Positions 1 through 32,892 of a stretch of 32,892 bases of DNA are shown here, piece after piece; within the stretch, counting starts at the first letter, position 1; every line of letters begins with the position of its first letter. A program made the position numbers and the translations under genes. The notes under the pieces were generated by a model, which did not search any database, was not told the origin of the DNA, and saw only the letters and a program-made list of their open reading frames with translations. This stretch comes from Clostridium sp. (lineage in GTDB: Bacteria > Bacillota > Clostridia > Clostridiales > Clostridiaceae). Location of the stretch: positions 1 to 32,892 of the forward strand of contig JAFSER010000015.1 of assembly GCA_017435645.1 (NCBI GenBank). Direction: 5' to 3'.

Positions 1-1
1 A

Positions 2-331
2 GTTGGTATGTACTTAGCAATGTCAAGACAAGCTGATAGAGAAGGCTTCCCAGAAGTAGCTGAAGCATATAAGAGAATAGCATTTGAAGAAGCAGAACAT
101 GCTGCTAAATTTGCTGAATTAATAGGAGAAGTTGTTGTTGCTGATACAAAAGCTAACTTACAAGCTAGAGTTGATGCAGAGCACGGAGCTTGCCAAGGAA
201 AGAAAGATTTAGCTACATTAGCTAAGCAATTAAACTTAGATGCTATTCATGATACAGTTCATGAAATGTGTAAAGATGAAGCTAGACATGGACAAGCTTT
301 CAAAGGTCTTTTAGACAGATATTTTGCTTAA
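2..331 (+). CDS. rbr: Reverse rubrerythrin, C-terminal part (5' truncated by window)
   Basis: Open from the window edge to a TAA at 329-331, so only the last ~109 residues are seen. The visible part is a four-helix ferritin-like di-iron domain. It has two ExxH-type iron ligand motifs, EEAEH and DEARH, and ends in LLDRYFA. In clostridial reverse rubrerythrins this domain follows an N-terminal rubredoxin domain, and the enzyme reduces hydrogen peroxide and oxygen in the cytoplasm. That the rubredoxin lies upstream here is inferred from the family, because the upstream DNA is outside the window. The gene is followed by its own terminator at 370-411, so it ends its transcription unit. The ordinary two-domain rubrerythrin has the opposite domain order and would end in a CxxC rubredoxin, which is not present. 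Confidence 0.85.
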
Positions 332-369
332 TATTAAGTAATATTATATATTTAATAAAGTATTACCAG

Positions 370-411
370 AGAGATTATATTGAGAATATACTTGATATAA
401 TCTCTTTTTTT
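370..411 (+). terminator. Rho-independent terminator after rubrerythrin
   Basis: An 11-bp perfect stem (370-380 AGAGATTATAT with 395-405) encloses a 14-nt loop and is followed by a run of T to 411. It ends the rubrerythrin transcript. Confidence 0.85.
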
Positions 412-568
412 ATAGCTATATAAGCATTAATATTGAATTACTTATATTATTTCTTTTAATTATATTATATAATTAAAAGAAAATGATATTTTTATCCATG
501 AATTAGTTAGCAAAATATATTATAATTAATTTAAAAAATAATTAAGAATATAAAGTGAGGTGGGTAAC

Positions 569-1993
569 TTGAATATATCTATAATAATAGGAATAATATA
601 TATGATTAGTATTTTGTCAGCATTTTCATTAGTATTTATAGAGAGAAAGGAACCTAATACTACTTGGGCTTGGCTAATAATTCTTTTAGTTCTTCCTGGT
701 ATTGGCTTTATAATATATTTATTTTTAGGTCAAAATTTAAGTAGGCAAAAAATATTTAGAGAGAAAAAGGTAGTAGATGAAAAAAAATCTAAGGAGTTAT
801 TAGAAAAATTCAGAGAAGAAAGAAGTAACAGAGGTTTTTCTGAAGAGTTTATGGATCTTATTAAAATGAATTATAATAATACAGGAGCTATATACACACC
901 AAGAAATAAAGTAGATACCTTTATTGATGGTGAAGATAAGTTTAAATCATTACTAGAAGATATTAAAAATGCTAATAGTTTTATACATATTGAGTATTAC
1001 ATATTTAGGATGGATAATCTGGGGAAGACTATAGTAGATGAGCTTGGTAAAAAGGTAAAAGAAGGGGTAGAAGTAAGGCTTCTTGTTGATGGAATGGGCT
1101 CTAAAAGTTTGAGTAAAAAGGAAGTAAAATATATTAAAAATTTGGGAATCAAATTTAATTTATTTTTTCCATGTAAACCATATATAAATATTCGTTTAAA
1201 TTATAGAAATCATAGAAAGATAGTAGTTATTGATGGAGAAATTGGATATGTAGGTGGTTTTAACGTTGGAGATGAGTACATAAATAGAGGAAAGCAATTT
1301 GATTTTTGGAGAGATACTCATATCAGAATTGAAGGACAAGCTGTTAATGAGTTGAATAAGAGATTTATTTTAGATTGGGATTATGCATCAGAGGGAGAAA
1401 TAATTGATTATAATAAATATTTTTCTAATAAAAAAGTAGATGGAAATATAGGGATGCAAATAGTTTCTTCAGGACCTGATCATAAAGAAGAATTTATAAA
1501 AAATGCATACATAAAAATAATTAATAATGCAAAAAAAACATTATATATACAAACACCGTATTTAGTTCCTGATGAGCCTATGAAGGAAGCTTTAAAAATA
1601 GCATCTTTATCTGGAGTAGATGTTAGAATAATGGTACCTGGAAGTCCAGATCACTTTTTTATGGAATGGATATTAAGTGCTAACATAGGTGAATTAATGG
1701 AAAGTGGAATAAAATTTTATCGATATAATAAAGGTTTTATACACTCTAAGACAATTATAGCTGATGGAAAAGTATCTAGTATAGGAACAGCTAATTTAGA
1801 TATTAGAAGTTTTAAGCTTAACTTTGAAATTAATGCAATTATATTTGACAATGATTTTACATCAAATCAAGAACAGATATTTATGAATGATATAAAAAAT
1901 AGCAATATAGTTACTAAGGAAGAATACAATAATAGAAGTAGAATACTTAAAATAAAAGAAGCGTTAATAATGCTTATATCACCAATATTATAA
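569..1993 (+). CDS. cls: Cardiolipin synthase (phospholipase D family)
   Basis: Membrane enzyme joining two phosphatidylglycerol molecules into cardiolipin plus glycerol. Two N-terminal hydrophobic segments (about residues 3-22 and 34-54) with a RKEPNTTWAW signature between them are typical of bacterial Cls. They are followed by two HKD catalytic motifs, HRKIVVID (H215, K217, D222) and HSKTIIAD (H392, K394, D399). At 474 aa the length is normal for the family. I place the start at TTG 569, because GAGGTGG at 557-563 sits about 5 nt upstream. The GTG at 560 in the same frame lies inside that ribosome binding site and has none of its own. No clear terminator follows, so some readthrough into the aro leader is possible. 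Confidence 0.92.
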   Translation: MNISIIIGIIYMISILSAFSLVFIERKEPNTTWAWLIILLVLPGIGFIIYLFLGQNLSRQKIFREKKVVDEKKSKELLEKFREERSNRGFSEEFMDLIKMNYNNTGAIYTPRNKVDTFIDGEDKFKSLLEDIKNANSFIHIEYYIFRMDNLGKTIVDELGKKVKEGVEVRLLVDGMGSKSLSKKEVKYIKNLGIKFNLFFPCKPYINIRLNYRNHRKIVVIDGEIGYVGGFNVGDEYINRGKQFDFWRDTHIRIEGQAVNELNKRFILDWDYASEGEIIDYNKYFSNKKVDGNIGMQIVSSGPDHKEEFIKNAYIKIINNAKKTLYIQTPYLVPDEPMKEALKIASLSGVDVRIMVPGSPDHFFMEWILSANIGELMESGIKFYRYNKGFIHSKTIIADGKVSSIGTANLDIRSFKLNFEINAIIFDNDFTSNQEQIFMNDIKNSNIVTKEEYNNRSRILKIKEALIMLISPIL

Positions 1994-2018
1994 GAATTTA
2001 AAAATATTTCAAAAAATA

Positions 2019-2046
2019 TTGACAAATTGTAAACTTTTGGTACAAT
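2019..2046 (+). promoter_or_regulatory. Promoter of the aro leader/operon
   Basis: Consensus -35 TTGACA (2019-2024), 16-nt spacer, extended -10 TGG-TACAAT (2038-2046). Transcription is predicted to start near 2053, about 26 nt before the leader-peptide ATG. This is the best promoter match in the aromatic cluster. It shows that the leader and attenuator are transcribed from a dedicated start rather than only by readthrough. Confidence 0.75.
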
Positions 2047-2078
2047 TAGGTAAGGAATATAATTTTATGGAGGATAAC

Positions 2079-2204
2079 ATGAAGATAATAATTAATAAAT
2101 TAGCAAAATTTTATAGCTTTTTTTATTTTATGTTCTGGGGCTTTTTCTTTAGCGCTAGCTATTTCTCTTACAAAAAAATAATTCCTTCCAAAGTGAGTTT
2201 TTAA
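2079..2204 (+). CDS. Aromatic-rich leader peptide of the aro operon (putative attenuator peptide)
   Basis: A 41-codon ORF with a strong ribosome binding site (GGAGG, 2069-2073) 5 nt before ATG 2079. An in-frame upstream ATG at 2019 falls inside the promoter, so it is not the start. The peptide has 10 Phe, 4 Tyr and 1 Trp. Residues 11-31 (2109-2171) hold 14 aromatic residues in 21, including FFYFMFW and GFFF. It lies between the operon promoter and an intrinsic terminator, and the genes downstream make Phe and Tyr. This composition matches known leader peptides such as enteric PheL. I infer that ribosome stalling on Phe/Tyr(/Trp) codons senses charged tRNA. The alternative is a small membrane protein, since the stretch is hydrophobic, but the position, bias and RNA structure favour a leader. 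Confidence 0.82.
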   Translation: MKIIINKLAKFYSFFYFMFWGFFFSASYFSYKKIIPSKVSF

Positions 2205-2269
2205 TATAAAATTATTTAACTATTAATACATAATTATTACAAGAGAACTCCTTATAGAGTTCTCTTTTT
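2191..2269 (+). promoter_or_regulatory. Transcription attenuator: antiterminator/terminator switch
   Basis: Two mutually exclusive structures can be drawn. The terminator pairs 2241-2250 with 2257-2266. The antiterminator pairs 2191-2202 (AAGTGAGTTTTT) with 2243-2253 (GAGAACTCCTT): 11 pairs, two of them G-U, with U2194 bulged. Segment 2191-2202 ends in the leader stop codon (2202-2204). A ribosome finishing the leader would cover it and permit termination. A ribosome stalled on the aromatic codons ending at 2171 would leave it free to form the antiterminator. A further 5-bp pairing, CTTAC 2167-2171 with GTGAG 2193-2197, could act as a weak pause or protector hairpin. The pairings are seen in the sequence; the mechanism is inferred. 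Confidence 0.75.
2241..2269 (+). terminator. Intrinsic terminator (attenuator) before aroF1
   Basis: A perfect 10-bp stem (AAGAGAACTC 2241-2250 / GAGTTCTCTT 2257-2266) with loop CTTATA runs into TTTTT (2265-2269). It lies 37 nt after the leader stop and 80 nt before the aroF1 ATG. It would therefore stop transcription before the structural genes unless an alternative fold forms. Confidence 0.85.
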
Positions 2270-2348
2270 GGTTATTAGTACTTAATATAATTTTATTAAA
2301 TATATAAGGCAAATAACATTGCCTAAAAATAAAAAGGGGGCTTTTTAT

Positions 2349-3362
2349 ATGGTAATAATTTTAAAACCAAAAACAGATGATTTAGAAATCAAAAAACTAA
2401 CAGAAGAATTAGAAGGTGAGGGAGTAAAGGTTAATCCTGTAATTGGATCGGACCTAATTATTTTAGGTTTAGTTGGAGATACAAGTAAGATTGATCCACT
2501 TAAAATTGAAGCTAAGAATATAGTAGAAAAGGTAATGCATGTTCAAGAGCCATTTAAAAAGGCTAATAAGTTATTTCATCCTGATGATACTATAATTAAT
2601 GTACAAGGAAGAAAAATAGGTGGAAATAAAATAGCTATGATTGCAGGGCCATGCTCTGTAGAGAGTGAAGAGCAAATAACTTTTGTAGCGGAAGAAGTTA
2701 AGAAATTAGGGGCAAGTTTCTTAAGAGGTGGAGCATTTAAACCAAGAACTTCACCATATAGTTTCCAAGGATTAAAGCATGATGGATTAGAACTTTTAAA
2801 AATAGCTAGAGAAAGAACTGGATTACCTATAGTTACAGAGATAATGTCACCATATGATGTTGAAATATTCGAAAGAGATGTAGATGTTATTCAAGTTGGT
2901 GCTAGAAATATGCAAAACTTTGATTTATTAAATGAGTTAGGAAAGTTAAGAAAGCCTATATTATTAAAAAGAGGTTTATCGGCTACTATAGAAGAATGGC
3001 TTATGTCAGCTGAATATATAATGGCTGGAGGTAATGAAGAAGTAATACTTTGTGAAAGAGGAATAAGAACTTTTGAAACATTCACTAGAAACACTCTTGA
3101 TTTAAGTGCAATACCAGCAGTTAAGAAGCTAAGCCATCTACCAGTAATAGTTGACCCAAGTCATGCTACAGGAAAAAGATTTATGATATCTCCTTTAGCT
3201 AAGGCTGCTATAGCAGTAGGAGCAGATGGTTTAATAATAGAAGTTCATAATAACCCAGAAAAGGCTTTATGTGATGGACCACAATCAATAAGACCAAACC
3301 ATTATAGCTCATTAGTAAATGAATTAAAGGCAATTGCAGCTGCAGTTGGAAAAGAATTATAA
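2349..3362 (+). CDS. aroF: 3-deoxy-7-phosphoheptulonate (DAHP) synthase, copy 1
   Basis: First step of the shikimate pathway: PEP plus erythrose-4-phosphate gives DAHP. Residues 1-~66 form the ferredoxin-like regulatory domain known from Thermotoga maritima DAHP synthase, where aromatic amino acids bind. The barrel carries AGPCSVES (metal-ligand C102), LRGGAFKPRTSPYSFQG, KRGLSATIEEW and VDPSHATG. At 337 aa the length is normal for this class. ATG 2349 is chosen because AAAAAGGGGG (2331-2340) precedes it; a TTG at 2319 would lie upstream of that site. It is the first structural gene after the attenuator, and aroB follows 16 nt later. A close paralog lies at 10948-11988. The gene could equally be named aroG; subtype sensitivity cannot be read from sequence. 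Confidence 0.95.
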   Translation: MVIILKPKTDDLEIKKLTEELEGEGVKVNPVIGSDLIILGLVGDTSKIDPLKIEAKNIVEKVMHVQEPFKKANKLFHPDDTIINVQGRKIGGNKIAMIAGPCSVESEEQITFVAEEVKKLGASFLRGGAFKPRTSPYSFQGLKHDGLELLKIARERTGLPIVTEIMSPYDVEIFERDVDVIQVGARNMQNFDLLNELGKLRKPILLKRGLSATIEEWLMSAEYIMAGGNEEVILCERGIRTFETFTRNTLDLSAIPAVKKLSHLPVIVDPSHATGKRFMISPLAKAAIAVGADGLIIEVHNNPEKALCDGPQSIRPNHYSSLVNELKAIAAAVGKEL

Positions 3363-3378
3363 TAAAGTAGGTGTATTA

Positions 3379-4422
3379 ATGAAGTTATCGGTAGTTTTAT
3401 CTCATAGTAAATATGACATAATTATAAAAAAGGGCTTAATAAATAATATAAGTCTAGAAATAGCAGAGGTATTTAAGGGAAAGAAAATATTTATTCTAAC
3501 AGATAAGAATGTTGATAAATATTATGGAGATAGAGTTTTAAAAGATCTAATAAATTATGGATACGATACAAGAAAATTAGTACTTGAGCCAGGTGAGGAA
3601 ACTAAAAGTTTCCTTACCTTGCCAGTAATATATGAGGAACTTTTAAAGTTTAAGCTAACAAGGAGTGATTTAATAATTACTTTAGGTGGTGGAGTAATAG
3701 GAGATTTAGGTGGATTTGTTGCATCAACATACTTAAGAGGAGTTTCATTTATACAAGTACCAACATCATTATTAGCACAGGTAGATAGTAGTGTTGGTGG
3801 TAAGGTTGGAGTAGATTTAGATAAAGGAAAAAATCTAATAGGTAGTTTTTATCAACCTAAAAAGGTATTAATAGATCCAAATGTTTTAGAAACATTAACA
3901 GATAGATTTTTTAATGATGGTATGGCAGAAGTAATAAAATATGGATGTATAAGAGATAAGGATTTCTTTAACAACTTATTATCATATAACGATAAAAAAG
4001 AAGTAATGGAAAATATAGAATATATTATACATACATGTTGCAATATTAAGAGGCAAGTAGTAGAGAACGATGAAAAAGATACAGGTGAAAGAATGATATT
4101 AAATTTTGGTCATACTATTGGTCATGCAATTGAAAAATATTATAATTACAAAAAATATACACATGGAGAAGCTGTTGCTATAGGAATGTATGAAATAACT
4201 AAAATTAGTGAAAAATCTAATGATACAGATTTAGGAACTAGTGATGTAATAAAAGAAATATTATTAAAATATAATCTTCCTTATAAGCTAGATATAGATA
4301 TTAATGAAATAAAAGAAACTATTTCATTAGATAAAAAAAATCTTAATAATACACTGAATTTAATTTATATAAATAAAATAGGTGAAAGTGAAATAGTTAA
4401 AAGAAATATTAATACATTTTAA
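3379..4422 (+). CDS. aroB: 3-dehydroquinate synthase
   Basis: Converts DAHP to 3-dehydroquinate using NAD and a divalent metal in the cytoplasm. It has the NAD-binding LGGGVIGDLGG (about 102-112), PTSLLAQVDSSVGGK (about 128-142), and metal ligands E184 (MAEVIKYG), H245 and probably H262 (NFGHTIGHA; YTHGEAV). At 347 aa it is of usual length. ATG 3379 is chosen because TAGGTG (3367-3372) lies 6 nt upstream. A longer in-frame start at 3334 would lie inside aroF1 without a binding site. The short gap after aroF1 implies co-transcription. Confidence 0.95.
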   Translation: MKLSVVLSHSKYDIIIKKGLINNISLEIAEVFKGKKIFILTDKNVDKYYGDRVLKDLINYGYDTRKLVLEPGEETKSFLTLPVIYEELLKFKLTRSDLIITLGGGVIGDLGGFVASTYLRGVSFIQVPTSLLAQVDSSVGGKVGVDLDKGKNLIGSFYQPKKVLIDPNVLETLTDRFFNDGMAEVIKYGCIRDKDFFNNLLSYNDKKEVMENIEYIIHTCCNIKRQVVENDEKDTGERMILNFGHTIGHAIEKYYNYKKYTHGEAVAIGMYEITKISEKSNDTDLGTSDVIKEILLKYNLPYKLDIDINEIKETISLDKKNLNNTLNLIYINKIGESEIVKRNINTF

Positions 4423-4475
4423 ATGATTATATAGATAAATTAAATTTATTTTATATAAGATAAAGGGGACTTTAT

Positions 4476-5765
4476 ATGAGTAAAATACAAGTTAATAAAT
4501 CTAAGTTAAAAGGGATAGTAAAGATTCCACCATCTAAGAGTATGGCTCATAGAGCAATAATTTGTGCAGCCTTAGGTAGTGGAGTTTCTGTAATAGATAA
4601 TGTGGATTACTCAGATGATATTATTGCAACTATCAATGGAATGACTTCCCTTGGAGCTAATATTGAAAAAAATGAAGATAAGTTAGTTATAACTGGTGTA
4701 TTTAATAAAAATAATAGAAGAGATCCTATTAGGGTTATAGATTGTAACGAATCTGGATCTACATTAAGATTTTTAGTACCAATAGCATTATTATTTGACG
4801 GTATAACTAAGTTTGTAGGTAAAGGGAATTTAGGTAAGAGACCTTTAGATATTTATTATGATATTTTTAAAAAACAAGAAATTAGTTTTAATGCTGCAAG
4901 TAATAAGCTTAATCTTATTGTAAAAGGAAGGTTAAAAAAAGGAGAATTTTATTTACCAGGAAATATAAGTTCTCAATTTATTACAGGATTATTATTTACT
5001 TTACCTCTATTAGATGGAGATTCAAAAATAATAATTACTACAGAATTAGAATCTAAAGGATATATCGATTTAACCTTAGATTGTATTAGAGATTTTGGTG
5101 TTGTTATAGAGAATAATAATTATAATGAATTCATAATTAAGGGAAATCAAAGCTATAACTCAAGAAATTATAGAGTAGAAGGAGATTATTCTCAAGGAGC
5201 ATTTTATCTTTGTGCAGATGCATTAGGTAGTGAAGTTGAAATTATGGATTTAAAAAAGGAATCTCTTCAAGGTGATAAAGAGGTAATAGATATATTAGAA
5301 AGAATGGGCAATAGATTTGCTTTTAAAGAAAATCTAAAATGTATTGTAGATAAGGAGTTAGTAGCTACAGTAATAGATGGCTCACAATGTCCAGATATTA
5401 TTCCTATAATTTCTTTGGTAGCAGCTTTATCTAAAGGTAGAACAGAAATTATTAATGCTGGAAGGCTAAGAATTAAAGAATGTGATAGATTAAAGGCAGT
5501 AGCTACTGAGCTTAATAAGTTAGGTGCTAAAATAGAAGAAAAGGAAGATGGATTAGTAATAGATGGAATTGAAGAGTTAAATGGTGGAGTTGAGGTTTGG
5601 AGCTGGAAGGATCATAGAATTGCAATGACTTTAGCTATAGCAGCTACTAGATGTAAAGAGCCTATAATTATCAAAGATTATGAGTGTGTAGCAAAATCTT
5701 ATCCAAGATTTTTTGAAGATTATAAAAGGCTAGGAGGAGATATAAATGAGCGGGATTTTTGGTAA
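4476..5765 (+). CDS. aroA: 3-phosphoshikimate 1-carboxyvinyltransferase (EPSP synthase)
   Basis: Transfers enolpyruvyl from PEP to shikimate-3-phosphate. The N-terminal PPSKSMAHRA (K21, R26), NESGSTLRFLVP (91-102), GDYSQGAF, RIKECDRLKA and C-terminal DHRIAMTLAIA are all recognisable substrate-binding motifs. At 429 aa it is full length. The ribosome binding site AAGGGGAC precedes ATG 4476. The 3' end overlaps aroC by 20 nt, which indicates translational coupling. It sits two steps before the branch point, between aroB and aroC, as expected for a pathway operon. Confidence 0.95.
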   Translation: MSKIQVNKSKLKGIVKIPPSKSMAHRAIICAALGSGVSVIDNVDYSDDIIATINGMTSLGANIEKNEDKLVITGVFNKNNRRDPIRVIDCNESGSTLRFLVPIALLFDGITKFVGKGNLGKRPLDIYYDIFKKQEISFNAASNKLNLIVKGRLKKGEFYLPGNISSQFITGLLFTLPLLDGDSKIIITTELESKGYIDLTLDCIRDFGVVIENNNYNEFIIKGNQSYNSRNYRVEGDYSQGAFYLCADALGSEVEIMDLKKESLQGDKEVIDILERMGNRFAFKENLKCIVDKELVATVIDGSQCPDIIPIISLVAALSKGRTEIINAGRLRIKECDRLKAVATELNKLGAKIEEKEDGLVIDGIEELNGGVEVWSWKDHRIAMTLAIAATRCKEPIIIKDYECVAKSYPRFFEDYKRLGGDINERDFW

Positions 5766-6828
5766 TAATATAAAGGTTTCTATATTTGGAGAATCTCATG
5801 GAAATGGGATAGGAATAACAATAAATGGGCTACCATCAGGATTTGAAATAGATATGGATAAAGTTCTTCAAGAAATGGAAAGAAGAGCACCAGGTAAAAA
5901 TAAATTATCCACTGCAAGAAAGGAATCAGATTTACCTGAAATATTAAGTGGATATTTTGAAGGAAAAACTACAGGTACTCCATTTTGTGCAATAATAAGA
6001 AATAGCGATACTAGATCAAAAGATTATTCAAAAACTAAGGATTTTATGAGACCAGGGCATGCAGATTACACTGGCTATGAAAGATATTCAGGCTTTAATG
6101 ATTACAGAGGAGGAGGACATTTCTCTGGAAGAATAACAGCTCCTTTAGTCTTTGCAGGAGCTTTATGTAAACAAATATTAGAGAAAAAAGGAATATTTAT
6201 AGGAGCTCATATATTGTCAGTTAAAGATGTATATGATAAGAATTTTGATGAATTAGATATTTCTATTGATGAATTAATGAACATAAAAAATAAGGAGCTA
6301 CCTTTAATAGATATTACTTTAAAGGATAAGATAGAGAATACTATTATGCAAGCTAAGTATAATGGAGATTCAGTAGGTGGAACTATAGAATGTGCAGTAG
6401 TTGGAATTAAGCCAGGAGTAGGAAATCCATTTTTTGATTCAGTAGAATCTATATTAGCTCATTTAATGTTCTCTATACCAGCTGTAAAGGGTATTGAATT
6501 TGGAAAAGGCTTTGATATAACTAAGCTCTATGGCTCAGAAACTAATGATGAATTTTTTTATAATGAAGATAAAATAATGACTAAATCAAACAATAATGGA
6601 GGAATACTAGGTGGAATTACGAATGGTATGCCAATATTATTTAAAGTGGCTATAAAGCCAACGGCATCAATAATTAAAGAACAAAATACAGTAGATATTA
6701 AAAATAAAAAGAACGTTAAATTTAGAATACAAGGAAGGCATGATCCTTGTATTGTTCAAAGAGCAGTTCCTGTAGTAGAAGCTGTTACAGCAATAGGTAT
6801 ACTTGATTTAATAAAGGAGAGATACTAA
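5746..6828 (+). CDS. aroC: Chorismate synthase
   Basis: Makes chorismate from EPSP by 1,4-elimination of phosphate with reduced FMN. The N-terminal FGESHGNGIG, the RRAPGKNKLST loop, RPGHADYTG, YRGGGHFSGR and the C-terminal GRHDPCIVQRAVPVVEAV are the family signatures. At 360 aa it has normal length. The start overlaps the aroA end by 20 nt, with GGAGGAG directly upstream. The stop codon overlaps the pheA start (TAATG at 6826-6830). Both overlaps suggest stoichiometric, coupled expression. Confidence 0.95.
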   Translation: MSGIFGNNIKVSIFGESHGNGIGITINGLPSGFEIDMDKVLQEMERRAPGKNKLSTARKESDLPEILSGYFEGKTTGTPFCAIIRNSDTRSKDYSKTKDFMRPGHADYTGYERYSGFNDYRGGGHFSGRITAPLVFAGALCKQILEKKGIFIGAHILSVKDVYDKNFDELDISIDELMNIKNKELPLIDITLKDKIENTIMQAKYNGDSVGGTIECAVVGIKPGVGNPFFDSVESILAHLMFSIPAVKGIEFGKGFDITKLYGSETNDEFFYNEDKIMTKSNNNGGILGGITNGMPILFKVAIKPTASIIKEQNTVDIKNKKNVKFRIQGRHDPCIVQRAVPVVEAVTAIGILDLIKERY

Positions 6829-7949
6829 TGGGTGATCTTGAAGGCTATAGAAAAGAAATTGATTCTATAGACAGAGAATTGATAAGATTATTTGAAAAAA
6901 GAATGAATGTTGCAATAAAGGTTGGAGAGTATAAAAAAGAGAGAGATTTACCAATATTTAATGCAAAAAGAGAAGAGGAGGTAATAGAAAAAAATATTAA
7001 CCTTCTTAATAATAAGGAATATAGTAAAATAACTAAGGATTTCTTTGAAAACATTATGGAATTAAGTAGGGAACTACAGTGGAATTTAATTCATGAGGAT
7101 AAAGAAAAAAACATAGAGAATATTATACAAGATAAGGTTAAAATTGGATATCAAGGGGTAGAGGGATCTTTCAGTGAAGAGGCTTTAAGAAAATATTTTA
7201 ACTCTTATGATAGTATTCAAAATTATGAAGAGTTTAAGGATGTTTTTATAGCATTAGAAAAAAATGAAATTCAGTATGCTATTCTTCCAATAGAGAATTC
7301 ATATACTGGTGCTATAACAGATGTTTATGATCTTTTAGTAAAATATAATTTTTATATAGTTGGAGAAGAATGTATTAAGATAGATCAGCATCTTATGGGG
7401 ATTAAAAACTCTAATATAGATGAAATCAAGGAAATATATTCTCATCCACAAGGATTTGCTCAAAGTAAAGGATTTTTAAGTAGATATCAAGATGTTAAAT
7501 TAATTCCTTATCATAATACTGCAATTAGTGCTAAGTTAGTATCAGAACTACAAGATAATAAAAAAGCAGCAATTGGAAGTAAAAGAGCAGCTAATATATA
7601 TGGACTTAGTATTTTAAAAGAAAATATAAATGATAAAGAAGATAACCATACTAAATTTATTATTATAGGAAAAGATTTGAAGTATGATAAGGACTCTAAT
7701 AAGGTTAGTGTAGTATTTTCATTAGAAGATAAAGTAGGAACTTTATATAAGTTATTAAGACATTTTGCAGAAAATGATATAAATATGATTAAAATAGAGT
7801 CTAGACCTAATAAACATGAATCTTGGCAGTATTTATTGTATGTTGATTTTGAAGGAAATCTTGATAGTTCATCAGTAAAAATAGCTTTAGATTTAATAGA
7901 TAAAAATAGTCATTATTTTAAAATTATAGGCAATTATAAAATGGTATAA
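6828..7949 (+). CDS. pheA: Bifunctional chorismate mutase / prephenate dehydratase (P-protein)
   Basis: Directs chorismate to phenylpyruvate. Residues 1-~90 are an AroQ-type chorismate mutase helical domain (RKEIDSIDRELIRLFEKRM). Residues ~104-280 are prephenate dehydratase (GYQGVEGSFSEEA, PIENSYTGAI 154-163, SHPQ). Residues ~293-373 are an ACT domain with the Phe-binding ESRP (324-327). The usual dehydratase TRF motif reads TKF (275-277), a conservative change. At 373 aa it is full length. The start codon overlaps the aroC stop. A terminator at 8004-8042 ends the transcription unit that starts at the attenuator. The Phe branch enzyme is thus the last gene under a Phe-rich leader. Confidence 0.95.
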   Translation: MGDLEGYRKEIDSIDRELIRLFEKRMNVAIKVGEYKKERDLPIFNAKREEEVIEKNINLLNNKEYSKITKDFFENIMELSRELQWNLIHEDKEKNIENIIQDKVKIGYQGVEGSFSEEALRKYFNSYDSIQNYEEFKDVFIALEKNEIQYAILPIENSYTGAITDVYDLLVKYNFYIVGEECIKIDQHLMGIKNSNIDEIKEIYSHPQGFAQSKGFLSRYQDVKLIPYHNTAISAKLVSELQDNKKAAIGSKRAANIYGLSILKENINDKEDNHTKFIIIGKDLKYDKDSNKVSVVFSLEDKVGTLYKLLRHFAENDINMIKIESRPNKHESWQYLLYVDFEGNLDSSSVKIALDLIDKNSHYFKIIGNYKMV

Positions 7950-8003
7950 GTAAGAGTTGTTTTATTAAATGATATAAATTTATAATTGACTATATTTATA
8001 TGT

Positions 8004-8042
8004 AAAAAATTGAGATTGTTTTTATAATCTCAATTTTTTTTT
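8004..8042 (+). terminator. Terminator after pheA
   Basis: A 13-bp stem (8005-8017 AAAAATTGAGATT with 8026-8038) with an 8-nt loop and a T run to 8042. It separates the aroF1-pheA unit from the GNAT gene. Confidence 0.85.
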
Positions 8043-8147
8043 ACAAAATAGTAGAAATAATTAAAGAGAGGGTATATAATTAAATTATAAAAGGTTAGAA
8101 TTTTCTGAAAATTTAAAGGTGAGTTTTTATATAGGAGGGGAATAAAA

Positions 8148-8603
8148 ATGATTGGTTTTGATATTAGAAGAATTGAAGAAAAGGATTACAATAATATTAT
8201 TAATTTAAATAATAATTTAGATTATTTTAAAATTAAGTCTTTTGTAAACGATTTAAATTCTTATATTATAGTAGCTCAATTAAATAATGATATTGTAGGG
8301 TATGCTAGCTTTACTATTTTAAGTAATACTCCTTATAAAAAGGATTTAATAATTAATGAAATATTAGTTGATGAAGGGTTTAGGGGGCTTGGAATAGGAC
8401 ATCAACTCATGTTAGATATAGAAAAGGTATGTAGAGAATATAATGTGGAGTTAATATCAACACTTTGCAATGAATTTAGTGATGAAGAGTTAGTATTTTT
8501 TAGTAGACATGGCTTTAAATTTACAGATGAAATGAAGTTTCAAAAACAATACTATACTATATGGAATTCTATGATAGATAAATTTATTTCAAGCTTTAGC
8601 TAA
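8148..8603 (+). CDS. GNAT-family N-acetyltransferase
   Basis: A 151-aa cytosolic GNAT-fold protein. The acetyl-CoA binding motif A is visible around residues 80-95 (EGFRGLGIGHQLM, matching RxxGxG), preceded by the IINEILVD strand. AGGAGGGG precedes ATG 8148. It lies between the pheA terminator and aroE, so it interrupts the aromatic genes. The acetyl acceptor cannot be predicted; small-molecule, antibiotic or protein acetylation are all possible. Nothing in the sequence ties it to aromatic synthesis except position. Confidence 0.8.
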   Translation: MIGFDIRRIEEKDYNNIINLNNNLDYFKIKSFVNDLNSYIIVAQLNNDIVGYASFTILSNTPYKKDLIINEILVDEGFRGLGIGHQLMLDIEKVCREYNVELISTLCNEFSDEELVFFSRHGFKFTDEMKFQKQYYTIWNSMIDKFISSFS

Positions 8604-8645
8604 TACATATAAGGAGGAAGAAAAAAATTATAGGCTTATTTATGT

Positions 8646-8688
8646 AGAAGGTATTAAAATTATTTAGATAATAGTTTTAGTACCTTCT
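8646..8688 (+). other. Long hairpin between GNAT gene and aroE
   Basis: A 19-bp stem (8646-8664 with 8670-8688) with two G-U pairs in the + strand transcript and a 5-nt loop. No T run follows, so it is not a standard terminator. An AAGGAGG (8611-8617) without a following start codon lies just upstream. It may act as an RNA stability or processing element, or be a decayed terminator. Confidence 0.5.
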
Positions 8689-8831
8689 AATTGTATACAT
8701 AATATATGTAATAGTAATTAAAATTAGTGATTATTTTGTTAATGACTAATACACATAATATATAATAGTAATTGTGATAATAAAATATATTTTATGATAT
8801 AATTAATATTATATTAAAAGGGGGCGAAGGT

Positions 8832-9641
8832 GTGGAGTTTTTTGGACTTCTAGGAGAAAAACTTTCTCATAGTTTATCACCAGATATTCATAATGAATTA
8901 TTAAGGTTAATAAATAGGGAAGGTGCTTATAAGTTATTTGAGGTGGAAAAGAATAATCTTAAGGAATTTATAGAAGCAATAAAATTATTAAAAATAAAAG
9001 GATGTAATGTTACTATTCCATATAAAAAGGCTGTTATGGAGTATATAGATATTATTTCAGATGAAGCTAAAAGTATTGGGGCTATTAATACTATATCTTT
9101 AAAGGATGGTAAACTTTATGGATATAATACTGATTATTTTGGCTTTGGGTATATGCTAAAAGTAAGTAACATAGATGTGGCAAATAAAATAGTAGTTATA
9201 CTTGGTAATGGAGGAGCTTCAAGAGCAGTTCTTCAGTATTTACTTAATAATGATGTACTTAGTGTTTATATAGTAAGTAGAAATCCAAATTATCACGAAT
9301 ATAATAATGATAAGATAAAAGTAATTAATTATAAGGAATTAGAATCAATTGATGCAGATATATTAGTTAATACAACACCTGTTGGAATGTATCCTAATAT
9401 AGATTCATCACCTGTTAATGAAGAAATAATAAATAAGTATAGTGCTTTGGTTGATATAATATATAATCCTATAGAAACTAAATTTTTAGCTTTAGGTAAG
9501 CAACTTAATAAAAAAACTGTAGGTGGATTATACATGCTTGTGGGTCAAGCTGTTAAGGCTGAAGAAATATGGCAAGATATAGATATAGAAGAGTCAGTGA
9601 TAGAAAAAATATATAAAAAAATAGAAAAGAAGCTTATTTAG
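8832..9641 (+). CDS. aroE: Shikimate dehydrogenase
   Basis: NADPH-dependent reduction of 3-dehydroshikimate. The substrate-binding SHSLSP (12-17), catalytic K65 in NVTIPYK, NTDYFG (D101), the dinucleotide loop GNGGAS (125-130) and NTTPVGMYP are all present. At 269 aa it has normal length. The start is GTG 8832, with AAAAGGGGGCG upstream; no ATG fits better. aroK follows 13 nt after the stop, making an aroE-aroK-aroQ unit that supplies the steps missing from the first operon. Confidence 0.94.
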   Translation: MEFFGLLGEKLSHSLSPDIHNELLRLINREGAYKLFEVEKNNLKEFIEAIKLLKIKGCNVTIPYKKAVMEYIDIISDEAKSIGAINTISLKDGKLYGYNTDYFGFGYMLKVSNIDVANKIVVILGNGGASRAVLQYLLNNDVLSVYIVSRNPNYHEYNNDKIKVINYKELESIDADILVNTTPVGMYPNIDSSPVNEEIINKYSALVDIIYNPIETKFLALGKQLNKKTVGGLYMLVGQAVKAEEIWQDIDIEESVIEKIYKKIEKKLI

Positions 9642-9654
9642 ATAGGTGATTGAG

Positions 9655-10161
9655 ATGAATAAAAATATAGTTTTATTAATTGGAATGCCTGGATGTGGTA
9701 AGACTACAATAGGAAAAGAAGTAGCAAGAAATTTAGGCTATAGCTTTTGTGATATGGATAATTATATAGAAGAAATATCTAAATCTAGTATTAAGGAATT
9801 ATTTAAGAAGGGTGAGGATTATTTTAGGGATTATGAAACCAAGGCCTGTAATAATTTAAGTAATATTAATGAAAATATAATTATTTCATCTGGTGGTGGA
9901 GTAGTAAAAAGAAAAGAAAATATAGATTTTTTTGTTGAAAAAGGAATAATTATTTTTATAGATAGACCTATTGAAAATATTATTTCTGATGTGAATATAG
10001 AAACAAGACCTTTATTAAAGGAAGGCAGAGAGAAACTTTACAACCTATATTTAGAAAGATATAATTTATATAAGGATTATTGCCACTATAGAATTACAAA
10101 TGATAAGAGTGTAGAAACAGTTGTTAAAAGCATAATTAAAATAATAGAAAGTAATAAGTAA
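9655..10161 (+). CDS. aroK: Shikimate kinase
   Basis: Phosphorylates shikimate at the 3-hydroxyl using ATP. The Walker A GMPGCGKTT (10-18), a DNYIE shikimate-binding aspartate, FRDYETKA and SSGGGVV are recognisable, and a lid region with RPL follows. With 168 aa it is a typical small P-loop kinase. ATG 9655 is preferred because AGGTGA (9644-9649) precedes it by 5 nt. An in-frame GTG at 9646 lies inside that site. The gene lies 13 nt behind aroE and 10 nt ahead of aroQ. Confidence 0.93.
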   Translation: MNKNIVLLIGMPGCGKTTIGKEVARNLGYSFCDMDNYIEEISKSSIKELFKKGEDYFRDYETKACNNLSNINENIIISSGGGVVKRKENIDFFVEKGIIIFIDRPIENIISDVNIETRPLLKEGREKLYNLYLERYNLYKDYCHYRITNDKSVETVVKSIIKIIESNK

Positions 10162-10171
10162 AGGAGGTTTT

Positions 10172-10603
10172 ATGAGAGTATTAGTTATTAATGGTCCTAA
10201 CTTAAATATGGTGGGAGTTAGAGAAAAAGAAATATACGGAATTAGAGATTATAATGATATTTGTAACTATATTAAGGAAGAAGGACAAAAAAGAAGTATA
10301 GATATAAAATTATTTCAAAGTAATATTGAAGGTGAAATAATTAATGAAATTCATAATGCTTATTATGAGAAATATGATGGAATAATAATTAATCCAGGAG
10401 CATTTACTCACTATAGTTATGCCATATTTGATGCAATAAAGGCAGTAAGCATTAATACAGTTGAAGTTCATTTATCTAATATACATTCAAGAGAAGAGTT
10501 TAGGCATAAATCTGTAACAGCACCAGCATGTATAGGACAAATATCTGGATTTGGAGAATTTGGATATATAATGGCAATGGAAGCTTTAATAGCTAAAAAA
10601 TAA
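10172..10603 (+). CDS. aroQ: Type II 3-dehydroquinate dehydratase
   Basis: Dehydrates 3-dehydroquinate to 3-dehydroshikimate by the type II (trans) mechanism, with a dodecameric flavodoxin-like fold. The N-terminal NGPNLNMVGVRE with catalytic R17 and Y22, NPGAFTHYSYA and EVHLSNIHSREEFRHKS are signatures. At 143 aa it is standard. AAGGAGG lies 5 nt before ATG 10172. It is the last gene of the aroE-aroK-aroQ group; no terminator is seen directly after it. Confidence 0.95.
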   Translation: MRVLVINGPNLNMVGVREKEIYGIRDYNDICNYIKEEGQKRSIDIKLFQSNIEGEIINEIHNAYYEKYDGIIINPGAFTHYSYAIFDAIKAVSINTVEVHLSNIHSREEFRHKSVTAPACIGQISGFGEFGYIMAMEALIAKK

Positions 10604-10947
10604 TATATTTTTAGTTAAAATTTACTTGATAGTTTTATTGAAAAGTGTATAAGGCTAAAAGGTAGTATATATATTTTAGTTAAATAAGCGGTAAGACTTA
10701 GATTTTAAATTACAATTAAGTGAAAATTTTTGAAATTAAATATTAATAAAAGAAATAATATTTTTAGAAATTATTGAATTATAATGGTAGCTAGAGAATA
10801 TAGTATTGGATAGAATAAGTTTTTATAAATTAAATATTATTAATAATCAATAAAAATGTAGTATGGAAGGAGGTACTGTTGTAATAATAATATCTGTATG
10901 TATTTTAAATTTAACAAAATAGTTTTATTTAAGGTGGTTATAGATAT
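10604..10947 (+). other. 344-bp intergenic region before aroF2
   Basis: AT-rich and without a recognisable gene. I looked for a T-box (specifier loop, TGGNACC antiterminator bulge) and for a terminator hairpin with a T run, and found neither. An ideal ribosome binding site AAGGAGG (10867-10873) is followed after 5 nt by TTG-TAA (10879-10884), a start codon directly followed by a stop. The same region can be read as a 19-codon ORF from ATG 10863 to 10922, but its ATG precedes the binding site. No aromatic-rich leader is seen here, unlike upstream of aroF1. Confidence 0.5.
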
Positions 10948-11988
10948 ATGAATAAAGGCAACAGGATAATGAGGATGATTATCGTAATGAATCCAAAATG
11001 TAGTGAAAATGAAGTATTGAAGGTTAGGAAAGAATTAGAGAGTAAGGGATTGAATATCCATTTATCTCAAGGGGAAACTTTTTGTATCATAGGTGCAGTT
11101 GGTGATACTATATCTATTGATTCAAATAAGCTTTTAAGGTTTGCTGGTGTAGATAGAATTCTTAAGGTTGAGGAACCTTATAAGAAGGCAAATAGATTAT
11201 TTAAGCCAGAAGACACAGTAATTGATGTAAAGGGTAGTTTAATAGGAGGAAATAACTTAGCAGTTATGGCTGGTCCTTGTTCTGTTGAAAGTGAGGAACA
11301 GATAATTGAAATAGCTAAGAGTGTAAAGGAGTCAGGTGCTACTTTCTTAAGAGGAGGGGCATTTAAGCCTAGAACTTCTCCATATAGTTTCCAAGGCTTA
11401 GAATTAGAAGGATTAGAACTTCTAAAAAAAGCAAGGGAAGCAACTGGATTACCAATAGTAACGGAAATAATGTCAACTGATTATATAGATGTTTTTGAAA
11501 GAGATGTTGATGTAATTCAAGTTGGAGCTAGAAATATGCAAAACTTTGATTTATTAAAGCAATTAGGTAAGACTACAAAGCCTATATTATTAAAGAGAGG
11601 TTTATCAGCGACAATTGAAGAGTGGCTTATGTCAGCAGAATATATTATGGCAGCTGGAAATGAAAATGTAATTCTTTGTGAAAGAGGTATAAGAACTTTT
11701 GAAACTTATACAAGAAATACATTAGATTTAAGTGCTATTCCAGTAGTGAAGAAAAAATCACATCTACCAGTAATAGTAGATCCAAGTCATGCAGCTGGAT
11801 ATTGGTATCTTGTAGAACCATTAGCAAAAGCAGCAGTAAGTGCAGGAGCAGATGGACTTATGATTGAAGTTCATAATAATCCACAATGTGCATTAAGTGA
11901 TGGTCAACAATCTGTAAAACCAGATGCATTTAAGGCTATTATGGATAAGGTTAAGATAATAGCTGAAATGGAAGGAAAAAAACTGTAG
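10948..11988 (+). CDS. aroF: 3-deoxy-7-phosphoheptulonate (DAHP) synthase, copy 2
   Basis: Second entry enzyme of the shikimate pathway, with the same architecture as copy 1: an N-terminal ferredoxin-like domain (about 10-75) and a barrel with AGPCSVES (C111), LRGGAFKPRTSPYSFQG, KRGLSATIEEW and VDPSHAAG. The barrel is nearly the same as copy 1 while the regulatory domain differs much more, as expected if the two respond to different end products. ATG 10948 is chosen with AAGGTGG (10931-10937) upstream, giving 346 aa. In-frame ATGs at 10969 and 10975 remain possible but are less well served. tyrA follows after 64 nt, so this copy probably serves the Tyr branch. Confidence 0.94.
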   Translation: MNKGNRIMRMIIVMNPKCSENEVLKVRKELESKGLNIHLSQGETFCIIGAVGDTISIDSNKLLRFAGVDRILKVEEPYKKANRLFKPEDTVIDVKGSLIGGNNLAVMAGPCSVESEEQIIEIAKSVKESGATFLRGGAFKPRTSPYSFQGLELEGLELLKKAREATGLPIVTEIMSTDYIDVFERDVDVIQVGARNMQNFDLLKQLGKTTKPILLKRGLSATIEEWLMSAEYIMAAGNENVILCERGIRTFETYTRNTLDLSAIPVVKKKSHLPVIVDPSHAAGYWYLVEPLAKAAVSAGADGLMIEVHNNPQCALSDGQQSVKPDAFKAIMDKVKIIAEMEGKKL

Positions 11989-12052
11989 ATAGAGTAATGC
12001 TTATGATAAAGAAATAAGTATATCATAGGTGTTTATTTGGGGGTAATTATTT

Positions 12053-12886
12053 ATGAGAATTTTGATAGTAGGGCTTGGAGTTATTGGTGGGAGTTATGCT
12101 ATGGCACTTAAAGCATCAGGTTATGAGGATATATATGGAATAGATAATAACTTAGAAACTTTAAGTAAAGCAAAATCTTTAGGAATAATTAAAGAGGGCT
12201 ATATTGATGGAAAAGAAATAATAAAAGAAAGTGATTTAATTATTATTTCATTATATCCAATGTTAGTTAAAGATTTTATAAATAATAATAAAGAGTATTT
12301 TAAAAAAGGGGCTATAGTTACTGATGCAACTGGAATAAAAGGACACTTTATTGATGATATACTGAAAATATTACCAAAAGAAATAGATTTTATTTTTGGT
12401 CATCCAATGGCAGGAAGAGAAAAAAGAGGAATAGATTTTGCTTCAAAGGAAGTATTTAAGGGAGCAAATTATTTAATTACAGTAACTGAGAGAAATAAAA
12501 AAGAAAATATAGAATTATTAGAAAAAATTATTTATGATATGGGATTTAAGAGGATAAAAAAGATAGATCCCGTATATCATGATAAAATGATAGCTTTTAC
12601 AAGTCAGTTACCTCATGTAATTGCGGTTTCTCTTATAAATAGTGATGAAGAAGAAAGAGATACAGGAAGCTTCATTGGAGATAGTTATAGAGATTTAACT
12701 AGAATTGCTAATATAAATGAAGATTTATGGAGTGAGCTTTTCTTTGGGAATAAGGAAAATTTACTAGAGACAATAGATAATTTTATAGTTGAAGTTAATA
12801 ATATAAAAGAGGCTTTAATAAATAATGATGAAGAATCTTTAAAAAAATTATTTATAAAGTCTACTAAGAGAAGAGAAAAGTTATAG
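12053..12886 (+). CDS. tyrA: Prephenate dehydrogenase
   Basis: Oxidative decarboxylation of prephenate to 4-hydroxyphenylpyruvate. The Rossmann GLGVIGGS (7-14), GHPMAG (116-121), H176 and H188 in SQLPHVIA match the TyrA family. At 277 aa it has only the catalytic core. It lacks both a fused chorismate mutase and a C-terminal ACT domain, so feedback by Tyr would have to act elsewhere, perhaps on AroF2. A GGGGG site precedes ATG 12053. The stop codon overlaps the left arm of the terminator at 12885. Confidence 0.94.
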   Translation: MRILIVGLGVIGGSYAMALKASGYEDIYGIDNNLETLSKAKSLGIIKEGYIDGKEIIKESDLIIISLYPMLVKDFINNNKEYFKKGAIVTDATGIKGHFIDDILKILPKEIDFIFGHPMAGREKRGIDFASKEVFKGANYLITVTERNKKENIELLEKIIYDMGFKRIKKIDPVYHDKMIAFTSQLPHVIAVSLINSDEEERDTGSFIGDSYRDLTRIANINEDLWSELFFGNKENLLETIDNFIVEVNNIKEALINNDEESLKKLFIKSTKRREKL

Positions 12887-12910
12887 GAGCCAAAATAGGC
12901 TCCTTTTTTT
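12885..12910 (+). terminator. Terminator after tyrA
   Basis: A 7-bp GC-rich stem (AGGAGCC 12885-12891 / GGCTCCT 12898-12904) with loop AAAATA and seven T. It closes the aromatic cluster; the stem begins within the tyrA stop codon. Confidence 0.9.
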
Positions 12911-13194
12911 CAATAGATAATAAATATTTTTATTTATTAATATATATTTTTTAAATATTAAGTTTTATATATAAGAATTAATTATCAATAATTAATAATT
13001 AAATTATTGAAATAATAATTAATTATTAATTGATACTATTTTATTATTAAATAGTAGTTTTATAAAATTTAAATTAATATATTAAAAAGCATACTTTAAA
13101 AAAATGTTAAAATTATAATTAGTGTTTAGTGATATAATTAGTGTATTAGCAGTTAAATACTAATATTATATTAAATACTAGGAAGGTGTATAAA
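12911..13194. other. AT-rich gap before the CYTH gene
   Basis: Contains low-complexity A/T with short self-complementary runs (around 12980-13040) and two TATAAT hexamers (13114-13119 and 13133-13138) that could be -10 boxes for the next gene, though no good -35 is paired with either. No ORF or RNA gene is seen. Confidence 0.4.
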
Positions 13195-13755
13195 ATGAAA
13201 GAATTAGAAACAAGAGTAGTTGATATAGATGTTGATAGTGTTAGGAAAATTTTGATTGAACATGGAGGGAAAAAGGTTAAGGAAGAATATCAAATTAATA
13301 ATATTTATGATTTTGATGATAATAGATTACTTAATAGTAAGGGATATGCAAGGATTAGGATTACTGATGATAGGCTTAATAATAAGGAAGTTGTATATAT
13401 GACTACTAAGAAAATGTTAAGTCAAGGAACTTTTAAAGAAATGGAGGAAAATGAAACTATTGTTGATGATAAAGAAGCAGCTAGTAGGATTTTTACATCT
13501 TTAGGTTTAACATTAAAACAATCTATAAAAAAATATAGAGAAAGCTATAGACTTATGGATTCTTTGGTAGAAATAGACATTAATGATAAGAGTTTTTGTC
13601 CTTTTCCGTACTTAGAAATTGAAACTTATTCAGAAGGAAAATTAATTGAAATATTAAATATTTTAGGATATACATTAGATGATACAACTTCTAAGACTAT
13701 ATATGAATTATTAGAAGAGAGAGGCTTAGCGAAGGGTGAAGGTAAAGGTTTATAA
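13195..13755 (+). CDS. CYTH-domain (triphosphate tunnel) protein
   Basis: A 186-aa cytosolic protein of the CYTH / class IV adenylate cyclase-like fold. The N-terminal ELETRV resembles the ExExK signature with Arg in place of Lys. Alternating charged strands follow (YARIRI, VYMTTKK, YRESYRL, LVEIDI, PYLEIET), giving the tunnel's Arg/Lys/Glu lining. The family hydrolyses inorganic triphosphate, makes cAMP or acts on thiamine triphosphate; the substrate here is unknown. ATG 13195 is used because GGAAGG (13181-13186) lies 8 nt upstream. The GTG at 13186 overlaps that site. Confidence 0.75.
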   Translation: MKELETRVVDIDVDSVRKILIEHGGKKVKEEYQINNIYDFDDNRLLNSKGYARIRITDDRLNNKEVVYMTTKKMLSQGTFKEMEENETIVDDKEAASRIFTSLGLTLKQSIKKYRESYRLMDSLVEIDINDKSFCPFPYLEIETYSEGKLIEILNILGYTLDDTTSKTIYELLEERGLAKGEGKGL

Positions 13756-13838
13756 TTAAGAAATTTTGTTGTAACAAAAAGATATTCTTTTTAGTAGATT
13801 ATAATTAAGGATTTTATTTAAATACTAAGGAGGATATT

Positions 13839-14654
13839 ATGATTGAGTGGTTTTTAAATTTAAGCCCTATTATACAAGGGCTATTGGCAACTTTATTTAC
13901 TTGGTTTATTACAGCATTAGGAGCGTCTATAGTATTTTTCTTTAAGAATTTTAATAGAAAAGTTTTAAATACAATGCTTGGATTTGGTGCTGGAGTTATG
14001 GTTGCTGCAAGTTTTTGGTCTCTATTAAATCCAGCTATTGAATTATCAGAGGAGCTCGGTTATTCAGGATTTTTAATTCCTGCTATTGGATTTTTTTTAG
14101 GTGGAGTATTTATAATTGCTTCAGATAAATTTATGGATAAAAATTCTTACGGAATTATAATAGATAAAAATAATACAGGATCGAAAAAGTCTAATTATAG
14201 AAAGAGTATATTACTAGTATTAGCTGTAACACTTCATAATATACCAGAAGGTTTAGCTGTAGGAGTAGCATTTGGAGGAGTAGCAGCAGGAATACCAGGT
14301 AGTAGTATAGCAGCAGCATTAGCATTAGCTTTAGGAATAGGGCTTCAAAATTTCCCAGAGGGTGCAGCAGTATCATTACCACTAAGAAGCGAAGGGGTAT
14401 CAAGAAGAAAAAGCTTTTGGTACGGACAACTTTCAGGTGTGGTAGAGCCGATAGCAGGAGTAATAGGAGTTGTAGCAGCATTAACAATTAGAAATATGTT
14501 ACCTTTCTTACTATCTTTTTCAGCAGGAGCTATGATAGCTGTAGTTGGAGCAGAATTATTACCAGAAGCTTCATTAGAGAATAAAAAGTTAACAACACTA
14601 GGTTTAGTTTTAGGTTTTATAGTGATGATGGTGTTAGATGTAGCTCTTGGATAA
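13839..14654 (+). CDS. ZIP-family divalent metal transporter
   Basis: Multi-pass membrane importer, probably for zinc or related divalent metals. The metal-site motifs of TM4 (HNIPEG, 133-138) and TM5 (QNFPEG, 170-175) are intact. About eight hydrophobic segments surround them. The cytosolic loop at about 100-122 is short and without a His-rich stretch. At 271 aa it fits the GufA-like bacterial ZIP group. AAGGAGG precedes ATG 13839. The codon-rich Ala/Leu/Gly stretch (148-165) makes the opposite strand look open, which is only a shadow. Confidence 0.88.
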   Translation: MIEWFLNLSPIIQGLLATLFTWFITALGASIVFFFKNFNRKVLNTMLGFGAGVMVAASFWSLLNPAIELSEELGYSGFLIPAIGFFLGGVFIIASDKFMDKNSYGIIIDKNNTGSKKSNYRKSILLVLAVTLHNIPEGLAVGVAFGGVAAGIPGSSIAAALALALGIGLQNFPEGAAVSLPLRSEGVSRRKSFWYGQLSGVVEPIAGVIGVVAALTIRNMLPFLLSFSAGAMIAVVGAELLPEASLENKKLTTLGLVLGFIVMMVLDVALG

Positions 14655-14762
14655 TTATTAATATTGAAAAATTATTATATCTTAGAATAAAAGGATAATA
14701 ATAAATTTAAATTATTATTATAAATTATACTATTAAATATAAAATTATTAATAATTAAAAAT

Positions 14763-14790
14763 AAAAGGAGCAGCTAGAGCCGCTCCTTTT
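14763..14790. terminator. Bidirectional terminator between ZIP gene and fba
   Basis: A 9-bp stem AAAAGGAGC (14763-14771) / GCTCCTTTT (14782-14790) with a 10-nt loop. T runs follow on both strands (+ strand TTTTATTTTT; minus strand TTTTAT then TTTTAATTATT), so it can end both convergent genes. Confidence 0.85.
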
Positions 14791-14798
14791 ATTTTTAA

Positions 14799-15662
14799 TT
14801 ATGCTTGGTTAATTGAACCGAATAATTCCATTTTTTCTTTAACTGTAGCTTTAATAGCTTCAAATCCTGGAGCTAAAAGCTTTCTTGGATCAAAGCCTTT
14901 TCCTTGTAGATCCTTTCCAGCTTCAATGTATTTTCTAATACCATCAGCAAATGCTAATTGACATTCAGTATTAACATTGATTTTAGAAACTCCTAAAGAG
15001 ATAGCTTTTTTAATCATATCTTCTGGAATTCCAGTACCACCGTGTAATACTAATGGAATATTATTTGTAGAATTACTTATTGCTTCTAATGCATCAAAGC
15101 TTAAGCCTTTCCAGTTTTCAGGATATACTCCGTGAATATTACCAATACCAGCAGCTAACATAGTAACTCCTAAATCAGCAATAGCTTTACATTCAGCTGC
15201 ATCAGCAATTTCTCCAGCTCCAATAACCCCATCTTCTTCTCCACCGATTGAACCAACTTCTGCTTCTAATGATAATCCTTTTTCAGAAGTTAATTTAACC
15301 ATTTCTGTAGTTTTAGCTATGTTTTCTTCGATTGCATAATGAGAACCATCAAACATTACTGATGAAAAACCAGCTTCCATAGCTTTTAAGCAGCCTTCGT
15401 AGCTACCGTGATCTAAATGTAATGCAACTGGTACAGTGATGTTTAATTCTTCCATCATTCCATTTACCATTCCAACTATAGTTTTAAATCCGCACATATA
15501 TTTAGCAGCACCTTCAGAAACTCCTAATATAACTGGTGAATTATTTTCTTGAGCAGTTAATAATACAGCTTTAGTCCATTCTAAATTGTTGATATTAAAT
15601 TGACCTACAGCATATTTTCCTGCTTTTGCTTTGTTTAACATATCTTTTGCTGAAACTAACAT
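14799..15662 (-). CDS. fba: Class II fructose-bisphosphate aldolase
   Basis: Glycolytic/gluconeogenic zinc aldolase interconverting fructose-1,6-bisphosphate with dihydroxyacetone phosphate and glyceraldehyde-3-phosphate. HLDHGS (H82, D84, H85), the later zinc histidines in GNIHG and LHGGTGIP, and NVNTE are family motifs. At 287 aa it matches the short class II (FbaA/GatY-like) group, so a tagatose-bisphosphate aldolase is the main alternative. GGAGGG lies 8 nt before the ATG. It is a stand-alone gene with a terminator at 14763-14790. Confidence 0.92.
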   Translation of the reverse strand: MLVSAKDMLNKAKAGKYAVGQFNINNLEWTKAVLLTAQENNSPVILGVSEGAAKYMCGFKTIVGMVNGMMEELNITVPVALHLDHGSYEGCLKAMEAGFSSVMFDGSHYAIEENIAKTTEMVKLTSEKGLSLEAEVGSIGGEEDGVIGAGEIADAAECKAIADLGVTMLAAGIGNIHGVYPENWKGLSFDALEAISNSTNNIPLVLHGGTGIPEDMIKKAISLGVSKINVNTECQLAFADGIRKYIEAGKDLQGKGFDPRKLLAPGFEAIKATVKEKMELFGSINQA

Positions 15663-16131
15663 GGTATAAACCCTCCATAACTTTTAAATTTATTACAGGT
15701 AAGCTATGTAGCTAACTGTATAAAAGAATCAACTATAAATAGTTGTCCTCATTGTTAATATTATAACTCAAAATATTATTAATTTAAATAAAAAAATAGA
15801 ATTAATAGGATGTAAATTTAAAATTTAAAATTATTTAAATATACATATATAAATTCTATGCTTATTATTTAATATAAAATAAACAAACATAGGAAAATAA
15901 AGGGTAGAAAGAATTTGTGATTTGTGGTATTATATAAAAAGCTTATGTTAATATATGTAAAATAAAATTCATATTGCCAAATATATATTAGCTAATTAGC
16001 AAAAGTAAGAAGATAGATTAATATATGTATATAATAAATTTTTATATAATATAAATATAGAGAAAATTATTGTTATAAATTTAACTAATAATAATTATTA
16101 TTAAAAAATTCATAATATTTAATAATTTATA

Positions 16132-16160
16132 TTGACATAAAATATGAAAAGGTTTACTAT
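16132..16160 (+). promoter_or_regulatory. Promoter of the CoA-transferase gene
   Basis: TTGACA (16132-16137), 17-nt spacer, TACTAT (16155-16160). The predicted transcription start is near 16167, leaving a leader of about 90 nt before ATG 16259. Confidence 0.65.
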
Positions 16161-16168
16161 TTATATAA

Positions 16169-16186
16169 GATAATGGAATCATTATC
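16169..16186 (+). promoter_or_regulatory. Fur-box-like operator dyad at the transcription start
   Basis: A perfect inverted repeat GATAATG-GAAT-CATTATC. The half-sites are those of the classical Fur box, but the spacer is 4 nt rather than 5. It begins about 9 nt after the -10 box, where a bound repressor would block initiation. Which regulator binds is inferred only. Confidence 0.45.
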
Positions 16187-16258
16187 GAATAAGTTAAATC
16201 GATATAGTATTATGGCATAAATATAAATTATTTAATTAAAAAATGGGAGGAGTTAAAA

Positions 16259-17581
16259 ATGGGAGATAACAAATTAGTTAGTGAGAAATACATTACACTT
16301 GATCAAGCTTTAGATTTAGTGAAAAGTGGAGATGTAATAGTTACAGGATTAGGTGCGGCTGAGGCAAAGGAAATGTCTAAAAATTTACATAAGATAGCAG
16401 ATAAAGTTAAGAATGTTACAGTTACTACATGTTTACCACAAGAACCAGGTGAATATTTTATGAATCCAGAATATAAAGAATCATTTAGAATGGATGGATG
16501 GTTCTATACTGGAGTTATGAGAAAAGCACAAAAAAATGGAAATATATCACTTATACCTAATCATCTTCATTTAACGGCATTTAAGAGACAGTTTCATAAA
16601 AAGACCAATATATTTTGGGGAACTGCTACATTACCAGATAAGCATGGTTATATGTCTTTATCTTTAAGTAATATTTATGAAAAAAGAGTTTTAAAAGAAG
16701 CTGATTTAGTAATATTAGAGGTTAATAAAAATTATCCAAGAACATTTGGAGATGTTGAAGTTCATATTGATGAAGTTGATTATTTAATAGAAGTTGACTA
16801 CTTACCACCAATATTACCTGACGCTGCGCCAAATGAAAAAGATTTATTAATAGGAAAGCTTATAGCTGATAGAATAAATGATGGAGATTGTATTCAACTT
16901 GGAATAGGTGGAATACCTAATGCAGTTGCAGCATCATTAATGGATAAAAAGGATTTAGGAGTTCATACTGAAATGTTTACTACTGGAATAATGAATCTAA
17001 TAAAAGCTGGAGTTATAACTGGTAGAAAGAAGAACTTCAATTATGGAAAACATGTTGCTGGTTTTGCTTTTGGAACAAAAGAACTTTATGAGTTTTTAGA
17101 TGATAATCCTTCAGTAATGATAATGGATGGATATTGGACAAATGATCCATATGTAATTTCTCAAAATGATAATCAAGTTTCAATTAATACTTCAATAGAA
17201 GTAGATTTAACTGGTCAATGTGCATCAGAATCAATTGGGCATATGCAATTTAGTGCAACAGGTGGACAATCTGATACAGCAGTAGGAGCTCAGATGTCTA
17301 AAAATGGAAGATCTTTTATAGCCTTATATTCAACTGCTATGGTTACAAATAAGGAAACAGGTGAAAAAGAAGAAATATCTAAAATAGTTCCATTTTTAAA
17401 ACAAGGTGCTGCAGTTAGCTTATCAAGAAATGATGTTGATATGGTTGTAACTGAATATGGTATTGCAGAATTAAGAGGAACAACTATTGCTGAAAGGGTA
17501 GAAAGATTAATAGCAATAGCACATCCAAAATTTAGAGAAGAATTAAAAAGACAAGCTAAAGAATTAGGTATAGTATATTAA
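16259..17581 (+). CDS. Acetyl-CoA hydrolase/transferase family CoA-transferase
   Basis: Moves CoA between carboxylic acids through a glutamyl-CoA thioester. The catalytic Glu is E238 in VHTEMFTTG, the position known for clostridial 4-hydroxybutyrate CoA-transferase. The oxyanion/CoA-binding GIGGIPNAVA (215-224) precedes it. The C-terminal AVSLSRNDVDMVVTEYGIAELRG is the other family signature. At 440 aa it has the length of the AbfT/Cat2/butyryl-CoA:acetate group. Substrate (butyrate, 4-hydroxybutyrate, propionate or succinate with acetate) cannot be decided, because no neighbouring fermentation gene gives context. GGGAGGAG lies before ATG 16259. It is monocistronic, with a terminator at 17619-17665. 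Confidence 0.88.
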   Translation: MGDNKLVSEKYITLDQALDLVKSGDVIVTGLGAAEAKEMSKNLHKIADKVKNVTVTTCLPQEPGEYFMNPEYKESFRMDGWFYTGVMRKAQKNGNISLIPNHLHLTAFKRQFHKKTNIFWGTATLPDKHGYMSLSLSNIYEKRVLKEADLVILEVNKNYPRTFGDVEVHIDEVDYLIEVDYLPPILPDAAPNEKDLLIGKLIADRINDGDCIQLGIGGIPNAVAASLMDKKDLGVHTEMFTTGIMNLIKAGVITGRKKNFNYGKHVAGFAFGTKELYEFLDDNPSVMIMDGYWTNDPYVISQNDNQVSINTSIEVDLTGQCASESIGHMQFSATGGQSDTAVGAQMSKNGRSFIALYSTAMVTNKETGEKEEISKIVPFLKQGAAVSLSRNDVDMVVTEYGIAELRGTTIAERVERLIAIAHPKFREELKRQAKELGIVY

Positions 17582-17618
17582 TAGCATAAATTAATATATA
17601 ATATTTTATAGAAGGTAT

Positions 17619-17665
17619 GAAGAGTAATTAATTTAAGTAAAGACTTAATTTATTACTCTTCTTTT
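17619..17665 (+). terminator. Terminator after the CoA-transferase gene
   Basis: GAAGAGTAAT (17619-17628) pairs with ATTACTCTTC (17652-17661). A further inner pairing TTAAG/CTTAA lies above a small internal loop, and TTTT then TATATTTT follows. Confidence 0.8.
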
Positions 17666-17680
17666 ATATTTTAATAGTTA

Positions 17681-17722
17681 TATAAAAATAATCCCACTTA
17701 ATATACGGTTATTAAGTGAGAT
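17681..17722 (-). terminator. Terminator of the coiled-coil/3D protein gene
   Basis: Read on the minus strand, ATCTCACTTAAT (17722-17711) pairs with ATTAAGTGGGAT (17702-17691). This makes 12 bp with one G-U, then TATTTTTATA. The same pair on the + strand would carry a C-A mismatch, so it is built for the minus strand. Confidence 0.8.
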
Positions 17723-17748
17723 TTTTATAAAAAAGTTTTTGGTTTAAA

Positions 17749-18936
17749 TTACCATTCGTTAGGATAAGCTACTAAATGCACAGTCACTGTCCTTCGACCA
17801 AAAGAATAACACTCTTCTAGTGTATTCATATATAAATCTATTTTGTTGCCATTAATTACTCCACCAGTATCTGAAGCAATTGCATAACCATAACCATCTA
17901 CATATACCTTTGACCCTAAAGGAATAACATTAGGATCTACTGCTACTGAACTTAAGCCATTAGGATTACGAACAGGAGTAAGTCCAAGAGCTGTAACTCC
18001 ACCACCAGTATAAGCTGTAGCAGTCATAGAATAGGTTGCTATATAACTTCCTGAAGAAGTAGAAGTAGAAGTAGTATTTTCTACATATCCTCTAGAAGGA
18101 GTAGCTAGAGCTGAAATTTGACTATTAGCACTAGTTATAGCTTCTTCAGCAAGAGAAATTGCATAAGAACTATTTAATTGAGGTAGTATAGATTTTAAAT
18201 TGTCTAATGCACTACGAATATCGTTTGATGATGAAGAGCCAGAGTTAATCACAGAAAGTGAATTAGATATTAATGATACTTCATTTTTTTCTATAATATC
18301 CATTACTTCTGATTTTCTATTATTAAGCTCAGCTAAGGCTACCTCTTGTTCAGATTTTTTATAATTTAATTCTTCTAAATCAGCTTCAATAGATGCTTTT
18401 AGTGTTATTAAATCTTCTTTTTTTTCTTCAGCTAGTTTTTGATTTTCTTTTAACTGAGATTTTTGTTCATTGATAGAAGTAATCATTTCTTTATCAATAG
18501 ATAAAATTTTCTTCATAGCATCTAATCTATTGAAGAAATCAGATATTCCTTCTGAGTTTATTATATAAACAAGCATAGTGGAAGATATATTTGATTTATA
18601 CATAGAGCAAAGTCTATCAGAGAAGGTATCTTGAAGTTCTTCTATCTTAGAAGTAGCATCATCTATTTTTTTATTAATAGTTTCTATTTCTTTTTCAGTA
18701 TTATTAAGATTATTATTATTTTCTTCTAAATCTGTGCTTATAATTTCGATATCATTATTAAGCTTAGTAATTTCTGCATTAATAGCTAAGGTTTCTGAAT
18801 CTAGTTGTTCGTATTTATTTAAATTTTCTTGAATTATATCATTTGTTGAAGAATTTGGATCTGCAAAAGTTATAGTAGGTATATTAGCAAATAAAAAGGC
18901 CATAGTTATAGCAGATAACAAAGTTCTTTTTTTCAA
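17749..18936 (-). CDS. Secreted PcsB-like coiled-coil protein with C-terminal 3D domain
   Basis: Exported cell-wall protein of about 395 aa. A signal peptide (KKRT, hydrophobic LLSAITMAFLFANI, cleavage likely after TFA) is followed by a long coiled coil (about 30-230). The coil includes the PcsB-type segment YKSNISSTMLVYIINSEGISDFF. After an S/T-rich linker comes a 3D domain (about 300-395) with its three aspartates in VDPNVIPLG, ASDTGG and KIDLYM, a fold related to MltA lytic transglycosylases. It probably remodels peptidoglycan, with the coiled coil controlling activity. The start is TTG 18936, because GGAGG lies 9 nt before it. The upstream in-frame TTG at 18945 abuts that site directly. 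Confidence 0.85.
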   Translation of the reverse strand: MKKRTLLSAITMAFLFANIPTITFADPNSSTNDIIQENLNKYEQLDSETLAINAEITKLNNDIEIISTDLEENNNNLNNTEKEIETINKKIDDATSKIEELQDTFSDRLCSMYKSNISSTMLVYIINSEGISDFFNRLDAMKKILSIDKEMITSINEQKSQLKENQKLAEEKKEDLITLKASIEADLEELNYKKSEQEVALAELNNRKSEVMDIIEKNEVSLISNSLSVINSGSSSSNDIRSALDNLKSILPQLNSSYAISLAEEAITSANSQISALATPSRGYVENTTSTSTSSGSYIATYSMTATAYTGGGVTALGLTPVRNPNGLSSVAVDPNVIPLGSKVYVDGYGYAIASDTGGVINGNKIDLYMNTLEECYSFGRRTVTVHLVAYPNEW

Positions 18937-18979
18937 AAATATCAACCTCCAATAATAAATTTGTAGCAGTCTACTTTAA

Positions 18980-19008
18980 ATTTTACAGTAAAGCTAAGCA
19001 AATAGCAA
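18980..19008 (-). promoter_or_regulatory. Promoter of the coiled-coil/3D protein gene
   Basis: On the minus strand: TTGCTA (19008-19003), 17-nt spacer, TAAAAT (18985-18980). It lies about 45 nt before the TTG start. Confidence 0.45.
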
Positions 19009-19092
19009 GTTAATATATAATATGAAGTAAATACAACAAAATATATAACATATATATGCAAATAATATAATTATTTTGCTCTAATTTAAGAA

Positions 19093-19120
19093 AGCTTAGC
19101 TATAAAAATATAGCTAAGCT
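19093..19120 (-). terminator. Hairpin after argF, likely end of the arg operon
   Basis: A perfect 12-bp stem AGCTTAGCTATA / TATAGCTAAGCT with loop AAAA, 37 nt after the argF stop. The minus-strand tail (TTCTTAAATTAG) is only weakly T-rich, so termination may be incomplete. Confidence 0.6.
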
Positions 19121-19156
19121 AATAATCATAATATTAAATAAATAAATTCCTATTTT

Positions 19157-20083
19157 TTATAAATTGCCTAGTAGTTTTACTAGAATAGCTTTTTGAACAT
19201 GCAATCTATTTTCTGCCTCTTCAAAAATAGTACTTGAATGAGATTCTAATACTTCTTCTGTTATTTCCTCTTCTCTATGAGCAGGTAAACAATGAAGAAC
19301 TATTGCATCTTTTTTTGCAAGTTTCATAATTTCACTATTAACTTGATATCCTTTAAAAGATTCTATTCTTTCCTTAGCTTCATCTTCTTTACCCATACTT
19401 GCCCATACATCTGTAATAACTACATCTGCATCTTTAATAGCTTCCTTAGGATTATTAACAATAACAAATTCAACATTATTATCCTTAGCTATCTCATTTC
19501 CTTTATTAATGTAATATTCATCAATCATATATTTATCTGGAATAGCTAATGAAACATTCATGCCTACAGTTAAGCAACCAACTAATAAGGATTGAGCCAT
19601 ATTATTCCCATCACCTATATAGGCAACTTTTAAATTATCAAATATAGTTTTACTTTCTCTTATTGTCATTAAATCAGCTAAAACTTGGCAAGGATGCTCA
19701 TCATCAGTTAACCCATTTATTATAGGAATAGTAGAGCAATCTGCTAATGATTGAACTTCAGCTTGGCTAAAGGTTCTAATCATAATACCACTTAAATATC
19801 TTGATAAAACTCTAGCTGTATCTTGAATTGGCTCTCCACGACCTATTTGTAAATCATTAGAGCTTAAAAATAAAGGATATCCCCCTAATTGATACATACC
19901 AACCTCAAAGGATACTCTAGTTCTTGTAGATGACTTTTCAAAAATCATACCAAGTGTTTTTCCTTTTAGATGATGGTGTTCTATTCCATGTTTAAGTTCA
20001 TACTTTAATTGATCAGCTAAATTTAGTATATCTAATATTTCATCTTTAGATAAGTCTTGCATTTTTAATAAATCTTTCTTCAT
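19157..20083 (-). CDS. argF: Ornithine carbamoyltransferase
   Basis: Makes citrulline from ornithine and carbamoyl phosphate. Carbamoyl-phosphate binding STRTR (52-56), DEHPCQVLAD and the ornithine-loop HCLPAH are intact. At 308 aa it is of normal length. ATG 20083 is chosen because GGGGAG lies 7 nt upstream; an in-frame ATG at 20098 overlaps that site. It is the last gene of the seven-gene arg operon, 29 nt after argD. Neither carAB (carbamoyl phosphate) nor arginine deiminase genes are nearby. The operon context indicates the anabolic enzyme rather than a catabolic ArcB. Confidence 0.94.
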   Translation of the reverse strand: MKKDLLKMQDLSKDEILDILNLADQLKYELKHGIEHHHLKGKTLGMIFEKSSTRTRVSFEVGMYQLGGYPLFLSSNDLQIGRGEPIQDTARVLSRYLSGIMIRTFSQAEVQSLADCSTIPIINGLTDDEHPCQVLADLMTIRESKTIFDNLKVAYIGDGNNMAQSLLVGCLTVGMNVSLAIPDKYMIDEYYINKGNEIAKDNNVEFVIVNNPKEAIKDADVVITDVWASMGKEDEAKERIESFKGYQVNSEIMKLAKKDAIVLHCLPAHREEEITEEVLESHSSTIFEEAENRLHVQKAILVKLLGNL

Positions 20084-20112
20084 AAAAATACTCCCCATTT
20101 TATATTTTAATT

Positions 20113-21270
20113 TTAGGCATCTAGTATTTCACTTAAAATTTGTACACCTAAATCTATTTCTTTTTTACTTATTATTAATGGCGGAAGAAGTCTAATTACA
20201 TTTTTTCCTGCAGTTAATACTAGTAAGCCTTTCTTTAAAGCTTTTTTTTGAATTTCACTTGGTATACCATCTATTTCGATACCAATCATTAAGCCTTTAC
20301 CACGTATATCTTTAATTAGTGGTGATTTTATAGTTTTTAATGATGAAATTAAATAGTTACCTTTTTCTAATATTTCATCTAAGCTTTCCTTATTACATAA
20401 TTTGTTTAATACAACTAATGCACCTGAGGAAGCTACAGGATTACCTCCAAATGTAGTTCCATGGTCGCCTGGATTAAATACTTTAGATAGTTTTTCATTA
20501 CATAAAAAGCCTCCAATAGGTAATCCAGCACCTAAGCCTTTAGCAATAGTAACTATATCAGGCTTTATATTGAAGTGATTATATCCAAATAGTTTTCCTG
20601 TTCTTGCAATGCCACATTGAACTTCATCAAAAATTAAAATAATATCTTTTTCAGAACAAATTTTATAAATTTCATTAACAAAGTCTTCATTTAATGGATT
20701 AACTCCACCTTCTCCTTGAATAGCTTCCATAATAACAGCACATACTTCATCAGATAGTTTTTCTTTAAATGAATCTATGTTATTTGCATCAAAGTAATCA
20801 AAGCCTTCAGGGAAAGGGAAGAAGTAGTTGTGGAATTTCTCTTGTCCTGTAGCTGTTAAAGTGGCTAAGGTTCTCCCATGAAAGGATTGATTTAAGGTTA
20901 ATATTTTATGTCTATGTTTACCATATTTATCAAAACTATATTTTCTAGCAAGCTTTATAGCACCTTCATTAGCTTCAGCTCCTGAGTTACATAAAAAAAC
21001 TTTTTTGAAGTCTGAAATTTCAATTAATTTTTCAGCTAAAGCAAGAGGGGCTTCATGTAGAAAAATATTTGATGTATGTTGTAATGTTTTAGCTGAATTA
21101 GCTACTGCATTAGCCCAGTCTGTATTACCATAACCTAAGCTATTAACGCCAATTCCACTAGTGAAATCTATATATTTATTACCTTTGTCATCAATAAGAT
21201 ATATTCCTTCTCCTTTAACTAAATTTACAGGGAGATAAGAATAGGTTGACATTAAAGGTGTATCGTTCAT
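20113..21270 (-). CDS. argD: Acetylornithine aminotransferase
   Basis: PLP enzyme (class III aminotransferase) converting N-acetylglutamate semialdehyde to N-acetylornithine with glutamate. The CNSGAEANEGAIK region, FDEVQCGIARTG and the PLP-binding K244 in TIAKGLGAG are clear. At 385 aa it is normal. AGGAGG precedes the ATG. It lies between argB and argF in the operon. Ornithine or GABA aminotransferase would look similar, but the context settles the call. Confidence 0.94.
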   Translation of the reverse strand: MNDTPLMSTYSYLPVNLVKGEGIYLIDDKGNKYIDFTSGIGVNSLGYGNTDWANAVANSAKTLQHTSNIFLHEAPLALAEKLIEISDFKKVFLCNSGAEANEGAIKLARKYSFDKYGKHRHKILTLNQSFHGRTLATLTATGQEKFHNYFFPFPEGFDYFDANNIDSFKEKLSDEVCAVIMEAIQGEGGVNPLNEDFVNEIYKICSEKDIILIFDEVQCGIARTGKLFGYNHFNIKPDIVTIAKGLGAGLPIGGFLCNEKLSKVFNPGDHGTTFGGNPVASSGALVVLNKLCNKESLDEILEKGNYLISSLKTIKSPLIKDIRGKGLMIGIEIDGIPSEIQKKALKKGLLVLTAGKNVIRLLPPLIISKKEIDLGVQILSEILDA

Positions 21271-21304
21271 AATAAAACCTCCTGATAAGTTTTGTATATT
21301 AATA

Positions 21305-22162
21305 TTAACAAATCATAGTTCCTATACCTTCATTTGAAAGAAGTTCTAATAAAATTGAATGTGGAAGAGTTCCATCTATTATATGAGCTGATTTAACTCC
21401 CATTCTAACTGCTTCAACACAACAATCTATTTTAGGAATCATACCACCTTGTATTACTTTATCTATATAAAGCTTTTTAATTTCATGAAGTCTTAAAAGA
21501 GAAATTAAAGAAGATGGGTTGTTTGCTTCATGCATAAGTCCAGGAACATTAGTTAATAATAATATTTTTTCAGCCTTTAGGGCAGAAGCTATTTTAGCAG
21601 CACAAATATCAGCATTTATGTTATAAGTTTCAGTACAATCTTTATCACCTACTGCAACAGAGCCTATAACAGGAATATATCCTGAGTTTAAAGCATTAGT
21701 AATTACTGTAGTATCTATAGATGTTATTTCTCCAACATAGCCAAGATCTACTTCACCAATTAATTTTTTTGCTCTAATAAAGGAACCATCAGTTCCACAT
21801 AAACCTATTGCTTTACCTCCAACACTTTCAATAAGAGAAACGATATTTTTATTTACTTTTCCTCCTAAAACCATTTGTACTATTTCCATAGTATTTTTAT
21901 CTGTATATCTTAAACCATTTATAAATTTACTTTCTTGGCCTATTCTTGATAAGAAATCAGATATATCAGGTCCACCACCATGAACAATTACTGGTTTTAT
22001 TCCAACACATTGAAGTAATACTATATCTGTAGCAACGCTTTTTCTTAGTTCCTCACTTGTCATTGCATTTCCACCATATTTGATAACTACTATTTTTCCA
22101 GAAAGGGATTGTATATATGGTAAAGCTTGAGTTAATACTTTTGAATGTTCTGAATAATTCAT
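21305..22162 (-). CDS. argB: Acetylglutamate kinase
   Basis: Phosphorylates N-acetylglutamate. The amino acid kinase fold shows VIKYGGNAM near the N-terminus, HGGGPDISDFL, NINADICAAKIA and GGMIPKIDCC. In organisms using cyclic ArgJ this enzyme is usually the arginine-inhibited step. It lacks an obvious long N-terminal extension beyond MNYSEHSKVLTQALPYI, the helix known from arginine-sensitive forms. At 285 aa it is full length. It sits 12 nt after argJ, with a GGTGG site. Confidence 0.94.
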   Translation of the reverse strand: MNYSEHSKVLTQALPYIQSLSGKIVVIKYGGNAMTSEELRKSVATDIVLLQCVGIKPVIVHGGGPDISDFLSRIGQESKFINGLRYTDKNTMEIVQMVLGGKVNKNIVSLIESVGGKAIGLCGTDGSFIRAKKLIGEVDLGYVGEITSIDTTVITNALNSGYIPVIGSVAVGDKDCTETYNINADICAAKIASALKAEKILLLTNVPGLMHEANNPSSLISLLRLHEIKKLYIDKVIQGGMIPKIDCCVEAVRMGVKSAHIIDGTLPHSILLELLSNEGIGTMIC

Positions 22163-22174
22163 TTTTATACCACC

Positions 22175-23395
22175 TTAACTTCTATAATCTCCATTTATTT
22201 TTACATAGTCATAACTTAAATCACATCCCCAGGCTATTGAGGAAGCTTCACCGTTATTCATGTTAATTAAAAGTTTAATTTCATCTTGTAATAGTATTTC
22301 TTTAGCTTTAACTTCATCAAAGGGAAGTCCCATTCCATTTTTACATATTTCTATTTCTCCACTGGAGCTTTTAAAGGATATATCTACTTTAGTAGGATCA
22401 AAGTTTACTCCAGAGTATCCAAGAGCACAAAGTATTCTTCCCCAGTTTGCATCACTACCAAACATAGCTGTTTTAACTAGAGGTGAATTTATTATAGACT
22501 TAGAAAGAATTTCAGCTTCCTTTTCATTTTTACTATTAGAAACAATACATTCAATTAGTTTGGTAGCACCTTCTCCATCTTTAGCAATCATTTTAGCTAA
22601 AATAATATTTAATTTATTTAAAACCTTAAGGAAGATATAATAATCATCATTTTTAGAAATTATTTTTTTATTTTTAGCTAGACCATTTGCTAATATTAAT
22701 GCCATATCATTAGTACTTGTATCACCATCTACACTAACTCTATTATAACTTATTTTAACGCTTTCTTTAAGTGCTTCATTCAATAATTTACCAGATATAT
22801 TTAGATCAGTAGTTATAAAGGATAACATAGTACCCATATTAGGTTCAATCATTCCTGAACCTTTAGCCATAGCCCCAATAGTTATTTTTTTATTATCTAT
22901 ATAAAACTCAAAAGCTAATTGTTTTTTGTAAGTATCAGTTGTCATAATAGCAGCTGCTGCATCATCAAAACCATCTTTTGATAATCTTTCAGTTAATAGT
23001 GGAATACCATTTTTTATTGCATCAATATTCAAAGGAACCCCAATAACTCCAGTAGAAGCTACTAATACATCAGTTGCTTTTAATTTAAGAGCTTTTCCTT
23101 GAACTTCTGTCATTCTTTTAGCAGCTATTAAGCCATCTTCACCATTACAAGTATTGGCATTTCCACTATTTATAATAATAGCTTGAGCTTCTTTATTAAT
23201 AAGATGGTCTTTTGTTATATATATAGGTGCTCCTTTAACTTTATTTTTAGTATAAACACCAGCTGCTGTTGCTGGCACTTCAGAATATATAAGAGCTAAA
23301 TCAAGCTTTAAATTATTTTTCTTTAGCCCACAATGAACTCCTGATGCAAGGAAGCCTTGTGGAGCTGTAACTCCTTTATCAGATAATAAATTCAA
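22175..23395 (-). CDS. argJ: Bifunctional glutamate N-acetyltransferase / ornithine acetyltransferase
   Basis: Transfers acetyl from N-acetylornithine to glutamate, and in bifunctional forms also uses acetyl-CoA. The autocleavage site is G-T189 in EPNMGTMLSF (usually A-T), with KGSGMIEP upstream; T189 becomes the nucleophile of the beta chain. At 406 aa it is full length. The start is TTG 23395, with AGAGGGGG 7 nt upstream. A 103-nt gap separates it from argC, the largest inside the operon. No argA or argE is present, consistent with acetyl cycling by ArgJ. Confidence 0.94.
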   Translation of the reverse strand: MNLLSDKGVTAPQGFLASGVHCGLKKNNLKLDLALIYSEVPATAAGVYTKNKVKGAPIYITKDHLINKEAQAIIINSGNANTCNGEDGLIAAKRMTEVQGKALKLKATDVLVASTGVIGVPLNIDAIKNGIPLLTERLSKDGFDDAAAAIMTTDTYKKQLAFEFYIDNKKITIGAMAKGSGMIEPNMGTMLSFITTDLNISGKLLNEALKESVKISYNRVSVDGDTSTNDMALILANGLAKNKKIISKNDDYYIFLKVLNKLNIILAKMIAKDGEGATKLIECIVSNSKNEKEAEILSKSIINSPLVKTAMFGSDANWGRILCALGYSGVNFDPTKVDISFKSSSGEIEICKNGMGLPFDEVKAKEILLQDEIKLLINMNNGEASSIAWGCDLSYDYVKINGDYRS

Positions 23396-23498
23396 AATAA
23401 ATCCCCCTCTTTTTAAAATGTAAAAATATTTAATTTAAGATAAAGAAAAATATTAATAGTAATTATATTTATTTGATTTTATTTAAAAATTTCGAAAA

Positions 23499-24545
23499 TT
23501 AATTTCCTGGTGATATTAGCTTTAATCCATCCTTTTCATCAAATCCCATAATAATATTCATATTTTGGATAGCTTGTCCTGCAGCTCCTTTAATCATATT
23601 GTCTATAGTGCTAACTATTATTATTCCATCTTTTCTATGATTTAAATGAATTGATATATTACAATTGTTAGTATATCGTACATCTTTAATAGAAGCTGTT
23701 TCTCCTATAGGAAGTACATTTATAAAATATTCGTTTTTATAAAATTCTGAATATATATTATGAAGTTCTTCTATTGTTAAAGCTTTATTTATATGCTTTG
23801 AAAAATTGCAGTATATAGTTGATATTATTCCTCTGCTAATAGGGAGTAGGTGAGGAGTAAATGTAACTTGAACATTTTCACCTGCAATATCAGATAGACA
23901 TTGTTCTATTTCTGGAGTATGTCTATGTGAACCTACGCCATAAGGTGCAAAGCTTTCATTTAATTCAGGATAGTGTGTTTTTAAGGAAAGTCCTCTTCCT
24001 GCACCAGTAGAACCAGATTTTGAATCACATATTATATTATTAATATCAACTATAGATTTTTTTAATAATGGCATTAATGCTAATTCTATTGAAGTAGGAT
24101 AGCAACCAGGATTTGCAATAATTTTATAATTTTTAATTTCATCTCTATTAAATTCAGGTAAAGCATATATGCTTTTCTCATGAAGATTTTTATAGGCAAA
24201 GTCTTTACCATACCAATTTTTATAATCTTCTTCTTTTTTTAATCTAAAATCTGCCCCAAGATCTATTAAAATTTTATTTTCTTTATCTACTAAATTAGCT
24301 AGCTCTTCGCTTAATCCATGTGGAAGAGCAGCAAAAATAATATCACATTTATTTATAACTTCTTTTTCATTACCACATACTAGCTTTGTAATACCATAAA
24401 AATTTTTATATATAGATGATATTTCTTCACCTTGGTATGAAACTGAGCTAATGGCTTCTACTTTAACCTTTGGATGATTTAATAGAAGTCTTAACAATTC
24501 AGCACCTACATATCCAGTAGCACCAATTATTCCTACTTTAAGCAT
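23499..24545 (-). CDS. argC: N-acetyl-gamma-glutamyl-phosphate reductase
   Basis: NADPH-dependent reduction of acetylglutamyl phosphate to the semialdehyde. The N-terminal [14 protein letters not shown], catalytic C148 in ANPGCYPT and the HRHTPE histidine (H209) are intact. At 348 aa it matches the family. GGAGG precedes ATG 24545. The start overlaps the end of argH by 13 nt, indicating translational coupling. Confidence 0.95.
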
Positions 24546-25933
24546 TTTACATCCTCCTTAGCTTTATTTATTGCTGTCAATAAAAGGTCAAGTTGAATCT
24601 TAACTGAAGAGGAGCTAGGTCCTCCAAAAACTTTTCTTTCTTCTACGCAATTTATTAAATTTATAGCCTCATATATATCATTTTCGAATATAGGAGAGAA
24701 ATTCTTGAATTCTTCTAATTTAAGATCATCAATTGCTATATTTTCTTTTATACAATGAAGAACAATAGCTCCAACTATTTCATGAGCAGTTCTAAATGCT
24801 AATCCTTTTTTAACTAGGTAATCAGCTACATCAGTAGCATTTGTAAAGCCTAAGGAAGCTCCTTTTTTCATGTTATCTTTGTTAACCTTTAAGGTATCTA
24901 ACATTCCATTAAAAGTTTTAATAGAAAGTAGAGTAGTATCTAAGGCATCAAATAAGGATTCCTTATCTTCTTGCATATCCTTATTGTAAGCTAGAGGAAG
25001 CCCTTTCATAACTGTAAGCAATGTAATAAGATCACCATAAACTCTACCAGTTTTTCCTCTTACCAACTCAGCTACATCAGGATTTTTCTTTTGTGGCATT
25101 ATGCTACTACCAGTACTGTATTCATCTGATAATTCTATAAAGCTAAACTCATTAGTTGCCCATAAAATTATTTCTTCAGAAAATCTAGATAAATGCATCA
25201 TTATCATAGATAATACTGAAAGTGCTTCAATAGCATAGTCTCTATCTGATACAGAATCTAGACTATTTACTGTAATATTAGAGAAACCTAAAGTATTAGC
25301 TACCATAGATCTATCTATATTATAGGTAGAAGTAGCAAGAGCACCACTACCTAAAGGCATTTCATCTAATCTTTTATAACAATCAAAAATTCTACTAATA
25401 TCTCTCTTAAACATTTCTCCATAAGCTAGAAGATGATGTGCAAAAGTTATAGGTTGAGCTTTTTGGAGATGGGTATATCCAGGCATAATAGTATAAATAT
25501 TTTCATTTGCCTTTTTATATATAGTTTCTTGAAGTATAAGTATGCAATCTAATACATCTATTAATGATTTCTTTAGATATAATTTTGTATCTAAAGTAAC
25601 TTGGTCATTTCTACTTCTAGCAGTATGAAGTTTTTTTCCTTCATCACCAATATAGTAAGTTAAAGTACTTTCGATAAAGCTATGAATATCCTCAGCTGTT
25701 TCATCTATCTTAATAACTCCATTTTCCATTCTACTTAATATAGTTTCTAAACCAGCTACTATTTTATTGCTATCTTCCTTTGGTATTATATTTTGTTCAC
25801 CAAGCATTTTTACATGGGCTAAACTACCTATAATATCTTCTTTATACATTCTAGAGTCTATTCTTATAGATGAGTTAAAATCATTAACTAAAGAATTAAC
25901 TCCTTTTTCAAAACGTCCACCCCATAATTTCAT
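24533..25933 (-). CDS. argH: Argininosuccinate lyase
   Basis: Splits argininosuccinate to arginine and fumarate. KLWGGRF at the N-terminus, [10 protein letters not shown] (103-112), [10 protein letters not shown] (152-161) and the fumarase-superfamily loop [12 protein letters not shown] (275-286) with the catalytic serine are all present. At 466 aa it is normal. It follows argG by 2 nt with only a weak GGTAAGT site, so it is probably translated by ribosomes leaving argG. Confidence 0.95.
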
Positions 25934-25935
25934 AA

Positions 25936-27159
25936 TTACTTACCAGCTTTCTTTAAGGATTCAATCATTTTTGCTCTTACTGTAATAGGTAGTCCAAATA
26001 AGTTTATAAATCCTGCTGAATCTTTTTGATCATAAACTGCATCTTCTCCAAATGTAGCATATTCTTCACTATATAATGAATATGGAGATGTCATACCTGC
26101 ATTAACTATATTACCTTTGTATAATTTAAGTTTAACTTCACCTGTTACAGTTTCTTGAGTTTTTTCTATAAATGCAGATAATGCTTCTCTAAGTGGAGTA
26201 TACCATTGTCCGTTATAAACTATATCAGCAAATTTTAAAGCAATTATTTCTTTATAATGAGAAGTTTCTTTATCTAAGCAAAGTTCTTCTAAATCCTTAT
26301 GAGCTTTATATAAAATAGTTCCACCAGGTGTTTCATATACACCTCTTGATTTCATACCAACTAATCTATTTTCAACCATATCCATAATTCCTATGGCATT
26401 TTCTCCACCAATTTTATTAAGTTTTTCTATTAAAGTAACACCATCTAATTCTTCTCCATTTAATGCAACAGGAATTCCTTTTTCAAACTTTAAAGTAATG
26501 TAAGTAGGAGTGTTAGGTGCATTTTCTAATGTATTAGATAGTTCTAATATTTTATCATAGTTAGGTTCATTAGCAGGATCTTCTAAATCTAAACCTTCAT
26601 GACTTAAGTGCCAAAGGTTTTTATCCTTACTGTAATTTGTTTCATAGCTTAAAGCTATAGGAATTTTTCTATCTAAAGCATATTCTATTTCTTCTTCTCT
26701 TGATTTAATATCCCATATTCTCCAAGGAGCTATGATATCCATATCAGGTGCAAAAGCTTTAACAGCTAATTCAAATCTAACTTGGTCATTTCCTTTTCCA
26801 GTACAACCATGACAGATAGCATCAGCACCTTCAGCCTTTGCTATTTCAACAAGTCTTTTTCCTATTATAGGTCTTGCAAAAGAAGTTCCAAGAAGATACT
26901 TTCCTTCATAAACTGCATTAGCTTGAATAGTAGGGAAAACATAATCCTCAACAAATTCCTTAGTTAAATCTTCAATATAACACTTTGATGCCCCAGTTTT
27001 AAGTGCCTTTTCTTCTAATCCAACAAGCTCATCTTTTTGTCCAACATTACCAACTACAGCAATTACTTCACAACCATAAGTATCCTTTAACCAAGATATA
27101 ATTATAGAAGTATCAAGACCTCCAGAATAAGCTAAAATAACCTTATTATATTTTTTCAT
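25936..27159 (-). CDS. argG: Argininosuccinate synthase
   Basis: ATP-dependent condensation of citrulline and aspartate. The N-terminal PP-loop AYSGGLDTS (10-18), [13 protein letters not shown] and ETPGG are family motifs. ATG 27159 is preferred because AGGGGG (27174-27169) lies 9 nt upstream; the in-frame ATG at 27177 precedes that site. This gives 407 aa. It is the first gene of the arg operon, reversing the pathway order, and lies directly after the operon promoter at 27216-27244. Confidence 0.95.
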
Positions 27160-27207
27160 ATTAAATAACCCCCTCATAAATGGTAGATAAAAACTACATT
27201 TTCAATA

Positions 27208-27244
27208 TGTTTATAATTATACACATGAAAGTATAAATATGCAA
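27208..27244 (-). promoter_or_regulatory. Arginine operon promoter with ARG-box-like dyad
   Basis: On the minus strand: TTGCAT (27244-27239), 17-nt spacer, TATAAT (27221-27216). The -10 is embedded in an 18-bp inverted repeat, 27208-27225, with halves TGTTTATAA / TTATACACA (one mismatch). A second TTGCATAAATAT-like copy lies just upstream (about 27253-27264). Paired AT-rich dyads over the promoter fit ArgR repression. No argR is in the window, so the regulator is inferred. Confidence 0.55.
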
Positions 27245-27367
27245 GAATATTTTAAATATTTATGCAAAAACTATGTATATTTCATGAATAATATATTATA
27301 TTATGAAAATGAACTTATAAATATGTATCGAATTTACTCGAAGTATGATAATAATTAACGAATTTTA

Positions 27368-27514
27368 ATGAAAAATTATACAAATTTTAATAATGCTAAA
27401 TCAAGATTAGAAATATCAAAGAATTTATTATATATTTTATATGATGAAACAATAGCGGAAAAGACAGGATTAAATATAGAAGAGATTAAAGTGTTAAGAG
27501 GTAAGAAGTTATAG
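27368..27514 (+). CDS. Small hypothetical protein (48 aa)
   Basis: Open from ATG 27368 to TAG 27514, encoding a small charged protein divergent from argG. The C-terminal half ends ETIAEKTGLNIEEIKVLRGKKL, which looks like a short helix-turn-helix such as closes Rpn/transposase-like nucleases and some regulators. An upstream in-frame TAA excludes a longer version with this frame intact. There is no clear ribosome binding site, which lowers confidence. A hairpin at 27511-27539 overlaps its stop codon. It could be a genuine small protein or the surviving tail of a larger decayed gene. I do not assign a function. Confidence 0.45.
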   Translation: MKNYTNFNNAKSRLEISKNLLYILYDETIAEKTGLNIEEIKVLRGKKL

Positions 27515-27539
27515 GATAGGTTTTAATAGCCTATCCTAT
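27511..27539. terminator. Hairpin between the 48-aa ORF and the DUF4363 gene
   Basis: A perfect 10-bp stem ATAGGATAGG (27511-27520) / CCTATCCTAT (27530-27539) with a 9-nt loop, placed exactly between two convergent stop codons. T runs are short on both sides, but the position suggests a shared terminator. Confidence 0.6.
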
Positions 27540-27920
27540 TTATAAGAAATTTTCTAAGTTAGTTATTTGTAAATCCCTTAAGTGTTCTGTTGTAGAACGT
27601 AAAGAGTGAAGAGTAGCTAGTGATTCAGCTCTATCTCCACCTCTAATATAAAGTGAAAGTTTTAAGGCATCATTTTTTAATGAATCATAATCTACATGAT
27701 TTAAATAGATAGCTGGAATTAAGCTTTCATCAATAATTAACTCTACTAAAGCTAATGAATATTCATAAGCTTCTTCTTCATTATATTCATTTAAAAAATC
27801 CTCAATTATATCACATTCAGTAACTATATCATTACATACATTTATAAACTTATTATTTAAAAACAATAAGCCTATAATTAAAGCAACAAAGAAAAAAATA
27901 GATATATAAGTATTCTTCAT
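27540..27920 (-). CDS. DUF4363 family membrane-anchored protein
   Basis: A 126-aa protein with one N-terminal transmembrane helix (about 7-23, SIFFFVALIIGLLFLNN). A helical outer domain rich in acidic residues follows, with HLRDLQITNLENFL at its end. It matches the DUF4363 pattern from memory. Function is unknown. Its start codon shares a base with the end of the DUF421 gene (27920), so the two are co-translated; DUF421 and DUF4363 often travel together in clostridia. Confidence 0.75.
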   Translation of the reverse strand: MKNTYISIFFFVALIIGLLFLNNKFINVCNDIVTECDIIEDFLNEYNEEEAYEYSLALVELIIDESLIPAIYLNHVDYDSLKNDALKLSLYIRGGDRAESLATLHSLRSTTEHLRDLQITNLENFL

Positions 27921-28573
27921 TAGTTATCATCCTTATTTTCATGTATTTGATAAAAGAATTTACCATTAGTATCAGTCATAGCAATTATGACATTTTTAAT
28001 TGAATTTATATTATGTTTTTTTAATTCATTTATTATCCACTCATCACTTTTGCCAGAAGAGGTTAAAGAATTTCTATTAAATTCGCCATCTAGTATATAT
28101 ATTTTAGGTAAAGTTGGTTTTGAAGATTTATTTTCAGAAGTTAGAAAAGACATTTGTCCATTATTTTCAAGTATTCCGTATTCTATATCATTTAAATCAA
28201 AATATCCTGCAAGACGAATTTCTTCCATAAGCTCATCTAAATTAATTTGTTGTTTTTTTAATTCGTCAAATAAAATTTTTCCTTTAGCAATTAGTATGCA
28301 AGGTTCACCCTCTAAAATTTTACGAGCTTTTTGACTTTTTAGTTGCAATAAAGAAAGAATAGTTTTTATAAATAATAAAGTAATAATTGGAATAACCCCA
28401 AGAATTAATGGTAATCTTGTATCTTGCATAGGTAAAGCTGCTAAATCTGAAATCATAATAGTAATTACAAATTCATATGGTTGTAATTCTCCAATTTGTC
28501 TTTTTCCCATTATTCTTATTACTAAAATAACAATAGTATAAAGGAAAACTGTTCTTAATAATACAATAAACAT
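27920..28573 (-). CDS. DUF421 (YetF-like) membrane protein
   Basis: A 217-aa protein with three N-terminal transmembrane helices (about 4-22, 34-50, 56-74). The conserved RIMGKRQIGELQPYEFVITIMISDLAA spans the first two. A cytosolic C-terminal domain follows (EGEPCILIAKGKI, LMEEIRLAGYFDLNDIEYGILENNG). In Bacillus, YetF-type proteins are linked to spore membranes. Here the role is unknown. A GAGGTG site precedes ATG 28573. It is the upstream gene of a two-gene unit with DUF4363. Confidence 0.85.
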   Translation of the reverse strand: MFIVLLRTVFLYTIVILVIRIMGKRQIGELQPYEFVITIMISDLAALPMQDTRLPLILGVIPIITLLFIKTILSLLQLKSQKARKILEGEPCILIAKGKILFDELKKQQINLDELMEEIRLAGYFDLNDIEYGILENNGQMSFLTSENKSSKPTLPKIYILDGEFNRNSLTSSGKSDEWIINELKKHNINSIKNVIIAMTDTNGKFFYQIHENKDDN

Positions 28574-28720
28574 AATAATAACACCTCGTATAAGTAGTAT
28601 TTCTCTTCAGAAAATTTTTATACTTTATATAATTGTGGTGTAGAATTTTAGATTATTAAGTATATAATATAGGTAAGTAACTGTAAAACTACTAGATTAA
28701 TGAGCATTAAGGAGAATTTT

Positions 28721-30385
28721 ATGGAGAATTTTGAGATAAGTTATAAAGGTAAAGTATATAAAGTAAATAAGGAAACCACATATAAAGAATTACTTGAAGA
28801 TAAATTAAATATAAATCCATATGATATAGCTTTATGTAGATTAAATTTAAAATATCATGAATTATTTAGGACTATAAAAGAAGATGGAAAATTAGAGTTA
28901 GTACCTTTTGAAGGTATAAACAGCTCCATTGGATATAAAATATACAATAGAACATTACAATTTATTTTTATTAAGGCCTCTTTAGATTTATTTCCAAGTG
29001 CAGTAATTACCATAGAACATAGTATAGGAGAAGGAGTATTTGGAACTATTCATAATGGAAGGACATTTACAAAAGAGGATATAGAAAAAATTAAAGAAAG
29101 AATGAAGGATATTATAAAAAGAGATATTCAAATAAATAAGATAAAAAAAAGAAAAGAAGAGGCTATCGAAATATTTAAAGAATATGGAATGGAGGATAAA
29201 GTATCACTTTTAATGCATATGGATTTTAAGGATGTATCACTGTATGAATTAGAAGGAAGATATGATTATTTCTATGGTCAAATGGCTTTTTCAACTGGAG
29301 TAATTAAAGGATTTGATTTATTTCAATATGAGCAGGGAGTAGTATTAATGTCTCCTGAAAGAAATAATTTAAATAATGTCTTGAAATTTAAAGAGCATAG
29401 AAAGCTTTCACAGATTTTTATGGAAACTGAAAAATGGTTGAATATTATTGGTGTTGGAGATGTAGGGTCTTTAAATGATAAGGTGGAAAATGATGAAATA
29501 ACTGATTTAATCATGGTTGCAGAAGCGCTACATGAAAAGAAGATTGCACAAATAGCAGATATGATAAGGGATAGAAGGGAAACTAAAGTAGTATTAATAG
29601 CAGGACCAAGTTCCTCAGGAAAAACTACATTTGCAAATAGATTATCCGTTCAATTAAGAGTAAATGGATACGTACCAGTTCCAATTTCATTAGATGATTA
29701 TTTTGTTGATAGAGATCATACACCAAAGCATGAAAATGGAGAGTATGATTTTGAAAGTGTTTATGCTTTAGATTTAGATTTATTCAATTCCCATTTAACT
29801 AATCTATTAGAAGGAAAAGAAATAGAAGTTCCAAGCTTTAATTTTAAAAAAGGTGAAAGAGAATGGGTAGGAAATAAAATAAAGCTTCCAGATAAAGGTT
29901 TAATATTGATTGAAGGAATTCATGGTTTAAATCCTATGTTAACAAAATCTATTCTAGATGAACAGAAATTTAAAATTTATATTTCTGCTTTAACTCAATT
30001 AAACCTTGATAATCATAATAGAATTGCAACTACAGATATAAGAAGAGTTCGAAGAATAGTTAGAGACTTTTTATCAAGAGGTTTTTGTGCTGAAGATACC
30101 TTATCAATGTGGAACTCTATAAAAAAAGGAGAAGAAAAAAATATTTTTGTGTATCAAGAAGAAGCTGATGTAATGTTTAATTCTACATTAGCATATGAAC
30201 TATGCGTATTAAAGAAATATGCTATGCAAGAGCTAGATAAAATAAAGCCAGAAAGTAAGGTTTATTTATTAGCAACTCGTCTTAAAGCATTTTTAGGATT
30301 TTTTAAGGAGATAGATAAGGAACGTGTACCAACTAATAGTATTTTAAGAGAATTTATTGGTGGTTGTGATTTCTATAAATATTAA
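28721..30385 (+). CDS. Nucleoside (uridine-like) kinase with ThrRS-like N-terminal region
   Basis: A 554-aa protein. The C-terminal half is a uridine kinase/phosphoribulokinase-type P-loop kinase: Walker A GPSSSGKT (295-302), LDDYFVDRDHTP, LILIEGIHGLNP and RRVRRIVRDF. The N-terminal half starts with a TGS-like ubiquitin fold (about 1-60). It continues into a region resembling the second additional domain of threonyl-tRNA synthetase (HSIGEGVFGTI, TKEDIEKIKERM). ATG 28721 is chosen because AAGGAG (28709-28714) lies 6 nt upstream; the ATG at 28700 lacks a site. The likely reaction is nucleoside phosphorylation with ATP or GTP; the purpose of the tRNA-synthetase-like part is unknown. Confidence 0.85.
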   Translation: MENFEISYKGKVYKVNKETTYKELLEDKLNINPYDIALCRLNLKYHELFRTIKEDGKLELVPFEGINSSIGYKIYNRTLQFIFIKASLDLFPSAVITIEHSIGEGVFGTIHNGRTFTKEDIEKIKERMKDIIKRDIQINKIKKRKEEAIEIFKEYGMEDKVSLLMHMDFKDVSLYELEGRYDYFYGQMAFSTGVIKGFDLFQYEQGVVLMSPERNNLNNVLKFKEHRKLSQIFMETEKWLNIIGVGDVGSLNDKVENDEITDLIMVAEALHEKKIAQIADMIRDRRETKVVLIAGPSSSGKTTFANRLSVQLRVNGYVPVPISLDDYFVDRDHTPKHENGEYDFESVYALDLDLFNSHLTNLLEGKEIEVPSFNFKKGEREWVGNKIKLPDKGLILIEGIHGLNPMLTKSILDEQKFKIYISALTQLNLDNHNRIATTDIRRVRRIVRDFLSRGFCAEDTLSMWNSIKKGEEKNIFVYQEEADVMFNSTLAYELCVLKKYAMQELDKIKPESKVYLLATRLKAFLGFFKEIDKERVPTNSILREFIGGCDFYKY

Positions 30386-30692
30386 AATTTAATATTAAAA
30401 CAAAAGCTTCTAATAAGATAAGAACAGTATTATAAAATTTACTTATTTTATTGGAAGCTTATATATTTTGAAAAATAATTAGTATAATAAATGGTTATGT
30501 AATTATTTTAAGACTTGTTATAAACAATAGATTTTTATTTACATTAATACAAAAATTAATTTGTGAAGTATACTGTGATATAAGTTTTTTTATACTATAT
30601 AATACGTTGAAATTTAAATTGAATATATGTTAAAATAAATAAGTAAATAAAATACATAAATAGTTAATTTTATATATTTAAAAGGGGTTAAT
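30386..30692. other. 307-bp intergenic region with long hairpin and promoter
   Basis: Holds a 19-bp hairpin (30404-30422 with 30442-30460, two G-U pairs in the + transcript, 19-nt loop) that probably ends the kinase transcript, though the following ATATATTTTG is a poor T run. Further on, TTGAAA (30608-30613), a 17-nt spacer and TAAAAT (30631-30636) make a fair promoter for the next gene. No ORF is seen. Confidence 0.5.
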
Positions 30693-31325
30693 ATGAGATT
30701 AAAAGATGATTATGGAAAAGATATGTTAATTTTAGATGAAGAAAATTTAACTTACAAAAGTTTTTTTAGAAAAATTGTTATTAAAAGATCAGATATTAGA
30801 AGTGTATTTTACGATGAACAGATATTAGGTATACTAACTTATAGCGGTAAAATATATACGTTAGTTATTATAAAATTATTATTTAGTGAAAGAAAGAGAT
30901 TAGAAGAATTAAGATTAGAGCTTAATAAAGAAAATATATTATTTGATTATACTAAGTCACTAAATAGTGAAATATATCTACTATTTATATCAAATTTTAT
31001 GAATATTTTTGTTATTCAAGCTAGTTATAGTATTATAATAAAAATATTTTTATTAATATTAATAATTTCTTTTTTGATTTTAATAAGAAAATTAGCAAAG
31101 ACCACTATATATAATATTGATAAAGAGGAAGTTGAGATTTTTACTTGGAAAACTACTCTTAAGTATAAAAAGCATGAAATAGATAAAATTAAAGTTACAA
31201 ATAAAAGTAGTTGTTTAAATAGTATTGTTTTTAAGAAAAATAAGAATAAATTTATTTTAAATTATAAGAAAAATCCATATTTAATTAAAATATACAATAC
31301 AAGCCTAACTAAACTTTTTAATTAA
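30693..31325 (+). CDS. Hypothetical membrane protein (210 aa)
   Basis: Not recognised. It has two adjacent hydrophobic helices in the middle (about 92-110 and 112-132), flanked by Lys-rich, strand-rich soluble parts on both sides. Each part begins with a similar pattern (ENLTYKSFFRKIVIKRSDIRSV and EEVEIFTWKTTLKYKKHEIDKI). This resembles two copies of a small beta domain, possibly PH-like, wrapped around a membrane hairpin. The protein is extremely rich in Ile, Lys and Leu. AAAAGGGG lies before ATG 30693. It has its own promoter and is followed after 70 nt by sdaAB, with no shared function evident. Confidence 0.65.
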   Translation: MRLKDDYGKDMLILDEENLTYKSFFRKIVIKRSDIRSVFYDEQILGILTYSGKIYTLVIIKLLFSERKRLEELRLELNKENILFDYTKSLNSEIYLLFISNFMNIFVIQASYSIIIKIFLLILIISFLILIRKLAKTTIYNIDKEEVEIFTWKTTLKYKKHEIDKIKVTNKSSCLNSIVFKKNKNKFILNYKKNPYLIKIYNTSLTKLFN

Positions 31326-31395
31326 TATAGATATTTAATTCACCACAATATATAATATTGATAACAAAATTATTTATACTAAAGGAGAAAAAAGC

Positions 31396-32076
31396 ATGAG
31401 TGGCATGGGTGTTTTTGATATATTAGGTCCAATAATGATTGGTCCTTCATCATCACATACTGCAGGAGCTGCTAGACTTGGAAAAGTAGCAAGGACTATA
31501 GCAGGTAATGAAGTAGTTGACGTAACTTTTTTATTACATGGCTCTTTTGGAAAAACTTATAAGGGACATGGAACAGACAGAGCACTAGTTGCAGGAATAA
31601 TGGGAATGGATCCATCAGATGAAAGACTAAGAGATTCTCTTGAAATTGCAAAAGAGAAGGGAATTAAAATAGATTTTAAAGATGTAGATTTAGGAGATTA
31701 TCATCCTAATACAGTTAAGTTCTTAATGAAGCTTAAGAATGGTAAAGAGTGTGAAATTGTAGGTTCATCTATTGGTGGTGGAAATATTGAAATAAATGAG
31801 ATTAACGGAAATGAGGTTAAGTTTACTGGAGCATATTCTACAATAATAACTTCTCATAAAGATATTCCAGGTACTGTAGCAAAGGTAACTAATATTCTGT
31901 ATGATAGCAAGGTTAATATAGCTTTTCTAACATTAGGAAGAAGTCAAAAAGGTAAAAATGCTACTATGACATTTGAAGTAGATAGTAAAATTTCTAATAA
32001 TTTGATTGAAGAAATTAGAAAAGTAGAAGGAATTGAAAAAGTAATACTTATTAATAAGATTGAGGACGGTGAATAG
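31396..32076 (+). CDS. sdaAB: L-serine dehydratase (iron-sulfur), beta subunit
   Basis: Partner of SdaAA in the [4Fe-4S] L-serine ammonia-lyase that turns serine into pyruvate and ammonium. GPIMIGPSSSHTAGAARLGK (11-30) is the family signature. The C-terminal ~75 residues form an ACT domain (ITSHKDIPGTVAKVTNIL). At 226 aa it is the normal beta subunit of clostridia, where the two subunits are separate. AAGGAG precedes ATG 31396. The alpha gene starts 1 nt after the stop. Confidence 0.94.
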   Translation: MSGMGVFDILGPIMIGPSSSHTAGAARLGKVARTIAGNEVVDVTFLLHGSFGKTYKGHGTDRALVAGIMGMDPSDERLRDSLEIAKEKGIKIDFKDVDLGDYHPNTVKFLMKLKNGKECEIVGSSIGGGNIEINEINGNEVKFTGAYSTIITSHKDIPGTVAKVTNILYDSKVNIAFLTLGRSQKGKNATMTFEVDSKISNNLIEEIRKVEGIEKVILINKIEDGE

Positions 32077-32077
32077 T

Positions 32078-32892
32078 TTGGACATAGCAAGATCAGGAGA
32101 AGAGCTTATTAAAATATGTGAAAAAAATTCTATTTCTTTAAGTGAATATGCAATTAGAAGAGAAATGGAAGATAGAGATGTATCACGAGAAGAAGTATTA
32201 TCAAAAATGAAAAAAACACTAGATGTTATGAGAAGTGGGGCTACTGAAGCAAGAGAAAAAGCTATTTATTCAGTAAGTGGACTTATTGGTGGAGATGCTT
32301 TTAAGCTTCAAGAATACTTAAAAAATGGAAAAAGCCTAACTGGTGACACTATGATTTTAGCTATGGCAATGGCATTATCATCATCAGAAGTAAATGCTTC
32401 TATGGGAAGAATAGTAGCTTGTCCAACAGCTGGTTCTTGTGGAATACTTCCAGCAGTAATATTAACAGCAGGAGAAAAGCTTGGAAAAAGTGATGACGAA
32501 TTAGTAATGGCATTATTTGCATCAGCAGCAGTAGGGATGATAATAGGAAGAAATGCTACTTTTGCAGGAGCAGAGGGTGGATGTCAAGCTGAATGTGGAT
32601 CAGCAGCAGCAATGGCATCAGCAGCAGTAGTTGAAATGATGGGTGGAACTCCAAAGATGTCTTTAGATGCAGCTGCAATAGTATTTAAAAATATATTAGG
32701 ACTTGTATGTGATCCAGTTGCTGGCTTAGTTGAAATTCCATGTGCTAAAAGAAATTCATCAGGAGCAATAAGTGCTTTATGTACAGCAGATTTAGTTATG
32801 GCAGGAGTAGAATCAAAGATACCATTTGATGATGCCTTATCTGCAATGTATAAAGTAGGAAGAAGTCTTCCACCAGAATTAAGAGAAACAGC
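32078..32892 (+). CDS. sdaAA: L-serine dehydratase (iron-sulfur), alpha subunit (3' truncated by window)
   Basis: Catalytic subunit holding the oxygen-sensitive [4Fe-4S] cluster. The cysteine motifs CPTAGSCGILPA, GGCQAECGSAAAM and CDPVAGLVEIPC are all visible. The reading frame is open to the window edge (about 271 residues seen, so only some 20 are missing by family length). I use TTG 32078, served by GGTGA (32068-32072) 5 nt upstream. A GTG at 32069 is in frame, but its site would be only 3 nt away. The tight spacing after sdaAB implies coupled synthesis of the two subunits. Confidence 0.93.
   Translation, partial: MDIARSGEELIKICEKNSISLSEYAIRREMEDRDVSREEVLSKMKKTLDVMRSGATEAREKAIYSVSGLIGGDAFKLQEYLKNGKSLTGDTMILAMAMALSSSEVNASMGRIVACPTAGSCGILPAVILTAGEKLGKSDDELVMALFASAAVGMIIGRNATFAGAEGGCQAECGSAAAMASAAVVEMMGGTPKMSLDAAAIVFKNILGLVCDPVAGLVEIPCAKRNSSGAISALCTADLVMAGVESKIPFDDALSAMYKVGRSLPPELRET

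Follow-up and report, generated by a model that had tools for sequence, protein, structure and literature searches.

Amino acid operons of Gram-positive bacteria are usually ascribed to T-boxes, which sense tRNA charging and control a terminator. The enteric pheL and trpL leaders are ribosome-mediated attenuators with a leader open reading frame (ORF) that includes end-product codons, and in the strict four-segment layout of the trp and his type, segment 2 belongs both to a protector hairpin (1:2) and to the antiterminator. A Leu/Phe leader motif is known from the Lactobacillales.

An emphasis on T-boxes for Gram-positive amino acid operons is also the tenor of PMC2965389, the available portions of which place His leader peptides before Bacillus hisS and hisZ, in place of a T-box, and state that demonstrated leader peptides had until then been confined to Proteobacteria and Actinobacteria, with the exception of ermC. 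The uORFC-13-1 motif is described in the accessible parts of PMC8632094 as an Acholeplasma upstream ORF (uORF) with at least one Phe codon, located upstream of aroF and followed by an intrinsic terminator; a promoter, a ribosome binding site, and a further base-paired part are noted as well. Eight uORF candidates are presented in PMC11109978, none of them named before aroF in the portions available, and a riboswitch before the Enterococcus aroFBC-tyrA operon is proposed in those of PMC4448216. Among open-licence PMC papers, no clostridial aromatic leader peptide was found, the nearest being the Acholeplasma uORF before aroF; this agrees with the earlier note on this DNA, whose author knew of no described clostridial example.

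Here, we analyze a leader ORF and its surroundings in a 32,892-nucleotide stretch of DNA from Clostridium sp. (the window, meaning the whole stretch analyzed). Sequence comparison shows a real and conserved element, which is very probably an attenuator.

A leader ORF between a promoter and a terminator precedes the shikimate operon

The region ahead of the operon and the operon itself contain the following features:
2019..2046, + strand: sigma-A-type promoter, TTGACA-16-TACAAT with TG before the -10, matching the consensus at 11 of 12 positions
2069..2073, + strand: ribosome binding site GGAGG of the leader ORF, from the sequence
2079..2204, + strand: leader ORF of 41 codons, 15 of them aromatic, from the translation, with homologous ORFs in 25 of 31 loci
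2109..2171, + strand: control-codon run, codons 11 to 31, with 14 of 21 aromatic (9 Phe, 4 Tyr, 1 Trp), from the translation
2241..2270, + strand: intrinsic terminator, stem 2241-2266 (10 pairs) and U run to 2270, -13.2 kcal/mol
2349..3362, + strand: aroF (DAHP synthase), first gene past the terminator
3373..4422, + strand: aroB (start approximate)
4476..5765, + strand: aroA
5746..6828, + strand: aroC
6828..7949, + strand: pheA (chorismate mutase/prephenate dehydratase)

This arrangement bears out the earlier note, which had placed a 41-codon ORF with a good ribosome binding site between an extended -10 promoter and an intrinsic terminator, directly upstream of aroF-aroB-aroA-aroC-pheA: the five genes were identified in that order, GGAGG is present, a stem of 10 pairs with a T run follows the ORF, and the promoter has, besides the extended -10, a perfect -35 hexamer (TTGACA) at a spacing of 16 bases. 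The translation, MKIIINKLAKFYSFFYFMFWGFFFSASYFSYKKIIPSKVSF, contains 10 Phe, 4 Tyr, and 1 Trp, which confirms the counts of 15 aromatic codons in the ORF and 14 of 21 in the run. No terminator-like sites are expected by chance (mean of 0.0 in shuffled sequences). Promoter-like sites are at chance level in the stretch (5, versus 4.4 in shuffles), and the weight of the one at 2019-2046 lies in its quality and its recurrence in relatives, not in the site count; as a raw count, 21 of 25 loci have a site matching at least 10 of 12 positions before the leader.

The run is the densest aromatic 21-codon stretch of the whole window in all six frames. One of 30 dinucleotide shuffles of the window also held at least 14 aromatics per 21 codons, namely 15, since DNA this A+T-rich (27.5% G+C) can reach such density by chance. 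The run by itself is only moderately unusual and composition is not decisive; conservation, as judged by the comparisons below, is what settles its significance. The start-picking rule used preferred an in-frame ATG at 2067 (MEDNMKI...), which could serve as an alternative start. The GGAGG and the homologues favor 2079 as the probable start; GGAGG-like sites precede most homologous leaders, whose starts were themselves picked by such sites. The locus thus carries a short upstream ORF with a ribosome binding site that is predicted to be translated. No family was detected for three leaders searched against Pfam and NCBIfam profiles at E values up to 10, nor was there any Rfam match in the window at the gathering score, any meaningful Rfam match in region 1980-2400 at E values up to 10, or any match in a plasmid collection.

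Several further observations concern the genes of the window. Within 20 nucleotides of the aroF start, GGGGGC is found in 21 of 25 leader-bearing loci (here at 2334-2341), and the C that follows these G residues in the ribosome binding site is fixed here and in the homologous loci. A second DAHP synthase gene (10975-11988, 65% identical to the first) is followed by tyrA (12053-12886); no leader ORF of the aroF type lies within 600 nucleotides upstream of it, and no T-box was detected at the Rfam gathering score in the window. A gene for a CYTH-domain protein (13186-13755) lies behind the aromatic gene cluster. The window's own aroK has family scores below the curated cutoffs.

The leader is conserved and accompanies aromatic pathway genes

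A DAHP synthase search of the window's own genome and 59 relatives yielded 31 loci among the best matches, 25 of which have both the leader ORF and the terminator. All 23 same-genus loci with a DAHP synthase at least 74% identical, the window included, keep the aromatic ORF and terminator. At 63 to 67% identity, the leader is present in two of eight loci (L025 and L030, from another family) and missing in six, among them the second DAHP synthase at 10975-11988. The survey of aroF upstream regions proposed in the earlier note therefore upholds its claim, and loss of the aromatic codons from homologous loci, which the note had named as telling against it, was not seen, as the run is kept in the 23 close loci and in 103 distinct leaders. 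The majority peptide of 21 aligned leaders reads MKGII...AKFYSFFYFxFWGFYFSAGYLFCKKxxxSFLMSx, and one natural variant (L020) has lost seven residues (GFYFSAG) in frame while keeping the remainder. In one relative (G002:C51:2269-3280), the first DAHP synthase gene is broken into two segments that lie in different frames, and the upstream leader is kept.

A leader profile (E value of 0.001 or less) matched 142 of 206 genomes of the family, representing 28 of 46 genera and including a few weak matches, with no match in the other 64. Matches were also obtained in 31 of 391 genomes of the class, where 30 of the 31 were inspected (all except G278) and 4 proved false, and in 12 of 398 genomes of the phylum, two of these being the window's own genome and another of the same family. 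At class and phylum scale, the leader is thus sparsely distributed. The four false class matches (L090-L093) and L165 have no aromatic gene, match by chance, and were dropped from the counts that follow. For L161, the contig ends before a downstream gene can be read; it was retained in leader counts, while L168 (a leader with no gene seen) and L169 (no leader by the pattern used) were kept outside the counts. The sets of distinct leaders used below number 100 (for the core frame count) and 103 (which adds close relatives).

Genes behind the leader were read in several sets, which overlap in part through shared genomes. In the 33 named loci, from Clostridium and other clostridial records, four Clostridioides difficile, and Caproiciproducens, the nearest gene identified by blastp always belongs to the aromatic pathway (31 aroF and 2 aroB). 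The leader is present in the C. beijerinckii HUN142 record (L052). Among the 30 class loci, the gene was aroF in 23 and aroB, pheA, and tyrA in one each, the remaining 4 being the chance matches. Of 55 distinct leader ORFs, 53 are followed by an aromatic pathway gene (the exceptions are the contig edge and a chance match), and all 12 phylum matches are followed by aroF; within the family, downstream genes were read only at the fetched loci out of the 142 genomes. In operons without an adjacent aroF, the leader precedes aroB (L046, L055, L066, L120, L166, and L167, of which L055 and L120 are apparently from the same genome). A terminator separates ORF and gene in all 25 nearby leaders, in 26 of 26 loci with an aromatic gene, and in 51 of 53 leaders with such a gene.

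Genus g491 carries up to four leader copies per genome (L148-L158, L119-L122, and L134). These copies precede aroF, a class I DAHP synthase gene, shikimate dehydrogenase, and shikimate kinase-like genes, the last with family scores under the curated cutoffs, and together they look like a dispersed attenuator regulon.

The leader carries a run of codons for end-product amino acids. The densest 21 codons contain a median of 7 Phe and 5 Tyr among the 103 distinct leaders. The earlier note had proposed one sensor for Phe, Tyr, and Trp; the Phe/Tyr part stands, and the Trp part was too strong, as Trp is absent from these 21 codons in 17 of the 103 leaders. Because Tyr occurs in all 103, Phe in 102, and Trp in only 86, the constant signal is Tyr plus Phe, and the leader is probably mainly a Phe/Tyr sensor. 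This is in keeping with pheA in the window operon and with tyrA, which lies behind aroF in many distant loci.

The end of the leader ORF contains a conserved putative antiterminator

An addition to the earlier note is a putative conserved antiterminator, found by comparing relatives:
2191..2202, + strand: antiterminator 5' arm at the end of the ORF, pairing with 2243-2253 (11 pairs and one bulge, -10.2 kcal/mol)
2243..2253, + strand: antiterminator 3' arm, which is the terminator 5' arm

The ORF end carries (C)UAAUGAGU, complementary to the terminator 5' arm and conserved as UAAUGAGU in relatives. RNAalifold proposed this pairing from 25 sequences with no structure supplied, with a small covariation term (-0.61). 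In a 44-sequence alignment, 93.4% of cells are paired between UAAUGAGU and ACUCAUUA, compared to 31 to 62% for slid versions of the pairing. There are six double-change cells, and 1 of 500 shuffled alignments reaches each of the paired share and the double-change count; the three pairs with a double change are matched by 43 of 500 and the number of pair types by 49 of 500. These shuffles ignore the relatedness of the sequences.

Across 100 distinct leaders, the core lies in frame 0 in 43, in frame 1 in 43, and in frame 2 in 1, encoding Leu-Met-Ser and the like in frame 0 and Ser-Asn-Glu and the like in frame 1. Because the core is found in two frames equally often, the ORF end is best read as an RNA element and not a peptide. 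The consensus core is lacking in 13 of the 100 by the pattern used; several of these have variant pairs, such as UCUAAGAG/CUUUUAGA in L110 and CGCAUGAG/CUCAUGUG in L112, and a looser pattern finds the core in 100 of 103 leaders. The best duplex with the terminator arm includes a core-like string in 42 of 44 leaders, and in only 28 of 44 is the duplex matched by at most 2 of 40 shuffled tails. When arms were exchanged among 38 leaders (leaving out those more than 80% identical over 105 nucleotides, without the S-A-G motif, or without a terminator by rule), the leader's own pairing was better in 28 (P = 3e-5). It beat 90% of swaps in only 13 of the 38, which is expected because the core itself is conserved; the window's own antiterminator was matched by 57% of swaps. 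In L020, the antiterminator is intact despite the in-frame loss in the ORF. By sequence and folding, then, the locus has a candidate antiterminator that shares a terminator strand and would be exposed by a stall.

The aromatic run lies within a covarying hairpin

The run is enclosed by a hairpin, termed P1, with three helices:
2103..2171, + strand: hairpin P1 enclosing the run, from folding and covariation
2103-2108/2166-2171, + strand: outer arms of P1, eroded in the window organism
2113-2117/2158-2162, + strand: middle helix of P1, AUAGC/GCUAU
2135-2142/2151-2158, + strand: inner helix of P1, CUGGGGCU/AGCGCUAG

From 25 sequences, RNAalifold proposed the inner hairpin (CUGG.GCU/AGC.CUGG). In the 44-sequence alignment, the 17 pairs of P1 have 93.8% of cells paired and 10 double-change cells (reached by 0 of 500 shuffles); four pairs show a double change (6 of 500 shuffles), and the number of pair types does not exceed chance (187 of 500). 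All cells of the inner helix (100%) are paired, and four of its seven pairs are invariant and thus uninformative. The inner hairpin is found again among 50 distinct distant leaders, usually as UAGCUGG.GCUA/UAGC.CUGGUUA, and substitutions in it preserve pairing; the outer helix differs in sequence among these leaders and is still complementary. In the swap test, a leader's own P1 outer helix was better in 31 of 38 (P = 2e-6). The aromatic run therefore sits in a hairpin supported by covariation in the sequences compared. The window's own copy appears to be a weak one: its outer helix (-0.7 kcal/mol) is no better than any swapped partner, leaving the middle and inner helices, and the single-sequence fold of the leader (z-score of -1.37, with 20 of 200 shuffles folding equally well) is not convincing alone.

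Several wobble bases within the leader are fixed. In 25 leaders, Gly is GGC in 24 of 24, Ala is GCT in 24 of 24, the Phe before the Trp codon is TTC in 22 of 22, and the Ser at column 30 is AGC in 22 of 23. In twelve genes of the window, GGC makes up 6% of Gly codons, AGC 6% of Ser, TTC 10% of Phe, and GCT 47% of Ala. Leader codons are thus fixed against the usage in these genes for GGC and TTC.

A model for attenuation and its alternatives

Comparison among relatives establishes, at the level of sequence, a conserved ORF, its aromatic codons, a terminator, antiterminator complementarity, covariation in P1, and association with aromatic genes. We conclude with high confidence that the locus encodes a ribosome-mediated transcription attenuator of the shikimate/phenylalanine operon. 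In the model that follows, we infer the transcription start, translation, stalling, the response to Phe and Tyr, and the role of P1. RNA polymerase would start at about 2053 and transcribe the leader ORF with a ribosome trailing. With charged tRNA-Phe and tRNA-Tyr plentiful, the ribosome would clear the run and cover 2191-2202 at the ORF end, so that the terminator at 2241-2266 would form and the transcript would end at about 218 nucleotides. When Phe or Tyr is scarce, the ribosome would stall within 2109-2171 and leave 2191-2202 free to pair with 2243-2253 before the terminator 3' arm exists, which would allow read-through into aroF-aroB-aroA-aroC-pheA. P1 would most likely serve for pausing or timing, so that ribosome and polymerase stay coordinated.

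Stalls were simulated assuming a footprint of 9 nucleotides past the A-site codon. With the RNA extending up to the terminator loop, a stall at codon 11, 20, or 31 allowed the antiterminator to fold (2191-2202 with 2243-2253), whereas a ribosome at the stop codon excluded it. Once the terminator 3' arm was included, the terminator appeared in all four folds (-13.2 versus -10.2 kcal/mol for the antiterminator). As the finished terminator is the more stable structure, the switch must be kinetic and decided during transcription, as it likewise is in known attenuators. A median of 24 nucleotides (range of 9 to 45; 100 of 103 leaders) separates the core from the last aromatic codon, which should mostly be enough for the core to stay exposed when a ribosome stalls. 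In 56 of 100 leaders, the stop codon and the core are within 20 nucleotides of each other; elsewhere the stop codon is up to 54 nucleotides away, and there the ribosome must pass over the arm in time and not rest on it. The antiterminator is formed in the predicted ribosome-free fold, and this modeling suggests that read-through would be the default without a ribosome.

Three other explanations were weighed against attenuation. P1 could be the aptamer of a riboswitch for an aromatic amino acid or a shikimate intermediate, with the ORF incidental. The inner sequence of P1 is almost fixed among close leaders, an internal G.G mismatch is present in 43 of 44 of these (the 44th has lost it), and aromatic pathway riboswitch candidates have been published, according to the available parts of PMC11109978 and PMC4448216. 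At class and phylum scale, however, the mismatch is not kept (L111 is fully paired, and L113 and L116 differ), and in L020 the inner loop is deleted in frame while the antiterminator stays intact. Every leader counted retains the ORF with its Phe/Tyr run, and the Rfam searches described above returned nothing that would point to a known aptamer, so that we consider a riboswitch very unlikely.

The two remaining explanations assign the function to the peptide. In nascent-peptide arrest, for which TnaC is the model, a specific peptide sequence would sense the free amino acid and feed the same antiterminator output; conservation of the motif past the aromatic codons, at S, A, and G positions, speaks for it. 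Yet those codons are accounted for by pairing in P1, no residue is invariant at class scale, W is lost in 17 of 103 leaders, and L020 lacks seven residues of the motif, which makes arrest of this kind highly improbable. A small membrane protein whose short gene precedes the terminator by coincidence would explain the hydrophobic aromatic stretch, the basic ends, and the widely kept peptide motif WGFYFSAGY. It would not explain wobble positions fixed as rare codons, a C-terminal end conserved as RNA across different frames, a Leu/Ile/Val content of 7% in the densest 21 codons, or the company of aromatic genes, and we give it almost no credence.

DISCUSSION

The findings indicate that a deeply conserved clostridial operon apparently has its own amino acids sensed through the translating ribosome. 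The same genome contains 12 T-box matches, 11 of them over the cutoff. Of the genes behind ten of these (L096 and L104 were left out of the scan), nine were named by NCBIfam and one was identified as trpP by Pfam; T-boxes precede pheS and the tryptophan transporter gene trpP (L102 and L103, on contigs C4 and C7). The contrast with T-box control drawn in the earlier note thus holds, as no T-box lies in the window and yet 12 are matched in the same genome, which is 79% complete, so that absences in it mean little. One organism would accordingly use two sensors for the same tRNA pool, and the reason for this is directly testable. The leader gene and its short transcript, so far unnoticed, could be annotated in many Clostridium and Clostridioides genomes, and the element may offer a control point for aromatic compound production in solvent-producing clostridia.

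Mechanisms of this type are known. What seems to be undescribed is the family itself, along with its distribution, an antiterminator independent of reading frame, and control codons enclosed in a hairpin. A broader proposal, which we put forward tentatively and hold at somewhat under even chances, is that of an undescribed, phylum-wide family of Phe/Tyr attenuators with control codons in a noncompeting hairpin, an OR gate in which a stall at Phe or Tyr suffices, and a dispersed regulon in one genus. Read-through would be the default in such a family because the control-codon hairpin does not compete with the antiterminator.

How does this leader compare with described systems? T-box RF00230 gave no match upstream of the operon at the Rfam gathering score and none on contig C6, and unlike a T-box, the clostridial leader would sense via the translating ribosome. 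Resembling the Bacillus hisS/hisZ leaders, as given in the available portions of PMC2965389, it represents amino acid leader-peptide attenuation that replaces a T-box in Firmicutes, and it differs from them in amino acid, genes, and taxa. The leucine-rich attenuator peptide of Staphylococcus aureus is likewise a leader peptide in a Gram-positive biosynthetic operon; in the parts of PMC5794164 available, it serves branched-chain amino acids.

With enteric pheL and trpL, the leader has in common a short ORF with end-product codons, a terminator, and an antiterminator sharing the terminator 5' arm, and it departs from them in mixing Phe and Tyr codons and in a P1 that shares no strand with the antiterminator. 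In the 44-sequence alignment, the 3' arm of P1 ends at column 114 and the antiterminator arm occupies columns 143 to 151, so the four-segment layout is not present; other protector hairpins were sought only in single-strand folds of the window. The earlier note's view that the locus copies the logic of PheL/TrpL accordingly survives for the general features of an attenuator and fails for the strict layout. The closest described case is uORFC-13-1, with which the clostridial leader shares a uORF with Phe codons and a terminator upstream of aroF. That motif, in the available parts of PMC8632094, comprises 24 sequences from Acholeplasma and environmental sources only, and Clostridia, an antiterminator, and a Tyr run are not named there; the leader analyzed here belongs to Clostridia and combines a Phe/Tyr run with a putative antiterminator.
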